A stretch of 64,000 bases of DNA from positions 1 to 64,000 of the forward strand of contig NZ_SNWE01000006.1 in assembly GCF_004362395.1 (NCBI RefSeq), in the 5' to 3' direction. This DNA is from Salegentibacter sp. 24. GTDB taxonomy: Bacteria > Bacteroidota > Bacteroidia > Flavobacteriales > Flavobacteriaceae. The stretch's first letter is position 1, and each line of letters begins with the position of its first letter. Under the pieces are notes generated by a model that worked only from the letters and a program-made list of their open reading frames with translations, was not told the origin of the DNA and did not search any database. Shown piece after piece: positions 1-64,000 of the stretch. The translations under genes were made by a program, and so were the position numbers.

Positions 1-1050
1 GGTTCTTAGCCTAGTATTATGGCTGGATGGACCACTATTTATTGTTTGAGAACTTCTCCGAGATGAATTTACTTCTGAATCAAAGGACCTGTTTCTTGAT
101 GCAGTGTTTCCGCTTGTTCTGCTTCTATTGTTTCTGATCTGATTCCCGGCATAATTTTCTCTGGTTCCTGCAGCTTCATCTAAAGACATACTTCTGGACG
201 AGCTCATCGAATTTCGGCGGGAATTATTACTGCTTTTTCTTTCGGACTGAATTGTTCTGCTTCTGTTGGACACTTTACTAGACCTTTCAGAATTACGATT
301 ACTTCTTATATTATAGTCATTGGAAGCTACCTGGCCCTGATTAGACCTAATTTCCTTTAAATCCCGCATTCCAGAAGTTCTTCTTCCTTTATTATAGGAA
401 ACAACGGTTTGATTAGGTCTGTAAAAATTTTGATTTACATTATTAGAATAATGATTGTTAAAATAGTTTACGTGCTGTACATAAGTAAGCCTGTTTGGCT
501 GATAATATGCTCTATAAGGCTGTCCATATACAATACTTACATTTCTATGGGGTCTTGTATAATATTGGTGCCATGGCCTGTAAGCGTATCTATAGTTAAA
601 ATGATTTATAAAACCAGTATAATTGGTTATTCGGTTAAAACGATTGTAATGAATATATAAATTTCCAACTCTTGCAATACGTCCATAACGGTTATAATTT
701 ATATCGACATTTCCGGCTCTAATAATTCTACCATAGTAATCATAATAAACCGGAACACTTTCAATTTGAATCACCGCACCATAATCATCATATTGAATGT
801 AGGCATCATAATTATAACCTGCATTATAGCTAATATTCATATTTGGAGTGGAGATATTCAAAACCTGGGTTCTTCGGAATTCAGGATTATAATAGAAATC
901 AAATTCTCCATTTGGATAAACGGCAAACTCAACACCATTCTCAACAAAGATAAAAGCGTCTTTGTAAACAGATCGGGAATTAGCTTCTGAAGCTTCCATT
1001 GCGGAAATACCAATGAATAAAAAGCTAAATAAAAAGGCGATATTTTTCAT
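1..1050 (-). CDS. Secreted Tyr/Asn/Arg-rich hypothetical protein, 3' end cut by window
   Basis: The frame stays open for 350 codons from the ATG at 1050 to base 1, so the C-terminus lies outside the window. Residues 1-20 are a clear signal peptide with a hydrophobic core, so the product is exported. Residues 106-153 form three imperfect 16-residue repeats beginning [YF][GN]RI and mostly ending YNR. Residues about 150-210 are rich in Tyr, Asn, His and Arg. From about residue 225 the chain is dominated by Ser, Arg and Asn and is probably disordered. Another in-frame ATG at 1059 could add three residues. I recognise no catalytic motif or named family. The gene follows uvrA on the same strand after about 180 bases with no clear terminator between. 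Confidence 0.8.
   Translation of the reverse strand, partial: MKNIAFLFSFLFIGISAMEASEANSRSVYKDAFIFVENGVEFAVYPNGEFDFYYNPEFRRTQVLNISTPNMNISYNAGYNYDAYIQYDDYGAVIQIESVPVYYDYYGRIIRAGNVDINYNRYGRIARVGNLYIHYNRFNRITNYTGFINHFNYRYAYRPWHQYYTRPHRNVSIVYGQPYRAYYQPNRLTYVQHVNYFNNHYSNNVNQNFYRPNQTVVSYNKGRRTSGMRDLKEIRSNQGQVASNDYNIRSNRNSERSSKVSNRSRTIQSERKSSNNSRRNSMSSSRSMSLDEAAGTRENYAGNQIRNNRSRTSGNTASRNRSFDSEVNSSRRSSQTINSGPSSHNTRLRT
592..735 (-). repeat. Three 16-codon tandem repeats inside the secreted protein
   Basis: Residues 106-121, 122-137 and 138-153 of the secreted protein align as YGRIIRAGNVDINYNR, YGRIARVGNLYIHYNR and FNRITNYTGFINHFNY. The first two copies share most positions and the third is diverged. 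The alternation of aromatic and polar residues suggests short beta strands, as in repeat solenoids or YD-like repeats; this is inference. Confidence 0.6.
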
Positions 1051-1229
1051 AAGTTGCATTTTAGTGTTTTTAACCAGATTCAATAATAGAATCAAAACAT
1101 AAAATACAAACTACGTGCCAAAATATAAAAGCTCTAAAAAAAGCCTGTTCTTAAAGATTTTTATTTAATAACTAAGCTTTAAATATAAAGTCTGTAAAGA
1201 ATATTAATATTGGTTGATTTTTTCAAAAT

Positions 1230-4022
1230 CTATAGTTTTTCCTTCAGATAATTTCCTGTGAAAGATTTTTTAGATTTAACAAGTTCTTCAGGGGTTCCCT
1301 GGGCTACAATTTTTCCACCATTTATACCTCCACCCGGACCAATGTCAATAATATAATCTGCGCATTTAACCAGATCCATATTGTGTTCTATAACCACTAT
1401 ACTGTGTCCCTTTTCAATAAGGGCATTAAAAGATTTTAGTAATTTTTTTATATCGTGAAAATGAAGTCCTGTAGTCGGTTCATCAAAGATGAATAAAGCT
1501 TTTTCTTTAGTAGCGCCTTTTACAAGAAACGAAGCTAATTTTATTCGCTGTGCTTCCCCACCTGAAAGAGTAGAGGAACTTTGCCCTAATTGAACATAGC
1601 CTAAACCAACGTCCTGCAAAGGTTTTAGTTTTCTCACGATTTTATCCAACTTATGTTCAGCAAAAAAGCTGGTGGCATCATCTATAGTCATGTTTAAGAC
1701 ATCGTCAATGTTCTTGCCTTCAAACTGGACTTCCAGTACATCTTTTTGAAAACGCTTGCCATTACAAGCTTCACATTCCAGGTGGACATCGGCCATAAAC
1801 TGCATTTCTATAGTAACCTCCCCTTCACCTTTACAAACTTCACAGCGTCCACCTTCCACATTGAAGGAGAAATGTTTTGGTTTGAAACCTCGAATATTTG
1901 ATAATTTTTGATCGGAAAATAAGTTTCGGATGTCATCGTAGGCCTTAATATAGGTTACCGGGTTGGAACGGGAGGATCTACCAATTGGATTTTGATCAAT
2001 ATATTCCACGCTCCCAAGATTTTTAAAATCACCTTCTATATCGGTATATTGCCCGGCTTTTTCTCCATAACCTCCAATTTTCTTTTGAATTGCAGGATAA
2101 AGGATTTTCTTTACCAAAGTACTTTTCCCACTTCCCGAAACTCCCGTTATCGCTGTAAAGGTTTTTAGTGGAATCGTAACATCTATATTTTGAAGATTAT
2201 GTTCCCGCGCTCCCAATATTCGTATTTCTCCTGAAGCTTTTCTGCGTATTTTAGGAACCGGGATTTCTTCTTTTCCGTTTAAATATTGAGCGGTTAGGGA
2301 GTTTGATTTTAATATTTCTTTTAGGGTGCCAGTGGCTACAACTTCACCCCCATGAGTTCCTGCCTCTGGACCAATATCAATAATCTCATCGGCTGCATTC
2401 ATAATATCTTCATCGTGTTCCACCACAATTACAGTATTCCCAATATCCCGCAGGTTTTTTAACACGCCTATTAAGCGCTCTGTATCTCGCGGATGTAAAC
2501 CAATGGAGGGTTCATCCAAAATATACATAGAGCCTACCAGACTACTTCCAAGGGAGGTTGCAAGATTAATTCGCTGGGATTCTCCACCTGATAAGGTATT
2601 GGATTTACGGTTTAAAGTGAGATAATCCAGTCCAACTTCTGATAAAAATTTGAGTCGATTGTTGATTTCGGTTAAAAGACGTTTTGCAATTTGTTGATCA
2701 TATTCATTTAGTTCTATATGAGCAAAAAACTCCCGTACTTTATCAAGAGGTTTTCCTACCAGGTCTGTGATGCTGTGACCGTTAAGTTTCACAAATTCAG
2801 CCTCGGGACGTAATCTTTTCCCTTTACAAGTGGTACAACGCGTTTTTCCGCGGTAGCGCGATAGCATTACTCTATTTTGTATTTTATAAGCTTTACTCTC
2901 TAAAAACTGAAAGAAATCATTTAAACCTTCAAAATATTGGTTTCCGTTCCAAACCAGTTCCTTTTGCTCCTGGGTGAGTTGAAACCAGGGTTTATGAATA
3001 GGAAAATCAAATTTATGTGAATTATTCACCAATTGATCACGGTACCAGCTCATACTATCGCCTCGCCATGGAAAAATAGCATTTTCATATATTGAAAGAC
3101 CCGTATTGGGAACCACTAAATCCTCGTCTATTCCAATTACATCCCCGTATCCTTCACACTTAGGACAGGCGCCATAAGGATTATTAAAACTGAAAAGATG
3201 TACATTGGGCTCCAGGAAACTAATTCCGTCTAATTCGAATTTATTGCTAAAATGTCTCTTCGTCCCAGTTTTTAAATTTTCGATATAAAGTTCTCCTTTA
3301 CCTTCAAAAAAAGCTGCATCTGTTGCATCCGCAAGTCTATTGTAAAAATCTTCCTCATCCTTAGTAATAATCCTGTCTACTACCAAAAGAGTATCTTTCT
3401 GATGAATTTTATCCAGATCGGCCTCATCTATTCTGAGAACCTGATCTTTAACTTGGATACGACTATAACCTTGTTGAGCCAGTACTTTAATTTTTTCTGT
3501 TAGGGTTCTACCTTCTTCGATATGGATTGGCGAGAGCAACAACAATTTTTCCCGCTCTTCAAAAGATTTTACATGATTTATTACATCGCTTACCCGATCT
3601 CTTTTTACTTCATTACCTGAAACAGGGGAATACGTCCGTCCAATCCTGGCGAAAAGCAATTTGAGGTAATCATATATTTCAGTAGAAGTACCAACGGTTG
3701 ATCGAGGGTTTGTGGAGTTAACTTTTTGCTCAATAGCTATAGCGGGAGCAATACCTCTGATATAATCAACTTTTGGTTTGTTCAATCGCCCTAAAAACTG
3801 TCGGGCATAGGAGGAAAGACTTTCTACATAACGGCGCTGGCCTTCCGCATAAAGTGTATCAAAAGCTAAAGTGGACTTTCCGGATCCGGAAAGTCCGGTA
3901 ATTACCACCAATTTATTCCTGGGGATAACTACATTTATATTTTTAAGGTTATGCAGTCTTGCACCTTTTATAATTATATTCTCTTTAGGATTAACCTCTG
4001 CAACGTCAATATTCATGCTCAT
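1230..4022 (-). CDS. uvrA: UvrA, excinuclease ABC ATPase subunit
   Basis: UvrA is the damage-sensing ATPase of nucleotide excision repair. It loads UvrB on bulky lesions and then leaves. The 930 residues match the usual length. The first Walker A (GLSGSGKST, about residues 43-51) is followed by the UvrA-specific [13 protein letters not shown] segment. A CxxC...CxxC zinc module is split around residues 285-420. The first ABC signature is LSGGESQR, then come a second Walker A (GVSGSGKST), a second zinc module (CEVCKGEG...CEACNGKRF) and a second signature LSGGEAQR. The start is ATG 4022; Met3 at 4016 is an equal alternative. A TAnnTTTG box lies 19 bases upstream. All motifs are intact. Confidence 0.98.
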
Positions 4023-4040
4023 TTTTCTAGTTCAAGGATG

Positions 4041-4048
4041 CAAAGGTA
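4041..4048 (-). promoter_or_regulatory. Probable -7 box of uvrA (TACCTTTG)
   Basis: On the minus strand TACCTTTG fits the Bacteroidota -7 consensus TAnnTTTG and ends 19 bases before the uvrA ATG. I see no good TTG at the -33 distance, so it would be a weak or activator-dependent promoter. Confidence 0.5.
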
Positions 4049-4114
4049 CTTAATAAGCAGCAGTGTAAAAAGCCATAAAAATCTTATTGTAATGTTAAAA
4101 AATTAAGCTTTTGT

Positions 4115-4146
4115 TTGCTTTTGTCAAATTTATCTTGCTATATTTG
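4115..4146 (+). promoter_or_regulatory. Promoter of the sigma factor gene: TTG-N21-TATATTTG
   Basis: TTG at 4115-4117 and TATATTTG at 4139-4146 are 21 bases apart, inside the 17-23 range known for the Bacteroidota primary sigma factor. Transcription would begin near 4152, giving a leader of about 100 bases before the ATG at 4251. Confidence 0.6.
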
Positions 4147-4183
4147 GTCATTCATATTTAACAAACACCTGCCTATAGCATAA

Positions 4184-4247
4184 AGTTACTTTTAGAAACT
4201 AAATAACCTAATCTCGGGAACCCCAACCCTCCTGAACAAAAGTAACT
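4184..4247 (+). promoter_or_regulatory. Long-range stem in the sigma factor leader
   Basis: AGTTACTTTT (4184-4193) is perfectly complementary to AAAAGTAACT (4238-4247). The second arm ends three bases before the start codon at 4251. The 44-base loop holds a GGGAACCC mini-hairpin near 4215. Such a stem would hide the translation start region, so it may control translation. That role is inference from pairing only. Confidence 0.45.
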
Positions 4248-4250
4248 GAT

Positions 4251-4835
4251 ATGAATAACGTTGAAATCACAGACGCCGTACTTGTGCGTGAGTACATGCA
4301 AGGAAACGAGACTGCACTAAGCAAGCTAATTAACAGACACCACCACCGAATTTATAGTTTTATTTTTTCCAAGGTTTTTGATAGAGATGTTGCGGAAGAT
4401 ATTTTCCAGGATACTTTTATTAAAGTGATCAATACCCTAAAACGAGGGAAATATAATGAAGAAGGTAAATTTCTTCCCTGGGTGATGCGCATTGCTCACA
4501 ATCTAGTAATTGATCATTTTAGAAGAAATAAGCGTATGCCTAAATTTGATAATAGTGGTGACTTTAATATTTTTTCTGTTTTGAGTGATTCTGATCTAAA
4601 TGTGGAAACGCAGATCATAAAAGATCAAATTGAAAATGATGTAAAGGAACTTATTAAAGAATTACCGGAAGATCAGTTGGAAGTACTTACTATGAGAATC
4701 TATAAAGATATGAGCTTCAAAGAAATATCTGAGCGCACCGGTGTAAGCATCAACACAGCTTTAGGAAGAATGCGCTACGCATTGATAAACCTTCGTAAGA
4801 TAATTGAAAAACATAAACTGGTTTTAACAAACTAA
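4251..4835 (+). CDS. ECF-type sigma-70 family RNA polymerase sigma factor
   Basis: This 194-residue protein has the two-domain layout of extracytoplasmic-function sigma factors. Region 2 covers about residues 15-95, with the HHHRIYSFIFSKV and DVAEDIFQDTFIKVI helices and the DNA-melting stretch FLPWVMRIAHNLVIDHFRR. An acidic linker follows. Region 4 (about 125-190) carries the helix-turn-helix MSFKEISERTGVSINTALGRMRYA. It would direct RNA polymerase to a special promoter set. No transmembrane anti-sigma gene follows; instead a 50-residue gene lies 59 bases downstream. The leader is long and can fold back on the start site. The regulon cannot be read from the sequence. Confidence 0.92.
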   Translation: MNNVEITDAVLVREYMQGNETALSKLINRHHHRIYSFIFSKVFDRDVAEDIFQDTFIKVINTLKRGKYNEEGKFLPWVMRIAHNLVIDHFRRNKRMPKFDNSGDFNIFSVLSDSDLNVETQIIKDQIENDVKELIKELPEDQLEVLTMRIYKDMSFKEISERTGVSINTALGRMRYALINLRKIIEKHKLVLTN

Positions 4836-4894
4836 TCTATAATATTCCTCAAAAGATAGCGTTAGTATAAGAAACCAACGCAAAAAATTATCTC

Positions 4895-5047
4895 ATGAGG
4901 AAACTTTACACTAAAAAACTATCTAAAAAAGATCAGTTGAAAGATTTGGAAGCCAGGAAAGAAACTGTACAGTTTCTTTTAAATTACTCAAAAGCCTTAA
5001 GAGTGGTAAAATGTCGTGGATTTACTTTTGACGCCATTCTTAATTAG
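4895..5047 (+). CDS. Small basic protein (50 aa) downstream of the sigma factor
   Basis: ATG 4895 opens a 50-codon frame ending at TAG 5045-5047. The product is Lys/Arg-rich at the N-terminus (MRKLYTKKLSKKDQ), has a predicted amphipathic helix in the middle and ends RGFTFDAILN. It contains no signal peptide or membrane segment. It sits 59 bases after the sigma factor gene and just before a strong terminator, so the two are probably co-transcribed. It might modulate that sigma factor or act on its own; nothing in the sequence decides this. I do not recognise a named family. Confidence 0.7.
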   Translation: MRKLYTKKLSKKDQLKDLEARKETVQFLLNYSKALRVVKCRGFTFDAILN

Positions 5048-5055
5048 AATCCAGT

Positions 5056-5092
5056 AAAAAAAGACCTGTTTATTAGCCTACAGGTCTTTTTT
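5056..5092 (+). terminator. Bidirectional intrinsic terminator
   Basis: A-tract, GACCTG, a 12-base loop, CAGGTC and a T-run form a stem of about 12 pairs flanked by A's and T's on both sides. It lies between the convergent small gene (stop 5047) and nth (stop 5100) and can serve both. Confidence 0.85.
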
Positions 5093-5099
5093 ATTAAGG

Positions 5100-5756
5100 T
5101 TATTTTTTCTTTTTATAATAATCGTTGATAACCGATTTTCTTCCAATTTCCCTTGTTATTATATCTTTTTCAAGGTTCCAGCCACGGGCGGGTGAATACT
5201 GTCGCCCGTACCAAATTATTTGTAGATGAAGTTTGTTCCAAAGCTCTTTTGGAAATAACCGCTTGGCATCCTTTTCGGTTTGTGATACATTTTTGCCACT
5301 GCTTAAATTCCATCGGTACATTAAGCGGTGTATATGCGTGTCAACGGGAAATGCGGGGATATTAAAAGCCTGTGCCATTACAACACTGGCCGTTTTATGA
5401 CCAACCGCTGGCAAAGCTTCGAGGGCCTCAAAACTGGCAGGAACTTCTCCCTGATATTTATCCAAAAGAATTCGGGACAAACCATAAATACCTTTAGATT
5501 TCATAGGAGAAAGGCCAACGGGTTTAATTATTTCTCTGATTTCATCTACTGAAAGTTTAATCATATCCTTTGGATTGTCGGCAATTTCAAACAATTTAGG
5601 AGTAATCTGGTTTACTTTTACATCAGTACTTTGTGCGGAAAGTAAGACAGCAATCAATAAGGTGTATGGATCTTTATGATCTAACGGAATAGGGATTTCC
5701 GGATAGATATCATCTAAAGTATCAATTACAAACCTTAGTTTTTCTTGTTTGGTCAT
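5100..5756 (-). CDS. nth: Endonuclease III (DNA glycosylase/AP lyase) lacking the Fe-S cluster cysteines
   Basis: Endonuclease III removes oxidised pyrimidines and cuts at abasic sites. The helix-hairpin-helix LPAVGHKTA (about 115-123) holds the catalytic lysine, Lys121, and Asp139 lies in the VDTH motif, as in the family. The 218-residue length is normal. The C-terminus, where the classical enzyme has C-X6-C-X2-C-X5-C for a [4Fe-4S] cluster, reads YSPARGWNLEKDIITREIGRK here and has no cysteine. The protein should still be a glycosylase, but without the cluster. It is convergent with the sigma factor gene and divergent from bcp. Confidence 0.93.
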   Translation of the reverse strand: MTKQEKLRFVIDTLDDIYPEIPIPLDHKDPYTLLIAVLLSAQSTDVKVNQITPKLFEIADNPKDMIKLSVDEIREIIKPVGLSPMKSKGIYGLSRILLDKYQGEVPASFEALEALPAVGHKTASVVMAQAFNIPAFPVDTHIHRLMYRWNLSSGKNVSQTEKDAKRLFPKELWNKLHLQIIWYGRQYSPARGWNLEKDIITREIGRKSVINDYYKKKK

Positions 5757-5874
5757 ATTGTTTAAATTTACTCATTCAGTGAGATCAATTACTTAATTTT
5801 ATTTAGAAATTTTAAACCTAAATTATATCCTTCTGGCTTTAGCCCAGGGATTGATAAATGCAAAAATAAGAATT

Positions 5875-6330
5875 ATGACAACATTAAAAGCGGGTGATAA
5901 AGCCCCGGAATTTTCAGTAAAGGACCAGGATGGGAACACAGTGAATCTTTCCGATTTTAAAGGAAAAAAGCTGGTTTTATTTTTTTATCCGAAGGCAAGT
6001 ACACCGGGCTGTACTGCAGAAGCATGTAACTTAAGGGATAATTGGGAACGTTTTCAGGAAAAGGGTTATGCAATTTTAGGGGTTAGCGCCGATACCCAAA
6101 AAAAACAAAGCAATTTTAAAAATAAGTATGAATTTCCCTTTCCACTGTTAGCCGATGAAGATAAAGAAGTGATCCAGGCTTATGGAGTTTGGGGACCGAA
6201 GAAATTTATGGGGAAAGAATATGAAGGTATTCATCGAACCACCTTTATTATCAATGAAAATTCTGAAATCGAAGAAGTCATCAAAAAGGTGAAAACCAAA
6301 GCACATACTGATCAAATCCTTTCCGAATAA
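5875..6330 (+). CDS. bcp: Bcp-type peroxiredoxin (thiol peroxidase)
   Basis: This peroxiredoxin reduces H2O2 and organic hydroperoxides using thioredoxin in the cytoplasm. I chose ATG 5875 (MTTLKAGDKAPEF), giving 151 residues, because the family starts there; an upstream in-frame ATG at 5851 would add eight residues without homology. The motif STPGCTAEAC gives peroxidatic Cys46 and resolving Cys51, the atypical 2-Cys arrangement. The WGPKKFMGKEYEGIHRTTFII segment is also typical. It is a neighbour of nth, and both deal with oxidative damage. It stands alone, ahead of a hairpin that separates it from the convergent gene at 6447. Confidence 0.96.
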   Translation: MTTLKAGDKAPEFSVKDQDGNTVNLSDFKGKKLVLFFYPKASTPGCTAEACNLRDNWERFQEKGYAILGVSADTQKKQSNFKNKYEFPFPLLADEDKEVIQAYGVWGPKKFMGKEYEGIHRTTFIINENSEIEEVIKKVKTKAHTDQILSE

Positions 6331-6354
6331 AATTGGAGTTAAGATCTTGAGTTA

Positions 6355-6411
6355 AAATTGTCACTCGGGCATTTCGAAATACCTTCTATTATAGGCTTAG
6401 GGTGACAATTT
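6355..6411 (+). terminator. Inverted repeat between convergent genes, possible terminator
   Basis: AAATTGTCAC (6355-6364) is perfectly complementary to GTGACAATTT (6402-6411). The 37-base loop is long for an intrinsic terminator and the U-run is short, so it may instead be a processing signal. Confidence 0.4.
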
Positions 6412-6446
6412 GATTTAAAGATTAAAACCAATATAAACCCAAAAAG

Positions 6447-6836
6447 TCAATTATAATTAATTTTATTTTTTAAAACTACCTTTTGAATAGTGGCTGTGCT
6501 GTCGCAATTCTCAATTTGAAGTTCAAGACTTCTTGAATTCACTTCTTTGGTAACCAGGTAAATATTACAGGGGATTCTATCGGTGTTGCTGCGACTGAAA
6601 TCCACATCACCATTTTCCAAACTTTGGGAAACCAGTGCGGTATCCAATTTATTATCTTTAAAATACCTAATAGCAGCGTCAGAAAATTTTCGCTCTTTAA
6701 TTCTGATGTTTTTTAAGACTCTTGCCTGGGGAGAATAATCACAAGAAGTTTTCTTTCCACCTAAAAAGAAAAGTAAAAGCATTATTCCGAAGAACAGACC
6801 CACGGAGAAATATCCAATTCTATGAATTAGTTTCAT
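6447..6836 (-). CDS. Membrane-anchored small protein, possibly DUF4258 family
   Basis: The 129-residue product has one N-terminal membrane helix (about residues 8-26, FSVGLFFGIMLLLFFLGG) followed by a KTSCDYSPQARVLKNIR motif and a soluble domain. The domain contains ENGDVDFSRSNTD and three further cysteines or conserved polar residues. I associate this layout with flavobacterial proteins annotated DUF4258, but this is from memory and not certain. It lies 42 bases downstream of the alanine-dehydrogenase-like gene on the same strand and is likely co-transcribed with it. Molecular role unknown. Confidence 0.75.
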   Translation of the reverse strand: MKLIHRIGYFSVGLFFGIMLLLFFLGGKKTSCDYSPQARVLKNIRIKERKFSDAAIRYFKDNKLDTALVSQSLENGDVDFSRSNTDRIPCNIYLVTKEVNSRSLELQIENCDSTATIQKVVLKNKINYN

Positions 6837-6878
6837 CTTTTTTTAATTTTGAAAAAGCGAATTTGGCTGAAAATTGAT

Positions 6879-8078
6879 CTAAAAAATGAGCAAATTAATG
6901 TCTCTATAAGATAGATCAAACCAATCGGCTATAGATTTGTTGGTTAAAATTCCGTGGTAAAAGTACAAACCATTTCGCAAACCCTTATCAAATCTTAAAG
7001 TGTTTTCAAGACCGCCCTCTTCAGCAATATGCAAGAGATATGGCGTGAAAATGTTACTGATGGAAAGCGAAGAGGAGCGCGCATATCTTGAAGGGATATT
7101 AGGGACGCAATAATGTAAAACATTATGTTTGGTAAAAATAGGTTTGTCATGGGTAGTGATCTCGCTGGTCTCTATACAACCGCCCATATCTATACTTACA
7201 TCTATAATGACTGCGCCACGTTTCATACTGGTCACCATATCTTCTGTAATCAGCACTGGGGAACGATTTTTACCACGCACCGCACCAATGAGAACATCGC
7301 AACGTTTTATAGCCTTACTAAGGTTTTTGGGCTGGATAGTAGAAGTATAAAATGTTTGATTAAGATTTGTTTGAATATTTCGAAGACGGGTAAGGGAACT
7401 GTCAAAAACCTTTATACTAGCTCCAAGGCCCAATGAAGCCCTTGCGGCAAACTCACCAACAGTTCCTGCGCCAAGAATAACTACTTCAACAGGGGGAACA
7501 CCACTAATATTTCCAAACATTAAACCATTTCCGTTAATATTATTGCTCATAATTTCGGAAGCGATTAAAACAGAAGCAGTACCGGCTATCTCACTCAAGG
7601 CTCTAACTATAGGGTAACTCCCATCGTCGTCACGAATAAACTCAAAGCCTAATGCAGTGATTCTTTTTGAAGCCAATTTCTGAAAATACTCCTTGCACTG
7701 GGTTTTGAGCTGAAGGGCGGAAATTAAAATAGTTTGCGGATTTATCAGATCCAATTCTTTTATTGAAGGCGGTTCGATTTTTAGGATAGTAGGACAGGAA
7801 AAGACTTTTTTAGTGTCTTTGGTAATTTCAGCCCCGGCATTGGAATAATCTTTATCGCTGAAGCGCGCCCATTTCCCGGCATTGGATTCAATTAGTACAC
7901 GATGCCCGTGGGCCGTTATGGCCGCCACTGCATCGGGACTTAAACAAATGCGTTTTTCCTGATAAGAGGTCTCTTTGGGGATACCGATAAATAATTTCCC
8001 CTTGTTCTTATAGATTTCGAGGGTTTCTTCCTGCGGAATTAATTGCTCTTTGGTGAAAGGCGAAACCTGTTTTCCCAT
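6879..8078 (-). CDS. Alanine dehydrogenase / PNT-alpha fold protein with altered active site
   Basis: The protein (399 aa) has the alanine dehydrogenase / transhydrogenase-alpha fold. It has an N-terminal domain with GIPKET...EKRICLSP (substrate Arg kept), a Rossmann NAD-binding motif GAGTVGEFAARASLGLGA (about 204-221) and the IDVSIDMGG motif with the family's catalytic Asp. Aligned with the Mycobacterium enzyme, the pyruvate-binding Lys75 (KVKEP) corresponds to KIEPP and catalytic His96 (FLHLA) to ALQLK here, so two key residues differ. It is usually annotated ald, but whether it oxidises alanine is doubtful. It is followed by the small membrane protein gene at 6447. Confidence 0.85.
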   Translation of the reverse strand: MGKQVSPFTKEQLIPQEETLEIYKNKGKLFIGIPKETSYQEKRICLSPDAVAAITAHGHRVLIESNAGKWARFSDKDYSNAGAEITKDTKKVFSCPTILKIEPPSIKELDLINPQTILISALQLKTQCKEYFQKLASKRITALGFEFIRDDDGSYPIVRALSEIAGTASVLIASEIMSNNINGNGLMFGNISGVPPVEVVILGAGTVGEFAARASLGLGASIKVFDSSLTRLRNIQTNLNQTFYTSTIQPKNLSKAIKRCDVLIGAVRGKNRSPVLITEDMVTSMKRGAVIIDVSIDMGGCIETSEITTHDKPIFTKHNVLHYCVPNIPSRYARSSSLSISNIFTPYLLHIAEEGGLENTLRFDKGLRNGLYFYHGILTNKSIADWFDLSYRDINLLIF

Positions 8079-8137
8079 AGTTAACTGCTAAAACTTTAGA
8101 AAAGGGAATTTACAATTATTTTTAAAAATAGCGATTG

Positions 8138-8734
8138 TTAAAGTCTGGTATAGTATTCCTCCTGTGCAGGTTCCCAATATTCCCCCTCTTCCTGGAAGGA
8201 TTTTAATTCCCGGCGGTCCGTTTCAGAGATCGGGGAGAAGACCGAAACATCAGTCTCATCGATTTCGCTCAGGTCAATCCCATAAACCCTGTCAAAGATT
8301 TTGATTCGGATAAGATAAACCAATGAAAGAATGACTATAAAAAATGGCGCGAGATAGATTAAACCGTCTGTATCCATTATAAACGCAGTTTCCGAATATA
8401 CATCCTGATAAAAAGTAACTATAATTTGATAAGAATACATGGATATTGGAATAAGAATCACGTGATACCACCAATGTTTGCATGTAAAAAACCATATGAA
8501 TAGTAATAGTAGGGGGGTAAGCTTACCTAGATAAGTCCAGGCGGCAGTCATCACATCTTCATAATATTTACTCTCATAGGTAAAAAAAGAATTTTCCCAA
8601 ACGGGACCGCTTGGGAAAATTTCATATAAATAAAATAAATAGGGTGAAAATGCTATGCTAAGCGCTATTATACTACCCAGCAGCAGGAATTTTGATGAGT
8701 CTTTTGTCGACAGCTTGTTCTTTAATTTGGTCAT
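8138..8734 (-). CDS. Integral membrane protein of unknown function (198 aa)
   Basis: Four hydrophobic stretches (about residues 17-36, 66-84, 86-106 and 122-143) predict a four-helix inner-membrane protein with a long acidic cytoplasmic tail ending in YYTRL. A striking aromatic motif, FFTCKHWWYHVILIPISMY, covers helices 2-3. The gene overlaps the end of the small secreted protein gene by 62 bases in another frame, which suggests translational coupling, and lies 59 bases upstream of the alanine-dehydrogenase-like gene. I do not recognise a named family. The start ATG 8734 is the only good one before the first membrane segment. Confidence 0.8.
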   Translation of the reverse strand: MTKLKNKLSTKDSSKFLLLGSIIALSIAFSPYLFYLYEIFPSGPVWENSFFTYESKYYEDVMTAAWTYLGKLTPLLLLFIWFFTCKHWWYHVILIPISMYSYQIIVTFYQDVYSETAFIMDTDGLIYLAPFFIVILSLVYLIRIKIFDRVYGIDLSEIDETDVSVFSPISETDRRELKSFQEEGEYWEPAQEEYYTRL

Positions 8735-8819
8735 TACTGGTATCGTTATCCGAAGTTGAAGTTACAAAAAAACTTGCTCCAAAAATTGCTGCTGCGAAAA
8801 GTACTGCTTTAAGTCTCAT
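8673..8819 (-). CDS. Tiny secreted protein (48 aa) overlapping the membrane protein gene
   Basis: ATG 8819 opens a 48-codon frame ending at TAG 8673-8675. Residues 1-20 (MRLKAVLFAAAIFGASFFVT) are a convincing signal peptide. The mature part is short and polar (TSDNDTSNDQIKEQ) and ends AVDKRLIKIPAAG. The last 62 bases overlap the start of the gene at 8734 in a different frame, which explains why automatic callers would drop one of them. The signal peptide and operon position argue that it is real. The function is unknown; a periplasmic partner of the membrane protein is a guess. Confidence 0.65.
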   Translation of the reverse strand: MRLKAVLFAAAIFGASFFVTSTSDNDTSNDQIKEQAVDKRLIKIPAAG

Positions 8820-9099
8820 AATATTTATGTTTTAATTGTTATTTCGTTTTGTTTACTGAAGCAAACCTATAGAAATATAAAACACTAAAAATTAATACAT
8901 TAATCGTACTTTTGCACCTTTTTTTAAGCAAAAAAATGGCTATTTTTTAACAGTTTTTACTTTACACTGCTAAAAAAATAATGGTTAAAAATAACAAATA
9001 AATCTCTAAATACTACTTTTCCTTTTCTATTGTTTACTAAAACCTATCAGTCTACTAACACAAAAATTTTGACCAAAAAAGCAAAGCTTTAAGTTTTCA

Positions 9100-9504
9100 T
9101 TAACACAACTTTAACATCCTTATATTTTTCTTTTCCGTAGAAATCTCAATTTTTTGAAAATTTTCCTGCAGGAAATCCTGTATTTTCTGTGGCCATTCTA
9201 TTAAAATCCATCCGGGAGAATTAAAATATTCCTCAATTCCTATATCCAGGGCTTCATTTGGGTCTTCCAGCCTGTAAAAATCAAAATGATATATTGGTTC
9301 CCGGGGAGTGTGATATTCATTAACCAATGAAAATGTGGGGCTTGAAACTCTATCTTGGCTACCTAAAGCTTGAACTAACGCTTTAATAAGGGTAGTTTTG
9401 CCAGCACCCATCTCGCCATAAAATAATAAGACTTTATTTTTAGCGTGTTCAATAATATACTGTGCAGCCTCATCAATTTGGGCTAAATTGTAGGTAATCG
9501 ACAT
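9100..9504 (-). CDS. tsaE: TsaE, ATPase of tRNA t6A synthesis
   Basis: TsaE is the ATPase that works with TsaB and TsaD to add threonylcarbamoyl to A37 of ANN-decoding tRNAs. The Walker A GEMGAGKTT lies at about 30-38, followed by the family motif SSPTFSLVNEY and HFDFYRL. I placed the start at ATG 9504 (MSITYN, 134 aa). The in-frame TTG at 9531 falls on the promoter -7 box (9529-9536) and cannot be translated from it. It follows porX in the same direction but has its own promoter. tsaB and tsaD are not in the window. Confidence 0.95.
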   Translation of the reverse strand: MSITYNLAQIDEAAQYIIEHAKNKVLLFYGEMGAGKTTLIKALVQALGSQDRVSSPTFSLVNEYHTPREPIYHFDFYRLEDPNEALDIGIEEYFNSPGWILIEWPQKIQDFLQENFQKIEISTEKKNIRMLKLC

Positions 9505-9528
9505 ATAGGTAATAGATTTTAGGCACAA

Positions 9529-9536
9529 CAAAGATA
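9529..9536 (-). promoter_or_regulatory. -7 box of tsaE (TATCTTTG)
   Basis: TATCTTTG on the minus strand matches TAnnTTTG exactly. Transcription would start near 9523, 18-20 bases before the chosen ATG at 9504. A 10-bp dyad overlaps its upstream edge. Confidence 0.6.
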
Positions 9537-9559
9537 GGGAATAATTTAATATTCCCTAT
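9534..9559. promoter_or_regulatory. Perfect 10-bp dyad over the tsaE promoter
   Basis: ATAGGGAATA and TATTCCCTAT form a perfect inverted repeat with a 6-base spacer, centred on 9546.5. It covers the region just upstream of and touching the tsaE -7 box and lies 30 bases after the porX stop. It could be an operator or a 3' hairpin of porX; it has no U-run, so a terminator is less likely. Confidence 0.4.
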
Positions 9560-9588
9560 AAGTATCTATTAATCAACTCACGAGATCC

Positions 9589-11139
9589 TTATTTTGGATT
9601 CATAACTACAAAGGGAATAATCATTTCTTCCAGTGAAACACCGCCATGCTGATAGGTATTACGATAATAGCTTACGTAATGATTAAAATTATTAGGATAG
9701 GCAAAAAATAGATCCCCCTTTGCAAAGATAAAGGAGCTACTCATATTGATACTAGGCAAATGAATGCTCTTAGGATCTGTAGCTGCCAAAACATCCTTCT
9801 CTTCATAGGTAAGGCTTTTTCCCGTTTTATATCGCAAATTTAAGCTGGTGTTTTTGTCCCCAATGACCTTTGAAGGATTTTTTACATTAATGGTACCGTG
9901 ATCGGTAGTGATGATTAATTTAAATCCGAGTTGGCGCGCCTGTTGAATAATATCAAGTAGGGGGGAATTCTTAAACCAACTATAAGTTAAAGATCTATAG
10001 GATTTATCGTTGGAAGCTAATTCCTTGATTACTTCCATTTCGGTCTTGGAATGGGAAAGCATATCCACAAAATTGTAAACTACAACGGTCAGATCGTTAT
10101 CTTTTTGTGTTTTGAAGTTTTCCGCCAGTTTTTTTCCGGCTTTTAAACTTGTGATTTTGTGATATTCATGCTTAAAATTTTTCCCTAGCCTTTTGAGTTG
10201 TTCGTTTAAGAATTCAGCCTCATGATTGTTTTTTCCACCCTCCTCGGTATCGTTCTTCCAGTACTGAGGAAATAAGTTTTCCATTTCGCTCGGCATAAGT
10301 CCTGAGAACATTGCGTTACGCGCATACTGCGTGGCTGTAGGTAAAATACTATAGTAAGGTTCTTCCTTTTCTTTCTTATAATAATTGGCAATTACCGGTT
10401 CCAGTGCTTTCCACTGGTCATATCTCAAATTATCAACAACAACAAGTAAGGTGGGTTGCTCCTTAGTTATTTCCGGAACAACTCTTTGCTTAAAAATCGT
10501 GTGAGACATTATTGGTGCCTGCGTATCTTTCTCAAACCATGCGGGGTAATTCTTATCGATAAACTTACAAAACTGCGTATTGGCTTCGTTTTTCTGAGAT
10601 TCCAGAATTTCAAACATTCCGCTGTCTTCCAGACCTTCCAGTTGTAGTTCCCAGTAAATTAATTTCTGATAAAGCTCGGCCCATTCTTCAAAGGTATTTA
10701 CCTGGCTAAGATCCATGGCGATTTTCCGGAATTCCTGCTGATAATTTGAAGTGGTTTTTTCAGAAATAAGTCGAGAATGATCCAGATTCTTTTTGATACT
10801 TAGTAAGATCTGGTTTGGATTTACCGGTTTTATAAGGTAATCGGCTATCTTGGAGCCAATGGCTTCTTCCATGATATATTCCTCCTCGCTTTTTGTGATC
10901 ATTACAACAGGAAGGTTTTCAAGCTTCTCCTTTATTTCTGCTAGAGTTTCCAGACCTGTTAGCCCCGGCATATTTTCATCAAGAAAAACAATATCAAAAC
11001 TTTCCTCTTCTATTTGTTCCAAAGCTTCAGTCCCACTTTGGCAGGTTACAACCTGATAATCTTTTGATTCCAAAAACAAAATATGTGGTTTCAGTAAATC
11101 TATTTCATCATCTACCCAAAGGATTTTTATCTTATTCAT
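9589..11139 (-). CDS. porX: PorX: response regulator with PglZ effector domain
   Basis: PorX is the response regulator that, with the kinase PorY and a sigma factor, controls type IX secretion genes in Bacteroidota. The receiver domain (about 1-120) shows the acidic pair Asp10-Asp11, phosphoacceptor Asp54 (FLDENMPG), Thr82 and Lys104. An alpha-helical linker (about 125-205) follows. The rest is a PglZ domain of the alkaline phosphatase superfamily, with VVVDNLRYDQW, TTDHGTINV and QHGGVSLEEMI, which carry metal ligands and the catalytic Thr region. 516 residues is the normal length. porY is not in the window. Confidence 0.95.
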   Translation of the reverse strand: MNKIKILWVDDEIDLLKPHILFLESKDYQVVTCQSGTEALEQIEEESFDIVFLDENMPGLTGLETLAEIKEKLENLPVVMITKSEEEYIMEEAIGSKIADYLIKPVNPNQILLSIKKNLDHSRLISEKTTSNYQQEFRKIAMDLSQVNTFEEWAELYQKLIYWELQLEGLEDSGMFEILESQKNEANTQFCKFIDKNYPAWFEKDTQAPIMSHTIFKQRVVPEITKEQPTLLVVVDNLRYDQWKALEPVIANYYKKEKEEPYYSILPTATQYARNAMFSGLMPSEMENLFPQYWKNDTEEGGKNNHEAEFLNEQLKRLGKNFKHEYHKITSLKAGKKLAENFKTQKDNDLTVVVYNFVDMLSHSKTEMEVIKELASNDKSYRSLTYSWFKNSPLLDIIQQARQLGFKLIITTDHGTINVKNPSKVIGDKNTSLNLRYKTGKSLTYEEKDVLAATDPKSIHLPSINMSSSFIFAKGDLFFAYPNNFNHYVSYYRNTYQHGGVSLEEMIIPFVVMNPK

Positions 11140-11152
11140 ATCTTATACTTTT

Positions 11153-11174
11153 AACCGGAACTCCGGTTTTTTTA
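11153..11174 (+). terminator. Terminator-like hairpin in a divergent promoter region
   Basis: AACCGG, AACT, CCGGTT and a T-run form a compact + strand intrinsic terminator. It lies between divergent porX and the HD gene, so no annotated + strand gene ends here. It could stop antisense RNA crossing porX, or act as a hairpin in the porX 5' leader when read on the minus strand. Confidence 0.5.
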
Positions 11175-11216
11175 TAACTTAATTATAGCTTTTTTAACTT
11201 CCAAAGTCTATATATG

Positions 11217-11224
11217 TATCTTTG
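11217..11224 (+). promoter_or_regulatory. -7 box of the HD hydrolase operon (TATCTTTG)
   Basis: TATCTTTG fits TAnnTTTG perfectly and ends 23 bases before the TTG start codon of the HD gene. No TTG is seen at the -33 position. Confidence 0.55.
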
Positions 11225-11247
11225 TTGTAAATTAATACTTACAAAGC

Positions 11248-12477
11248 TTGATTTCAACTAATAAACTCAAAATATTAAACGACCCAATTTACGGATTTAT
11301 TACCATCCCCAGTGAGCGGATCTTCAGTATTATTGAGCATTCTTACTTTCAACGCCTCAGACGAATATCGCAAATGGGTATGTCGTATTTGGTATATCCC
11401 GGTGCACATCATACCCGATTTCATCATGCGATAGGCTGTGTGCATTTAATGCAGAAAGCAGTGCAGATCCTTCGGCATAAAGGGGTTATGATTTCCCAGG
11501 CCGAGGAAGAAGCCCTTCAAATTGCTATTCTATTGCACGATATAGGCCATGGGCCTTTCTCGCATGCGATGGAACACAGCATTGTAGAAGGCGTTGATCA
11601 TGAAAGTATTTCGTTGCTTTTTATGGAAGAAATGAACCGAGACTTTAACCAAAGTTTAACGCTGGCGCTAAAAATTTTTCGAGGTACCTATAACCGAAGG
11701 TTTCTGAATCAATTAATTTCAAGTCAACTGGATATGGACCGTTTGGATTATTTAAAACGCGATAGTTTTTACACAGGGGCTGCAGAAGGAAACATTAATA
11801 GTGAACGCCTAATTACGATGCTTAATGTGGTCAATGACGACCTGGTCATAGAAGAAAAGGGAATATATTCGGTAGAGAAATTTTTGGTGGCCAGAAGGCT
11901 TATGTACTGGCAGGTATATTTACACAAAACCAGCCTGGTTGCCGAGCAGCTTTTAATAAGGGTATTGAAGCGCGCAAAGGAACTTGTGGAAAAAGGTGAA
12001 ACCCTTAATGCCAGTAAGTCGCTTTCATATTTTCTATACAATAAAATTGGCCCGGAAAATTTTACTTCAAAAACCTTATCGGTCTTTGCGCGATTAGACG
12101 ATTACGATATTATTTCGGCTATGAAGGAGTGGCAGGACCATGAGGATTTTGTGCTGCGAAATTTATGTAATATGATTATCAATAGGGAACTTTTAAAGGT
12201 GAAAATCAAGAAGAAAAAACCTTCTTCTGAAAAACTTAAAAAACACAGCCTGGCTCTTCAGGAAAAGGAGAATATTTCAGCAAAAGAAGCTGATTATTTT
12301 GTATTTAGCGGGGAAGTGACCAATACCGCTTATAAGAGTGAAAACAATAGTATTAATATTTTACATAAGAACGGAAAGATTAGTGATGTGGCCAAAGCTT
12401 CGGACCAATTGAATTTGAAAGCGCTTTCAAAAACTGTGGTCAAGTATTATATGTGTTACCCGAAGGTCAAACATTAA
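11248..12477 (+). CDS. HD-domain phosphohydrolase (dGTPase/SAMHD1-like)
   Basis: This cytoplasmic metal-dependent phosphohydrolase has the HD signature: His in TRFHHAIGCVHLM, then LLHDIGHGPFSHAMEH, then a later Asp in SQLDMDRLDYLKRD. The family hydrolyses dNTPs or related nucleotides; the exact substrate is not readable. The 409-residue length fits. The start is TTG at 11248, because the next in-frame Met lies at residue 43, inside the conserved fold. It heads the lpxD-lpxC-lpxA block, with lpxD 24 bases downstream, so it may be co-transcribed with lipid A genes. Confidence 0.92.
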   Translation: MISTNKLKILNDPIYGFITIPSERIFSIIEHSYFQRLRRISQMGMSYLVYPGAHHTRFHHAIGCVHLMQKAVQILRHKGVMISQAEEEALQIAILLHDIGHGPFSHAMEHSIVEGVDHESISLLFMEEMNRDFNQSLTLALKIFRGTYNRRFLNQLISSQLDMDRLDYLKRDSFYTGAAEGNINSERLITMLNVVNDDLVIEEKGIYSVEKFLVARRLMYWQVYLHKTSLVAEQLLIRVLKRAKELVEKGETLNASKSLSYFLYNKIGPENFTSKTLSVFARLDDYDIISAMKEWQDHEDFVLRNLCNMIINRELLKVKIKKKKPSSEKLKKHSLALQEKENISAKEADYFVFSGEVTNTAYKSENNSINILHKNGKISDVAKASDQLNLKALSKTVVKYYMCYPKVKH

Positions 12478-12488
12478 CGCTTTTTTTT

Positions 12489-12496
12489 TACTTTTG
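12489..12496 (+). promoter_or_regulatory. Possible -7 box of lpxD (TACTTTTG), five bases before ATG
   Basis: TACTTTTG fits TAnnTTTG and ends only five bases before the lpxD ATG at 12502. A transcript starting at the usual 5-7 base distance would be leaderless. No TTG is seen at -33, so this may be chance in an AT-rich gap. Confidence 0.35.
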
Positions 12497-12501
12497 CCAG
12501 A

Positions 12502-13530
12502 ATGAAATTTACAGCAGCACAAATAGCAGAGATTCTCGAGGGAAAAATTGAGGGTAATCCTGAGGTCGAAGTATCTGAATTAGCTAAAATTGAAGAAGGA
12601 GGTAAAGGCTCCCTTACCTTTTTAAGCAATCCTAAATATACTTCCTATATCTATTCCACTCAGGCTTCTATAACTATTGTAAATAGTGATTTTAAAGCCG
12701 AAGAACCTATAACTACTACTTTAATAAAGGTAAAAGATGCCTATAAGGCATTTTCAAAATTATTAGAATATTATAACCAAATAAAGTTAAACAAGCAAGG
12801 AATTGAACAACCCAGTTTTGTTTCTGATTCAGCAAAATTTGGCGAAAATCTTTATTTGGGAGCTTTCGCTTATATAGGAGAGAACGTAAGTATTGGGAAT
12901 AATGTAAAAATTTATCCCAATGTATATATCGGAGATAATGTTAGCATCGCGGACGATGTACTCATTTTTCCCGGAGTAAAAGTTTATTCAGAAACAGTTA
13001 TTGGCAGTAATTGCGTACTACATAGTGGTGTAATAGTAGGAGCTGATGGTTTCGGTTTTAGTCCAGATGAGAATGGAAAATATACCAAAGTACCGCAAAT
13101 AGGAAATGTGATTATCGAAGATAATGTTGATATTGGAGCCGGTACCACCATAGATCGGGCTACCTTGGGTTCCACTATAATAAGGGAAGGGGTGAAACTG
13201 GATAATCAGATTCAGATCGCTCATAATGTCGAAATTGGTTCTAATACCGCCATAGCTGCACAGACCGGAATAGCTGGTTCTACCAAAATTGGTAAGAATT
13301 GTCTTATTGGTGGGCAGGCCGGTATAGCAGGACATTTACAGATAGGAGACCGAGTGAAAATCCAGGCGCAATCCGGGATTGGTAGAAATGTAAAGAACGA
13401 TGAAATGTTACAGGGTTCACCCGCATTTGGTTATGGAGATTTCGCAAAATCTTATGTTCATTTTAAAAACTTACCTAAAACCGTAGATACACTTAATCAA
13501 CTAGAAAAAAAGATTAAAAATGGCTTATAA
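12502..13530 (+). CDS. lpxD: LpxD, UDP-3-O-(3-hydroxyacyl)glucosamine N-acyltransferase
   Basis: LpxD adds the second hydroxyacyl chain, the third step of lipid A synthesis. The 342-residue protein has the LpxD N-terminal uridine-binding domain (about 1-100, [13 protein letters not shown]...LTFLSNPKY). A left-handed parallel beta helix of hexapeptide repeats ([LIV]-G-x4) follows, covering about 105-320. It contains the motif [12 protein letters not shown] with the catalytic His, and a C-terminal helix. It overlaps lpxC-fabZ by 11 bases, so translation is coupled. The gene order lpxD, lpxC-fabZ, lpxA is typical of Bacteroidota. Confidence 0.96.
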
Positions 13531-14920
13531 AAAAGCGAAACAACATACTATCGATCAGGAGGTTTCTCTTGATGGCGTTGGTCTGCACACCGGCCAAAAG
13601 GTTAAGATCACATTTAAACCAGGTCCGGAAAATTCTGGATATGTATTTAAAAGAATAGATTTAGAAGGGGAACCAGAGATTGAAGCTGACGTGAGTTATG
13701 TGGTAAATACACAGCGTGGTACCAATCTTGAAAAAAATGGTGTGAAAATTCAGACTTCAGAGCATGTGCTTGCTGCTTGTGTTGGCCTGGATATAGATAA
13801 CATTTTAATTGAATTAAATGCTTCTGAACCTCCAATTATGGATGGTTCCTCAAAATTTTTCGTGGAGGCTCTTGAAAAAGCAGGAGTTGTAGCTCAGGAA
13901 GCAGAGCGTGAAGAATTTATTGTTGAGGAAGTTATTTCTTATCACGACGATGAAAGCGGAAGCGAGATTATTGTTATGCCTGCCGATCAATACCAGGTAA
14001 CAACAATGGTAGATTTTGGCACAAAAGTTCTAGGGACACAAAATGCCTCGATTTCTCATCTATCCCAGTTCAAGGACGAAATTTCAGATGCAAGAACTTT
14101 CAGTTTTTTACACGAACTGGAAGCATTGCTGGATAACGGTTTAATAAAAGGTGGTGATTTAAATAACGCTATCGTATATGTAGATAAAGAGATAAACGAA
14201 GAAACCTTTAAAAAACTTCGAATTGCCTTTAATCGTGATAATATTTCAGTAAAACAAAACGGGATTCTTGATAACCTCACCTTACATTATCCCAATGAAG
14301 CAGCAAGACATAAACTGTTAGATGTACTTGGAGATCTGGCTTTGATAGGAACCCGAATTCGTGGAAAAGTCATTGCTAACAAGCCGGGCCATTACGTAAA
14401 CACCCAATTTGCAAAAAAACTGGCTAAAATAATCAAGGCTGAAAAAAGAAATAATGTTCCCAAGATAGACCTTGATCAAAAACCCTTGATGGACGTTACA
14501 GACATCATGGATATTCTGCCTCATAGATCACCCTTTCTGCTTGTAGACAAAATTTATAGTTGTACAGAAACTTGTGTAATCGGTATGAAAAATGTCACTA
14601 TGAATGAACCCTTCTTTGTGGGACATTTTCCAGGGAAACCGGTAATGCCTGGCGTACTCCAGGTAGAAGCTATGGCTCAAACCGGAGGAATTCTTGCTTT
14701 AAAATCCGTTCCGGACCCTGAAAACTATCTTACTTATTTTATGAAAATTGATAATGTAAGATTCAAACAACAGGTTGTACCTGGTGACACCTTAATATTC
14801 AAATTAGAATTACTTGCGCCCATCAGACGTGGAATCTGCCAAATGCAGGGTTACGCTTATGTCAATGGGAAACTGGCTACAGAAGCTATACTCATGGCGC
14901 AAATTGTAAAATCAAAATAA
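13520..14920 (+). CDS. lpxC/fabZ: LpxC-FabZ fusion: deacetylase and hydroxyacyl-ACP dehydratase
   Basis: The first 310 residues are LpxC, the committed zinc deacetylase of lipid A synthesis. It shows LDGVGLHTG, the zinc ligand in TSEHVLAAC, and the zinc-binding [10 protein letters not shown] region. The remaining part, from about 318, is FabZ with [18 protein letters not shown], the active-site segment [24 protein letters not shown] with catalytic His and Glu, and a C-terminal hot-dog strand. The fusion of a lipid A enzyme with the dehydratase that competes for the same hydroxyacyl-ACP is known in Bacteroidota. It overlaps lpxD by 11 bases, and lpxA begins 5 bases later. Confidence 0.97.
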
Positions 14921-14925
14921 AAAAT

Positions 14926-15711
14926 ATGAACCAGCCTTTAGCTTACGTACATCCGGGAGCCAAAATTGCTAAGAATGTAGTGATTGAACCTTTTACTACC
15001 ATACATAATAATGTAGTAATTGGAGAAGGAACCTGGATAGGATCTAACGTAACTATTATGGAAGGTGCCCGAATTGGAAAGAATTGTAGTATTTTTCCGG
15101 GAGCCGTTATTTCTGCTATCCCGCAGGATAAAAAGTTTGATGATGAAGATACCATAACCGTTATTGGAGATAATACCACCGTTAGGGAGTGCGTAACCAT
15201 TAATCGTGGTACTACAGACCGAATGAAAACAGTGATCGGAAAAAATTGTTGGATAATGGCTTACTGCCATATTGCTCATGATTGTATTGTGGGCGATAAC
15301 TGTATTTTCTCCAATAATAGTACACTTGCAGGTCATATAAATGTTGGGGACTATGTTATTCTTGCAGGAATGGCGGCCATTCAACAATTTTGTAGCATAG
15401 GAAGACACGCCTTTGTCACCGGTGGGTCTTTAGTTAGAAAAGATGTCCCGCCTTTTGTGAAAGCAGGAAGAGAACCGCTCTCTTATGTGGGTATAAATTC
15501 CATAGGTTTACGCCGAAGGGGGTTTACTACAGAAAAAATTCGGGAGATACAGGATATTTATAGAATTTTATATCAAAAAAATTATAATAATTCCCAGGCA
15601 GTTGCCATAATTGAAGCAGAAATGCAGGCAACGGCTGAGAGGGACGAAATTTTAGAATTTATTAAAAACTCACAGCGAGGTATCATGAAAGGATACTTTA
15701 GTTCAAATTAA
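14926..15711 (+). CDS. lpxA: LpxA, UDP-N-acetylglucosamine O-acyltransferase
   Basis: LpxA catalyses the first acylation of lipid A synthesis. The 261-residue protein is a beta helix of hexapeptide repeats from the N-terminus (HPGAKIAKNVVIEPF), with the motif MAYCHIAHDCIVGDNC holding the catalytic His (about 122) and the conserved C-terminal helical part (NSIGLRRRGFTTEKIREI). The length matches E. coli LpxA (262). It starts 5 bases after lpxC-fabZ and is followed 10 bases later by efp, so the block is one transcription unit. Confidence 0.97.
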   Translation: MNQPLAYVHPGAKIAKNVVIEPFTTIHNNVVIGEGTWIGSNVTIMEGARIGKNCSIFPGAVISAIPQDKKFDDEDTITVIGDNTTVRECVTINRGTTDRMKTVIGKNCWIMAYCHIAHDCIVGDNCIFSNNSTLAGHINVGDYVILAGMAAIQQFCSIGRHAFVTGGSLVRKDVPPFVKAGREPLSYVGINSIGLRRRGFTTEKIREIQDIYRILYQKNYNNSQAVAIIEAEMQATAERDEILEFIKNSQRGIMKGYFSSN

Positions 15712-15721
15712 AACCTAAAAA

Positions 15722-16288
15722 ATGGCTAGTACAAGTGATATTAGAAACGGATTATGTATTCGTTATAACCACGATATTTATAAAATAACTGAATTTTTAC
15801 ACGTTAAACCTGGGAAAGGGCCTGCTTTTGTCAGAACCAAGCTAAAAAGTGTAACTACCGGAAAAGTAATTGAAAATACATTTTCTGCCGGACATAAGAT
15901 TGAGGATGTGCGTGTGGAAACTCATAAGTTCCAGTATTTGTATAATGATGGAGAATTCTATCATTTTATGAATGTTGAAGATTATACACAGATTCGATTG
16001 GTTGAGAGTGTTTTAGATCAGCCACAGCTTCTAAAGGAAGGCGAAGTGGTTACTGTAATAATCAATACTGAAGACAATGCACCACTTTCTGTAGAGATGC
16101 CTGCAAGTGTCGTTTTAGAAGTCACCCATACCGAGCCCGGAGTAAAAGGAAATACTGCAACAAATGCCACTAAACCTGCTACGGTCGAAACAGGTGCAGA
16201 AGTAAACGTTCCGTTATTTATCAATGAAGGGGATAAAATTAAAATAGAAACCGAAAAGGGGACCTATAAGGAACGAATGAAAGAATAG
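15722..16288 (+). CDS. efp: Elongation factor P
   Basis: EF-P rescues ribosomes stalled at polyproline stretches. The 188 residues form three beta-barrel domains. The tip loop reads HVKPGKGPAFVRTK with Lys32 at the position modified in other bacteria; no EpmA-like modification gene is in the window. The rest (NTFSAGHKIEDVRVE, YNDGEFYHFMN, GVKGNTATNATKPATVETG) is typical. It lies 10 bases after lpxA and is part of the lipid A operon by position. A gap of 135 bases, with no clear terminator, separates it from the second lpxD-like gene. Confidence 0.97.
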   Translation: MASTSDIRNGLCIRYNHDIYKITEFLHVKPGKGPAFVRTKLKSVTTGKVIENTFSAGHKIEDVRVETHKFQYLYNDGEFYHFMNVEDYTQIRLVESVLDQPQLLKEGEVVTVIINTEDNAPLSVEMPASVVLEVTHTEPGVKGNTATNATKPATVETGAEVNVPLFINEGDKIKIETEKGTYKERMKE

Positions 16289-16423
16289 GCTGTGAGCTTA
16301 AAAGTTCAGAGTTCGTGATGCTATTTATTTTCAGCCTGTAGGAAAAACGAGAATAAATAACATCCGCAAAAAAATACAGGATGACTTATCTATCAAAGAT
16401 GGGATCTTAACAAGATTAGTTTT

Positions 16424-17353
16424 ATGAAATTTCCAAATGAACATACGCTGCAGCAAATTGCTACTATTATTAATGCTGAATATATTGGTGATGCCAATTT
16501 CCCTGTACTGGGAATGAATGAAATTCACGTGGTAACCCCAGGTGATATCGTTTTTGTAGATCATCCAAAATATTATGATAAGGCCTTAAATTCTGCAGCG
16601 ACTGTAATTCTAATCAATAAACAAGTTGATTGTCCTCAAGGAAAAGCCCTACTAATTTCGGAAGATCCCTTTTCAGATTTTAATAAACTCACCCAGTATT
16701 TCAGACCTTTTAAAAAAGCCGGTAAATCTATTTCGGACTCTGCACAAATAGGGGAGGGCACACATATTCAGCCCAATACTTTTATTGGGAATAATGTAAG
16801 AATTGGCAGTAATTGCCTGATTCATTCCAACGTAAGTATTTATGATAATGCCGTTATTGGAAATCATGTAATAATTCATTCGGGCACCGTTTTAGGTGGA
16901 GATGCCTTTTATTACAAGAATCGAGAAAAAGGTTTTGATAAGTTAAAGTCAGGTGGACGTGTAGTAATTGAGAATAATGTAGAAATTGGTGCTAATTGTA
17001 CTATAGATAAAGGCGTGACTGGTGATACAAGAATTAAAGAGGGTACGAAACTAGATAATTTAATCCAGGTTGGTCACGATACTGTCATTGGTAGAAAATG
17101 TCTTATTGCCAGCCAGGTGGGTATTGCCGGTTGTGTGATTATTGAAGATGAAGTTACGGTTTGGGGACAGGTAGGAATGCGAAGCGGAATAACCGTTGAG
17201 AAGGGTGGGGTCCTGATGGGCCAGGCAGGAATTACTAAATCTACCAAAGCCAATAAAATCTACACCGGGAATCCTGCTATGGAATCAAGAGCAAAATTAA
17301 AAGAGTTGGCACTTTTAAGGCAATTACCTAAATTGCTGGACAAATTAAAATAA
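16424..17353 (+). CDS. Second LpxD-like acyltransferase
   Basis: This 309-residue protein repeats the LpxD architecture: an N-terminal domain (about 1-90, HTLQQIATIINAEYIG...GDIVFVDHPKYYDKAL) and a hexapeptide beta helix with NLIQVGHDTVIG, where the catalytic His is kept. It ends in a short helix and is about 30 residues shorter than the first LpxD at 12502. It probably acylates a UDP-sugar from hydroxyacyl-ACP. It could use a different chain length, or act on another sugar nucleotide. It is followed 5 bases later by the NTF2-like gene. Confidence 0.88.
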   Translation: MKFPNEHTLQQIATIINAEYIGDANFPVLGMNEIHVVTPGDIVFVDHPKYYDKALNSAATVILINKQVDCPQGKALLISEDPFSDFNKLTQYFRPFKKAGKSISDSAQIGEGTHIQPNTFIGNNVRIGSNCLIHSNVSIYDNAVIGNHVIIHSGTVLGGDAFYYKNREKGFDKLKSGGRVVIENNVEIGANCTIDKGVTGDTRIKEGTKLDNLIQVGHDTVIGRKCLIASQVGIAGCVIIEDEVTVWGQVGMRSGITVEKGGVLMGQAGITKSTKANKIYTGNPAMESRAKLKELALLRQLPKLLDKLK

Positions 17354-17358
17354 ATACT

Positions 17359-17754
17359 ATGGGCGTAAAAAGTAAAGATATTGTTGAGAATTTTTATACT
17401 TCCCTATTCAATGGGGAAAACGATACATTAGACAATTACTTACATCCCAATGTAACCCTTACCTGGTATGGTACTACCGGCCTTAAAAAATTGGATTTTA
17501 ATGAAATCCAGCACTTAAGGGACGATATGGCTAAAAACTTTGAATCGCTTAAGGCTGAAGTTGAGAAAATAATTCAGGAAGGGAACCAGATCGCTATTCA
17601 GTTTACTTATCACGTAAAGACTATAGAAAACCCGGATGAGGAAATGCCACTTGCTCATTTTTTGGCTATTTGGGAATTAAAAGACGATAAGCTCTTTAAA
17701 GGTGTACAAATCTCACAGCTTGGTGAGGAAATCGATGAAAGTCCCTGGTCTTAA
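17359..17754 (+). CDS. NTF2/SnoaL-like protein
   Basis: The 131-residue cytoplasmic protein has the cone-shaped NTF2-like layout: an N-terminal helix (KDIVENFYTSLFNG), a helix-strand element (LDNYLHPNVTLTWYG), a mid helix and a four-stranded sheet ending in FLAIWELKDDKLFKGVQIS. The fold hosts enzymes and ligand-binding proteins, and no residue set here allows a specific call. It starts 5 bases after the second lpxD-like gene and so shares its transcript; whether it works in lipid A metabolism is open. Confidence 0.8.
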   Translation: MGVKSKDIVENFYTSLFNGENDTLDNYLHPNVTLTWYGTTGLKKLDFNEIQHLRDDMAKNFESLKAEVEKIIQEGNQIAIQFTYHVKTIENPDEEMPLAHFLAIWELKDDKLFKGVQISQLGEEIDESPWS

Positions 17755-17863
17755 AGGCTGAAATTATTTCTTAAAATCTTTTCAAGGCTAAAAGTTTAGT
17801 TCAATTTTAAGACTTTAGCCCTAATAAACCCATCAAAAACTTTAGGTTTTATATTTAAAAACC

Positions 17864-17871
17864 TACTTTTG
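17864..17871 (+). promoter_or_regulatory. -7 box of sucD (TACTTTTG)
   Basis: TACTTTTG matches TAnnTTTG and ends 23 bases before the sucD ATG. No clear -33 TTG. The 140-base gap after the NTF2-like gene makes a separate sucD promoter likely. Confidence 0.5.
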
Positions 17872-17894
17872 TAATCGCAAAAATCAAAAAATTT

Positions 17895-18770
17895 ATGAGC
17901 GTTTTAGTTAATAAAAATTCAAAAATAATAGTTCAGGGATTTACCGGTAGCGAAGGTACATTTCACGCAGAACAGATGATAGAATACGGAACCAACGTAG
18001 TTGGAGGTGTCACTCCTGGAAAGGGAGGTCAAAAACATCTGAACAAACCGGTTTTCAATACGGTTTCAGAAGCTGTTGATAAGACAGATGCCGATGTTTC
18101 TATAATTTTTGTACCACCAGCCTTTGCAGCTGATGCAATTATGGAAGCTGCGGATGCTGGAATTAAAGTCATCATCACCATTACAGAAGGAATTCCAGTT
18201 GCTGATATGGTAAAAGCATATGATTACATTAAAGACAGGGATTGCCGTTTGGTAGGTCCTAATTGTCCTGGTGTTATTACTCCCGGAGAAGCCAAGGTGG
18301 GAATTATGCCAGGTTTTGTTTTCAAAAAGGGAAAAGTAGGTATTGTATCAAAATCCGGAACTTTGACCTACGAAGCTGCCGATCAGGTTGTGAAACAAGG
18401 TCTGGGGATCACCACGGCTATCGGTATAGGTGGAGATCCAATTATTGGGACTACTACCAAAGAGGCCGTAGAATTGTTGATGAACGATGATGAAACCGAA
18501 TGTATTGTGATGATTGGTGAAATTGGCGGTCAACTTGAAGCAGATGCCGCAACCTGGATTAAGGAAAATGGAAACAGAAAGCCAGTTGTAGGTTTTATTG
18601 CAGGAGAAACTGCACCAGCCGGTCGTACTATGGGACACGCAGGTGCTATTGTGGGTGGAAGCGAAGATACAGCACAGGCCAAGAAGGCTATTCTCAAAGA
18701 AAATGGAATTCATGTCGTTGATTCTCCAGCAGAAATTGGAAAAAAGGTAGCTGAGGTTATGAAAGGCTAA
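17895..18770 (+). CDS. sucD: Succinyl-CoA synthetase alpha subunit
   Basis: SucD carries the CoA-binding domain and the phospho-histidine of succinyl-CoA synthetase, the TCA-cycle step that makes ATP or GTP. The 291 residues include the CoA site [13 protein letters not shown] (N-terminus), [10 protein letters not shown], the Rossmann-like [11 protein letters not shown] and the active His in [13 protein letters not shown] (about 246). The beta subunit gene sucC is not adjacent. A strong terminator follows directly. Confidence 0.97.
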
Positions 18771-18802
18771 TTGTGAAAATCTAAATAAAAATGTAACGTT
18801 TT

Positions 18803-18836
18803 AAGTTCGCTGATGTCTAACATTAGCGAACTTTTT
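18803..18836 (+). terminator. Intrinsic terminator of sucD
   Basis: AAGTTCGCTGATG (18803-18815) pairs with CATTAGCGAACTT (18821-18833), 13 pairs with one G-U, a 5-base loop and a T-run. Confidence 0.88.
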
Positions 18837-18860
18837 GTTTTTAACCAATTTTTATTTAGT

Positions 18861-21833
18861 ATGAGGAAATTTCATTTACCGTTATTGATCTTTTTATTTA
18901 TGATGGCTGCGGCTTGTAATAGTGATAAAAAGGATGACAAGGCTTCCAAGAATCACACTGATGAGGCCGGCTTTAATTACGTGACCTACAAGAACGATCC
19001 CACAGGATTACGTCTTTACACACTAGACAATGGTCTCAAGGTTTATTTGAGCCAGAATGAGGAAGAACCAAAAATTCAAACGCTTATTGCCGTGAGAGCA
19101 GGTTCTACTTACGACCCTGCGGATAATACCGGACTTGCACATTATTTAGAGCATATGGTTTTTAAAGGGACCAGCGAAATAGGAACCCAGGATTGGGAAA
19201 AAGAAAAGGTCTTATTAAAAGAGATATCAAATCTATATGAAGAACACAAAAAAACTTCCAACCCGGAAGAAAAGAAAAATATCTATCGTAAAATAGATTC
19301 TGTTTCACAGGAAGCTTCTAAATTATCTATAGCAAACGAATATGATAAAATGGTTAGTTCCCTTGGTTCTGAAGGTACAAATGCCTTTACCTCCAGTGAA
19401 CAAACTGTTTATGTCAATAAAATTCCTTCCAATGAGCTTGATCGTTGGCTAACTGTGGAAAGCGAACGATTTAGCGAATTGGTATTGAGATTATTTCATA
19501 CAGAATTAGAAGCTGTTTATGAGGAATTTAACCGAGGACAGGATAGTGATGGACGTAAGCAGTATCAAGCAATATTAGAAGGTCTTTATCCAAATCATCC
19601 TTATGGCACTCAAACCACCATTGGGAAATCGGAGCATTTAAAAAACCCATCTATGGAGGCCATACACGATTATTTCAACACCTATTATGTACCCAATAAT
19701 ATGGCGGTAATTTTATCCGGAGATCTGGATTTTGATACTACCATTAAAAAAGTAAATGATGCTTTTGGAGGTTATAAGCAAAAAGAAGTGATCCACCCTT
19801 CTTTTCCCGAGGCAGAACCTATTACGGCTCCAGTAGAAAAAGAAGTATTTGGACCAACATCCGAATCTGTTTACCTGGCCTATAGGACAAAAGGTGTAGG
19901 TAGTGAAGACCAAAAGAAAGTGATTTTAATTGACTATATTCTGGCCAATTCACAAGCAGGATTAATAGACTTAAACCTTAATCAGCAGCAAAAAGTACAA
20001 AGAGCTTCATCTTTTACCAATTTTGATAACGATTACGGTTTTCATATGCTTTATGGAATGCCTAAAGCAGACCAGTCCTTAGAAGAAGTAAAAGACCTGT
20101 TGATTGCAGAGGTAGAAAAAATAAAGAGCGGAGCGTTTGAAGACTGGCTTATTAAGGCGGTTATAAACGACCTGAAATTATCACAAATCCGTCAATATGA
20201 AAATGCCTCCGCAGTAGCTTATGCCCATTTAGATGCATTTATCCATTTTCAGGATTGGGAAGAAAATCTTAAATTTTTAGATGAACTCAGTACAATCTCA
20301 AAACAGGAATTGGTAGATTTCGCTAATGCTCATTATAAAGATAATTACGTAGCGGTATATAAGCGCAAAGGTGAGGATCCAAATATTACTAAAGTAGAAA
20401 ATCCTGGAATTACTCCAATTCAGTTAAACAGGGACAAAGAATCGGATTTTATAGTTGAATTCAATAAAACCGAATCTCCGGCATTGCAACCACAATTAAT
20501 AGATTATAAGGAAGCAATAAGAGAATCTGAAACAAAAAGCGGTCTTCCCATTTCATATATTTCAAATGAGACAAACGATCTTTTTAATCTTTACTTCATT
20601 TTTGATATGGGTCAGGATAATGATAAGGAGTTAGCCCTGGCATCAGGCTATCTTGATTATCTGGGAACTGATAAATATTCTCCAGAGGAAGTAAAACAGG
20701 AATTCTATAAACTTGGGATTAATTATTTTATTAGTTCAGGAACCGACAGAACTTACGTTGGTTTAAGCGGATTAAAAGAAAATCTTCCAGAGGGAATGAA
20801 ACTCTTAAACCATCTTTGGGAGAATGCGACAGTCAATGAAGAAGCTTACGGGAAATACGTAAAACAAATACTGAAATCTCGTCAGGATGGTAAAACCCAG
20901 AAGGGCAATATACTGTTTAACGGTTTAATGAATTATGGCAAATACGGTGAAGATTCACGTTTAAGAAATGTCTATACTGCTTCAGAACTTCAGAAAAAAG
21001 ATCCAGCCGAATTAGTTCAAAAACTAAAAGATTTACGAAATTATAAGCAACGTATTTTTTATTATGGCAAAGATCTAGAAAATGCCGTTACATCTTTGGA
21101 TCAGAATTATAAGGTCCCTACTGTTTTAAAAGAATACCCTGAAGCTAAAACCTATACTGAAAAAGAAAACGGAGGCAATGTTTATTTTGTAGATTATGAT
21201 ATGGTCCAAAGTGAAATGTTGTTTTTGGCTAAAGGGCAAAATTTTGATCCAAAAAATATGGCGGCAACTTCGCTTTTCAACACTTATTTCGGTAGTGGAC
21301 TTTCTTCTATAGTCTTTCAGGAAATTAGAGAATCCAAATCCCTGGCATACTCTGCTTATTCCAGTTATCAAATGGCTTCGGAGGTTAATAAGCCTAATTA
21401 TGTTATGGCTTATATAGGTACACAGGCTAATAAAATGCCACAGGCCGTTGAAGCCATGATGGAGTTAATGACTAATATGCCGGAAGCCGAAGAGCAATTT
21501 CAAGCGGCTAAAGAAGCTGCCCTAAAACAGATTGCTGCAGAACGAATTACGAAAACTTCAATTTTCTGGAACTATGAGTCTTTGAAGAAAAGAGGTTTAG
21601 AAAAAGATATGCGTAAAGAAATGTACGAAACTATTCAGGATATGAGCCTGGCTGATTTAAAGACTTTTTTTAATGAAAACATTAAAGGAGAAAATTATGA
21701 TGTTATGGTAATTGGAAATAGGAATGAGGTAGATATGAATGCACTAGCTAAACTTGGGGAAGTACAGGAGATGGATATTGATTTCTTATTCAATTATGAA
21801 AAACAGGTACCTGCTGCTCAGGTGCAAATGTAA
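18861..21833 (+). CDS. M16 family metallopeptidase, lipoprotein
   Basis: The protein (990 aa from ATG 18861) begins with a lipoprotein signal, MRKFHLPLLIFLFMMAAAC, so it should be anchored by lipid at Cys19 in the periplasmic or outer membrane. The first peptidase domain carries the inverted zinc motif HYLEH with the downstream Glu in ELEAVYEE, typical of pitrilysin-type M16 enzymes. A second, inactive M16 domain fills the C-terminal half. The earlier in-frame ATG at 18813 lies inside the sucD terminator and is rejected. Probable role: degradation of exported peptides. A strong terminator follows. Confidence 0.94.
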   Translation: MRKFHLPLLIFLFMMAAACNSDKKDDKASKNHTDEAGFNYVTYKNDPTGLRLYTLDNGLKVYLSQNEEEPKIQTLIAVRAGSTYDPADNTGLAHYLEHMVFKGTSEIGTQDWEKEKVLLKEISNLYEEHKKTSNPEEKKNIYRKIDSVSQEASKLSIANEYDKMVSSLGSEGTNAFTSSEQTVYVNKIPSNELDRWLTVESERFSELVLRLFHTELEAVYEEFNRGQDSDGRKQYQAILEGLYPNHPYGTQTTIGKSEHLKNPSMEAIHDYFNTYYVPNNMAVILSGDLDFDTTIKKVNDAFGGYKQKEVIHPSFPEAEPITAPVEKEVFGPTSESVYLAYRTKGVGSEDQKKVILIDYILANSQAGLIDLNLNQQQKVQRASSFTNFDNDYGFHMLYGMPKADQSLEEVKDLLIAEVEKIKSGAFEDWLIKAVINDLKLSQIRQYENASAVAYAHLDAFIHFQDWEENLKFLDELSTISKQELVDFANAHYKDNYVAVYKRKGEDPNITKVENPGITPIQLNRDKESDFIVEFNKTESPALQPQLIDYKEAIRESETKSGLPISYISNETNDLFNLYFIFDMGQDNDKELALASGYLDYLGTDKYSPEEVKQEFYKLGINYFISSGTDRTYVGLSGLKENLPEGMKLLNHLWENATVNEEAYGKYVKQILKSRQDGKTQKGNILFNGLMNYGKYGEDSRLRNVYTASELQKKDPAELVQKLKDLRNYKQRIFYYGKDLENAVTSLDQNYKVPTVLKEYPEAKTYTEKENGGNVYFVDYDMVQSEMLFLAKGQNFDPKNMAATSLFNTYFGSGLSSIVFQEIRESKSLAYSAYSSYQMASEVNKPNYVMAYIGTQANKMPQAVEAMMELMTNMPEAEEQFQAAKEAALKQIAAERITKTSIFWNYESLKKRGLEKDMRKEMYETIQDMSLADLKTFFNENIKGENYDVMVIGNRNEVDMNALAKLGEVQEMDIDFLFNYEKQVPAAQVQM

Positions 21834-21850
21834 TAGCCAATTTGATAATT

Positions 21851-21880
21851 AAAAAACTCCTGAAATTTCAGGAGTTTTTT
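21851..21880 (+). terminator. Terminator of the M16 peptidase gene
   Basis: The perfect 30-base palindrome AAAAAACTCCTGAAA / TTTCAGGAGTTTTTT folds into a hairpin flanked by A and T runs; it can work in both directions. Confidence 0.85.
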
Positions 21881-21935
21881 AATCCCCTAAGTTTAGTATT
21901 ATTATATTTGATTTATATTAAAAAATAAGCCAAAA

Positions 21936-22682
21936 ATGAAATTATTAGAAGGAAAAAATGCTATAATAACCGGTGGAAGCCGCGGAATAGGAAAAGGTAT
22001 AGCAAAAGTCTTTGCTCGGCACGGAGCAAACGTTGCTTTTACCTATAATTCTTCTGCTGAATCTGCAAACGACCTAGCTGATGAATTGCGTAAATTAGGA
22101 ATAAAAGCTAAAGCCTATAAATCTAACGCTGCAAGCTATGCCGAAGCGGATCAATTGGTGAAAGATGTATCAGAAGATTTTGGAAGAATTGATATTTTAA
22201 TAAATAACGCTGGCATTACTAAGGATAACTTATTAATGCGAATGAGTGAAGAAGATTTTGATAAGGTCATTGAAGTAAACCTGAAATCTATCTTTAATAT
22301 GACTAAAGCAGTACAGCGTACTATGTTGAAGCAGCGAAAAGGCAGTATTATTAATATGAGTTCGGTAGTTGGTGTGACTGGTAACGCCGGACAGGCTAAT
22401 TATGCAGCTTCGAAGGCAGGAATTATCGGATTTTCCAAATCAATGGCGCAGGAACTTGGTTCTCGAAATATTAGAACAAATGTAATCGCTCCAGGGTTTA
22501 TTGAAACCGAAATGACCGAGAAGCTCGATGGAAAAGTGGTAGAGGGTTGGAGACAGGCAATACCTTTAAAACGTGGCGGTGCTCCAGAAGATATTGCAAA
22601 TGCCTGTGTTTTTCTTGGAAGTGATCTCAGCTCTTACATCACGGGACAGGTATTGCACGTGGATGGTGGCATGCACACCTAA
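21936..22682 (+). CDS. fabG: 3-oxoacyl-ACP reductase (FabG-like SDR)
   Basis: FabG reduces 3-oxoacyl-ACP with NADPH in fatty acid elongation. The 248 residues show the classical short-chain dehydrogenase set: nucleotide motif TGGSRGIGKG (about 12-21), NNAG (about 91-94), catalytic Ser in NMSSVVG, YAASK with Tyr-x3-Lys, and the C-terminal GQVLHVDGG. The similarity is best to FabG, but SDR paralogues are common and no acyl carrier protein gene is near. It is separated from the VWA gene by 63 bases. Confidence 0.9.
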   Translation: MKLLEGKNAIITGGSRGIGKGIAKVFARHGANVAFTYNSSAESANDLADELRKLGIKAKAYKSNAASYAEADQLVKDVSEDFGRIDILINNAGITKDNLLMRMSEEDFDKVIEVNLKSIFNMTKAVQRTMLKQRKGSIINMSSVVGVTGNAGQANYAASKAGIIGFSKSMAQELGSRNIRTNVIAPGFIETEMTEKLDGKVVEGWRQAIPLKRGGAPEDIANACVFLGSDLSSYITGQVLHVDGGMHT

Positions 22683-22745
22683 TAAAGTAAAGAGGTAATT
22701 AGTTATTGGTTAAAAGATAATTACTTTTATTTCTATTTTCCATAC

Positions 22746-24776
22746 ATGAATCTAACCAACACCATACTTATAACCCTAGCCATTGTAATCGCGCTGGGGT
22801 TCGCTTTTTTTCAATACCTTTTTAAAAAGCACATTAAAAATAGGGAAACGTATGTGTTTTTTGCATTACGGTTTCTTTCCGTATTTATACTGCTTTTATT
22901 ACTAATCAATCCAAAAATAACATCAACAACTTACGAGCTAGAAAAAACCAATTTAATACTGGCAGTCGATGATTCGGAGTCTATTTCCCATTTACAACAG
23001 CAGGATACCGTTAGGAAGCTATTAAAAGATTTGAAATCCAATAAAGATCTTCACGAGCGATTTGATTTGGTTCAATATAATTTCGGGAATGGCCTTTTAA
23101 ATTCAAACCATCCAAAATTTGAAGCTCCCCAGACAAATATTTTTGCTGCCCTGGAGTCAGTGGAAAAAATATCAAGAAAAAAACAGACTGCAGTAATTCT
23201 TATTTCTGATGGCAACCAAAGCACCGGTAGGGATTTTCGCTATTTTATGCCCAGAAGTAATCAGGAAATTTATCCTCTTGTAATTGGGGATACTACTCAA
23301 TATTCAGATGTAGAAATATCACAATTAAATGTAAATACCTATGCATTTTTAAATAACCGTTTTCCCGTGGAAACCTTTGTTTCCTATTCAGGGGAAAAAG
23401 AGGTGAAATCAACGTTTGTAATTAAATCGGGAAAAAGTATAATTTTTTCTGAACAACTTACACTTAGTTCTGAAATAAATTCTGCGGTCATTCGAGCTGA
23501 ACTTCCGGCCTCCAGGCTCGGCGTTCTTTCATATGAGGCTGAAATTATTCCCTTAGCTATTGAGAAAAATATAGAAAATAATACTAAAAAGTTTGCGGTA
23601 GAAGTAATTGATGAACGCAGTAAGATCTTATTGATAAGCTCAATCCCCCATCCTGACCTTGGAACTTTTAAGAAGTCGATAGAAAGTAATAAACAAAGGC
23701 AACTTGATATAAAATATCTTACGGATGACTTATCTGATTTAAAAGATTATCAATTGGTAATAGTATACCAACCAACTTCGGGATTTGCTCATGTTTTTGA
23801 TGAATTAAAAGATAACAATCAAAATTATCTGCTGGTTACCGGAACTAAAACCGATTGGAATTTTGTTAATGGAATCCAGGATTTCGTTAATAAAGATTTC
23901 GTTAATCAAAGCCAGGAAATTTTCGCACGTCAAAACCTTAACTTTAAACAATTTCAATTTGAGAAGGTTGGTTTTTCCCGGTTTCCTCCCCTAGAAGATA
24001 AATTTGGCAAAATTAAGGTCCTTAGCAATAATCTTGAAAGTATCTACTTTCAGAAAATTGAAAACGTAGAAACTATCCAACCTTTAGTTGCGGTGCAAGG
24101 TAGCGCAGGGAATAAAAAAGGATTTATTTTTGGCGAAAATATTTGGAGGTGGCGTTCCACCACTTATTTAGAGAATGAAACCTTTGAAAAATTCGATAAT
24201 TTTATAGGAAAGCTCGTCCAAAACCTGGTCTCTGCAAATCAAAGGGAGCGCTTAACGGTAGATTATAATTCCTTCTATTACGAAAATGAACCAGTTGAGA
24301 TCTCCGCTAATTTTTTTGATCAAAATTATCAGTTTGATCCAAATGCAGATCTAAATATTACGGTGGAAAATACAGACAAGACCATGGAATCACAACTAAT
24401 ATTGAAGAATAATGGCTATATGGTAAACCTGGGAAATTTAACTCCGGCCACTTATAACTTTAAGATTACGGAAAAAGCTTCCCAAATCTCTCGCTCTGGA
24501 AGTTTTGAGGTTATTGATCATAATATCGAGCAACAGTTTATATCGGCTAATAAAAATGCAATGGAAGCTCTAGCCAGAAATTCTGGTACCAAAGCTTATT
24601 ATAATGGCCAGGTTACGAATCTTGTTCATACACTTTTAAATAATGATAAATACAAACCAGTTCAAAAAAGCCATGAAAAAACAGTACCTTTGATAGATTG
24701 GTACTATCTACTCTTTCTGCTTATTATTATCCTCTCCGCAGAATGGTTTTTCAGAAAATACAAAGGATTAATTTAA
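22746..24776 (+). CDS. VWA-domain membrane protein
   Basis: The 676-residue protein has two N-terminal membrane helices (about 5-25 and 38-58). A von Willebrand A-type domain follows, with the MIDAS motif DDSES (about 77-81) and ILISDGNQSTG. The long middle part resembles the periplasmic beta-rich region of flavobacterial BatA-like proteins, and a last helix (about 650-668) ends with a basic tail. It probably assembles a periplasmic or membrane protein complex, but no MoxR ATPase gene is in the window. It precedes the prohibitin-like gene by 14 bases. Confidence 0.82.
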   Translation: MNLTNTILITLAIVIALGFAFFQYLFKKHIKNRETYVFFALRFLSVFILLLLLINPKITSTTYELEKTNLILAVDDSESISHLQQQDTVRKLLKDLKSNKDLHERFDLVQYNFGNGLLNSNHPKFEAPQTNIFAALESVEKISRKKQTAVILISDGNQSTGRDFRYFMPRSNQEIYPLVIGDTTQYSDVEISQLNVNTYAFLNNRFPVETFVSYSGEKEVKSTFVIKSGKSIIFSEQLTLSSEINSAVIRAELPASRLGVLSYEAEIIPLAIEKNIENNTKKFAVEVIDERSKILLISSIPHPDLGTFKKSIESNKQRQLDIKYLTDDLSDLKDYQLVIVYQPTSGFAHVFDELKDNNQNYLLVTGTKTDWNFVNGIQDFVNKDFVNQSQEIFARQNLNFKQFQFEKVGFSRFPPLEDKFGKIKVLSNNLESIYFQKIENVETIQPLVAVQGSAGNKKGFIFGENIWRWRSTTYLENETFEKFDNFIGKLVQNLVSANQRERLTVDYNSFYYENEPVEISANFFDQNYQFDPNADLNITVENTDKTMESQLILKNNGYMVNLGNLTPATYNFKITEKASQISRSGSFEVIDHNIEQQFISANKNAMEALARNSGTKAYYNGQVTNLVHTLLNNDKYKPVQKSHEKTVPLIDWYYLLFLLIIILSAEWFFRKYKGLI

Positions 24777-24790
24777 ATATAATTATATAG

Positions 24791-25609
24791 ATGGAAAGAT
24801 TACCCAAATTTGGAATTCCTATCGTCATAGGAATCGTGCTTTTAATAATTTTTATCGCTAAGTCTACCGTTACCATTGATTCTGGTAAAGCCGGTGTGCT
24901 CTACAAAACATTTTCGGGCGGTGTAGTTACCGATGAACCTCCTCTCAATGAAGGTTTTCATATTGTAGCGCCCTGGAACAAGGTTTTTGTATATGAAGTA
25001 AGACAACAATCTTTAGAAGAAAAAATGCAGGTATTAAGTTCTAACGGACTTGAGATTAAACTTGATGCATCGACTTGGTTCCAGCCTTCTTACAAAGATC
25101 TTGGAAAACTCCACCGTGAGAAAGGAGAGGAATATATTCAACGATTACTGCAACCGGCTGTGAGGTCTGCTGCAAGAGCGGTGGTTGGAAGGTATGATCC
25201 GGAGCAATTATATGCAAGTAAGCGGGAAGCCATTCAGAATGAAATTCTAGAAGAAACCCAAAAATTGCTTGAAGACCAATACGTTCAAGTAAATGAAGTT
25301 TTGGTAAGGGATGTTTCTCTACCTGATAATATTAAGGAAGCTATAGAGCGTAAACTGCGCCAGGAACAGGAATCTTTGGAGTATGAGTTTAGATTGACCA
25401 AAGCCACTCAAGAAGCCGAACGCCAACGTATTGATGCCGAGGGTAAAGCTCGTGCCAATGAGATTTTAAATGCTTCTTTAACTCCTAATATTTTAAAGGA
25501 AAAAGGAATTCAGGCAACCCTTGAACTGGCTAAATCCAACAATGCAAAAACAGTTGTTATAGGTTCAGGTGAGGGGGGATTACCTCTGATTTTAGGTGGT
25601 TCAAATTAA
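24791..25609 (+). CDS. Prohibitin-like SPFH/Band 7 membrane protein
   Basis: One N-terminal membrane helix (about 8-27) is followed by the Band 7 domain (VTIDSGKAGVLYKTFSG...EGFHIVAPWNKVFVYEVRQQSLEE) and a long coiled coil (about 175-235) rich in Gln, Glu and Arg, ending QRIDAEGKARANE. The layout matches prohibitins, which form large rings that hold membrane microdomains and regulate proteases such as FtsH. 272 residues is the normal length. The gene lies 14 bases after the VWA gene; the serine hydrolase gene starts 7 bases after its stop. Confidence 0.93.
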   Translation: MERLPKFGIPIVIGIVLLIIFIAKSTVTIDSGKAGVLYKTFSGGVVTDEPPLNEGFHIVAPWNKVFVYEVRQQSLEEKMQVLSSNGLEIKLDASTWFQPSYKDLGKLHREKGEEYIQRLLQPAVRSAARAVVGRYDPEQLYASKREAIQNEILEETQKLLEDQYVQVNEVLVRDVSLPDNIKEAIERKLRQEQESLEYEFRLTKATQEAERQRIDAEGKARANEILNASLTPNILKEKGIQATLELAKSNNAKTVVIGSGEGGLPLILGGSN

Positions 25610-25616
25610 ACTGAAT

Positions 25617-26915
25617 ATGAAATCAATTTTATTGCACATAGTAAAGCTTTTTGTTTTTTTAGGAAGTATTGGACTTTTAGCACAAACTGCTTCTGTAAAT
25701 AATTCAGGAACACTTGAACAAGGAAAACCAGAAGCAGTTGGAATGTCTACTGAAAGAATTCAGAAGATTGAATCCATGCTAAAATCTGCTATTGAAAAAG
25801 AGCAAATTCCCGGAGCTGTAGCTTTAATAGCACGTGATGGAAAGATTATTTTACATAAAGCCTATGGTAAAGCCAATGCCTCAGGAAAAGAACTTGAAAA
25901 AGATGCCATTTTTAGACTTGCTTCTCAAACAAAAGCGATTACTGCAACGGCAGTGATGATGCTTTGGGAAGAGGGAAAATTTCGCTTAGATGAGCCTATT
26001 TCAAAATATATTCCTGAGTTTAAAGATCCTGAGATTTTAGTGACTTTCAGGGAAAAAGACAGTAGTTACGATGCTATTCCTGCTAAAAATGAAATTACTA
26101 TTAGGCAATTGCTTACCCATACTTCAGGACTTGGATATGGAATGATAGATAGCGATGAACGCATTAAAAAAATTTACGCCAAAGCCGGTGTAACCGAATT
26201 GTTTACTACCAAAGATTTAACCATTGAAGAAACAGTAAAGAAATTAGCAACTTTACCATTACATCACGAACCAGGTGAAAAATTCACCTATAGTTTAGGT
26301 TTAGATGTGTTAGGGTATTTTGTTGAAGTGATTTCCGGACAGGACTTCGATGATTTTTTAAAGGAAAGGATTTTTAATCCATTGCAAATGGATGACACCA
26401 GATTTTATCAACCCAAGGTAAATTGGGAGCGATTGGTGGCAGTCCAGCACAAAGAGGATGGGGATTGGGAAAATTTCCCCGATACATTTTACCAGACTAA
26501 TTATCCAATTAAAGGAGCCCAAACTTTTTTCTCTGGTGGCGCCGGACTTTCTGGAACAGCAAAGGATTATGCCAAATTTCTGCAGATGTATCTCAATGGC
26601 GGAGAATATAATGGTACAAGATTATTAAGTCGAAAAACCGTAGATATCATTTTAGGTAACCATACCGGTGAAAAATTTAATTTTCCTAATCAGTATTATG
26701 GTCTTGCCTTTGGCGTAGTTAGCCAATCAGGTGAGGTTGCTGGAGGCCAGGGTAGTGCAGGTACTTTCGATTGGGGAGGTTATTTTAATACGCAATATTT
26801 CGCCGATCCGAAGGAGCAATTAATAGGAATTTTGCTTAAGCAAACACAGGGTAATTCTGGAGATGAAACCGGGTGGAAGTTCAGGCAAATGCTCTTTAGT
26901 GCTATTGATGACTAA
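25617..26915 (+). CDS. Secreted serine hydrolase, beta-lactamase/class C family (S12)
   Basis: The start at ATG 25617 gives a signal peptide (MKSILLHIVKLFVFLGSIGL) and about 432 residues. The S12 nucleophile motif is SQTK (Ser of S-x-x-K) within RLASQTKAITATAV. The second motif appears as YSLGLDVLGY, and the C-terminal region has a Gly-rich GGQGSAGTFDWGGYFNT in place of KTG. The family includes esterases, D-amino-acid peptidases and penicillin-binding proteins, so the substrate is open. It follows the prohibitin-like gene closely. Confidence 0.88.
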   Translation: MKSILLHIVKLFVFLGSIGLLAQTASVNNSGTLEQGKPEAVGMSTERIQKIESMLKSAIEKEQIPGAVALIARDGKIILHKAYGKANASGKELEKDAIFRLASQTKAITATAVMMLWEEGKFRLDEPISKYIPEFKDPEILVTFREKDSSYDAIPAKNEITIRQLLTHTSGLGYGMIDSDERIKKIYAKAGVTELFTTKDLTIEETVKKLATLPLHHEPGEKFTYSLGLDVLGYFVEVISGQDFDDFLKERIFNPLQMDDTRFYQPKVNWERLVAVQHKEDGDWENFPDTFYQTNYPIKGAQTFFSGGAGLSGTAKDYAKFLQMYLNGGEYNGTRLLSRKTVDIILGNHTGEKFNFPNQYYGLAFGVVSQSGEVAGGQGSAGTFDWGGYFNTQYFADPKEQLIGILLKQTQGNSGDETGWKFRQMLFSAIDD

Positions 26916-27020
26916 AATGGTAGCTACGTCCTGGGGGTGAAAATTATTTTCATATCATATATTTTAATAAAACAACTCATAATAAATTAAAAACCTGTTT
27001 TACAGTTAAAAATTTATATT

Positions 27021-27028
27021 TAGATTTG
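27021..27028 (+). promoter_or_regulatory. his operon promoter -7 box (TAGATTTG)
   Basis: TAGATTTG matches TAnnTTTG and ends only 8 bases before the leader peptide ATG at 27037. The transcript would have a leader of about 1-4 bases, that is, practically none. A -33 TTG is not evident. Confidence 0.6.
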
Positions 27029-27036
27029 TAATCACA

Positions 27037-27093
27037 ATGAAGACATTTCAATTACATCACCACCATCATTACAACTACGCTCAGGCGAGGTAA
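27037..27093 (+). CDS. hisL: his leader peptide with five consecutive His codons
   Basis: The 18-codon frame reads MKTFQLHHHHHYNYAQAR and stops at TAA 27091-27093. Five consecutive His codons (27055-27069) just before the his operon are the hallmark of ribosome-mediated attenuation. When charged His-tRNA is scarce the ribosome stalls there. The codons GCT CAG GCG AGG that follow double as one arm of the antiterminator, so a ribosome that reaches the stop codon hides that arm. It is too short to have another function and is probably degraded. Confidence 0.9.
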   Translation: MKTFQLHHHHHYNYAQAR

Positions 27094-27139
27094 ATTTGGT
27101 GTGTTGTAATTTTCAGCATATTTTAAGACCCGTTTGAGC
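27068..27139 (+). promoter_or_regulatory. his attenuator: protector stem and antiterminator
   Basis: Protector: ATTACAAC (27068-27075) pairs perfectly with GTTGTAAT (27103-27110). Antiterminator: GCTCAGGCGAGGT (27079-27091) pairs with ACCCGTTTGAGC (27128-27139), 12 pairs including two G-U, with A27088 bulged. The two structures cannot form together, and the antiterminator destroys the terminator's 5' arm. A ribosome stalled on the His codons covers the protector arm and frees the antiterminator. Pairing is seen directly; the mechanism is by analogy with enterobacterial his and trp. Confidence 0.75.
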
Positions 27140-27158
27140 TATTCAAACGGGTCTTTTT
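27125..27158 (+). terminator. his attenuator terminator
   Basis: AAGACCCGTTTGA (27125-27137) and TCAAACGGGTCTT (27143-27155) form a perfect 13-bp stem with a 5-base loop, followed by a T-run. It lies between the leader peptide and hisG. Confidence 0.92.
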
Positions 27159-27208
27159 ATTTTATAATTATAATATCAATACCAGATAGGTTAAAATAAA
27201 TATTTAAA

Positions 27209-28072
27209 ATGAGTCAGGAAAAATTAAGAATTGCTATTCAAAAATCAGGTCGGTTAAACGAAGATTCGCTGAAAATATTAAAAGATGCAGGAATCTCTAT
27301 AGATAACGGAAAGGAGCAACTTAAGGCTTCCTCCCGAAATTTTCCGTTGGAAGTTATGTATCTTAGAAATGGTGATATTCCACAGTATTTACGTGATGGC
27401 GTTGTAGATGTGGCTATTATTGGTGAGAACGTGCTAATTGAAAAAGGAAAAGATATCATCCAGGGTGAAAAGCTTGGTTTTTCAAAATGTCGTGTTTCAC
27501 TGGCCGTACCAAAATCAATGAAATATACGGGAATTAGTGACCTTAATGGCAAAAAGATCGCTACTTCTTACCCAAATACGGTAAATGAATTTTTGGATAA
27601 AAAGGGCATTAGTGCTGAACTGCATATTATAAACGGTTCGGTTGAGATTGCACCAAATATAGGTCTGGCAGATGCCATATGTGATATAGTTTCCAGTGGT
27701 AGCACTTTATTTAAAAACGGATTAAAAGAAGTAGAAGTAATGCTCAAAAGTGAAGCAGTACTTGCTGTTTCACCAAAAATATCAGGGGCTCGGCAAGAAA
27801 TATTGGAAAAATTACAGTTCAGACTTAAATCCGTTTTAAACGCAAGGACTTCAAAATACATTTTATTAAATGCTCCAAATGAAAATCTTGAGAACATTAT
27901 TAAATTACTACCTGGAATGCGCAGCCCTACCGTGTTACCTCTGGCAGAAGAAGGTTGGAGTTCAATTCATACCGTAATTAACGAAGAACGATTTTGGGAA
28001 GTAATAGACGAATTAAAACAAAATGGCGCAGAAGGTATTCTGGTAGCGCCAATTGAAAAAATGGTACTTTAA
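27209..28072 (+). CDS. hisG: ATP phosphoribosyltransferase, long form (HisG)
   Basis: HisG joins ATP and PRPP in the first step of histidine synthesis. The 287 residues match the long form with a C-terminal ACT-like regulatory domain (about 212-287, TSKYILLNAPNENLENIIKLLPGMRSPTVLPLAEEGW), where histidine binds. So feedback inhibition should not need HisZ, which is not seen here. Substrate-binding parts include the N-terminal RIAIQKSGRL and the PRPP segment DAICDIVSSGSTL. The gene starts 50 bases after the attenuator terminator. Confidence 0.97.
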   Translation: MSQEKLRIAIQKSGRLNEDSLKILKDAGISIDNGKEQLKASSRNFPLEVMYLRNGDIPQYLRDGVVDVAIIGENVLIEKGKDIIQGEKLGFSKCRVSLAVPKSMKYTGISDLNGKKIATSYPNTVNEFLDKKGISAELHIINGSVEIAPNIGLADAICDIVSSGSTLFKNGLKEVEVMLKSEAVLAVSPKISGARQEILEKLQFRLKSVLNARTSKYILLNAPNENLENIIKLLPGMRSPTVLPLAEEGWSSIHTVINEERFWEVIDELKQNGAEGILVAPIEKMVL

Positions 28073-28073
28073 A

Positions 28074-29363
28074 ATGAATAAATTTGATAATCCAAGGCCG
28101 GAAGAATGGCCAGAAATTCTAAAAAGACCAACCCAAACATTAGAAGATATTAAAGAAACGGTAAACCAGGTTTTTACTGAAGTAAAAGCAAAAGGAAACA
28201 AAGCTGTTTCAAAATACACTGAACTTTTTGATGGTATAAGTCTTGATAATATACGAGTCTCTAAGACAGAGGTAAATGCAGCTGAAGAAAAAATTTCAGA
28301 TGAATTAAAGCAGGCCATTCACCTGGCCAAAATTAATATTGAAAAATTCCATGCTGCCCAAAAAACAGAGAAAATTGAGGTAGAGACCTCAAGTGGTGTA
28401 AATTGCTGGCAGGAAAAAAGAGCCATCCAAAAAGTTGGCTTGTATATTCCAGGAGGTAGTGCTCCTTTGTTTTCCACTATTTTAATGTTAGCCGTTCCTG
28501 CAAATATAGCAGGGTGTGATGAAATTGTGCTGTGTACGCCTCCAGATGTAAAAGGTAATGTTCACCCGGCAATCCTATACACTGCGGGATTATGCGGAGT
28601 CACAAAAATTTTCAAAATTGGTGGAATTCAAGCCATTGCTGCCCTGACCTTTGGTACCGAAAATGTTCCCAAAGTGTATAAAATCTTTGGTCCCGGTAAT
28701 CAATTTGTAACTGTCGCTAAACAACTGGCTACGGGACATAATGTAGCTATAGATATGCCAGCTGGACCATCAGAATTATTGGTTTACGCTGATGATTCAG
28801 CTAATGCCGCCTTTGTTGCATCCGATCTATTAAGCCAGGCTGAGCACGGAGTTGATAGTCAGGTAATTTTAGTATCAAATTCAAAGGAACTCATAGCTAG
28901 CGTGGAAGCTGAATTGGAAAATCAATTAAAAGTCCTACCTCGAAAAAGCATTGCTGAGAAAGCTATTGCTCATTCCAGATTAATTTTTATTGATAATCAG
29001 GAGGATGCTTTAAAATTAATTAATGAATACGGACCTGAACATTTCATTATTTGTGCAGAAAATGAGGATTTTTATACCAGTGGTATACAAAATGCTGGCT
29101 CAGTATTTATTGGCAACTACACTCCGGAAAGTGCTGGAGACTATGCTTCCGGAACCAATCATACGCTACCGACAAATGGCTATGCCAAACAATATAGTGG
29201 AGTGAATCTGGATAGTTTTATGAAGAGTATGACCTTTCAAAAAATATCAGAAAATGGAATACGGGAAATAGGTCCGGCTATTGAATTTATGGCAGAAGCA
29301 GAAGGATTACACGCTCACAAAAATGCTGTGAGTTTACGTTTAAAGGAATTAAAAACCAAATAA
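28074..29363 (+). CDS. hisD: Histidinol dehydrogenase
   Basis: HisD oxidises histidinol to histidine in the last two steps of the pathway, with NAD and zinc. I placed the start at ATG 28074 (MNKFDNPRPEEW, 429 aa); an upstream frame extension overlaps hisG. Visible motifs are VGLYIPGGSAPLFSTILMLAVPA, GPGNQFV, DMPAGPSELLV, the zinc-site AEHGVDSQ, and GPEHF with the catalytic Glu-His. It starts 1 base after the hisG stop. A 141-base gap with no strong signal separates it from hisC. Confidence 0.97.
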   Translation: MNKFDNPRPEEWPEILKRPTQTLEDIKETVNQVFTEVKAKGNKAVSKYTELFDGISLDNIRVSKTEVNAAEEKISDELKQAIHLAKINIEKFHAAQKTEKIEVETSSGVNCWQEKRAIQKVGLYIPGGSAPLFSTILMLAVPANIAGCDEIVLCTPPDVKGNVHPAILYTAGLCGVTKIFKIGGIQAIAALTFGTENVPKVYKIFGPGNQFVTVAKQLATGHNVAIDMPAGPSELLVYADDSANAAFVASDLLSQAEHGVDSQVILVSNSKELIASVEAELENQLKVLPRKSIAEKAIAHSRLIFIDNQEDALKLINEYGPEHFIICAENEDFYTSGIQNAGSVFIGNYTPESAGDYASGTNHTLPTNGYAKQYSGVNLDSFMKSMTFQKISENGIREIGPAIEFMAEAEGLHAHKNAVSLRLKELKTK

Positions 29364-29504
29364 ACAAAGTGCCTATTTGGACATTACTTTTAGTTCTCAA
29401 GCTCGGTTTAATGACAGTTTTAAGAGGTATTGCCTTCCAAAGCACGAACCGGAAAACAGATTTATGAGAAGAAAAAATAAGATTCAGGTAGCCTTTATAG
29501 AAGA

Positions 29505-30548
29505 ATGAAAGATTTCAATATTAAAAAACTTATTCGGCTTAATATAGCTGGTTTAAAACCTTATTCATCGGCCAGGGATGAATATCAGGCTACGGGTTCT
29601 GAAATGGTTTTTCTTGATGCAAATGAGAATCCATTTCAAACTGATGTTAACCGATATCCCGATCCACAGCAGCGCAACCTCAAGATTGAATTAGCAAAGC
29701 TAAAAAATGTTCCGGCCAAAAATATTTTACTTGGCAACGGTAGTGATGAAGTTCTGGACTTATTGTTTAGAGCATTTTGTGAACCTGGAAAGGATAATAT
29801 TATCACCTTACCGCCAACTTATGGGATGTATAAAGTACTGGCCAATATTAACAATATAGAAAACAGAGAAATCTTACTGAATTCAGATTTTGAACCTAAT
29901 GTCCAAGAAATTTTAAATTCGGTGGATCAGGACTCAAAGATCATTTTCCTGTGTTCTCCAAATAACCCGACAGGGAATTCTTTTTCAGAAAATAGTGTGA
30001 TAGAAATTCTTTTGAATTTCAAGGGACTGGTAATTATTGATGAAGCATATATCGATTTTTCCGCAAAGGAAAGTTGGTTAAAAAGGTTAGGGGAATTTCC
30101 TAATCTTGTAATAACTCAAACGCTCTCGAAAGCCTTCGGAATGGCTGGAATTAGGCTGGGGATTTGTTATGCCTCCTCTGGGATAATAGAGATTCTAAAC
30201 AAAATAAAGCCCCCTTACAACGTGAACGAATTAACCCAGGTCAGGGCACTTAATCGTGTACTGGATATCGAAAATGTAAATTCGGAAGTCGCTGAATTAC
30301 TAAAGGAGAGGAAGCATTTAAAAAAGGCTTTAATTAAAGTGAAATTTATTACATATATATATCCTTCAGATGCTAATTTTATCCTGGTAAAAGTGGATGA
30401 TGCTAATAAAAGATACCAGCAGTTACTTCAAAAAGGGATAGTAATCAGAAATAGAACTAGTCAACCCAGGTGCGAAAATACATTGCGCCTTACAGTTGGT
30501 ACTGCTCAGGAGAATCAGAAATTAATAGAGGCTTTAAAAAGTATATAA
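29505..30548 (+). CDS. hisC: Histidinol-phosphate aminotransferase
   Basis: HisC is the PLP enzyme that converts imidazole acetol phosphate to histidinol phosphate. The 347 residues show the fold-type I features: FLDANENPFQ, GNGSDEVLDLLFRAF, SPNNPTGNSF, IDEAYIDFS with the PLP Asp, and the Schiff-base lysine in TQTLSKAFGMAGIRLG. The C-terminal RNRTSQPRCENTLRLTVGT includes the substrate phosphate arginine. The ATG at 29505 overlaps the stop of a 14-codon frame starting at 29464. Confidence 0.97.
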   Translation: MKDFNIKKLIRLNIAGLKPYSSARDEYQATGSEMVFLDANENPFQTDVNRYPDPQQRNLKIELAKLKNVPAKNILLGNGSDEVLDLLFRAFCEPGKDNIITLPPTYGMYKVLANINNIENREILLNSDFEPNVQEILNSVDQDSKIIFLCSPNNPTGNSFSENSVIEILLNFKGLVIIDEAYIDFSAKESWLKRLGEFPNLVITQTLSKAFGMAGIRLGICYASSGIIEILNKIKPPYNVNELTQVRALNRVLDIENVNSEVAELLKERKHLKKALIKVKFITYIYPSDANFILVKVDDANKRYQQLLQKGIVIRNRTSQPRCENTLRLTVGTAQENQKLIEALKSI

Positions 30549-30588
30549 TAAGGATTTTCGCATACGCGGAATTGAGTAAGAATGAATT

Positions 30589-31731
30589 ATGAAAAAAGTT
30601 TTATTTATAGATCGTGATGGAACATTAATCCATGAGCCCGAAGATTATCAGGTAGATAGCATTGAAAAGTTGGAATTCTATCCGGGGGCATTGTTCTATC
30701 TTAAGAAAATTGCAACTGAACTGGATTATGAACTCGTTATGGTCACCAATCAGGATGGATTGGGCACCGAGTCATATCCTGAAGAAAAATTCTGGCCTAT
30801 TCAAAATTTTATATTACAAACTTTTAAAAATGAAGGGGTCGTATTTAATGAAATTTTGATGGATCGTACTTTTGCAAAGGAAAATTCCCAAACCCGAAAG
30901 CCTAACACCGGGTTATTAGAGAAAAAATATCTGAACAATGAAAAGGAATATGATCTAAAACAATCCTTTATGATCGGTGACCGTCTTACAGATATTGAAT
31001 TTGCATATAATTTTGGTGGTAAGGGGATATTTATCGATACTCATGAGGATTTAGCTACTGATGAAGTCAAGAACGATCCAATAGAGCTTGAAGAAACCAT
31101 TGTTCTAAAAACAGGTAGCTGGAAAAAGATTTATGAATTCCTAAAGTTAAATGACAGAACGTCTGAAATTTCAAGGAAAACCAATGAAACCGATATTTAT
31201 ATCTGGTTGAATCTAGATGGTACCGGTAGATCTGAAATAAGTACGGGAATTGCATTTTTTGATCATATGCTTGATCAAATCGCCCGTCATGGCCAAATGG
31301 ATCTTACCGTGAGCGTTAGTGGGGATTTGGAAGTAGATGAACACCATACCATAGAAGACACAGCAATTGCCCTGGGGGAAGTATTTAGTAAAGCTTTAGG
31401 AAACAAACTGGGAATAGAACGTTACGGTTTTTGTCTTCCGATGGATGACTGCCTGTCACAGGTGGCTATTGATTTTGGAGGCAGAAACTGGATTGTTTGG
31501 GAAACTGAATTTAATCGTGAAATGGTAGGTAAAATGCCTACAGAGATGTTCTATCATTTCTTCAAATCTTTTACCGATGGTGCAAAGGCTAACCTAAATG
31601 TAAAAGCCGAAGGCCAGAATGAACATCACAAGATCGAAGCGATCTTTAAGGCCTTTGCTAAAGCTATTAAAATGGCAGTAAAGCGGGACACTGAGAAAAT
31701 GATTCTGCCTTCTACAAAAGGCATGTTATAA
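30589..31731 (+). CDS. hisB: HisB, histidinol-phosphatase / IGP dehydratase fusion
   Basis: The bifunctional protein (380 aa) joins two pathway steps. Residues about 1-165 are the HAD-type histidinol-phosphate phosphatase with [10 protein letters not shown] (nucleophile Asp), MVTNQDGLG, and [12 protein letters not shown]. Residues about 190-380 are imidazoleglycerol-phosphate dehydratase with [30 protein letters not shown] and [16 protein letters not shown], the metal-binding histidine repeats. The fusion is known in enterobacteria and Bacteroidota. It lies in the middle of the his operon, 40 bases after hisC. Confidence 0.97.
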
Positions 31732-31777
31732 ATCTGAAGTTAGAAGAATATACTTCTGACTTACAACACTATATAAA

Positions 31778-32359
31778 TTGAAAATAGTTATAATTGATTA
31801 CGGTGCAGGAAACATCCAGAGTATAAAATTCGCAATCGAGCGCCTGGGATATACTGCAATTTTAAGCCGAGATGCGGATGAGATAAAATCGGCCAACAAA
31901 GTTATTTTTCCCGGGGTAGGAGAGGCAAGCAGTGCGATGAGAATGCTTAAGTCAGCTGGTTTGGATAAGGTGATTCCGGCTTTAGAACAGCCGGTATTAG
32001 GAATTTGCCTTGGAATGCAATTAATGTGTACATATTGCGAAGAAGGTGATACTGAAGGACTTGGTATTTTTCACGCTAGGGTGGTGAAATTCAGTAATCA
32101 ACTTAAAGTTCCACAAATTGGTTGGAACCGTATTCACGATTTAAAATCAGATTTATTTAAAGGAATATCAGAAGGGGAGTTCGTATACCTGGTGCATAGT
32201 TATTATGTAAAGGAATGTGAAGAAACTATCGCTTCTACCGAATATGGAGTAGAATATACTTCCGGTATTCAGAAAGATAATTTCTATGGTCTTCAGTTTC
32301 ATCCTGAAAAAAGCAGTGACGCAGGAGAAAAAATTCTTGAAAACTTTCTGAAGGTTTAA
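31778..32359 (+). CDS. hisH: HisH, glutaminase subunit of IGP synthase
   Basis: HisH is the class I glutamine amidotransferase that feeds ammonia to HisF. The 193 residues contain the oxyanion and nucleophile motif LGICLGMQLM (Cys) and the His-Glu pair in LQFHPEKSS. The start codon is TTG (31778); no ATG is nearby, and the following KIVIIDYGAGN is the conserved N-terminus. Other HisH hallmarks (FPGVGEASSAM, PQIGWNRI) are kept. It is separated from hisB by 46 bases. Confidence 0.97.
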   Translation: MKIVIIDYGAGNIQSIKFAIERLGYTAILSRDADEIKSANKVIFPGVGEASSAMRMLKSAGLDKVIPALEQPVLGICLGMQLMCTYCEEGDTEGLGIFHARVVKFSNQLKVPQIGWNRIHDLKSDLFKGISEGEFVYLVHSYYVKECEETIASTEYGVEYTSGIQKDNFYGLQFHPEKSSDAGEKILENFLKV

Positions 32360-32402
32360 GTTCATACAAGCTATCGATCAATAGACTAACTAAAATAAAG
32401 AA

Positions 32403-33143
32403 ATGAGAATAATTCCAGCTATAGACATAATTGAAGGTAAATGTGTTCGTCTTTCAAAAGGCGATTATAATACCAAAAAAATATATAATGAGCATCCTCT
32501 GGAAGTAGCTAAAAATTTTGAAGCGCATGGAATTCAGTATTTACATTTAGTAGATTTAGATGGGGCAAAATCAAAACATATCGTCAACCATAAAATACTG
32601 GAAGAGATCGCTTCAAAAACCAGTTTAAAAATAGATTTTGGTGGAGGACTTAAAACTGATAAAGATCTAGAGATAGCTTTTGAGTGCGGTGCACACCAGG
32701 TTACCGGCGGCAGTATAGCTGTAAAGGATCCTGAAATTTTTATAGGATGGATTCAAAAATTCGGCCCGGAAAAAATAATTCTGGGTGCTGATGCTAATAA
32801 GGAGATGATCGCTGTGAGCGGCTGGCAGGAAGAATCCTCCAAAGAATTAATTCCTTTTATCCAGGAATATCAGCAGGAAGGTATCAAATTTGTGATTTGT
32901 ACCGATATTTCTAAAGATGGTATGCTCCAGGGTCCCTCCTTTGAACTTTATCAAAGAATTTTATCGAAAACAGCTTCAGATGAGAAAAAAATGAATCTAA
33001 TCGCTTCTGGAGGAATTTCAGAATTTGGAGAATTACCTAAACTGGCTGAGCTTGGATGTGAAGGAACTATAATTGGGAAAGCGATTTATGAAGGCCGAAT
33101 ACAATTAAAAGAACTAGAAAATTATATAATAGAAAGAAGTTAG
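32403..33143 (+). CDS. hisA: HisA, ProFAR isomerase
   Basis: HisA is the (beta-alpha)8 barrel isomerase that opens the ribose of ProFAR. The 246-residue protein has the N-terminal [18 protein letters not shown] with the catalytic Asp, the first phosphate-binding [13 protein letters not shown], the second catalytic Asp in [13 protein letters not shown] and the GGISEFGE loop. It starts 43 bases after hisH and leads into hisF after 30 bases. The gene order BHAF is the classical one. Confidence 0.97.
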
Positions 33144-33173
33144 TATTGCTTTCTTCTTTTCAATCCTGAAAAG

Positions 33174-33929
33174 ATGCTTACAAAACGAATTATACCCTGC
33201 CTGGATATCAAAGACGGAAGAACTGTCAAGGGCGTGAATTTTATCGATTTGCGTGATGCCGGTGACCCTGTGGAACTTGCTGAGATCTACGCCAGGTCCG
33301 GTGCAGATGAACTTGTTTTTCTTGATATTTCTGCCACGGAAGAAAAACGAAAAACACTCGCGAATTTAGTGCGAAGAGTGGCTGAAAAAGTAAATATTCC
33401 TTTTACCGTTGGTGGCGGGATCTCCTCGGTGGAAGACGTGGATATTCTACTGAAAAATGGTGCAGATAAGGTTTCGATAAATTCATCGGCGGTGAAAAGG
33501 CCAGAATTAATCAATGAACTCGCAGCAAAGTTTGGTAGTCAGTGCATTACCGTGGCCATCGACGCCAAGCAGATAAAGGGTCAATGGATGGTGCATTTGG
33601 TTGGTGGCAAAGTACCAACTGAACTAAATTTATTTGAATGGGCTAAGGAAGTACAAGAACGCGGAGCAGGAGAGATCTTGTTTACCTCCATGAATAATGA
33701 CGGAACAAAGGCCGGTTTTGCAAATGAAGCCCTGGCAGTATTATCTTCTAAATTGAATATTCCTATCATAGCATCTGGGGGAGCGGGCAATATGCAGCAT
33801 TTTACTGATACCTTTATAAAAGGCAAAGCAGATGCCGCCCTGGCAGCAAGCGTATTTCATTTTAAAGAAATTGAGATTAAGGATTTAAAAGAAGAGCTTC
33901 GTCGAAATGGAGTAGAGGTTAGGCTTTAA
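33174..33929 (+). CDS. hisF: HisF, cyclase subunit of IGP synthase
   Basis: HisF combines PRFAR with ammonia from HisH to give IGP and AICAR. The 251-residue (beta-alpha)8 barrel shows [20 protein letters not shown] with the catalytic Asp11 region, [32 protein letters not shown] (second catalytic Asp), and [13 protein letters not shown] with the phosphate-binding glycines. All key residues are present. hisIE begins 43 bases after its stop. Confidence 0.98.
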
Positions 33930-33972
33930 ACTGAAACAAGAATAGAATTAAAATAAAGAGAAGAGAAAAAAT

Positions 33973-34590
33973 ATGAATATAGATTTTAACAAAAATAAAG
34001 ACGGCTTGGTCCCCGTGATTATTCAGGATGTTTCCACTAAAAATGTGTTGATGTTGGGATATATGAATGAGGAGGCATTTTTGAAAACCAATGATACTAA
34101 AAAAGTAACATTTTTCAGCAGGTCTAAAAACCGCTTGTGGACCAAAGGTGAGGAAAGTGGTAATTATTTGCATTTGGTTAATATCAAAAATGATTGTGAT
34201 AATGATGCGTTGTTAATTTCGGTTCATCCAGAAGGTCCAACCTGTCATAAAGGAACCGATACCTGCTGGGGCGAAGAAAACGAACCTACTTTCGGATTTC
34301 TTTCAAAACTGGAAGGCATTATAGCGAAAAGGAAGCGAATGAGTGAGGTTGAGCCTGAACTACGTGAAGATAAAAACAGTTATGTTGTTTCACTTTTTGA
34401 TTCAGGGATCAATAAAATAGCCCAGAAAGTAGGAGAGGAGGCCGTAGAAACGGTTATTGAAGCTAAGGATGATAATGCGGAATTGTTTCTAAATGAAAGT
34501 GCAGATTTGCTTTTTCATTATCTTATTTTACTAAAAGCTAAAGGATATTCTTTAAAAGATATTAGCAGGGTCCTGGAAAAAAGACATTAA
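33973..34590 (+). CDS. hisIE: HisIE, phosphoribosyl-AMP cyclohydrolase / PR-ATP pyrophosphatase
   Basis: The 205-residue bifunctional protein carries steps 2 and 3 of the pathway. The HisI half (about 1-115) has MLGYMNEEAFLKT, FSRSKNRLWTKGEESGNYL and the metal-binding DCDNDALL and GPTCHKGTDTCW. The HisE half (about 120-205) is a MazG-like all-helical domain with KVGEEAVETVIEA and ESADLLFHYLI. The gene is last in the operon; a terminator starts at its stop codon. Confidence 0.97.
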   Translation: MNIDFNKNKDGLVPVIIQDVSTKNVLMLGYMNEEAFLKTNDTKKVTFFSRSKNRLWTKGEESGNYLHLVNIKNDCDNDALLISVHPEGPTCHKGTDTCWGEENEPTFGFLSKLEGIIAKRKRMSEVEPELREDKNSYVVSLFDSGINKIAQKVGEEAVETVIEAKDDNAELFLNESADLLFHYLILLKAKGYSLKDISRVLEKRH

Positions 34591-34632
34591 AAAATCCGAC
34601 CGGTATAAAAACATAAGGGTCGGATTTTTTTG
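34591..34632 (+). terminator. his operon terminator
   Basis: ATCCGACC (34594-34601 region) pairs with GGTCGGAT (34618-34625), with a 16-base loop and a long T-run. It directly follows the hisIE stop. Confidence 0.85.
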
Positions 34633-34649
34633 GATTTTTTTAATAAGAG

Positions 34650-35048
34650 CTAAATATTTTCGGCCGCAAAACTTGCCACGGCATGGTCGTTATCTACGCT
34701 ACTGCCAGAAATTCCAACTGCGCCTATAATTTCACCATCTTTATTCTTTAAAGGGATTCCGCCGGGAAATGTTATAAGTCCGTCGTTAGAATGTTCAATA
34801 TTATAAAGTGGTCCTCCGGGTTGAGCTAATTTTCCTATTTCTCCGGTATTCATATCAAAATATCTAGCAGTTTTTGCCTTTTTAATGGCAATATCTACCG
34901 ATCCCAACCAAGCGCCATCCATCCTGGCAAAGGCCATAAGATTTGCTCCAGAGTCTATTACCGCAATGTTCATTTTCACATCCAGTTCTTTCGATTTCTT
35001 TTCCGCGGCAGAAATAATTTTTTGTGCCTGTGATAAGGTAATATTCAT
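34650..35048 (-). CDS. HbpS/GlcG-like heme-binding family protein
   Basis: The 132-residue protein fits the GlcG/HbpS family (Pfam DUF336, heme-degrading or heme-binding). It shows an N-terminal helix ([18 protein letters not shown]), [21 protein letters not shown], the conserved [30 protein letters not shown] and a final His near the C-terminus ([12 protein letters not shown]). No signal peptide is present. The family binds heme or small molecules and often forms octamers; a definite ligand cannot be read. It lies convergent with hisIE. Confidence 0.88.
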
Positions 35049-35129
35049 GATTTACAGTTTTTTTAATTAAACCTAAATTATGGCATATTATAATCAACAC
35101 AATGATTTTAAGAGGAATATAACTAAAGT

Positions 35130-35870
35130 TTAATCCTTGTTTCTAACGTAAATTAATTTGAATTTGCTGTTTTGATTGGTGCGAGATTCAATTTCAAATT
35201 TATCAATAGAATGAATCATGGGAGTTAATTTTTGAAACCCATAATTACGGGAATCAAAATTAGGTTGTTTTTTCTGAAGCAAGCTACCAACATCCCCTAG
35301 GAATGCCCATCCATCTTCATCTGCGACATCTGAAATAGTTTGGGAAATAAGTCGAACGACCTTTGGGGTAATTTTATCAACGTTTTTCTTTTTGTTACTT
35401 TTACCACCTTTTTCCGCACTTGGATCACTGTCCTTATCAGAATTTTTCAAGATTTCAATATAGATAAATCGGTCGCAGGCTACAATAAAAGGTTCTGGAG
35501 TTTTCTTCTCCCCGATTCCAATTACATTTTTTCCGGCTTCGCGAAGTCTGGTCGCCAGTCTTGTGAAATCACTATCACTGGATACCAGACAAAAACCATC
35601 TACTTTGTCTGAATATAAAATATCCATCGCATCGATGATCATAGCAGAATCCGTGGCATTTTTTCCCTGGGTGTAACCATATTGCTGAATTGGATTTATG
35701 GCATTTTCCAGCAAAACATTTTTCCATTTAACTAAATGAGGTTTTGTCCAGTCTCCATAAATTCGTTTAATGGTAGGATTTCCATATTTGGCAATTTCTT
35801 CCATCATTTCTTTTATATAGGCAGATGGAATATTATCTCCATCAATTAATACCGCAAGGTTTGTATCCAT
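35130..35870 (-). CDS. NYN-domain (PIN-like) protein with C-terminal OST-HTH/LOTUS domain
   Basis: Residues about 1-145 form a NYN domain, a PIN-like ribonuclease fold. The acidic residues are Asp10 and Asp12 (VLIDGDNI), the Asp residues of NATDSAMIIDAMD, and the VSSDSDFTRLA pair. A Lys/Ser-rich linker (150-170) leads to a C-terminal domain (about 171-246, KVVRLISQTISDVADEDGWAF...) resembling OST-HTH/LOTUS RNA-binding domains. The combination suggests an RNA-cleaving or RNA-sequestering protein, similar to LabA-type proteins. Target RNAs are unknown. It stands alone, with the next upstream gene terminated before it. Confidence 0.9.
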   Translation of the reverse strand: MDTNLAVLIDGDNIPSAYIKEMMEEIAKYGNPTIKRIYGDWTKPHLVKWKNVLLENAINPIQQYGYTQGKNATDSAMIIDAMDILYSDKVDGFCLVSSDSDFTRLATRLREAGKNVIGIGEKKTPEPFIVACDRFIYIEILKNSDKDSDPSAEKGGKSNKKKNVDKITPKVVRLISQTISDVADEDGWAFLGDVGSLLQKKQPNFDSRNYGFQKLTPMIHSIDKFEIESRTNQNSKFKLIYVRNKD

Positions 35871-35907
35871 AAGTTTTTAAGTTTTAGTAAAGATACTTTT
35901 TTTGCAT

Positions 35908-35934
35908 AAAAAAGACGGCTATAAGCCGTCCTTT
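35908..35934 (-). terminator. Terminator of the baeRF-like gene
   Basis: On the minus strand GACGGCT, loop TAT, AGCCGTC and six T's form a compact intrinsic terminator between the baeRF-like gene (stop 35962) and the NYN gene. Confidence 0.85.
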
Positions 35935-35961
35935 TCCCTATTTTAATAATAAATGGAATTA

Positions 35962-37122
35962 TTAGTTAAACCTGTATAGTGCATTCATTTTTGATTGCTT
36001 TTCAGGCATTTGTGCTTTCGGGATTAGAAATACCTCTCCTCCCTGTCGGAGAACTTCTTTTGCGGCCCAGTTCATCAGAGAATAATTTCCGGTTTTATGA
36101 GCATCATCTATGGTGACATTCATATTATCTTTATTGTAATTACCCCAAATTTCACTTCGGTTTTCAAGAAATAAGGTTTCAACTTTACCTTGTTGTATGG
36201 CCGGTAAAATATCGGTTACAGAAGTCCCGGTATTTTCAGTATTGTTCAGTTCCTCAAACTTTTTCATTTTATTTCGCATTGTTTTTTGCAAATAAGGTTC
36301 TAAAGTTTGTAACGCTTTTTCATGCAATCCAAACATATCTGTTTCTGATGGATTACCCGGTACAACATCTTCAAACAAATAATTGTAAGTATTTATGTCT
36401 TTATAAATTGGAAAAAGATAATCCTGAGTTGCAATGACAAGGGGAACTTTCTCTTTGTTTAAAATAGTATCTAAACCTTTATCTATTGCTCTAAAATATT
36501 TTAAGATTTCTTCCTTTCTTTCTTCTTCTCCGCCACTCCCATGGCCGTGAAAAATTGCTTTTTCACCACCTGCACCTTGTGTTCTAAAATCCAGATGCTT
36601 TTGTTTATAATCAAAACCTACCCGCTCCTCAAGTCGTGAAGGGGTGAGATCGTCTATATCCACTTTGCCAATACTGTATTTAGTAGCTTCATATAACACC
36701 ACATCTTCCAGTTGAAGCGCTAGTAAATAGAATCGGCTGTCTTGGTTAAACATAGGCACCATCGGTTTTATGTAAAATTCTTCCGATATATACGTATGCG
36801 CTTCAAAATTTACCGGAAGCGTATATTTTTCAAAAAATCCCTTTGCAGAAAATATCGCAAGACCATCACTTTGGTTGCGCCAGAATGATTTATCATTAAT
36901 TAAAGTTTCAATAGGTTTACCTATTTCGGATATTATATTTTCATCTAGTCCTTTTTCATTAAGTTGGTTTCTCACATCTTTCCATAGAGATTTGAGGTGG
37001 GTTTTATTCTTTCCCTCTAAAACATCTTTTCCTCCGCGCTGTGTAGGTATAAATATTGAAACGCAAGTTCTCTCCTGAATGTTCATTAGTTTTTCCAAAT
37101 CCTTTTCATTTATTATACTCAT
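35962..37122 (-). CDS. baeRF-like protein (bacterial relative of aRF1/eRF1)
   Basis: The 386-residue soluble protein resembles bacterial archaeo-eukaryotic release factor families (baeRF3/baeRF7 type in Pfam). The N-terminal part (LEKLMNIQERTCVSIFIPTQ, about 8-27) and the middle (FYLLALQLEDVVLYEATKYSI, about 131-151) fit the family pattern. A Gly-rich loop, FHGHGSGGEEE (about 191-201), lies where release factors carry GGQ. The C-terminal Lys/Asp-rich part (about 310-380, VETLFLENRSEIWG...NWAAKEVLRQGGEVFLI) matches the eRF1 domain 3-like fold. The call is from remembered family features and could not be searched. No neighbour hints at the substrate. Confidence 0.7.
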   Translation of the reverse strand: MSIINEKDLEKLMNIQERTCVSIFIPTQRGGKDVLEGKNKTHLKSLWKDVRNQLNEKGLDENIISEIGKPIETLINDKSFWRNQSDGLAIFSAKGFFEKYTLPVNFEAHTYISEEFYIKPMVPMFNQDSRFYLLALQLEDVVLYEATKYSIGKVDIDDLTPSRLEERVGFDYKQKHLDFRTQGAGGEKAIFHGHGSGGEEERKEEILKYFRAIDKGLDTILNKEKVPLVIATQDYLFPIYKDINTYNYLFEDVVPGNPSETDMFGLHEKALQTLEPYLQKTMRNKMKKFEELNNTENTGTSVTDILPAIQQGKVETLFLENRSEIWGNYNKDNMNVTIDDAHKTGNYSLMNWAAKEVLRQGGEVFLIPKAQMPEKQSKMNALYRFN

Positions 37123-37349
37123 AATATCATTTCATTTTTTGGTTAACGTACTATGGAATATAAGTTGATTTCAGCTGAATTCAATGAGGTTTAGCAGGGC
37201 TTTAACGCTAAAACTTTCTTAAGATGCTTGGTTGAACTTGTTCTCTTTTGCCTGGAATTCAGTTTAAAGAAGGAATTGAATATTATAGATCGAAAATACT
37301 GAACAAAATCAAAATTTCATTCAAAGTCCAAAGATTCAAACACTTTTTA

Positions 37350-38231
37350 CTACTTTAAGCAATGGGCAGGTTCCACGTGAATAAGCACATCAAAGATCTC
37401 AGGAAAGTGGGAAAGGAGATGGTTCTTTACAAGGTGAGCAATATCATGACCTTCTTTTACGCTTATTTGGGAATTTACCATAATATGTAAATCTACATGA
37501 TAAATCATGCCTGTTTTACGAACATTACATTTCTCGGTACCTAAAACCCCAGGTACCTTAAGACTGATTTCACGAATTTCCGAAATCATATCATCATACA
37601 TATGTTCATCCATCACCTCTCCAAGTGCTGGTCTTAGTATAAGATAAGCATTATAGAGTATAAATCCTGATGCAAAAAGAGCCGCCCAATCATCTGCGGT
37701 TTCATAACCCTTACCCATAAAAAGTGCGATGGAAATTCCTATAAAGGCCATTAAGGAGGTGATGGCATCACTACGGTGATGCCAGGCATCCGCTTTTAAT
37801 GAAGTACTTTTGGTTTCATCACTTTTTTTTGAAACTCTACGGTAGAAATATTCCTTAATAATCACAATGATACCCAGTACAATTAAAGTGTAGGGCTCGG
37901 GAACTTTATGTGGGGTCTGTATATGCTGTATGCTTTCGTGCGCAATAATTGTAGCTGAGACTATTAAAAAACCAACTACTGCAAAGGTTATTAATGGTTC
38001 TGCTTTTCCATGCCCATAAGGATGGTTTTTATCCGGAGGACGACTGGAATACTTGAGCCCAAGTAGGACTAAAAAGGATGAAAATACATCTGTAGTAGAT
38101 TCTATGGCGTCTGCAATAAGCGCATAGGAATTTCCGAAAATCCCTGTAATAAACTTGGCAATGGCTAACAGAGCATTTCCTATTATACTGAGCCAGGAGG
38201 CTTTTATCGCTTCATGGGTATTGTGATCCAT
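37350..38231 (-). CDS. Cation diffusion facilitator transporter (Zn/Fe/Mn efflux)
   Basis: The 293-residue inner-membrane protein is of the CDF family. Six membrane helices span about 10-205. HPYGHGKAE is the family His-rich loop motif after helix 3. The metal site is suggested by DAIESTTD (helix 2) and KADAWHHRSDAITS (helix 5). The cytoplasmic C-terminal domain (about 210-293) contains VHVEPAH-type histidines (LIHVEPAHCLK). It should export divalent metals with proton antiport; which metal is unclear. Confidence 0.93.
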   Translation of the reverse strand: MDHNTHEAIKASWLSIIGNALLAIAKFITGIFGNSYALIADAIESTTDVFSSFLVLLGLKYSSRPPDKNHPYGHGKAEPLITFAVVGFLIVSATIIAHESIQHIQTPHKVPEPYTLIVLGIIVIIKEYFYRRVSKKSDETKSTSLKADAWHHRSDAITSLMAFIGISIALFMGKGYETADDWAALFASGFILYNAYLILRPALGEVMDEHMYDDMISEIREISLKVPGVLGTEKCNVRKTGMIYHVDLHIMVNSQISVKEGHDIAHLVKNHLLSHFPEIFDVLIHVEPAHCLK

Positions 38232-38317
38232 TTAAGAGGTGTGGTTTGGTTTGCAAATTTAATGGGAATTAAAGGAATCTATACCATTTCCAGTAGCATT
38301 ATGGAAAATTATTTAAA

Positions 38318-39148
38318 TTACCACCAGACTACAAATATGCGTTCAAAAATATTTCCAGGTTTTTTTACCCAAATTAATGGTGCCCTATTTTTTTGAAATA
38401 AACTTTGAATTTGGCTGATTATTTCAGAATGAGAAAACCAGGTTTCACCATCTTTAGGTAAAATTGGCCAATCTTGTTTTTTTGGAGCATAAAATTGATA
38501 ACCATTATACTCAGTGGAGTTGAAATCCTCAAAATAGAGCCATATTCCAGCGATGCATCGGTTATTTATATACGCAAAATACTTATCTCTAAATTGCCTG
38601 GGAATAAATAAATTGGCTTTAAAACAGGTTCGCTGAATAATTTTTTCAGAATTTATATCTAAAGAATTCAATAAGTTTTTAGTCTCAGCCTTAAATAGCA
38701 GCGGAAATTGTTTCTGTTTTAGTTTTTCGGTTTTTTGAAGTAAAGAATCCTTTCGGTTCGGACCTATCCAGCGGTTAATTTCTGAATTAAAAGAAGGATC
38801 GTAGAGATAGAATTTGTAAACCATTTCTACATGAATATTTTGCCTATTGATTAGATCTCTAATCAAAAAATCAAGCTCTCCCTGGGTGATGTTATCACGA
38901 TTGATCTGTATATTTTGAGCCAATAATTTATATCCTGAATCCTGTTGAATTATCCATTCAAAAAAACGTTCTACCCGTTTCCCCATAACAAAATTTTTAG
39001 CAAGTGAGGGCAGGCATTTTTCCAGGTTTGTAGGTGAAAAATTATCAGGTTCAGGTAAATTAAACTGAATGAGTTCCTGAAAATGATGATCCCAAAGTGG
39101 TGGGGTCTTCAAAAAACCTTGAAATTGTTTTATTAAGCGATTCTTCAT
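38318..39148 (-). CDS. DUF1853 family protein
   Basis: The 276-residue protein fits DUF1853 (Pfam). The motif ITQGELDFLIRDLINRQNIHVEMVYKFYLYD (about 87-117) has the acidic-x-Lys pattern of the PD-(D/E)XK nuclease fold: Glu and Asp in GELD, then HVE-x-VYK with a Lys. The C-terminal half has FIPRQFRDKYFAYINN. I know of no established function. It lies 44 bases downstream of the AI-2E family gene in the same direction. Confidence 0.8.
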   Translation of the reverse strand: MKNRLIKQFQGFLKTPPLWDHHFQELIQFNLPEPDNFSPTNLEKCLPSLAKNFVMGKRVERFFEWIIQQDSGYKLLAQNIQINRDNITQGELDFLIRDLINRQNIHVEMVYKFYLYDPSFNSEINRWIGPNRKDSLLQKTEKLKQKQFPLLFKAETKNLLNSLDINSEKIIQRTCFKANLFIPRQFRDKYFAYINNRCIAGIWLYFEDFNSTEYNGYQFYAPKKQDWPILPKDGETWFSHSEIISQIQSLFQKNRAPLIWVKKPGNIFERIFVVWW

Positions 39149-39191
39149 TTTTCAGACAAAAGATTTGTTTGAAATTCTCTGGGATTTTCTT

Positions 39192-40265
39192 CTATTTTTC
39201 ATCCTCCTGATCCGTACTTAAAAGATAACCAAAAGGCTTTAAGGCCGCAACATGATTAAAAATAACGTTTAAAATACCCATAACTGGAATGGCTAAAATC
39301 ATTCCCATTATACCCCATATCATATTACCCAAAATAATGGCAAGAATAACAAAGAATGGATGGATATCTACTTTATCTCCTACAATGTATGGTTCCAAAA
39401 CATAACTTTCGATAAACTGGACTATCGAAAAGGTTAGGATAATACCAATAAGGATACTGATTTCGCCCTGGGTAAGGTAACCAAAAATTAAAGCTAAACC
39501 CATTCCTATGATGTTGCCAATAAAAGGAATTAAGGTCAGGAAAGCCGCAATTACCGAGATAAGTATAAAATTATTCACCCCCGAAATTCCTAAACCAATA
39601 CTATAAAGAACAGAAAGTATTATGATTAATATTAATTTTCCCCTTAAATAGAACTGGGCTACCCTTGCCGTTTCATTAATGATTTTTTTGACTTCCTCTT
39701 TGCGTTCATTAGAGAATAACTTTAGAATAAAGATTTTAAAGCGCTTTCTGTAATTTAAGAGAAAAAAAATATAGATAAAAGTCAGGAGATAATTACTGAT
39801 AAAACTAATAACCGAATTTATAAAATTAAAAGCTTTTTGTCCGGAATTCCCACTGGAAGTCAGAATACTTTGCACATCGTTATTCTTTTTATATTCCTCT
39901 AAATCCTGACTGCTTAATGCTGTATGCTCATATGCGTAATTTTGTAATTGTTCTATTTTGGGCGCCATTGTTTCCTTAATTTTATCCCAATCATCTACAA
40001 AGTTTTTAATTTGAAAGGAAAGCAAAACAAAAACCCCCAGGCTAAATAATAGTAATAATATGGTACTGAGAAGGGAAGAAAATACCCGGGTGAGATTTCT
40101 TTCCATCAAATTACTTAAGGGAATTAATAACAAGGCCAAAATTATGGCAGTTACCAATGGAGCTAGAAAGCCTTTTGCATCGGCCAAACCCGAGAAAAGG
40201 AAAAAAGCTCCCACTATAAGAGCAACAATTGGGTAAAGTAAAGTCTTATGGGCGGTGTTCATCAA
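39192..40265 (-). CDS. AI-2E family transporter
   Basis: The 357-residue polytopic membrane protein fits the AI-2E family (PF01594). It has about eight helices, with paired helices at about 8-55 and 60-85, a long soluble loop (about 88-150, with a coiled coil), then FISNYLLTFIYIFFLLNY and a cluster of helices ending PFFVILAIILGNMIWGIMGMILAIPVMGILNVIF. The GPxxA-like loop is replaced by ILAIPV. Members export small molecules or sodium; the substrate is not readable. The start at 40265 keeps Met-Met-Asn; the second Met is possible. Confidence 0.88.
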   Translation of the reverse strand: MMNTAHKTLLYPIVALIVGAFFLFSGLADAKGFLAPLVTAIILALLLIPLSNLMERNLTRVFSSLLSTILLLLFSLGVFVLLSFQIKNFVDDWDKIKETMAPKIEQLQNYAYEHTALSSQDLEEYKKNNDVQSILTSSGNSGQKAFNFINSVISFISNYLLTFIYIFFLLNYRKRFKIFILKLFSNERKEEVKKIINETARVAQFYLRGKLILIIILSVLYSIGLGISGVNNFILISVIAAFLTLIPFIGNIIGMGLALIFGYLTQGEISILIGIILTFSIVQFIESYVLEPYIVGDKVDIHPFFVILAIILGNMIWGIMGMILAIPVMGILNVIFNHVAALKPFGYLLSTDQEDEK

Positions 40266-40498
40266 ATGCTTGGTTTAGAAGTAGGAAGATAGAGAAAGTT
40301 ATTCAGTTCTTCCATAGCTTGTTTGAATGAAAGGAATTTTAATTGTTATCATCCAACCCAGAAAACCACTAAAATTCCAAATAAAGCTGACCAGATTCAA
40401 ATACTTCCTTCAATTAAATTTAAATGTTTTCTACATTTTTTAAAGATTAGGAAGTTTATTACTATTTTCAATAGTTTGTATAAAAAAAATATGAGAAC

Positions 40499-40542
40499 CT
40501 GATTATCATCATATTAATGAAAAGTAAGTTGATTTAAGTTTG
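40499..40542 (+). promoter_or_regulatory. Crp/Fnr-type site and -7 box of hemN
   Basis: CTGA-N6-TCATATT occupies 40499-40515 and is followed after exactly 19 bases by TAAGTTTG (40535-40542), a perfect TAnnTTTG. The dyad centre (40505.5) is 36.5 bases upstream of the end of the -7 box, so it replaces the -33 element. Transcription should start near 40548, ten bases before the ATG. Confidence 0.65.
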
Positions 40543-40557
40543 TAAAAACTTAAGCCT

Positions 40558-41913
40558 ATGTCCTCAAATCTAATCAATAAATATAACGTACCTGGGCCCA
40601 GGTACACCAGTTACCCAACTGTTCCATACTGGGATGGAACAAGATTTTCTTTGTCAGGGTGGAAAAAAAGTTTAATCCGTAGTTTTAATAAAAATAAGGA
40701 GATTAGCCTTTATATTCATTTGCCGTTTTGTGAGAGCTTATGCACGTTTTGTGGATGCAATAAACGAATTACAAAAAACCATGAAGTTGAATCTCCATAT
40801 ATAGAAAGTTTATTGAGGGAATGGGATCTTTACCTTGAAATACTGGGTGAAAAACCTATAATTCGGGAAGTGCATCTTGGGGGAGGAACACCTACTTTCT
40901 TTGCTCCTGAAAATCTTAAATTTTTATTGAAAATGCTTTTCCGTAAGGCTCACCGAGATTGTGCAACAGAATTAAGTTTTGAGGGACATCCTAATAATAC
41001 TACCAAGGAACATTTAGAAACCCTTGCCGAACTTAATTTTAAGCGTGTAAGTTATGGAGTCCAGGATTATAATGAAAAGGTTCAAAAAGCAATACATCGA
41101 ATACAGCCTTTTATAAATGTAAAGAATGCAACAGAACTGGCAAGGCAGGCTGGGTTTAAATCGGTTGGTCACGATATCATATTTGGTTTACCATTTCAAA
41201 CAAAAACAGATATAATTGAAACCATACAAAAGACCAAATTACTAATGCCGGACCGGATTGCATTTTACAGTTATGCGCATGTCCCTTGGATAAAAGGAAA
41301 TGGACAACGCGGCTTTAAGGATTCAGATCTTCCGACTGCTAATGAAAAAAGGGAAATGTACGAAACAGGAAAGCAAATGTTAGAAGCAGCCGGTTATATA
41401 GAAATAGGAATGGATCATTTTGCTCTTAAAACAGATTCTCTATATAAGGCTGCAGAAGAAAAAAGCCTACATAGAAACTTTATGGGGTATACTACATCTT
41501 CAGGATCGTCAATGATTGGTCTAGGTGTTTCGGCCATAAGTGATAGCTGGTATGGATTTGCTCAAAATGAAAAATCATTAGCATCCTATCAAAATCTTAT
41601 TTCACAAGGAATTATTCCTATTTTTCGCGGGCACATTTTAAGCGATAAAGATCTAATTATTAGGAAGCATATTCTCAATCTAATGTGCCGTTTAGAAACA
41701 AGTTGGAAAGACCCTGAAGAATATTTTGAGGAATTACCCGAGGTGCTTATTAAACTAAGAGAAATGGAAGCTGATGATCTTGTCATCTTCTCAGATACGG
41801 GATTATCAATTCCTGAAAAAGGGAGACCATTTGTAAGGAACATTTGTATGGCCTTCGATTTAAAAATGCAGGCAGAAAAACCAAATACCCAATTATTTTC
41901 CATGACCGTGTAA
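40558..41913 (+). CDS. hemN: Oxygen-independent coproporphyrinogen III oxidase
   Basis: HemN decarboxylates coproporphyrinogen III with radical SAM chemistry, replacing the oxygen-dependent enzyme when oxygen is low. The 451-residue protein has the N-terminal hook YNVPGPRYTSYPT, the cluster motif LPFCESLCTFCGCNK (CxxxCxxC plus the extra CGC of true HemN), GGGTPTF, HRIQPF and a C-terminal HemN domain (about 330-445). The promoter has the same special layout as the cbb3 genes that follow on the other strand. A strong terminator follows. Confidence 0.96.
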   Translation: MSSNLINKYNVPGPRYTSYPTVPYWDGTRFSLSGWKKSLIRSFNKNKEISLYIHLPFCESLCTFCGCNKRITKNHEVESPYIESLLREWDLYLEILGEKPIIREVHLGGGTPTFFAPENLKFLLKMLFRKAHRDCATELSFEGHPNNTTKEHLETLAELNFKRVSYGVQDYNEKVQKAIHRIQPFINVKNATELARQAGFKSVGHDIIFGLPFQTKTDIIETIQKTKLLMPDRIAFYSYAHVPWIKGNGQRGFKDSDLPTANEKREMYETGKQMLEAAGYIEIGMDHFALKTDSLYKAAEEKSLHRNFMGYTTSSGSSMIGLGVSAISDSWYGFAQNEKSLASYQNLISQGIIPIFRGHILSDKDLIIRKHILNLMCRLETSWKDPEEYFEELPEVLIKLREMEADDLVIFSDTGLSIPEKGRPFVRNICMAFDLKMQAEKPNTQLFSMTV

Positions 41914-41930
41914 AAGGAAACCGGGAATGT

Positions 41931-41973
41931 AAACAGACCGGCAGGAATGTTTCTGTCGGACTGTTTCTTTTAT
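41931..41973 (+). terminator. Terminator of hemN
   Basis: AAACAGACCGGCAGGAA (41931-41947) and TTCTGTCGGACTGTTT (41951-41966) form a stem of about 15 pairs, including G-U, with one A-A mismatch, followed by CTTTTATT. It lies between hemN and the convergent small gene at 42003. Confidence 0.75.
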
Positions 41974-42002
41974 TACTTTGTATTTTATTTTCAAATCAAC
42001 TT

Positions 42003-42137
42003 TTATTCTTTATCATTCCCGCTATTTATCATATTCAAAACGATAAGAACCAGGCCGGCACAAACAACAAAAAACATCGCGATAAGGAAACTTCCCATTT
42101 CCCAGTTCACCAATCCAATAGTGTCTAATAATTTCAT
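42003..42137 (-). CDS. Small membrane protein (44 aa) at the end of the cbb3 cluster
   Basis: ATG 42137 opens a 44-codon frame, stop at 42003-42005. The product begins MKLLDTIGLVNWEMGS, has one membrane helix (about residues 15-37, FLIAMFFVVCAGLVLIVL) and ends NSGNDKE. It begins 16 bases after the TauE/SafE-like gene on the same strand, so it belongs to the cco unit. Its size and one-helix layout resemble CcoQ and CcoS, but the sequence is different. It is short enough to be dropped by automatic callers. It may stabilise the oxidase; this is inference. Confidence 0.65.
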   Translation of the reverse strand: MKLLDTIGLVNWEMGSFLIAMFFVVCAGLVLIVLNMINSGNDKE

Positions 42138-42153
42138 TACAATATACTTTAAG

Positions 42154-42855
42154 TTAATGGCAGCGCTTGGCTGCTGTGATTTCTGGAGTCATTTCCCGGG
42201 GAGACAGATATGGGATTCCAAGCCCCATTCCTCTTAGTACAAATAGCAATCCAATAAGCACTACAAAAACCGGTACCGCTTTTCTAATTTTAGAGCGTAA
42301 ACTAAGGTTGATAAAATTACCAAGATAAATTGCAGCGGTCATCAACGGAATTGTTCCCAGACCAAAAACTGCCATATATAAACTACCTTCTAAGGCCGTC
42401 CCCGAAGCAATGGCACCAAAAACTGCCATATAGATTAGTCCGCAAGGAAGAAAACCATTTAGAAAACCAATAGTATAAAAAGTATCAGGAGATTTTTGTT
42501 TTAACTGTCTTCCAAGATTGCTTTTTATTTTGGAAACCATTTTGAAAATAGGTCTTGAGCCATTGTATTTATTAAGAGTTTTATATGGAATAAGGATTAC
42601 TAAAATCATTAAAACTCCCACTAGTATAGAAAGCTGCTGCTGAAGCCCAAACAATCTCAAACTCCTGCCTAACAATCCAAATGAAAATCCGATGATCGAG
42701 TAAGAGCTTAATCGTCCAAGATGGTATAAGGTGATTTGGCCAAGTTTTTTAAGTTCATTCTTGTGGTCTACCGGCAATAAAAATGCAATCGGACCACACA
42801 TACCTACACAATGAAAACTTCCCAGAAGTCCAAATATTAATGCCGATATCAACAT
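42154..42855 (-). CDS. TauE/SafE-like integral membrane protein, cco cluster
   Basis: The 233-residue membrane protein begins MLISALIFGLLGSFHCVGMCGP, a motif (HCVGMCGP) shared with small cytochrome-biogenesis and copper-linked sulfite exporter-like proteins. Six helices are predicted, with a further GFLNGFLPCGLIYMA motif. In cbb3 clusters such proteins are thought to help copper or heme delivery. It starts exactly after ccoH (1 base between) and is followed by the 44-residue protein gene. Annotated elsewhere as a sulfite exporter; I see no evidence for sulfite. Confidence 0.85.
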   Translation of the reverse strand: MLISALIFGLLGSFHCVGMCGPIAFLLPVDHKNELKKLGQITLYHLGRLSSYSIIGFSFGLLGRSLRLFGLQQQLSILVGVLMILVILIPYKTLNKYNGSRPIFKMVSKIKSNLGRQLKQKSPDTFYTIGFLNGFLPCGLIYMAVFGAIASGTALEGSLYMAVFGLGTIPLMTAAIYLGNFINLSLRSKIRKAVPVFVVLIGLLFVLRGMGLGIPYLSPREMTPEITAAKRCH

Positions 42856-43302
42856 TTAGTAAACTATTTCGTTTTTATACAAATAAGGTTTCCCTTCATA
42901 TTTCCAGTGAATATTAATATTCCATCGTCCACTAACCAATTTATCATCGTGTATAAGCACCTGATGTGCTTTGAGGTTCAATGGAATATTAAAATCTAAT
43001 TTTTGATTTGATGGACGATAGAAATTTATATTTCCTGAAATTTTAGAAAGCTCAAGATTCTTTGGAAATTCAATAATCCAACCATTTTTTGCCCTGTGAT
43101 CACTAATATTCTTTTCTAAAGCAAACGCATTGGTTTCTGCATTAATTTCATCCTGATAATGTAATTCTCTTTTATAATAATCCTCAGTGACCAAATCGTG
43201 GTCGAACTTTTTATCAGTGAGCATATTGATGACCAAAAACATTATGAAGCTAATAAAAAGCACCATTCCAATTACAATTCCTGTTCCCCAGTTTATTTTC
43301 AT
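42856..43302 (-). CDS. ccoH: FixH/CcoH family protein
   Basis: The 148-residue protein matches FixH: one N-terminal membrane helix (about 5-28, TGIVIGMVLFISFIMFLVINML) and the YYKRELHYQDEI segment typical of the family, then a beta-rich extracytoplasmic domain (about 60-148). FixH/CcoH helps assemble the cbb3 oxidase. It lies 11 bases after ccoG on the same strand and abuts the TauE/SafE-like gene. Confidence 0.9.
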   Translation of the reverse strand: MKINWGTGIVIGMVLFISFIMFLVINMLTDKKFDHDLVTEDYYKRELHYQDEINAETNAFALEKNISDHRAKNGWIIEFPKNLELSKISGNINFYRPSNQKLDFNIPLNLKAHQVLIHDDKLVSGRWNINIHWKYEGKPYLYKNEIVY

Positions 43303-43313
43303 CTTTTCTAATT

Positions 43314-44729
43314 TTAATTAAAACTACGCGGCCCCATAAACATTGTGCTGGTTGTTTCTATTAATCGTTCTCCGCTGTAAATACCAATCTTTAATCTTTC
43401 TTTTTCTTCTTCCAGGGCTGCAGTATGTATTTCTATAAATAAAGTGCCTTCAGTTAATTCTTGTCCAGGCACCAATATATTTGATTGCTTTACCGGCATA
43501 ATTTTTCCCCGATGGGATAATAATCTGAATTCAATATCTTCAAAATCAGCCGTAGTTTTATTAACTAATTTATAGGTATATACATTGCTTATAATATTTT
43601 CTGCCTTTCGTTCATACAATTGCCCCGGTAATCTTAAAATCCTTGCTTCAACGTCACTTCTTATAAATAATATTCCAACTAAGACTGCGGTTAAAATTCC
43701 TAAAACGATGCTGTAACCCTTTAGTCTGGGAGTAATTCTAAATTTTGCCTTCTTTTCAATATTTTCTTCGCTGGCATACCTAATTAAGCCTTTCGGCAAA
43801 TCTACAGCCTCCATCATATTATCGCAGGCATCTATGCAAGCGGTGCAGTTGATACATTCGAGTTGTGTGCCGTTTCTGATATCTATTCCTGTGGGGCAAA
43901 CCTGAACGCATTGAAAACAATCTATACAATCGCCTTTCCCAGCTGCACTACGATCTTCGTTCTTTTTAAACTTAGCCCTTCCTTTTTTCTTTTCTCCGCG
44001 CTTATGATCGTACGCAACAACAATAGATTTATTGTCTAATAAAACACCTTGGAGCCTTCCGTAGGGACAGGCAATTACACAAACCTGTTCTCGGAACCAG
44101 GCGAATACAAAATAGAAAACTGCCGTAAAAATCAATAAGGATATAAAAGTGCTCAAATGATTTAATGGACCGTCGGTCACATATTGAATAAGCCGGTCAC
44201 TCCCCATTAAATAAGCCAGGAAGACATTTGCAATCAGAAAAGAGATGATAAAGAATAAAAACCATTTAAGAGAACGTTTTCTAATTTTTTCGGCGTTCCA
44301 ATCCTGTTTTTCTAGGCGCATTTGTTTACCACGGTCTCCTTCAATCCAGTATTCTATTCTGCGGAAAACCATTTCCATAAAAATGGTCTGGGGACAGAAC
44401 CAACCACAAAAAATCCTTCCGAAGGCAACGGTAAAGAGAATGATAAAAACTACCCCTATAACCATCATAATTACAAAAATGTGAAAATCCTGTGGCCAAA
44501 AAGGAAATCCAAAAATATTAAAACGCCTTTCCAAAATATTGAACATCATAAACTGGTTACCGTTTATTTTAACAAATGGAGCGGCAAAAAGTATTATGAG
44601 CAATACATAACTAACATATTTTCTATATTCATAAAATCTTCCTGAAGGTTTCTTTGGGAAAACCCATAATCTTTTACCCTTATCGTCCGCCGTGGCAATG
44701 GTATCCCTGAATTCTTCTTTATTACCCAA
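43314..44729 (-). CDS. ccoG: CcoG, membrane ferredoxin of cbb3 oxidase assembly
   Basis: CcoG is a membrane-bound iron-sulfur protein involved in copper reduction for cbb3 assembly. The 471 residues contain five membrane helices and a cytoplasmic pair of [4Fe-4S] binding sites: CIDCFQCVQVCPTGIDIR and CINCTACIDACDNMME. A C-terminal immunoglobulin-like domain (about 385-471) is exposed on the other side. An early Cys-rich segment, GRIFCGWFCPQTIF, is also conserved. It lies 24 bases after ccoP and 11 bases before ccoH. Confidence 0.95.
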   Translation of the reverse strand: MGNKEEFRDTIATADDKGKRLWVFPKKPSGRFYEYRKYVSYVLLIILFAAPFVKINGNQFMMFNILERRFNIFGFPFWPQDFHIFVIMMVIGVVFIILFTVAFGRIFCGWFCPQTIFMEMVFRRIEYWIEGDRGKQMRLEKQDWNAEKIRKRSLKWFLFFIISFLIANVFLAYLMGSDRLIQYVTDGPLNHLSTFISLLIFTAVFYFVFAWFREQVCVIACPYGRLQGVLLDNKSIVVAYDHKRGEKKKGRAKFKKNEDRSAAGKGDCIDCFQCVQVCPTGIDIRNGTQLECINCTACIDACDNMMEAVDLPKGLIRYASEENIEKKAKFRITPRLKGYSIVLGILTAVLVGILFIRSDVEARILRLPGQLYERKAENIISNVYTYKLVNKTTADFEDIEFRLLSHRGKIMPVKQSNILVPGQELTEGTLFIEIHTAALEEEKERLKIGIYSGERLIETTSTMFMGPRSFN

Positions 44730-44752
44730 AACCTTCTTTTCTTAAAATTAAT

Positions 44753-45634
44753 TTACTCTTTTCCAGCTTCCCAAACTTCGCCTTCGGAAGCTTTAGGATC
44801 TACAGGATTGCTGCCCTGAAGACTTAAAACATAACTGGCTACTTGCGCAATTTCTTTTGCATTTAATTCGGATTTCCAGGCGACCATTCCTTTTCCATCA
44901 CGGCCACCCTCAGAAATTGTTTGGAAAACATTACTGATTCCTCCGCCTAAGATCCAGTGCTTATCGGTAAGGTTAGGTCCAATAGCACCACCACCATCAG
45001 CTCGGTGACAAGCCATACAACTGGTCATGAAAATTTCCTCTCCGGATTGGAGATCCGAGGCTTTAGTTAAAAGTTCTACAGAAGAAGCATCAATAAGATC
45101 TGGATGAGCAGCTTTGTAAGCTTCAATTTCTTCCTTAGCTTCTGTAATTTCAGCCAGATATTCTTCTCGCTGGGTCTCCCCATCAAAAATGTGGTAATAA
45201 GCCATATATACAAAGGCAAATAAGATACTTATGTAAAAACCATAAAGCCACCATGAGGGAAGATCGTTATCCAGTTCCTTGATGCCATCGTAATTATGAT
45301 CTAAAAGAATCTCCTGCTCTTTTTCTACAGGCTTTTGATTCAACATTTTCTTATAAAACTTTTTCAAGCCTGAAAACTGTTTTTCAGCATTTTCAGCTAG
45401 CAGTTTTGTGTAACGCGCCTGTGCATCAGGCTTTAAACTTCTGTAAACCGTATTTTCTAAAGCAGTAATAGAAATTTCTATAGCCAAAGCAAAAACGATT
45501 ACTACTACTAAAATCCACCAAATAACCGGATATTGCTCAATGGCCCAACCGCTTTTTGATTCTACCGTAAGTTCAATTAAAATCAGGGCGAGAATTAAAA
45601 ATCCGGCAATTCTTAAATAAGATATAATTTTCAT
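44753..45634 (-). CDS. ccoP: CcoP, diheme-type subunit but with a single CxxCH
   Basis: CcoP passes electrons from c-type cytochromes to the catalytic subunit of cbb3 oxidase. The 293-residue protein has two N-terminal membrane helices (about 5-23 and 38-57), a charged loop, a third helix (about 128-145) and one cytochrome c domain with TSCMACHRADGGG (heme c; about 205-217). Classical CcoP has two CxxCH motifs, and only one occurs here, which I believe is common in Bacteroidota. It overlaps ccoQ by 4 bases (ATGA type), so the pair is coupled. Confidence 0.93.
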   Translation of the reverse strand: MKIISYLRIAGFLILALILIELTVESKSGWAIEQYPVIWWILVVVIVFALAIEISITALENTVYRSLKPDAQARYTKLLAENAEKQFSGLKKFYKKMLNQKPVEKEQEILLDHNYDGIKELDNDLPSWWLYGFYISILFAFVYMAYYHIFDGETQREEYLAEITEAKEEIEAYKAAHPDLIDASSVELLTKASDLQSGEEIFMTSCMACHRADGGGAIGPNLTDKHWILGGGISNVFQTISEGGRDGKGMVAWKSELNAKEIAQVASYVLSLQGSNPVDPKASEGEVWEAGKE

Positions 45635-45819
45635 AATTCCTCATTTAATGGGTTAGTGTCTAATGGTAATTTGCTTACCTCATCTATATTCTTTTTTTCA
45701 GCAGTAATTACCCAGACAAAAAGCACTACAAAAAAAATAAAGAAAATAAGAAGGGAAATTAACGGATAGATCATCACGCCGTCTATACTTTCCATGTGGC
45801 CTTTTACAAATTTGAACAT
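45631..45819 (-). CDS. ccoQ: CcoQ, small cbb3 oxidase subunit
   Basis: The 62-residue protein has one membrane helix (about 17-42, IYPLISLLIFFIFFVVLFVWVITA) and a charged tail, as expected of CcoQ/FixQ, which stabilises the cbb3 complex. It lies 2 bases after ccoNO and overlaps ccoP by 4 bases. Confidence 0.9.
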   Translation of the reverse strand: MFKFVKGHMESIDGVMIYPLISLLIFFIFFVVLFVWVITAEKKNIDEVSKLPLDTNPLNEEL

Positions 45820-45821
45820 GC

Positions 45822-48023
45822 TTAGTTATTTTTAGTTTTTGAAACTTCTATATCGTTTACTTTAATATCAGTTCCCAGGCGCTGTAAATAAGCGATAAGG
45901 GCTACTATTTCACGGTTTCGCATTGCTACAAACTCGGTATCATTTTGCTCCGCAAATTCTTTTTCAGCTTCATATGTCTTAACGAAGTCTGGATCTGCAT
46001 ATAAGTTTTTCTCAATTTGAGTACCCTGATCTGCCATCCACTGCTGTGCATTTTCAATTTCCTCTAAAGTATAGGGTACACCTAACTTTTTAAGGACTCT
46101 CATCTTCTTTTGGGTATCGCTTTTGTCAAGTTCATCGGTAATTAACCATTTGTATGACGGCATAATAGAACCTGCCGAAGTACTCTGTGGATCGTACATA
46201 TGATTTAGGTGCCAGTTATCGGAATACTTTCCGCCAACACGCATAAGATCAGGCCCGGTACGCTTGCTGCCCCATAAGAAAGGATAATCGTAAACATATT
46301 CTCCAGCTTTAGAGTATTCACCATAGCGTTCTACTTCACTCCTAAATGGTCTAATCATTTGTGAATGGCAACCAACACAACCTTCACGAATATAGATATC
46401 CCGACCCTCTAACTCTAATGGCGTATAGGGTTTTACACTGGAAATAACCGGTACATATTCATCTACCATTAAAGAAGGTACAATTTGAACAATTCCACCT
46501 ATTAGAATCGCTATAGTTGCAAAAATGGTAAGTTTCACAGGTCTTCTTTCCAGCCAGGAATGGTAGGCTTCCCCTGAAGTTCTTTTTCGTGTTACTTTTT
46601 GAAGTGGCGCTGCTTCAGCCAGTTCATCTTCAACCGCGCTTCCCTGTCTTACCGTTCTAACAATATTATAAAGTAAAATAAAGGCTCCAATAATATATAA
46701 ACTACCACCTATTGCTCGCATCCAATACATGGGCATTATAGAAGTTACAGTCTCCAGAAAATTCCCATAGGTAAGGGTTCCGTCAGGATTAAATTGTTTC
46801 CACATAGAAGCTTGAACAAATCCGGCAACATACAATGGTAATGTATATATGATGATTCCCAGAGTTCCTATCCAGAAATGTGCATTGGCCAACTTTATAG
46901 AATATAGTTTTGTTTTAAATAATCTAGGTACTAACCAGTATACCATCCCGAAAGTTAAGAACCCATTCCAGGCTAAAGCACCAACGTGTACATGGGCAAT
47001 AATCCAGTCGCTAAAGTGTGCTATTGCATTTACATTTTTCAACGATAGCATTGGTCCTTCAAATGTAGCCATCCCGTAACCAGTAATAGCCACTACGAAA
47101 AATTTAAGAACAGGATCAGTTCGTACTTTATCCCAAGCACCCCGTAAGGTTAGAAGTCCATTGATCATACCTCCCCAGGAAGGAAACAATAGCATTACCG
47201 AAAATGCTACCCCCAGGTTTTGTGCCCAGTCCGGTAAAGTTGAATATAATAAATGGTGAGGTCCAGCCCAGATATAAATAAAAATCAGCGACCAGAAATG
47301 GATAATAGACAGTCGGTAAGAATAAACCGGTCTGTTGGCAGCCTTGGGAACAAAATAATACATTAAACCTAGGAATGGAGTTGTAAGAAAAAATGCCACC
47401 GCATTATGTCCGTACCACCATTGTACCAAAGCATCCTGAACACCTGAATATACCGAATAGCTCTTAAAGGCACTCACTGGAATTTCAATATTGTTAAAAA
47501 TATGAAGAACCGCTACGGTTACGAATGTGGCCAAATAAAACCAAATAGCAACATACAAATGCCGTTGCCTTCTTTTGATCATAGTACCTATAAGGTTGGC
47601 CCCAAAGGCAACCCAAACCAATGTAATAGCAATATCTATTGGCCATTCAAGTTCTGCGTATTCTTTAGAACTTGTAAAACCCATTGGGAGTGTGATCGCA
47701 GCGGAAACGATAATAGCCTGCCACCCCCAAAAGTTGAAATTACTTAAAAAATCACTATACATTCGGGCCTTCAGCAAGCGCTGCGTTGAATAATAAACCC
47801 CGGCGAAAATTGCATTTCCAACAAAAGCAAAGATGACCGCGTTGGTATGTAAAGGCCTTAAACGACCAAAACTTAACCAAGAAATTCCATCGGTTATATT
47901 GGGAAACAAAAACATAAGGGCCAGTAAAAGGCCTATACTCATACCTACAATGCCCCAGAAAATGGTAGCCATAGTAAACTTTTTTACGATCTTGTTATCG
48001 TAATGAAATTGTTCTATTTCCAT
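45822..48023 (-). CDS. ccoNO: CcoNO fusion: catalytic and monoheme subunits of cbb3 oxidase
   Basis: The 733-residue protein fuses CcoN and CcoO. The first 470 residues are the CcoN part with about 12 helices. It has heme and copper ligands in [34 protein letters not shown] and [13 protein letters not shown] (low-spin and high-spin heme His, CuB His). A linker (about 470-500) and one more helix lead to the CcoO part with the heme c motif [12 protein letters not shown]. The fusion is typical of Bacteroidota. It reduces O2 at very low oxygen and pumps protons. Confidence 0.96.
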
Positions 48024-48025
48024 AG

Positions 48026-48214
48026 TTAATTCGATTTCTTGTTTTTGGTGGAATCCGATTTATCTGACCTGACTAATTCATCATCAAAAAGCATCCTTAC
48101 TGATGGAGTATATACATCGTCATACTGTCCTTTTTTAACCGAAAAAATAAAGGCGATAAAAAAGATGAGAGCAACCAGGATACTTAAAGCAAGCAAGAGG
48201 TAAATAATGTTCAT
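48026..48214 (-). CDS. ccoS: CcoS, cbb3 oxidase maturation protein
   Basis: The 62-residue protein has one N-terminal membrane helix (about 3-25, [22 protein letters not shown]) then [18 protein letters not shown], the family's recognisable end. CcoS is needed to insert heme and copper cofactors into CcoN. It is followed 2 bases later by ccoNO and preceded by its own Crp/Fnr-type promoter, so ccoS-ccoNOQP may be transcribed separately from ccoI. Confidence 0.93.
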
Positions 48215-48234
48215 TGTATTTTTGATTATTTCGA

Positions 48235-48278
48235 CAAACTTAAAACTGTGTTAAAGTTTAAAATATGATCTAGATCAG
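48235..48278 (-). promoter_or_regulatory. Crp/Fnr-type site and -7 box of ccoS
   Basis: Minus strand: CTGA-N6-TCATATT (48278 to 48262), then exactly 19 bases, then TAAGTTTG (48242 to 48235). The core TGATCTAGATCA is a perfect 12-base palindrome and overlaps the ccoI stop codon. The ATG of ccoS is 20 bases past the -7 box. Confidence 0.65.
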
Positions 48279-50680
48279 GTTTTGCTCACTAAAGGTTTAA
48301 ATTTTCTCCCAGCAAGATTTGTGGCCAGGGTTGTAAAAGTCACAATACTAATAGAACTCAGTGGCATCAAAATAGCGGCAATTACCGGCATTAAGTTTCC
48401 ACTGACTGCAAAAGCAAGTCCTACGATGTTATAACAAAGGCTCAACACAAAACTCCACTTGATAATTTTCACGCCTTTTTCTGAAAGTTTAAAATATTCA
48501 TTCAAACTGGTAAGATTGCAAGCCTCGAGGATACCGTCACAAGCCGGGGAAAAAACATTGATATTTTCAGAAACTGAAATGCCCACATCGCTTTGTGCAA
48601 GGGCCCCAGCATCATTAAGCCCATCGCCAATCATCATTACAGATTTTCCTTCTTGTTGAAGTTTCTTTATAAAATTAAGCTTATCCTCGGGCTGCTGGTT
48701 GAAATGAAATTTAGTTTTCATCGGCAACATATTTTCAAGTTTTTCCCTTTCTCCATCATTATCTCCTGAAAGAATAAAAAGCTCTTTGCTATCTCCTAAT
48801 TTTCTAAACAAATCAACCAGGCCTTCTCGGTAAGAATTTTTAAAAATGTAACAGCCTTTGTATTCATTATTACTACTTATGTGAACCGTAGTTTTATTAA
48901 ATTCTTTAGTATCACAAGCACTTTCTTTTACAAATGAAGCAGAGCCAATTTTCATTTTACTGCCATTGCCTGCTGAGCTAATTCCTTTCCCGGAATACTC
49001 TTTAAATTCATCTAAACTCAGGATTTTATTCTTCTCCAGAATCTGGTAAAGTTGCATGCTAAGAGGATGACCTGAAGCCCTTAAACTACTGCTGAGTAAT
49101 TGTTTATCAAAAGCATTAAGTTTTAAACCTTCATAGTAAACTTCGGTTTTTTTATTAGAAGTAATCGTGCCGGTTTTATCAAAAACAAGGCAATCAATTT
49201 TTGCAATTTGTTCAATGACACCGGCTTCCTTTAGGTAGAATTTATTCCTTCCAAAGATGCGCAGTAAATTTCCAAGGGTAAATGGGGTAGCTAGAGCAAG
49301 GGCGCACGGACAGGCTATTATTAGAATTGCTGTGAAAACATTTAGCGCTTTGGAAGGGTCGTAAAAAAGCCAGAACATTGTGGCCAAAAAAGCTATGCTT
49401 AAAACTCCTGCTGTGAATCTTTTACTTATCTGATTGATTAAATTTTGAAATTGTCCCCTTTTATCTTTTTTAAAGATCTCATTACTCCAGAGTCTAGTAA
49501 GATAACTTTGATCTATGGCTTTTATAGCTTCAATTTCTAACATTCCTCCTTGCTGGCGACCACCTGCATAAAGTGTTTCACCGGATTCTTTTTTAACCAC
49601 TTCAGCCTCACCGGTCACAAAACTGTAATCTATATTCGCCATGCCCTTAATCAAAACAGAATCGATTGGGATCAATTCCGCATTTCTTATTAAAATACGG
49701 TCACCTGGCTTTACCTTATAAACTTGCACTTGCTCTTCTGTAGTTTCCCTGGAGGTATTAGTACCTAATCTTGTAACTGCCATTGGGAAATATGATTTAT
49801 AATCCCGCTCAAAAGATAAATAGGAATAGGTTTTTTGTTGAAAGAATTTCCCTAGAAGAAGAAAGAAAACCAATCCGGTAAGACTGTCAAAGAAACCAGT
49901 GCCGAGATCAAATAGAATTTCAGTGGAACTCCTAATAAAAAGCACGGCGATTCCCATGGCAATGGGAACATCTATATTTAAAATTCTAGCGCGCAAACCT
50001 TTGAAGGCAGAAATAAAATAATCAGATCCGCTATAGAATACTACAGGAAGGGAAAATGCGAACATTAACCATCGAAACAAATGTTTAAATTGCTCAAGCC
50101 AGAATTCCTTGACTTCGAAATACTCGGGAAAGGAAAGAAACATAACATTGCCAAAAGCAAATCCGGCAACTCCTAATTTATAGATTAAGCTTCGGTCTAT
50201 TTTATGGTTTTTTTCATCATAATCTTTCAGAGAAATATAAGGTTCATAACCAATCCTACTTAGAAGATATACGAGTTCCTTAAGATTTATTTTGTCCGAA
50301 GAAAAATTAATCCGAACTGTTTTCTTGGGAAAATCTACTTGTGAGTACTTTATCCCCTGGTTAAGTTTTCCTAAATTTTCCAAAACCCATATACAGGAAC
50401 TGCAATGCATTGATGGAATTAAAAAAGAGACGATTTGGTTCTTGTTTTCATTGAATTCTAGCAACTTTTCAACTATTTCTGAATTATCCAGAAAATCAAA
50501 TTTCATCTCAGAAGCACCAGGGGAGATTCCTGGTTTTTCCTGAAGCTCATAATAATATGTAAGATTACTTTCAACTAAAATCTCAAAAACAGTTTTGCAA
50601 CCATTACAACAGAAAACCTTTTCCTGAAAAATTATGAGTTCCTCCTTACATTTTTCACCACAGTGAAAACAACTGTCCAT
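48275..50680 (-). CDS. ccoI: CcoI-type copper P1B-ATPase
   Basis: The 801-residue heavy-metal ATPase supplies copper to cbb3 oxidase. It begins with a Cys-rich zinc ribbon-like part (FHCGEKCKEE...CCNGCKTVF), then an HMA-like CSSC motif (MHCSSCIWVLENL, about 92-104). Transmembrane helices follow, with the ion-binding IACPCALALATPF (CPC), phosphorylation motif FDKTGTIT, HP motif SGHPLSMQ and GDGLNDAGA. Eight membrane helices are predicted. The promoter (50698-50741) matches that of hemN. ccoS starts 61 bases after its stop. Confidence 0.95.
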   Translation of the reverse strand: MDSCFHCGEKCKEELIIFQEKVFCCNGCKTVFEILVESNLTYYYELQEKPGISPGASEMKFDFLDNSEIVEKLLEFNENKNQIVSFLIPSMHCSSCIWVLENLGKLNQGIKYSQVDFPKKTVRINFSSDKINLKELVYLLSRIGYEPYISLKDYDEKNHKIDRSLIYKLGVAGFAFGNVMFLSFPEYFEVKEFWLEQFKHLFRWLMFAFSLPVVFYSGSDYFISAFKGLRARILNIDVPIAMGIAVLFIRSSTEILFDLGTGFFDSLTGLVFFLLLGKFFQQKTYSYLSFERDYKSYFPMAVTRLGTNTSRETTEEQVQVYKVKPGDRILIRNAELIPIDSVLIKGMANIDYSFVTGEAEVVKKESGETLYAGGRQQGGMLEIEAIKAIDQSYLTRLWSNEIFKKDKRGQFQNLINQISKRFTAGVLSIAFLATMFWLFYDPSKALNVFTAILIIACPCALALATPFTLGNLLRIFGRNKFYLKEAGVIEQIAKIDCLVFDKTGTITSNKKTEVYYEGLKLNAFDKQLLSSSLRASGHPLSMQLYQILEKNKILSLDEFKEYSGKGISSAGNGSKMKIGSASFVKESACDTKEFNKTTVHISSNNEYKGCYIFKNSYREGLVDLFRKLGDSKELFILSGDNDGEREKLENMLPMKTKFHFNQQPEDKLNFIKKLQQEGKSVMMIGDGLNDAGALAQSDVGISVSENINVFSPACDGILEACNLTSLNEYFKLSEKGVKIIKWSFVLSLCYNIVGLAFAVSGNLMPVIAAILMPLSSISIVTFTTLATNLAGRKFKPLVSKT

Positions 50681-50697
50681 ACTAGCATATTTGGTTA

Positions 50698-50741
50698 CAA
50701 ATTTTCAGGAAATTAGCTTAAGATAATATGACCAGGGTCAG
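50698..50741 (-). promoter_or_regulatory. Crp/Fnr-type site and -7-like box of ccoI
   Basis: Minus strand: CTGA-N6-TCATATT (50741 to 50725), 19 bases, then AAAATTTG (50705 to 50698), one mismatch to TAnnTTTG. The core TGACCCTGGTCA has a 5+5 dyad. The ATG is 17 bases past the -7 box. Confidence 0.6.
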
Positions 50742-50753
50742 CTTCCGGAAAAA

Positions 50754-52079
50754 TTAATTTCCATTACCAATTTTTCGCAAATAGAAGTATCCAACTATAC
50801 CGGCAAGAAGGGAGGCTAAAAAAATTCCGGTTTTTGCTTGGGCTAAATAATTTTCATTTTTAAAGGCGAGTTCGGTAATAAATAGGGACATGGTGAAACC
50901 TATGCCCCCAAGAAAACCAATGCCATAGACATGCTTCCATTTCACTTTATGGGGAAGTGCTGCAATTTTAAACCAAACCAAAAGTCTTGAGAATAACACA
51001 ATACCCACAAATTTTCCAAAAATAAGCCCTAAAATCACACCAATACTTACCGTACTTAGCATTCCATCAAAAGAAGCTTTTTCGAAGCTAACTCCTGCAT
51101 TAGCGAAGGCAAAGATTGGTAAGATCACAAAACTAACAAATGGATAAAGAGCGTGCTCTAAGCGCTGAAGTGGGGGAGTGGCATCCTCGGTTAATGATGA
51201 GAATTTTTCTATGTTATGGGTAATTCGTTCTTCAGCTTCTTTTGGGTTTTTCTTTTTACTTCTAAATTCCTGTTGAATTTCATAGGATATTAGTTTAGTT
51301 TTTCGAAGGAACAAAGGCGTATTGATACGTTTGGTATTTGGAATAGCAAAAGCGGCCAAAACAGCTGCAATGGTAGCGTGAACACCAGAAAGTAAAATGG
51401 CTAACCATAACCCACCTATTCCCATAACCGCATAAAAAAGTGTATTTCTAATTCCGATGAGGTTGGCTGTTGCCAGGATGAGTAAAAATACACTGGCCAT
51501 GGCGAGACTTTGTACAGAAATATCTGAGGTATAAAAGAATGCAATGATTAATACTGCACCAAGATCGTCTACAATTGCAATGGCCGTTAAAAAAATTTTC
51601 AAAGGTAAAGGAACGCGATCTCCGAGTAAGAAAAGAATACCTAAGGCAAAGGCGATATCCGTTGCCATGGGAATACCCCAGCCCGAAACAGAATCCAAAC
51701 CGGAATTAAAATAGTAATAAATAAGTGCGGGAAAAAGCATTCCTCCCAGGGCTGCTCCAACTGGAAGTATAGCTTTATTAAAACTTGAAAGTTCACCCTG
51801 TAAAATTTCTCGTTTTAATTCCAGACCAATCATAAAAAAGAAAATCGACATCAGGCCGTCGTTAATCCAGTGAAGCAGATTTTTCTTTATAACAAATTCG
51901 TTTACTCCAATATGAATGTATTGTTTCCAGAGATTGTGGTAAGCATCAGCAAGGGGAGAATTTGCCACGAGCATGGCCAGCAAGGCAGAGAAGATGAGTA
52001 GTAAACCAACAGAAGTTTTTTTCTCAATAAAATTTTTAATTGGCAATAGCAGGTAGGTATCAAGGTGGGATTTTTTCAT
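50754..52079 (-). CDS. nhaA: NhaA sodium/proton antiporter
   Basis: NhaA exchanges 2 H+ for 1 Na+ and keeps pH and sodium balance. The 441 residues hold about 12 helices with the family motif GWGIPMATDIAFALGIL and IAIVDDLGAVLII, which contains the two adjacent Asp residues of the ion site, and SLFITELAF near the end. An early segment (KKNLLHWINDGLMSIFFFMIGLELKREI) is the usual cytoplasmic/periplasmic helix. It lies 74 bases downstream of ccoI's start region on the same strand but transcribed toward ccoI. Its promoter shares the Crp/Fnr-type layout. Confidence 0.96.
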   Translation of the reverse strand: MKKSHLDTYLLLPIKNFIEKKTSVGLLLIFSALLAMLVANSPLADAYHNLWKQYIHIGVNEFVIKKNLLHWINDGLMSIFFFMIGLELKREILQGELSSFNKAILPVGAALGGMLFPALIYYYFNSGLDSVSGWGIPMATDIAFALGILFLLGDRVPLPLKIFLTAIAIVDDLGAVLIIAFFYTSDISVQSLAMASVFLLILATANLIGIRNTLFYAVMGIGGLWLAILLSGVHATIAAVLAAFAIPNTKRINTPLFLRKTKLISYEIQQEFRSKKKNPKEAEERITHNIEKFSSLTEDATPPLQRLEHALYPFVSFVILPIFAFANAGVSFEKASFDGMLSTVSIGVILGLIFGKFVGIVLFSRLLVWFKIAALPHKVKWKHVYGIGFLGGIGFTMSLFITELAFKNENYLAQAKTGIFLASLLAGIVGYFYLRKIGNGN

Positions 52080-52121
52080 AGTAACCTGGTTCTAGAGAAT
52101 ATGTCAATTGGTACAGTTCCC

Positions 52122-52165
52122 TAAAATTATGGCCTTTTTTAAACTCAAAATATGATCAGTCTCAG
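52122..52165 (-). promoter_or_regulatory. Crp/Fnr-type site and -7-like box of nhaA
   Basis: Minus strand: CTGA-N6-TCATATT (52165 to 52149), 19 bases, then TAATTTTA (52129 to 52122), one mismatch to TAnnTTTG. The inner palindrome is less symmetrical than in the other three. The ATG is 42 bases past the -7-like box, longer than in the others. Confidence 0.5.
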
Positions 52166-52313
52166 GTTTATTAATAAAATGAAATCCAAATAATTTTGTA
52201 ATCAGGATTTGATTCTGTCGATTTTTATACTAACTTAAATAACCCGCTTGATTAGATTTTAATTATTCCTAAAAAACAAAACTTTGCTACCTTTAGACCT
52301 ACAAAAAAAGACA

Positions 52314-53390
52314 ATGGTAAAAAAATTAACCAAAAATTTCCTTAGGCCCAAGATGAAATCTGTCAACCAGCCGCCGGGAACGGTAACTTATGTTGGAAAA
52401 AAAGAATCCAGTGAAACCAAGCTTGAAGTTATAGATTACAATAAAGATAATTATGAAAAGTTTACTTCCTCCTCACCTGAAGATGCTTTTAAATTTGAAG
52501 CCGAGGATCGAATAACCTGGTTTAATATTGACGGCTTAAGCAATACTGAGGAAATCGAAAAACTTGGTAAATATTACGATCTTCATCCTTTAATCATTGA
52601 AGACATAGTTAATACCACCCAACGTCCAAAAATAGATGAGTATGAAGACTATTTATTTATCGTTGCAAAAATGCTTTATTACCAGAATGGCCAGTTGGTC
52701 AATGAGCATATAAGTTTTGTTTTAGGTAAGGACTACGTTTTAAGCTTTCAGGAAGCCGGTGGTGATGTTTTTGATGGCGTACGTGGGAGGCTGGAAAAGG
52801 CATATGGTCGCATCCGTACCAATGGTTCAGATTACCTGGTTTTTGCCCTTCTAGATGCTATTGTTGATCATTATTTCCTTGTTGTAGATGAGCTGAGTGA
52901 GAAAGTAGAAAATTTGGAAGAACAGTTATTTGAAAGTCAGCCAAGCGATGATATTACTTATGAGATACAGGAACTCAAAAGGTCTATCCTAAGAGTTAGA
53001 CGGGCAGTTTTCCCTCTTAAAGAAGTGATTTCAAGATTTCAAAATTTGGAAAATGATCTTATAAAAACAAGAACCAAAAACTATATAAACGATCTACACG
53101 ATCATATTCTGCAGGTTTCGGAAAATATAGATCTGTATCGTGAGATGGCCTGGGGACTTATGGATATGTATATGACAACCATTAGCAATAAAATGAATGA
53201 GGTGATGAAGGTATTAACCATAATGGCTTCTATATTCATTCCCCTGACCTTTATTGCCGGTATTTACGGAATGAATTTTGAGTACATTCCAGAGCTTCAA
53301 TGGAAATATAGCTATTTCGTACTTTGGGGAATTATGATCACTATATTTATTCTGATGATTTATTATTTTAAACGAAAAAACTGGCTTTAA
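52314..53390 (+). CDS. corA: CorA family magnesium/cobalt transporter
   Basis: CorA is the pentameric Mg2+ channel. I chose ATG 52314 (MVKKLTKNFLRPK, 358 aa), since the earlier in-frame start at 52284 overlaps a TACCTTTA box (52288-52295) and adds non-homologous residues. The long cytoplasmic domain (about 40-280) is followed by two C-terminal membrane helices. The signature YGMN occurs at the end of the first helix (FIAGIYGMNFEYIPEL). The C-terminus is basic (KRKNWL). It is divergent from nhaA and followed 7 bases later by a lactonase-like gene. Confidence 0.94.
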   Translation: MVKKLTKNFLRPKMKSVNQPPGTVTYVGKKESSETKLEVIDYNKDNYEKFTSSSPEDAFKFEAEDRITWFNIDGLSNTEEIEKLGKYYDLHPLIIEDIVNTTQRPKIDEYEDYLFIVAKMLYYQNGQLVNEHISFVLGKDYVLSFQEAGGDVFDGVRGRLEKAYGRIRTNGSDYLVFALLDAIVDHYFLVVDELSEKVENLEEQLFESQPSDDITYEIQELKRSILRVRRAVFPLKEVISRFQNLENDLIKTRTKNYINDLHDHILQVSENIDLYREMAWGLMDMYMTTISNKMNEVMKVLTIMASIFIPLTFIAGIYGMNFEYIPELQWKYSYFVLWGIMITIFILMIYYFKRKNWL

Positions 53391-53397
53391 CGCTATT

Positions 53398-54525
53398 ATG
53401 AATATGATAAGATTTACTTTAATTAGCCTGGTGGTGCTCATCACTGGAAACTGTGCTGCTCAAAATGCTAAAAATCCTATGTATATCGGAACATATACTA
53501 AGAAGGAAGGTCATGTAGATGGAAAAGCCAATGGGATATTCTTAGCCATGCAAGATCCCGAAAATGGAAGTTTGCTACCAAAAAAAACTGTTGCTGAAAT
53601 TACAAACCCCAGTTTTGTAAAAACCTCTCCCGATGGAAAAAACCTTTATGCGGTAAGTGAACTTGGGAGTGGAGATGCCCACTCAGGTTTTATTTATTCC
53701 TACAAGAGAAATGAGGATCATAGCCTTGAGGAAGTAGGAAAACTCTCTACCGAAAGTTTTGCACCCTGCCATATTGAAATTGACAAAAATGGAAATTATG
53801 TTTTTGTTTCCAATTATATGGGTGGTGTAGTTATGGTTTACAAAAGAGGAAAGAATGGCGAGCTGACCAAACATCAAAAAATACAATTAGAAAATCCTGA
53901 AAAATCCCACGCCCATTCAGTAACACTTTCTTCCGAAAATAAAACTGCATATATAGCAGATTTGGGAAATGATAAAATTTGGATCTACAATTTTAATGCG
54001 CAATCCGGTAGGTTGGAACAAAACCAAAAACCATTTATTGAATTAGAAAAAGGCTCCGGTCCACGGCATTTCACCTTGTCAAATGATGAGCATTTCGCTT
54101 TTTCAATGAATGAACTAAATTCTACAGTTAGCGTCTTTAAAGTGGAAGAAGATGGTAATCTAAGCCTTATTCAGAATATTTCAAGTTTGCCCAAAGATTT
54201 TGAAGGGAAAAATTCAGGAGCAGATATCCATTTGCATCCCTCTGGAAAATTCCTTTACACTTCTAACCGTGGTCATAATAGTATCGCTGCTTTTAAAGTA
54301 GATCAAAAGTCCGGAAAATTAAGTACGATTGGACATTATCTCACAAAAGGGGAGACTCCAAGAAATTTTGCTATTTCTCCTGATGGAAGATTCCTGTATG
54401 CCGCAAATCAGGACACTTCAACAATAAGTAGTTTTAAAATTAATTTCCAATCCGGGGAATTGGAAGAACACTTACTTCCAATCGAAGTAATGTCACCGGT
54501 TTGCTTAGAATTTGTAGAAAATTAA
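53398..54525 (+). CDS. Secreted lactonase-like seven-bladed beta propeller
   Basis: The 375-residue protein has a signal peptide (about 1-21, MIRFTLISLVVLITGNCAA) and a propeller of repeated blades, each ending near S[PD]DG[KR][FN]LY (for example TSPDGKNLYAVSE, HPSGKFLYTSNRG, SPDGRFLYAANQD). This is the 6-phosphogluconolactonase-type (Pgl) family; the exported form in Bacteroidota probably acts on extracellular sugar lactones or other ligands. HIEIDKNGNYVFVSNYMGG contains the family's conserved Asn. It starts 7 bases after corA, so it shares the transcript. Confidence 0.9.
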   Translation: MNMIRFTLISLVVLITGNCAAQNAKNPMYIGTYTKKEGHVDGKANGIFLAMQDPENGSLLPKKTVAEITNPSFVKTSPDGKNLYAVSELGSGDAHSGFIYSYKRNEDHSLEEVGKLSTESFAPCHIEIDKNGNYVFVSNYMGGVVMVYKRGKNGELTKHQKIQLENPEKSHAHSVTLSSENKTAYIADLGNDKIWIYNFNAQSGRLEQNQKPFIELEKGSGPRHFTLSNDEHFAFSMNELNSTVSVFKVEEDGNLSLIQNISSLPKDFEGKNSGADIHLHPSGKFLYTSNRGHNSIAAFKVDQKSGKLSTIGHYLTKGETPRNFAISPDGRFLYAANQDTSTISSFKINFQSGELEEHLLPIEVMSPVCLEFVEN

Positions 54526-54550
54526 TGCTATAAATAAAATTAAAAACTGA

Positions 54551-54588
54551 TTTCTGATTTTCTTAAATTTAATACACTAAATCAGAAA
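54551..54588 (+). promoter_or_regulatory. Inverted repeat just before the small lipoprotein start
   Basis: TTTCTGATTT (54551-54560) is perfectly complementary to AAATCAGAAA (54579-54588), with an 18-base loop. It ends two bases before the ATG at 54591, so it may control translation or be a leftover of lactonase termination. There is no U-run after the second arm. Confidence 0.4.
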
Positions 54589-54590
54589 AT

Positions 54591-54917
54591 ATGAAAGCAA
54601 AAGTTTTAATTGTGCTATTAGCTTGCCTGCTAATAGCATGCGGATCTATAATGGAACCCGATTCAGATGACATCATAAGACAACCTGAAGATGCTCCTGC
54701 AAAATTCACCCTGGCAAAAGGTATGTTTTTTGAAGAAAACACCTGTAAAAGTCCGATGTTAGATCCCAAAGATGGCACGGAACTTATTATGATTCGTTCC
54801 TGGGGCAATGGAATTGGAGATTATAGGGTGCCCAAATATAAGTATGGTCTAAATCATAATGAATATGTACGTTTAAATTGTGAAACCGGCCAACTTATCG
54901 GGATTGTAAAAAAGTAA
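54591..54917 (+). CDS. Small lipoprotein (108 aa)
   Basis: MKAKVLIVLLACLLIACGS is a lipoprotein signal peptide with lipobox LIAC (lipidated Cys17). The mature part is about 90 residues, with PAKFTLAKGMFFEENTC, a second Cys (about 53) and another Cys near residue 99 (LNCETGQLIG). The two mature cysteines could form a disulfide. No known family. It lies 65 bases after the lactonase-like gene; a hairpin precedes its ATG. Confidence 0.8.
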   Translation: MKAKVLIVLLACLLIACGSIMEPDSDDIIRQPEDAPAKFTLAKGMFFEENTCKSPMLDPKDGTELIMIRSWGNGIGDYRVPKYKYGLNHNEYVRLNCETGQLIGIVKK

Positions 54918-54938
54918 TCTTTGATAACTATTCGAAAA

Positions 54939-54971
54939 GACCTCACAGGTAGAAAAATTCCCTGAGAGGTC
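54939..54971 (+). terminator. Hairpin between convergent genes
   Basis: GACCTCACAGG (54939-54949) pairs with CCTGAGAGGTC (54961-54971) with one mismatch and an 11-base loop. No proper U-run follows, so the terminator call is weak. Confidence 0.4.
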
Positions 54972-54990
54972 TCTAAAGTTTTCCAAAAGA

Positions 54991-55911
54991 TTATCTGCTT
55001 TCAACTTCCTGAATAACAAAAAATCCATCATTTCCCTGAGCCTGATAAAGCGGCATAAAAATCCTGCCCTCCCATTGGCTTTTGACTTCTTTGCCATTGT
55101 GTTTTGCGAGAAGTTCTCCTTTTTTAATTTTCTGAAAATTCTCATATCCCGGTTGCATCTCAAAGACATCAGAGTCTTTAAGTCCTTGACGATGTACCAG
55201 TTCGAAAGTTTTTTGTGCCGGAGCATTCTTTTCTGTAAAACGGGTTACACATTCAGGGTAGGTTTGAATTTTTGAAATATCTAGTTTGCAAGCCTCCTTT
55301 AGGGCCAGCCAGATAACCCCTTCGTGATTTTCAACTGAAGTTTTATCTTCATGTTGTCCGGCTTCAAATACAAAGCCGGTCATGCCTATTCGGCTTAAGT
55401 AATGATCTATATCTCCGGTAATGATATCGCTAAATCCGCGTACGATATAGGTGGGAAAATTGTGCGCCCACATATCATTATCATTTACTTCCTGAACCGA
55501 AACATAGGGTAAACTTGCCGATGAAGTCGTGTGGCAGTCCAAGAAGTACCGTTTGGTGAAATCTTTTTCCGGAAATTGGTTTAAGATCTCTATGATCTGC
55601 CACATTTCTTTTTGTTCGTGGGTTATGGATTTTTTTTGTTCAATATTTTCTTTAGTCCAAACGCGGTTAAGGTCCTCATCTATATAACGCTTGTTCAGGT
55701 TAAGGGCTTTGTGATTACCGGATACCCCAACTATAGTCCCTTCAATTATTGGTTTGGTTTTTTCCAGCTGTTTAAATACTTCTTCCAAAGCTTTTACTCC
55801 ACTAGGCTCGTTGCCGTGAATTCCTGCAGTTACAAAAAGTAAAGGTCCTTTATTATTACTGGTATACTTCCCAATTATTCTGGGAATATTTTTGTTTGAT
55901 GGATTACTCAT
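54991..55911 (-). CDS. M14-type metallohydrolase (succinylglutamate desuccinylase/aspartoacylase family)
   Basis: The 306-residue soluble protein has the zinc site of the family: HGNEPSG (His32, Glu35) and LDCHTTS (His127). The substrate-binding Arg occurs in DLNR (about 80-83), and the catalytic Glu in VFEAGQHE (Glu183). A C-terminal beta domain (about 215-306) resembles that of AstE/aspartoacylase. The fold is that of M14 carboxypeptidases. The family hydrolyses an amide bond next to a carboxylate. It is the last gene of an operon with an ATP-grasp ligase and a DUF1704 peptidase; its true substrate is unknown. Confidence 0.92.
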   Translation of the reverse strand: MSNPSNKNIPRIIGKYTSNNKGPLLFVTAGIHGNEPSGVKALEEVFKQLEKTKPIIEGTIVGVSGNHKALNLNKRYIDEDLNRVWTKENIEQKKSITHEQKEMWQIIEILNQFPEKDFTKRYFLDCHTTSSASLPYVSVQEVNDNDMWAHNFPTYIVRGFSDIITGDIDHYLSRIGMTGFVFEAGQHEDKTSVENHEGVIWLALKEACKLDISKIQTYPECVTRFTEKNAPAQKTFELVHRQGLKDSDVFEMQPGYENFQKIKKGELLAKHNGKEVKSQWEGRIFMPLYQAQGNDGFFVIQEVESR

Positions 55912-55932
55912 AATGTATTTTTTCTATTCTTC

Positions 55933-56982
55933 TTATTCCATACAGGCGATTTCCCTGTTATCAAATTGATGGCCGTAAAGCACTTTATATTCCACCTTAC
56001 GTTCAATTGCTTCTATTACGGTACCAGTGAAATCCGGTAAACCAATATCCTTAAAATGCTCCATGCCTCCGGGGCTCAAAACATTGATTTCAATAAGTTT
56101 ATCTTTTACCACATCAAGACCAACGAAAAAAAGACCGTCACGGATTAGCTTGGGAGCGGTCAGATCTACAATTCGTTGCATTTCCGGGGTAAGGTCGCTA
56201 CTATCTGCAGTGGCACCCAATGCGAAATTACTCCGAAATTCACCTTCCCCACTTACACGCCTGATAATGGCCTGCTTACCATCTTTTACCATAACGCGAC
56301 CATTCATTAGAATAATTCTAACATCCCCATCTTTTACGGCTGGAAGGAACTCCTGAGCTATAACATAACCATCCTGACTAATGGTTTCAATTATCTGGTT
56401 GATGTTTTTTTCATTTTCATCAATAAGAAAAACGTTTTGGCCCCCGGATCCTTCTAAAGGCTTCAAAACAATTTTCTTATTGTTCTTTTCCCAAAACCTC
56501 AAAATATCTTCCTTGTTTCTGGTTATTAAAGAATCTGGCTTTATTTCCTGAGGAAGTTCTTCAAAATAAAGTTTATCAATAAAGGCATGGGATAGGGCAT
56601 AGGCATCATTCAACACTAAAACTCCCTGTTGCTGCATCATTCTTCCAAAAGCAACTCCCGCTTGCTCTGCCCATTCCCGGCCAGAATCCTCTTCTGTAGG
56701 ATTATTCCTAATAAAAAGCACGTCCAGTTTTGTTGACTGAATTCTCTTTTTTCTGGCTTTGGAACTCTGTAAAGCTTCCAGAAACTTTTTAGGAGATTTT
56801 GTTTTTGTGTTTTTAGGCACTTGAGTACTATTTATACTTATAGGAGCATCATGGTGGAAGTTGAAATCACCAACCCCCATAGCATACACTTCGTGGCCCC
56901 GAGCGTGGGCAGTGGTCATTAACATTACCGATGTTCCACAGCTCTCATTTTCAATATCGTTTAATACAAAGCAAATCTTCAT
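55933..56982 (-). CDS. Glutathione synthetase-like ATP-grasp ligase
   Basis: The 349-residue protein has the ATP-grasp fold: an N-terminal Rossmann-like part (MKICFVLNDI), the lid and ATP site VLKPLEGSGGQNVFLI (about 172-187), AQEFLPAVKDGDVRIILMNGR (about 209-229), the GEFRSNFALGA loop, and the Mg-binding GLDVVKDKLIEINVLSPGG (Glu298, Asn300). It resembles GshB. Such ligases join a carboxylate to an amine via acyl phosphate; here the partners are unknown. It overlaps the upstream DUF1704 gene by 4 bases (ATGA) and lies 21 bases before the M14-type gene. Confidence 0.93.
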   Translation of the reverse strand: MKICFVLNDIENESCGTSVMLMTTAHARGHEVYAMGVGDFNFHHDAPISINSTQVPKNTKTKSPKKFLEALQSSKARKKRIQSTKLDVLFIRNNPTEEDSGREWAEQAGVAFGRMMQQQGVLVLNDAYALSHAFIDKLYFEELPQEIKPDSLITRNKEDILRFWEKNNKKIVLKPLEGSGGQNVFLIDENEKNINQIIETISQDGYVIAQEFLPAVKDGDVRIILMNGRVMVKDGKQAIIRRVSGEGEFRSNFALGATADSSDLTPEMQRIVDLTAPKLIRDGLFFVGLDVVKDKLIEINVLSPGGMEHFKDIGLPDFTGTVIEAIERKVEYKVLYGHQFDNREIACME

Positions 56983-58826
56983 TTTGTTATCATTTGTGAT
57001 AGGGGTAATCCCTCTCTGATTAGGTTTAATTTGTTGGTAATATTCTCGGTTAATAAATAACTTGGACGCAATGCGCCAGTTTTTAATACTTTTCTTTCGG
57101 TTAACTCTTCAATAATTTTGGTGTGTTTTAATCCGAATTTTCCAGCTAGTAAAGGTTCATATTCCCCTCCATTTTGAAGATGGTCACGAAGCTGTACCAA
57201 GCCTTTTAGATAAATAATATCTTTCAGAAATCCACCTCCCTGCATAATTCTGGAAGTAATATTAAATGCTCTTTCGGCAGAAAATCCATAATCCATTTTT
57301 AGTAATCTGAAAAGTTGTGGAAACTCGGCTCCTTCCATTAAAGCAGATCCCGCAATTACCCTTCCGGCAAGCGTTCGTAACCTATTAGCTGTAAGCCCGT
57401 CTACTAAATATTCAGACATCACTGCAAGTCCTTCTTGAAGTGGATCATAGTCGGCAAGCCCACTACTGAGTAACTCTAAAGGTTGACGTGTTCCGTTGTA
57501 ATGGGTAAGCACATGAGTTCCTACTTCGTGTTGAATAAGTGCTGTGGCCTCTGTTTTATTCATGTTATAATCCGCTGGCACATATAATTCACCATTGTTA
57601 ACCATCATAATATTCACGTCTTTTCGGATGTGAACTTTACTTTTGAAATTTTTGTCCTGTTCTGCAAAATAATCGAACTCCCGACGGGCAAGACTACTAA
57701 AGCCTTTAGCATCTATTATTTCTGTATTTCCAGAGGTTTCAGCTTCATCTACTTCCCGTAGTATTTTTCCTGCTTCCTGACTTAATTTCGGGCTTAAGCC
57801 TTTGTAAAGCCGGATACTATTATAAAAGAAATTAGAGGTCCCTCGCTCACTTAACATAGTAATTTGCTGATCCAGCTCTTCCCGCTTTTCCCTGAAAATA
57901 TGCGACATCGCCGGATCGTCTATTTCTTCAATTTTAAGATTATAAAGTTCTCTTTTTAAAAGATCCGGATCTATTGGAAGCAAGCGATAGTGGTAGTCTA
58001 ATACTTTTTCGTAGTTACTTTCAAAAAAAGTGTTTTTAATATCTTGGATATTCGCAGGCGAGACCAACCATAAAAACTGATAAGAACGCTCTATTTTGGC
58101 CAAAGCTTTATCTACTTCGAATACTTTTTCTTTAAGGTGCTTTCGTCCCAGAGCCAAATAACTTCCTACGCCACTGGTGGTTTGAACCCTAACATAATCA
58201 AAAATCGCCTTATGAATACAGGTTATAAGATAATCTTTAAACTCTCTGAGGAAAACAGGGTAGAGTTCATTATTCTCATCACGGTAAACCGGTGGAATTT
58301 CAAGACCTACGATTACAGCTCCTGATTTTTTTGCTTCCTCAATGCTTAAAAGTTCCTGATCGCCCTCTTTTTGACGATTAGGGGTATCTTTAATTTCAGC
58401 TTTTAAATAAAGTCCAGAAAAGGATTCATTTATTTTATTAAGTTCTCTTTCCAAAACCTTTACCGAGGTTGGTAATTTTTGTGCAGGCGCTTTTATTGTG
58501 AAACAATTGTTTGGTTCACCTGTATAAATCTCAAAAATCATATAAGATTTAAAATCTGAAGACAGCTTATCGGAAAGGGCGTATATCAGTTTCTGGTAAG
58601 CTTCAAAAAACTTATCCCCAATAAGTAAATAGGAAGCCTCACTAATAATTATTCTCTCGGTACCAATATCGTTCTGCTTTTTTCGATATACCACCAGGTA
58701 AGGTAAATTATCCTCTATATGGATTAAGCCCCCACCGGGAAGAGTAGCCCCTATTTTCCCGTCTTCTTCAAGGATTGTTAAAATTTGTTTAATTGATTTC
58801 TCCGATAATTCAGATATCTCCAGCAT
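56979..58826 (-). CDS. DUF1704 / MATCAP-like metallopeptidase (QEGLA motif)
   Basis: The 615-residue protein belongs to DUF1704, in databases 'flavohemoglobin expression-modulating QEGLA motif protein'. The zinc site is HEVGTH (433-438), the third ligand candidate is Glu465 in QEGLA (464-468), and the family's NxTRQ follows at 444. The same HExxxH arrangement is found in human MATCAP, a tubulin tyrosine carboxypeptidase. The N-terminal 350 residues are helical and not recognised. It is the first gene of the operon and is coupled by ATGA to the ATP-grasp gene. I see no -7 box upstream, so the promoter is unknown. Confidence 0.93.
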   Translation of the reverse strand: MLEISELSEKSIKQILTILEEDGKIGATLPGGGLIHIEDNLPYLVVYRKKQNDIGTERIIISEASYLLIGDKFFEAYQKLIYALSDKLSSDFKSYMIFEIYTGEPNNCFTIKAPAQKLPTSVKVLERELNKINESFSGLYLKAEIKDTPNRQKEGDQELLSIEEAKKSGAVIVGLEIPPVYRDENNELYPVFLREFKDYLITCIHKAIFDYVRVQTTSGVGSYLALGRKHLKEKVFEVDKALAKIERSYQFLWLVSPANIQDIKNTFFESNYEKVLDYHYRLLPIDPDLLKRELYNLKIEEIDDPAMSHIFREKREELDQQITMLSERGTSNFFYNSIRLYKGLSPKLSQEAGKILREVDEAETSGNTEIIDAKGFSSLARREFDYFAEQDKNFKSKVHIRKDVNIMMVNNGELYVPADYNMNKTEATALIQHEVGTHVLTHYNGTRQPLELLSSGLADYDPLQEGLAVMSEYLVDGLTANRLRTLAGRVIAGSALMEGAEFPQLFRLLKMDYGFSAERAFNITSRIMQGGGFLKDIIYLKGLVQLRDHLQNGGEYEPLLAGKFGLKHTKIIEELTERKVLKTGALRPSYLLTENITNKLNLIREGLPLSQMITK

Positions 58827-59031
58827 TATGCGTTTCTTCTAAATTTTTAAATTAAATACTATTAAACCAAAACCCCTGTTTTTAAGCCAAATAAATAGTC
58901 AGATTATGGTTGAACAATAATTAAATTTAGAAAGAAAACTAGGGAAATCTATCCTACAAGCCTACTTTGGGTTTTATTTAAGAGATAGCGTAAATAATTA
59001 CTTAAATGCGCAAAAGACTTCTAAAATTAAT

Positions 59032-60120
59032 TTAATTCTTTTTTTTAAGCTCTTCTTTGGCTTTTTCCTCCAGGTTTCTTATTTGCTCTCTCGCATCTTT
59101 TAATTCCTCTTTAGTCGGTGGTTTGGGCTTTTGTTCTTCAGCTTTATCCGGCTCAAGATTGAGCTCTATATAAATGGGAAAGTGATCTGAATCTATGTCG
59201 CTGCCTAATTTAAAATCGGCCACTCTAAATTCTTCGGTTACAAAAATATGGTCTAGAGACCATCGCATAATAGAACTGGTGGCATCAAAAGAATTATAGA
59301 AACCACGCCCAACCCTGGTATTTAATAGACCTCCAACATTTTGGAATAGTGCTGTGGTAGCTGACCAGGCTACATCGTTAAAATCTCCTGCAACCACAAC
59401 CGGAAGCCTTGAGTCCTTTGCCATAAATGCGATTTTCATCATTTCAGCATCCCTTGCAGTAGAAGAAGGGTTATGCTGGGGCATAGGTGGAGTGGGATGT
59501 ATCGCATGGAACATAATGTCCTTACCAGATCTCAATTCAAGAACACTATGAATAGAAGGAATACTGTCGTCCACCAAATAACTAATTCGGGGTTTTTTAA
59601 GCTTTAGCCGGGAATAAAATAACATCCCATAGGTATTATCCAGAGGAACTTCAATTTTATAGGGATATGTATCAGTTATCACCGATAGATCCTCCTTCCA
59701 ACGCGTATTGGTCTCAGTAAAAAGTAAAACATCCGGGTTCTGTTTTTTAATATCGGCAATAAGCTTTTTTGGATTTTTATTTTTCTGCAATACGTTAGCC
59801 GCGTATAAACTAAATTTATTGGTAAAATTCTCTTCGGAAACTTCCCCAACTTCGTAATTATCGTGTGGAAAATAAGGATAAATCTTAATCACCTGAAAAA
59901 AGAAACAACCAAGCAATACAACCATAAAGACATAATCTTCGACTCGTTTTATATCAAACCTGATAAAATAGGCAGCAATCGCTGTAAGGGTGAGCAGAGT
60001 TAACTGAATATGTAAGTAATCAAAAATGCGAATCCACCAAAAGTCAGCAGCTATTAATGGAATCAGAGTCATCAGAACGGCTATGATTCCAAAGACCTGA
60101 AGAAAACCTTTCAATGTCAT
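59032..60120 (-). CDS. Membrane-anchored endonuclease/exonuclease/phosphatase family protein
   Basis: The 362-residue protein has three N-terminal membrane helices (about 5-22, 31-49, 60-80) and then an EEP domain (about 95-320) with FTETNTRW, AIHPTPP (catalytic His), VVAGDFNDV, LDHIFV and DSDHFPI. The C-terminal tail (about 325-362) is Lys/Glu-rich and should form a coiled coil. The family has endonuclease, phosphatase and lipid phosphatase members, so the substrate is open. It stands alone with about 200 bases upstream of the DUF1704 gene side and 121 bases on the other. Confidence 0.9.
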   Translation of the reverse strand: MTLKGFLQVFGIIAVLMTLIPLIAADFWWIRIFDYLHIQLTLLTLTAIAAYFIRFDIKRVEDYVFMVVLLGCFFFQVIKIYPYFPHDNYEVGEVSEENFTNKFSLYAANVLQKNKNPKKLIADIKKQNPDVLLFTETNTRWKEDLSVITDTYPYKIEVPLDNTYGMLFYSRLKLKKPRISYLVDDSIPSIHSVLELRSGKDIMFHAIHPTPPMPQHNPSSTARDAEMMKIAFMAKDSRLPVVVAGDFNDVAWSATTALFQNVGGLLNTRVGRGFYNSFDATSSIMRWSLDHIFVTEEFRVADFKLGSDIDSDHFPIYIELNLEPDKAEEQKPKPPTKEELKDAREQIRNLEEKAKEELKKKN

Positions 60121-60241
60121 TTTTATTTGAGTTGTTTAGCGAATTGAAATATACTCGTTAATTCGTATTTCATTCTTAAAGGAAATCTAAAAGTTAAAAG
60201 GGCTGTAATTAAGCCTAATTTATTTTAAATCAAGTTTTAAT

Positions 60242-61549
60242 TCATAGATTCTTTCCAGGCGTGTTAACTGTATCTTTTTTAATGAGATAATCTCGAATAT
60301 CATCTCCCGAGGGTGCTTCGAATAATTGAAGATCAAAAAAGGAAACGGCAGCAATAACGTGGTCAAAAATATCCGCAGTAATGTATTCAAAATTTTCCCA
60401 GCGTTTATCCCGGCTAAAACATAGAATCTCTAAAGGGATTCCGTGTTCCGTAGGCTGCAAATGTCGCACAATAATGTACATTTCTTTGTGAACAGCGGAG
60501 TGATTGTTTAAATAAGTATCTATATACTTTCTAAAAATACCTAAGTTCGTTTGGTTTCTTCCGTTAAGGGGTAACTTGGTATCCACTTTATTTGTTTTAT
60601 TATACTCGTTTATTTCTTGTTGCCTTTCTTCAAGGTACGTTGAAATTAACTGGATGTTTTTAAATTTTTCAAAATCTTCCGGAGTGATAAATTTTACAGA
60701 ATTCTGCTTAATAAAAATTGAACGTTTAATTCTTCTTCCTGGAGATTCCTGCATCCCCCGCCAGTTTTGAAAAGATTCAGAAATTAGACTGTAGGTAGGG
60801 ATGGATGTAAAGGTATTATCGAAATTCTGAACTCTAACTGTGGCCAGGGTAATTTCAGTCACGGTACCATCGGCACCATATTTACTAAAGGTAATCCAGT
60901 CTCCAATTCTCACTATATCGTTAACAGTAACCTGAATAGAAGCTACAAACCCTAAAATAGTATCTTTAAAGATTAATAATAGGATGGCAGAGGCCGCACC
61001 CAAAGAAATAATAAATTTAAGAACATCTTTTTGGGTAAGCTCTGCGACTATAAATAATAAAGCAAAAAGCCAGACAATGATCATCACTACCTGTATATAG
61101 CTTTCCACAGGTTTATCCTGGAAGTTTTCTAAGGTTTTCAAATAGCCTTTTGTCGTCCGTAATAGACTTCTAATAATCCAAACTATAAGTAATATGATAT
61201 AAATGTCTATCAGGTAAAAGAATGCTTTAATGGCTAATGGAAAATCCACTAGAATATAAGGTAGCGAGAGATAGACTATAATAATCGGGAGTATCTGACC
61301 TATATATTTAGGAAACTTTGTCTTAATAAGAAAATCGTCAAAAGTAGTTTGTGTCTTGTTACTGAAGGTTTTAAAGGCTTCGATCACAAATGTTTTTATC
61401 AGATAATTTAAACCGATAATCAGAAGGATCAGGATTAAAAGATTGAGGAGTAAATTAAAATAAAGGGCGACTGTGGGGTTTACACCCTGGTCAATGAGAA
61501 AAGTTTCAAAAAGACAAATTAGGTTTTTAAATCCTTCCGATAAGTTCAT
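60242..61549 (-). CDS. Mechanosensitive ion channel (MscS family, YbdG-like)
   Basis: The 435-residue protein has five predicted helices (about 20-215). The MscS pore helix and beta domain follow (about 180-280: LKFIISLGAASAILLLIFKDTILGFVASIQVTVNDIVRIGDWITF), with GADGTVTEITLATVRVQNFDN, and a long C-terminal domain. The length and the extended C-terminus are closer to YbdG than MscS. Such channels open on osmotic downshift. It begins 3 bases after the DUF3817 gene on the same strand. Confidence 0.93.
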   Translation of the reverse strand: MNLSEGFKNLICLFETFLIDQGVNPTVALYFNLLLNLLILILLIIGLNYLIKTFVIEAFKTFSNKTQTTFDDFLIKTKFPKYIGQILPIIIVYLSLPYILVDFPLAIKAFFYLIDIYIILLIVWIIRSLLRTTKGYLKTLENFQDKPVESYIQVVMIIVWLFALLFIVAELTQKDVLKFIISLGAASAILLLIFKDTILGFVASIQVTVNDIVRIGDWITFSKYGADGTVTEITLATVRVQNFDNTFTSIPTYSLISESFQNWRGMQESPGRRIKRSIFIKQNSVKFITPEDFEKFKNIQLISTYLEERQQEINEYNKTNKVDTKLPLNGRNQTNLGIFRKYIDTYLNNHSAVHKEMYIIVRHLQPTEHGIPLEILCFSRDKRWENFEYITADIFDHVIAAVSFFDLQLFEAPSGDDIRDYLIKKDTVNTPGKNL

Positions 61550-61552
61550 AAT

Positions 61553-61837
61553 TTAGAGATATTTTTTTTCAACATAAAAAGGCCCAAATGGGACAAGGGA
61601 ACAACCCAAAATAATTAAGAGTTCTTTAAAACTCCAATTTAGAGGTTTAAATAACCAAATAGCGCCGATTACATATGCAATAAAAAGTACCCCGTGAGCC
61701 ATACCTATTTGTTGTACCATTTGGGGCATTTCCCAAATATATTTTAATGGCATCGCAATAAAAAGCAATAATAAAAATGAGAGGCCTTCAAGAATACTCA
61801 CATATTTAAAAACCATTTTTTGTTTTTTTAAGGGCAT
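61553..61837 (-). CDS. DUF3817 membrane protein
   Basis: Three membrane helices (about 10-30, 45-65 and 72-90) and the motif MVFKYVSILEGLSFLLLLFIAMPLKY are typical of DUF3817. I start it at ATG 61837 (MPLKKQK, 94 aa); the in-frame TTG at 61858 lies on the promoter box. It shares a transcript with the mechanosensitive channel gene, from which it is 3 bases away. Confidence 0.85.
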   Translation of the reverse strand: MPLKKQKMVFKYVSILEGLSFLLLLFIAMPLKYIWEMPQMVQQIGMAHGVLFIAYVIGAIWLFKPLNWSFKELLIILGCSLVPFGPFYVEKKYL

Positions 61838-61855
61838 AATATATTTTTTAGATTG

Positions 61856-61863
61856 CAAAGATA
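61856..61863 (-). promoter_or_regulatory. -7 box of the DUF3817/channel operon (TATCTTTG)
   Basis: TATCTTTG on the minus strand matches TAnnTTTG exactly and ends 18 bases before the ATG at 61837. No clear -33 TTG. Confidence 0.55.
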
Positions 61864-61993
61864 GGTTTTATAGAGATTCTGGTCTTTTTGATTAAGTTTT
61901 AGTTCAATCTTTTTTTAATTCTGAATTAGTATTTGCTCTATGGGTTTTACAAATTCATTTTTATTAATTTGCATACCAACAAAATTTTAAAAA

Positions 61994-63034
61994 ATGAGCT
62001 CTAAAATATTGGTTACCGGTGGACTTGGATTTATAGGTTCTCACACGGTAGTTGCACTCCTGGAACAGGGTTATGAAGTGGTTATTATAGATAACCTGTC
62101 CAATTCTTCAATAGATGTCCTGGCCGGAATAACCAAAATCACTCAAAAGACTCCAATTTTTGAGAATATAGACCTTCGTAATAAATCGGAAGTAAAGGAT
62201 TTTTTTGAAAAATACCCGGATATAGAAGGAGTAATTCACTTTGCTGCTTCTAAAGCAGTGGGAGAAAGTGTTGAAAACCCTCTATTGTATTACGAGAATA
62301 ACCTTGCGAGTTTAATTTATCTGCTGCAGGAGTTACAGTTGAAGGAAAAGGCATATTTTATCTTTAGTTCTTCTTGTACAGTCTATGGTCAGGCTGATAG
62401 CTTGCCAATTACTGAAAACGCCCCGGTAAAAAAAGCGGAATCTCCTTATGGAAATACCAAGCAAATAGGAGAGGAGATCATTACGGATACAGCAAAGATA
62501 AACAAGAATTTTAAGTCGATTTCTCTTCGATATTTTAATCCCATAGGTGCGCATCCTTCCGCTGAAATTGGAGAACTACCAATTGGTACTCCCCAAAATT
62601 TAATTCCTTTTATTACGCAAACCGCCATAGGAAAAAGAAAGGAACTATCGGTTTTTGGTGATGATTATCCTACACCAGATGGCACTTGTATAAGAGATTA
62701 TATTCATGTCATGGATCTGGCTCAAGCCCATGTAGTGGCTTTGGAACGACTTCATAAAAATAAAGAAAAAAGCAATTTTGAAGTCTTCAACCTGGGAACA
62801 GGAAAAGGTAGTTCTGTTTTAGAGGTAATTAATTCTTTTGAACGCTCAACCGGCGAAAAACTACCTTATAAAATTGTGGCCCGAAGGGAAGGAGATATTA
62901 TTGCTGCCTATGCTGATACACAAAAGGCCAACGAAGAATTAGGTTGGAAAACTGAAAAACATTTGGATGAAGCATTAAAAAGTGCTTGGGACTGGCAGAA
63001 AGAGGTTGTAAGAAGAGAGGAGAAAGAAAATTAA
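61994..63034 (+). CDS. galE: UDP-glucose 4-epimerase
   Basis: GalE interconverts UDP-glucose and UDP-galactose with bound NAD. The 346-residue protein shows VTGGLGFIGSHTVV (Rossmann), FAASKAVGES, FSSSCTVYG with the catalytic Ser/Thr, YGNTK (Tyr-x3-Lys), and LRYFNPIGAHPSAEIGE. The C-terminal sugar-binding domain (from about 185) includes GTCIRDYIHVMDLAQAH. A strong terminator follows. It is a lone gene, so it may serve general surface polysaccharide supply. Confidence 0.96.
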   Translation: MSSKILVTGGLGFIGSHTVVALLEQGYEVVIIDNLSNSSIDVLAGITKITQKTPIFENIDLRNKSEVKDFFEKYPDIEGVIHFAASKAVGESVENPLLYYENNLASLIYLLQELQLKEKAYFIFSSSCTVYGQADSLPITENAPVKKAESPYGNTKQIGEEIITDTAKINKNFKSISLRYFNPIGAHPSAEIGELPIGTPQNLIPFITQTAIGKRKELSVFGDDYPTPDGTCIRDYIHVMDLAQAHVVALERLHKNKEKSNFEVFNLGTGKGSSVLEVINSFERSTGEKLPYKIVARREGDIIAAYADTQKANEELGWKTEKHLDEALKSAWDWQKEVVRREEKEN

Positions 63035-63047
63035 TTTTTTAATTTTA

Positions 63048-63085
63048 ATCAAAAAGGTCTGGTTTTAAGTCCAGACCTTTTTGAT
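63048..63085 (+). terminator. Bidirectional terminator of galE and the Pmp3-like gene
   Basis: ATCAAAAAGGTCTGG (63048-63062) and CCAGACCTTTTTGAT (63071-63085) form a perfect 15-bp stem with an 8-base loop and flanking A/T runs. Confidence 0.9.
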
Positions 63086-63100
63086 TTGCTGTTGTTAAAA

Positions 63101-63253
63101 TTATCTTGTTCCATTTACTATGAAGGCATGGATCACCCCTGGAATCCAGCCCAAGGCGGTTAACAATAAACTTATTAAAAAAGTAACTCCTAAGCCATGT
63201 TTTAAAAAAACAGCCAATGGTGGTAATAGAATATTTAGAATGATCGTTAACAT
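63101..63253 (-). CDS. Pmp3/YqaE-family small membrane protein
   Basis: ATG 63253 opens a 50-codon frame ending at 63101. The product begins MLTIILNILLPPLAVFLKHG, continues with GVTFLISLLLTALGWIPGVIHAFIV and ends NGTR. The two helices with PPLAV and GWIPGVIHA motifs are the Pmp3 (UPF0057) signature. Members are stress-linked plasma membrane proteins; the mechanism is unclear. Because it is only 50 residues, automatic callers may miss it. A longer minus-strand frame over the same bases (63045-63281) is a shadow. Confidence 0.92.
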   Translation of the reverse strand: MLTIILNILLPPLAVFLKHGLGVTFLISLLLTALGWIPGVIHAFIVNGTR

Positions 63254-63350
63254 AATTATTTTTTTTATTGGTTATTTCCATCGAAATTACGTAGAAAAAC
63301 CACTCCTTTAATTAGATTTAACGAGTTCTTGGTATGGGTTTAACAAAATA

Positions 63351-64000
63351 TCATGCTTTGAATTTTCGGTATTTAGCCAGCATAAATACATATATACTGT
63401 AACACACAAAACCTGCTGCAACTAATCCCATCAGCCACGAACCATATTGAGATTCCTGTAAAAAAGAGAAGGCATCAGCTGTTCCTTTTATATTGGAAGT
63501 GTTTGATGCCAGGGCTGCTCTGATAAAAATATAAGCCAGAACTCCGAAAATAATTCCACGGGCTATTAAGCCAAGATAACCGGTATTTTTAATTGTTTTT
63601 CGTTTTTTTTCATCCCCGATGGAATCATATCCAAAATCTTTTAAAAATTCTTTTGATTTAGCTTTTTTGAACTGGGCAATACTTGCGATAATAAGACCTA
63701 TCCCTATAATTGCAAAAACAACGACCCCAAGGGTTCCGGTAAGAACCTGGCCACCGGAGCCTCCAGAAGAACCGGCATTGATAAGTCTCATAAAAGCGAA
63801 AATAGCAAGACCAAGATATAAAAACGCACTGATGAAATAAGCTGCGCGTTTCCCTTTTCCATTCTTATCATCTCCAATATTTTCAGGATCCTGGATAGAC
63901 TGAATAAAACGCCATGCGGAATAACAAAGCAGTCCTATTCCAATTAGAACAAGTAATACATTACCAAAAGCCTGATTTTCTAAAAATTTTATCACCTGTA
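63351..64000 (-). CDS. DUF1206 membrane protein, 5' end cut by window
   Basis: The frame is open to base 64000 and the codons before Ile-Lys-Phe read Gln-Val, so translation starts outside the window and this is a partial gene of about 215 codons. The visible part holds two and a half of the family's repeats, each a pair of membrane helices separated by a basic loop (about 10-28 / 45-65, 85-108 / 130-160, 185-210). GTG 63995 is not a true start. DUF1206 members are small multi-pass proteins without known function. Confidence 0.85.
   Translation of the reverse strand, partial: QVIKFLENQAFGNVLLVLIGIGLLCYSAWRFIQSIQDPENIGDDKNGKGKRAAYFISAFLYLGLAIFAFMRLINAGSSGGSGGQVLTGTLGVVVFAIIGIGLIIASIAQFKKAKSKEFLKDFGYDSIGDEKKRKTIKNTGYLGLIARGIIFGVLAYIFIRAALASNTSNIKGTADAFSFLQESQYGSWLMGLVAAGFVCYSIYVFMLAKYRKFKA

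Follow-up and report, generated by a model that had tools for sequence, protein, structure and literature searches.

Human MATCAP/TMCP1 (KIAA0895L; PDB 7z5g) and TMCP2 belong to the same Pfam family as the DUF1704 protein encoded in the window (the whole 64,000-nucleotide stretch of Salegentibacter sp. 24 DNA analyzed here), and share with it the HExxxH and EGLA zinc site, the KDxxYLxG motif and the fold, but they differ in that their substrates are tubulin tails. To our knowledge, neither a ligase partner gene nor a domain of the N-formylglutamate amidohydrolase (FGase) type is associated with the human proteins. In bacteria, the rim locus (RimB-RimK, including a RimB-RimK-AstE-type operon, L097, in the window genome) likewise combines an ATP-grasp ligase with hydrolases that include an AstE/AspA-family enzyme, but its ligase is of another subfamily and it has a PF05618 protease in place of DUF1704. 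The window ligase has an EGEFRSN loop with the same letters as RimK, which is not common to all of the operon ligases. The RLAN-RimK - GCS2 - FGase operon of the window genome (L075) also pairs an ATP-grasp ligase with an FGase, but contains a GCS2 ligase and lacks DUF1704. A general principle of ligase/peptidase neighborhoods was reportedly proposed in a survey of ATP-grasp amidoligase-peptidase operons by Iyer et al. in 2009. The Pseudomonas rlo operon also encodes an ATP-grasp protein and a peptidase, has a low-osmolarity phenotype, and its peptidase cuts poly-Glu, according to the accessible text of PMC12239564; it differs in having a secreted retropepsin and a membrane transglutaminase-like protein, and DUF1704 and FGase are not mentioned in that text.

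Modules of ATP-grasp ligases and peptidases are already known, and the DUF1704 operon is a variant of these. No description of the operon was found among the papers, mostly open-access, listed under DUF1704, PF08014, PRK12458 and related names. In this literature DUF1704 was named only for a Plasmodium gene (PMC3245289, accessible part), the PF08014 matches among those listed look like Plasmodium gene names, and PRK12458 was named in the accessible part of PMC3462692.

The operon in the window consists of three genes on the minus strand, with the following features:

56979..58826, minus strand, DUF1704/MATCAP-type zinc peptidase gene, 615 amino acids
58107..58826, minus strand, FGase-like N-terminal domain without zinc-site motifs, residues 1-240
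57027..58031, minus strand, MATCAP catalytic domain, residues 266-600 (Pfam match)
57513..57530, minus strand, HEVGTH zinc/catalytic motif, residues 433-438 (HExxxH in 40 of 40 proteins)
57423..57437, minus strand, QEGLA motif, residues 464-468, whose Glu is presumed to be the third zinc ligand (QEG[LI]A in 40 of 40)
57201..57224, minus strand, KDIIYLKG motif, common to human MATCAP (KDQVYLDG); KDxxYLxG in 38 of 40
55933..56982, minus strand, ATP-grasp amide ligase of the PRK12458 subfamily (GshB/RimK-like), 349 amino acids (NF009110, 441 bits)
54991..55911, minus strand, AstE/AspA-type M14-fold zinc amidohydrolase, 306 amino acids, in the third slot, which holds an FGase in other lineages

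The original prediction described these genes as tightly coupled, and this was borne out: the ligase start codon overlaps the DUF1704 stop codon as ATGA, and 21 bases separate the ligase from the AstE/AspA-like gene. Gene order and strand were the same in all 18 loci compared. Apart from the window, these were 17 named loci of Salegentibacter, Psychroflexus, Zunongwangia and Gillisia, drawn from a search that reaches close relatives only. The third gene was present as two ORFs in L057, as was the DUF1704 gene in L059. A further locus, L070 (genome G053), is, judging by its length, probably on the contig already represented by L050; it was kept out of the 18 but is included in the sets of 40 DUF1704 proteins and 36 ligases described below. 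The family identities first given to the three proteins also stood, as matches to the PF08014, PF02955/NF009110 and PF24827 profiles.

Residues 266-600 of the DUF1704 protein matched PF08014 (MATCAP) with an E value of 4.4e-77 (260 bits, cut-off 27). Both motifs named in the original prediction, HEVGTH and QEGLA, were present, and the zinc site they represent, HExxxH with a downstream Glu, was found in every one of the 40 DUF1704 proteins examined, the window included (39 are distinct; L059, with its split gene, was left out). The corresponding Glu of the human proteins is metal-binding, and these enzymes shorten C-terminal Glu chains, as stated in the accessible text of PMC10499314. The KDxxYLxG motif was absent from only two of the 40 proteins; the MATCAP letters were taken from alignments. 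The window protein was marginally similar in sequence to human MATCAP (E 0.001), and a short-form bacterial relative was closer (E 3e-7). Its model had the MATCAP fold when compared with VIA-align; both structure models were weak because their input alignments, of 16 and 13 rows, were restricted to close relatives. The window protein did not reach the cut-off of TIGR02421, a hypothetical equivalog for the QEGLA protein (295 of 339 bits), and neither did those of L064 (337) and L061 (297). The database name of DUF1704 is uninformative, yet its human relatives are tubulin carboxypeptidases.

The original prediction overlooked a second domain in this protein. Residues 1-240 had no match in Pfam. 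They resemble an FGase (PF05013) domain from which the zinc-site motifs have disappeared, a homology that is weak by any single method. An HMM of the N-terminal family placed 7 of 14 FGases above every decoy (best E 1.4e-7), hhalign gave a P value of 5e-4 over just 47 columns, and the reverse HMM comparison reached an E value of 0.03 at best. The FGase fold match tied with another family, in a model with a mean pLDDT of 60.5. FGase zinc-site motifs were absent from the window protein and from all 30 proteins of its clade. An FGase-type unit is physically tied to DUF1704: in some lineages the two are fused with the FGase motifs intact, while in others a motif-less FGase-type unit is fused to DUF1704 and a separate enzyme is also encoded.

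The ligase matched PF02955 (GSH-S_ATP, E 2.3e-50) and exceeded the NF009110 (PRK12458) cut-off of 408 with its 441 bits. Its closest solved relative was GshB (1gsa, E 1.7e-37), with which it shares active-site residues: the counterparts of GshB K125, K160, R210, R225, D273, E281 and N283 were identical in all 36 operon ligases, a set that includes a few duplicates. Unlike GshB, the window ligase fell below both GshB equivalog cut-offs (NF003573, 206 of 272 bits; TIGR01380, 193 of 299). The upstream-type ligases of L061 and L064 exceeded the former (282 and 279 bits) and not the latter (237 and 235). The TTL family was absent from the Pfam matches of the ligase at E ≤ 0.01. Glutamate-cysteine ligases were searched for as families PF04262 and PF04107; PF04262 was found in none of the 12 genomes with DUF1704, and PF04107 was also absent from eight of these, which are eight of the 11 operon genomes. 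The window genome (G000) has no PF04262 gene and a single PF04107 gene, located inside a different ligase operon, and by coordinates the PF04107 gene of G171 also lies in another ligase operon. With both of the families searched missing from eight of 11 operon genomes, the operon ligase is unlikely to be a glutathione synthetase.

The third protein matched PF24827 (AstE_AspA_cat) with an E value of 3e-19 (70 bits, cut-off 25) and carries the zinc/Arg/Glu motifs HGNE, DLNR, DCHTT and EAG, but scored below the aspartoacylase and succinylglutamate desuccinylase equivalog cut-offs (60 bits against 180, and 58 against 306). These findings do not agree with the initial claim that the operon holds exactly the enzyme types that edit tubulin tails, as the ligase is GshB/RimK-like without a TTL match and the third enzyme belongs with AstE/AspA, not with the cytosolic carboxypeptidases. 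The tubulin-style trio as a whole was rejected for two of its three genes. By homology, the parallel holds for DUF1704 only, which is the one protein of the three that sequence comparison identifies as a homolog of a tubulin-tail enzyme.

DUF1704 was found in 12 of the 198 genomes of the phylum that were surveyed and PRK12458 (at least 396 bits) in 11, and in all 11 the ligase and DUF1704 were in one operon (Fisher p 3.5e-17, phylogeny ignored). The ligase and DUF1704 trees show like splits. DUF1704 and the PRK12458 ligase are the conserved core. Rare co-occurrence of the genes elsewhere, which the original prediction named as grounds for refuting it, was not what was seen for DUF1704 and the ligase (11 of 12 DUF1704 genomes); the AstE-like gene was present in two of 11 operons. 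The third slot contained a separate FGase in eight operons, an FGase fused to DUF1704 in one, and an AstE-like protein in two, both of the Salegentibacter clade; no FGase was found in the genome of one of these (G053). This exchange of hydrolase families between lineages had also been overlooked. FGase and AstE/AspA families act on small N-acyl amino acids; a comparison of the AstE-like set with the FGase profile gave nothing (E 0.38). The alignment of the third gene had some match in 58 of the 198 genomes, and besides G000 and G053 there were 33 genomes with a near full-length match (E ≤ 5.2e-48). By coordinates these 33 lie outside the DUF1704 operon, even in the DUF1704-operon genomes G103, G118, G130, G134 and G171, and the AstE-like gene was therefore rejected as a conserved operon partner. 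At the four such loci examined, the neighbor was a protein of 616-645 amino acids, alike by BLAST; the one that was scanned had CBS domains.

The same DUF1704 and ligase operon was present in rhizobia and Photobacterium. Six annotated rhizobial-type plasmid regions and NGR234 had the order FGase-DUF1704-ligase; plasmid loci L105 and L106 were chosen through their ligase. Two loci do not enter this count: in S. medicae L073 the FGase and DUF1704 genes were observed directly and the ligase was placed from coordinates, and in S. meliloti 2011 L083 the ORF calling recovered DUF1704 and the ligase but no FGase. On pSymB of Sinorhizobium meliloti 2011 (NC_020560), DUF1704 lies at 1123853-1125658 and the ligase at 1125703-1126746. 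Among 39 plasmid records with a ligase match of at least 37% identity, DUF1704 was adjacent by coordinates in 28 and on inspection in two more. Ensifer adhaerens has a PRK12458-like ligase without DUF1704; two more Ensifer records had no counterpart among the DUF1704 matches listed, and six records were left unassigned. Conversely, DUF1704 had no neighboring ligase in L060, L077, L078 and Vibrio L076 (a fusion). In both Photobacterium loci the ligase gene overlaps an FGase-DUF1704 fusion. Under low salt, RNA-seq of a Photobacterium whose DUF1704 belongs to another clade than the window protein showed the ligase/DUF1704 pair up 38- and 27-fold (PMC10308900). In Halomonas elongata, the accessible text of PMC9006882 reports that salt leaves glutathione-synthesis genes unaffected, which neither helps nor hurts a reading of the operon. 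Phage carriage was represented by a single weak match.

We tentatively favor the view that the operon represents, in the Salegentibacter clade, a peptide ligase/hydrolase module that is conserved in bacteria and has three predicted activities. The PRK12458-subfamily ligase would activate a carboxylate with ATP and then join it to an amino acid; DUF1704, a predicted MATCAP-type zinc carboxypeptidase, would take off a C-terminal residue; and a zinc amidohydrolase, FGase in the majority of lineages examined and AstE/AspA-like here, would release N-acylated Glu or Asp from its acyl group, possibly in that order. The substrate, likely cytoplasmic, would be a small acidic peptide or an N-acyl-Glu/Asp metabolite, both assembled and trimmed there, and not a protein tail. 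Glu or Asp is hinted at because relatives point there: the TMCPs, RimK, which adds Glu (PMC12239564, accessible text), and the GltP-like neighbor. Perhaps the module is also linked to osmotic state. Of the cycle of ligation and removal initially proposed, the idea that an ATP-grasp ligase works with hydrolases is supported; a simple add/remove cycle sits uneasily with genes coupled in a single message.

Editing of a protein tail, raised in the original prediction, seems unlikely; here the ligase would add a residue to a protein C-terminus that DUF1704 and the M14-fold enzyme would later take off. It would fit the human MATCAP/TMCP homologs, which trim protein C-termini including polyglutamate (PMC10499314), and RimK, which modifies ribosomal protein S6 (PMC12239564), both as given in the accessible parts of these papers. 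However, the window genome already has a separate RimB-RimK-AstE-type module, and co-translation would suit sequential steps more than an on/off switch. The third-slot families are enzymes of small molecules, and GshB acts on a dipeptide. A pathway to a glutathione-like thiol or a gamma-glutamyl peptide, with a plain or near-plain GshB, would explain the "glutathione synthase" annotation of plasmid records, the agreement in catalytic residues and the two upstream-type ligases that pass NF003573, but is made very improbable by the equivalog scores of the window ligase, the missing glutamate-cysteine ligase families and the location of the PF04107 genes of G000 and G171 in other operons; the plain glutathione synthetase reading was lowered on the scores and missing families.

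A natural-product or RiPP-like cluster, with bonds in a small precursor formed by the ligase and maturation carried out by the peptidases, is suggested by graspetides, which the accessible literature describes as made by ATP-grasp ligases. This is highly doubtful, as no short partner gene was common to the operon types among ORFs of at least 90 amino acids, and no exporter or typical tailoring enzyme was among the operon genes identified. Salvage alone, in which imported acidic or N-acyl peptides are degraded and the ligase caps one product, is in keeping with the two hydrolases per ligase in nine of the 11 operons surveyed (each fusion counting as two enzymes) and with the GltP-like cluster gene, one member of which was identified, that adjoins the ligase in five of 11. 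We consider it an unlikely explanation, since L064 and L065 carry two ligases each and the joint, strong low-salt induction of ligase and DUF1704 (PMC10308900) is unlike what salvage would predict.

A bolder and quite unlikely reading would be a bacterial cycle resembling polyglutamylation and trimmed by a MATCAP cousin. At low salt, the ligase would tie up free glutamate, a main counter-ion of potassium, as an acidic oligopeptide, leaving fewer osmotic particles, and when salt rises a DUF1704-FGase complex would return it. If so, eukaryotic tubulin-tail trimming would descend from a small-peptide osmotic system. The conserved pairing of DUF1704 with one ligase subfamily and one Glu/Asp-type amidohydrolase slot offers a handle on the role of bacterial DUF1704, and the substrate question is open to metabolomics on simple deletion strains. 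The data also suggest that "glutathione synthase" annotations next to DUF1704 need a fresh look; one such gene has been discussed as a colonization gene (PMC10308900).

The three genes formed one coupled unit on the minus strand, encoding a DUF1704/MATCAP protein (615 aa), an ATP-grasp ligase (349 aa) and an AstE/AspA-like enzyme (306 aa). The original prediction assigned these proteins to their families and described the genes as tightly coupled, and both points were upheld: Pfam and NCBIfam agreed on all three families, the ligase start lay in an ATGA overlap with the DUF1704 gene, a 21-base gap preceded the AstE/AspA-like gene, and the gene order was constant in 18 of 18 loci of Salegentibacter, Psychroflexus, Zunongwangia and Gillisia (the window plus 17 named loci retrieved as close relatives). 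The DUF1704 protein of the window was 91-93% identical to its counterparts in seven named Salegentibacter genomes, and scored under the cut-off of the QEGLA equivalog model TIGR02421 (295 vs 339 bits).

DUF1704 was present in 12 of the 198 genomes surveyed from the phylum, the window's own included. A ligase matching NF009110, the model for the PRK12458 subfamily, with at least 396 bits was found in 11: 10 above the 408-bit cut-off and one at 396.5. The next-best matches (G194, 215 bits; G076, 194 bits) were in genomes without DUF1704, and weaker ATP-grasp matches were frequent (84 of the 198 genomes overall). Each of the 11 strong ligases shared an operon with DUF1704. The two genes were directly adjacent in eight of these operons, separated by an N-formylglutamate amidohydrolase (FGase, PF05013) gene in G130 and G134, and separated by an FGase, a rhodanese-type and one small gene in G088. 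Fisher's exact test for this co-occurrence gave p = 3.5e-17, which is a guide only because the genomes are related. The twelfth DUF1704 genome (G186, locus L060) had a solo gene with a different zinc motif, HEAYVH. The predicted co-occurrence thus held for DUF1704 and the ligase, but not for the AstE-like third gene, which was present in only 2 of the 11 operons.

The third position was held by a separate FGase in eight operons, in one (L063) by an FGase joined to the N-terminus of DUF1704, and by an AstE-like enzyme in the window's genome and G053. No FGase match was found anywhere in G053, and the sole FGase of the window's genome sits in a different operon. Characterised members of the FGase and AstE/AspA families release the free amino acid from N-acylated Glu or Asp. 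Both sets carried DLNR and D-x-H-[ST] type motifs, and profile comparison detected no sequence homology between them. We read the two as a single activity supplied by two enzymes. AstE-like relatives of the third gene also formed a conserved pair with a 616-645 aa protein, directly adjoining it in all four loci opened (L098-L101); the one partner scanned had CBS domains.

Two further ligase/hydrolase operons were found in the window's genome:
L075 5733-9088 (contig C16): tandem genes for an RLAN-RimK ATP-grasp protein, a GCS2 ligase and an FGase, the first two 3 bases apart and the last two overlapping by 4 bases; the second such operon
L097 4616-6894 (contig C2), minus strand: PF05618 (RimB-like) protease, RimK and AstE/AspA-like enzyme; the third such module

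Outside the phylum, DUF1704 was found in 127 records of a plasmid collection, the majority from rhizobia. The order FGase-DUF1704-ligase was annotated in Pararhizobium, S. meliloti Ak57, Aminobacter, 'Roseateles' XES5, Mesorhizobium and Shinella (the last two selected via their ligase), and was also seen in S. fredii NGR234. Among the ligase matches listed at 37% identity or more were 39 plasmid records, and comparing coordinates of ligase and DUF1704 matches by hand placed DUF1704 adjacent in 28. Inspection of loci added two DUF1704-adjacent ligases and one solo ligase; six records were not assigned by coordinates and two lay outside the DUF1704 matches listed. The solo ligase, PRK12458-like and with no adjoining DUF1704, lies on an Ensifer adhaerens plasmid (L104 6001-7047). 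COG3930 is the DUF1704 group. In Vibrio vulnificus, VV2_1203 (COG3930) and VV2_1204 (glutathione synthetase) have consecutive locus tags (PMC3091676).

DUF1704 lacked an adjoining ligase in Pseudoalteromonas, Legionella adelaidensis and Vibrio HDW18, and Phyllobacterium zundukense had a decayed copy. Two solo DUF1704 proteins (L077 5968-7248; L078 5737-7026, adjoining a glutamate racemase gene) had HEGWxH and no KDxxYLxG; they form a separate clade, perhaps of other function. Upstream of the operon in Photobacterium DA100 (L102 4483-5848), and of the fused DUF1704 gene in Vibrio HDW18 (L076 4144-5535), lay a DUF413 gene and one for a LysR-type regulator. A DCC1-like thiol-disulfide oxidoreductase cluster gene (one member scanned) lay near the operon in L061, L062, L064, L065 and L067. 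Pseudomonas phage Y1 (OQ572403 63452-64441) had a DUF1704-like match (26% identity, E 3e-10).

HExxxH and QEG[LI]A were found in 40 of 40 DUF1704 proteins and KDxxYLxG in 38, both exceptions being solo forms; aligned human MATCAP has HEIGTH, EEGLA and KDQVYLDG. With phmmer, operon-type proteins found MATCAP at E values of 3e-7 (L061), 0.001 (the window) and 0.007 (L102); L066 was non-significant (E 0.16), and the one solo form tried did not find it. Ligase positions aligned to the GshB active-site residues K125, K160, R210, R225, D273, E281 and N283 were identical in 36 of 36 operon ligases. Judged from these residues, the catalytic parts of both proteins look live.

The ligase is probably not the glutathione synthetase GshB, and probably does not make glutathione. 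Of the two glutamate-cysteine ligase families searched, PF04262 was found in none of the 12 DUF1704 genomes and PF04107 in four; neither was therefore present in 8 of the 11 genomes with the operon. The PF04107 gene of the window's genome belongs to the RLAN-ATP-grasp-GCS2-FGase operon, and coordinates suggest a like operon for those of G171 and G186. Pointing the other way, two upstream-type ligases (L061, L064) exceeded the cut-off of the GshB equivalog NF003573, but fell short of the other, TIGR01380. The 'EGEFRSN' loop of the window ligase resembles that of RimK and differs from 'GGETRGN' of E. coli GshB; this loop varies among other operon ligases.

In the proposed mechanism, the ligase would form an amide on an acidic substrate, the DUF1704 protein would remove a C-terminal residue, and the FGase or AstE-like enzyme would open an N-acyl-Glu/Asp type bond. 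That the substrate would be acidic is suggested by the three families together and by a GltP-like gene (one member identified) adjoining the ligase in 5 of the 11 survey operons. Since a single message couples the genes, sequential remodelling fits better than opposed on/off reactions. The original prediction, that a residue could be ligated onto a protein tail or small peptide and removed again, is an unlikely rival in its protein-tail form.

Genes flanking the operon in the window were:
50754-52079: NhaA-type antiporter
52284-53390: CorA-type transporter
60242-61549: MscS-type channel

Among the other nine Salegentibacter-labelled loci, the MscS-type and NhaA-type genes were each found in eight, and an MscS-type gene also adjoins L061. 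In two Photobacterium species the ligase gene overlaps an FGase-DUF1704 fusion gene; by analogy, A0J47_RS17020 of a third, P. damselae RM-71, is likely this ligase. RNA-seq results for that strain (1% vs 3% NaCl) report RS17020, annotated 'glutathione synthase GshB' and discussed by the authors as GshB in colonisation, as 38-fold up at 1%, the QEGLA protein RS17025 as 27-fold up and RimK as 52-fold up (PMC10308900). The Pseudomonas rlo operon, another ATP-grasp plus peptidase operon, is described as important at low osmolarity, with a peptidase that cleaves poly-Glu (PMC12239564). The low-salt induction, the rlo parallel and the neighbouring channel and transporter genes are hints, not proof, of a physiological role. 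Elsewhere in the window (45822-48023), a 733-aa ORF looks by eye like a fusion of cbb3 oxidase subunit I and a cytochrome c subunit.
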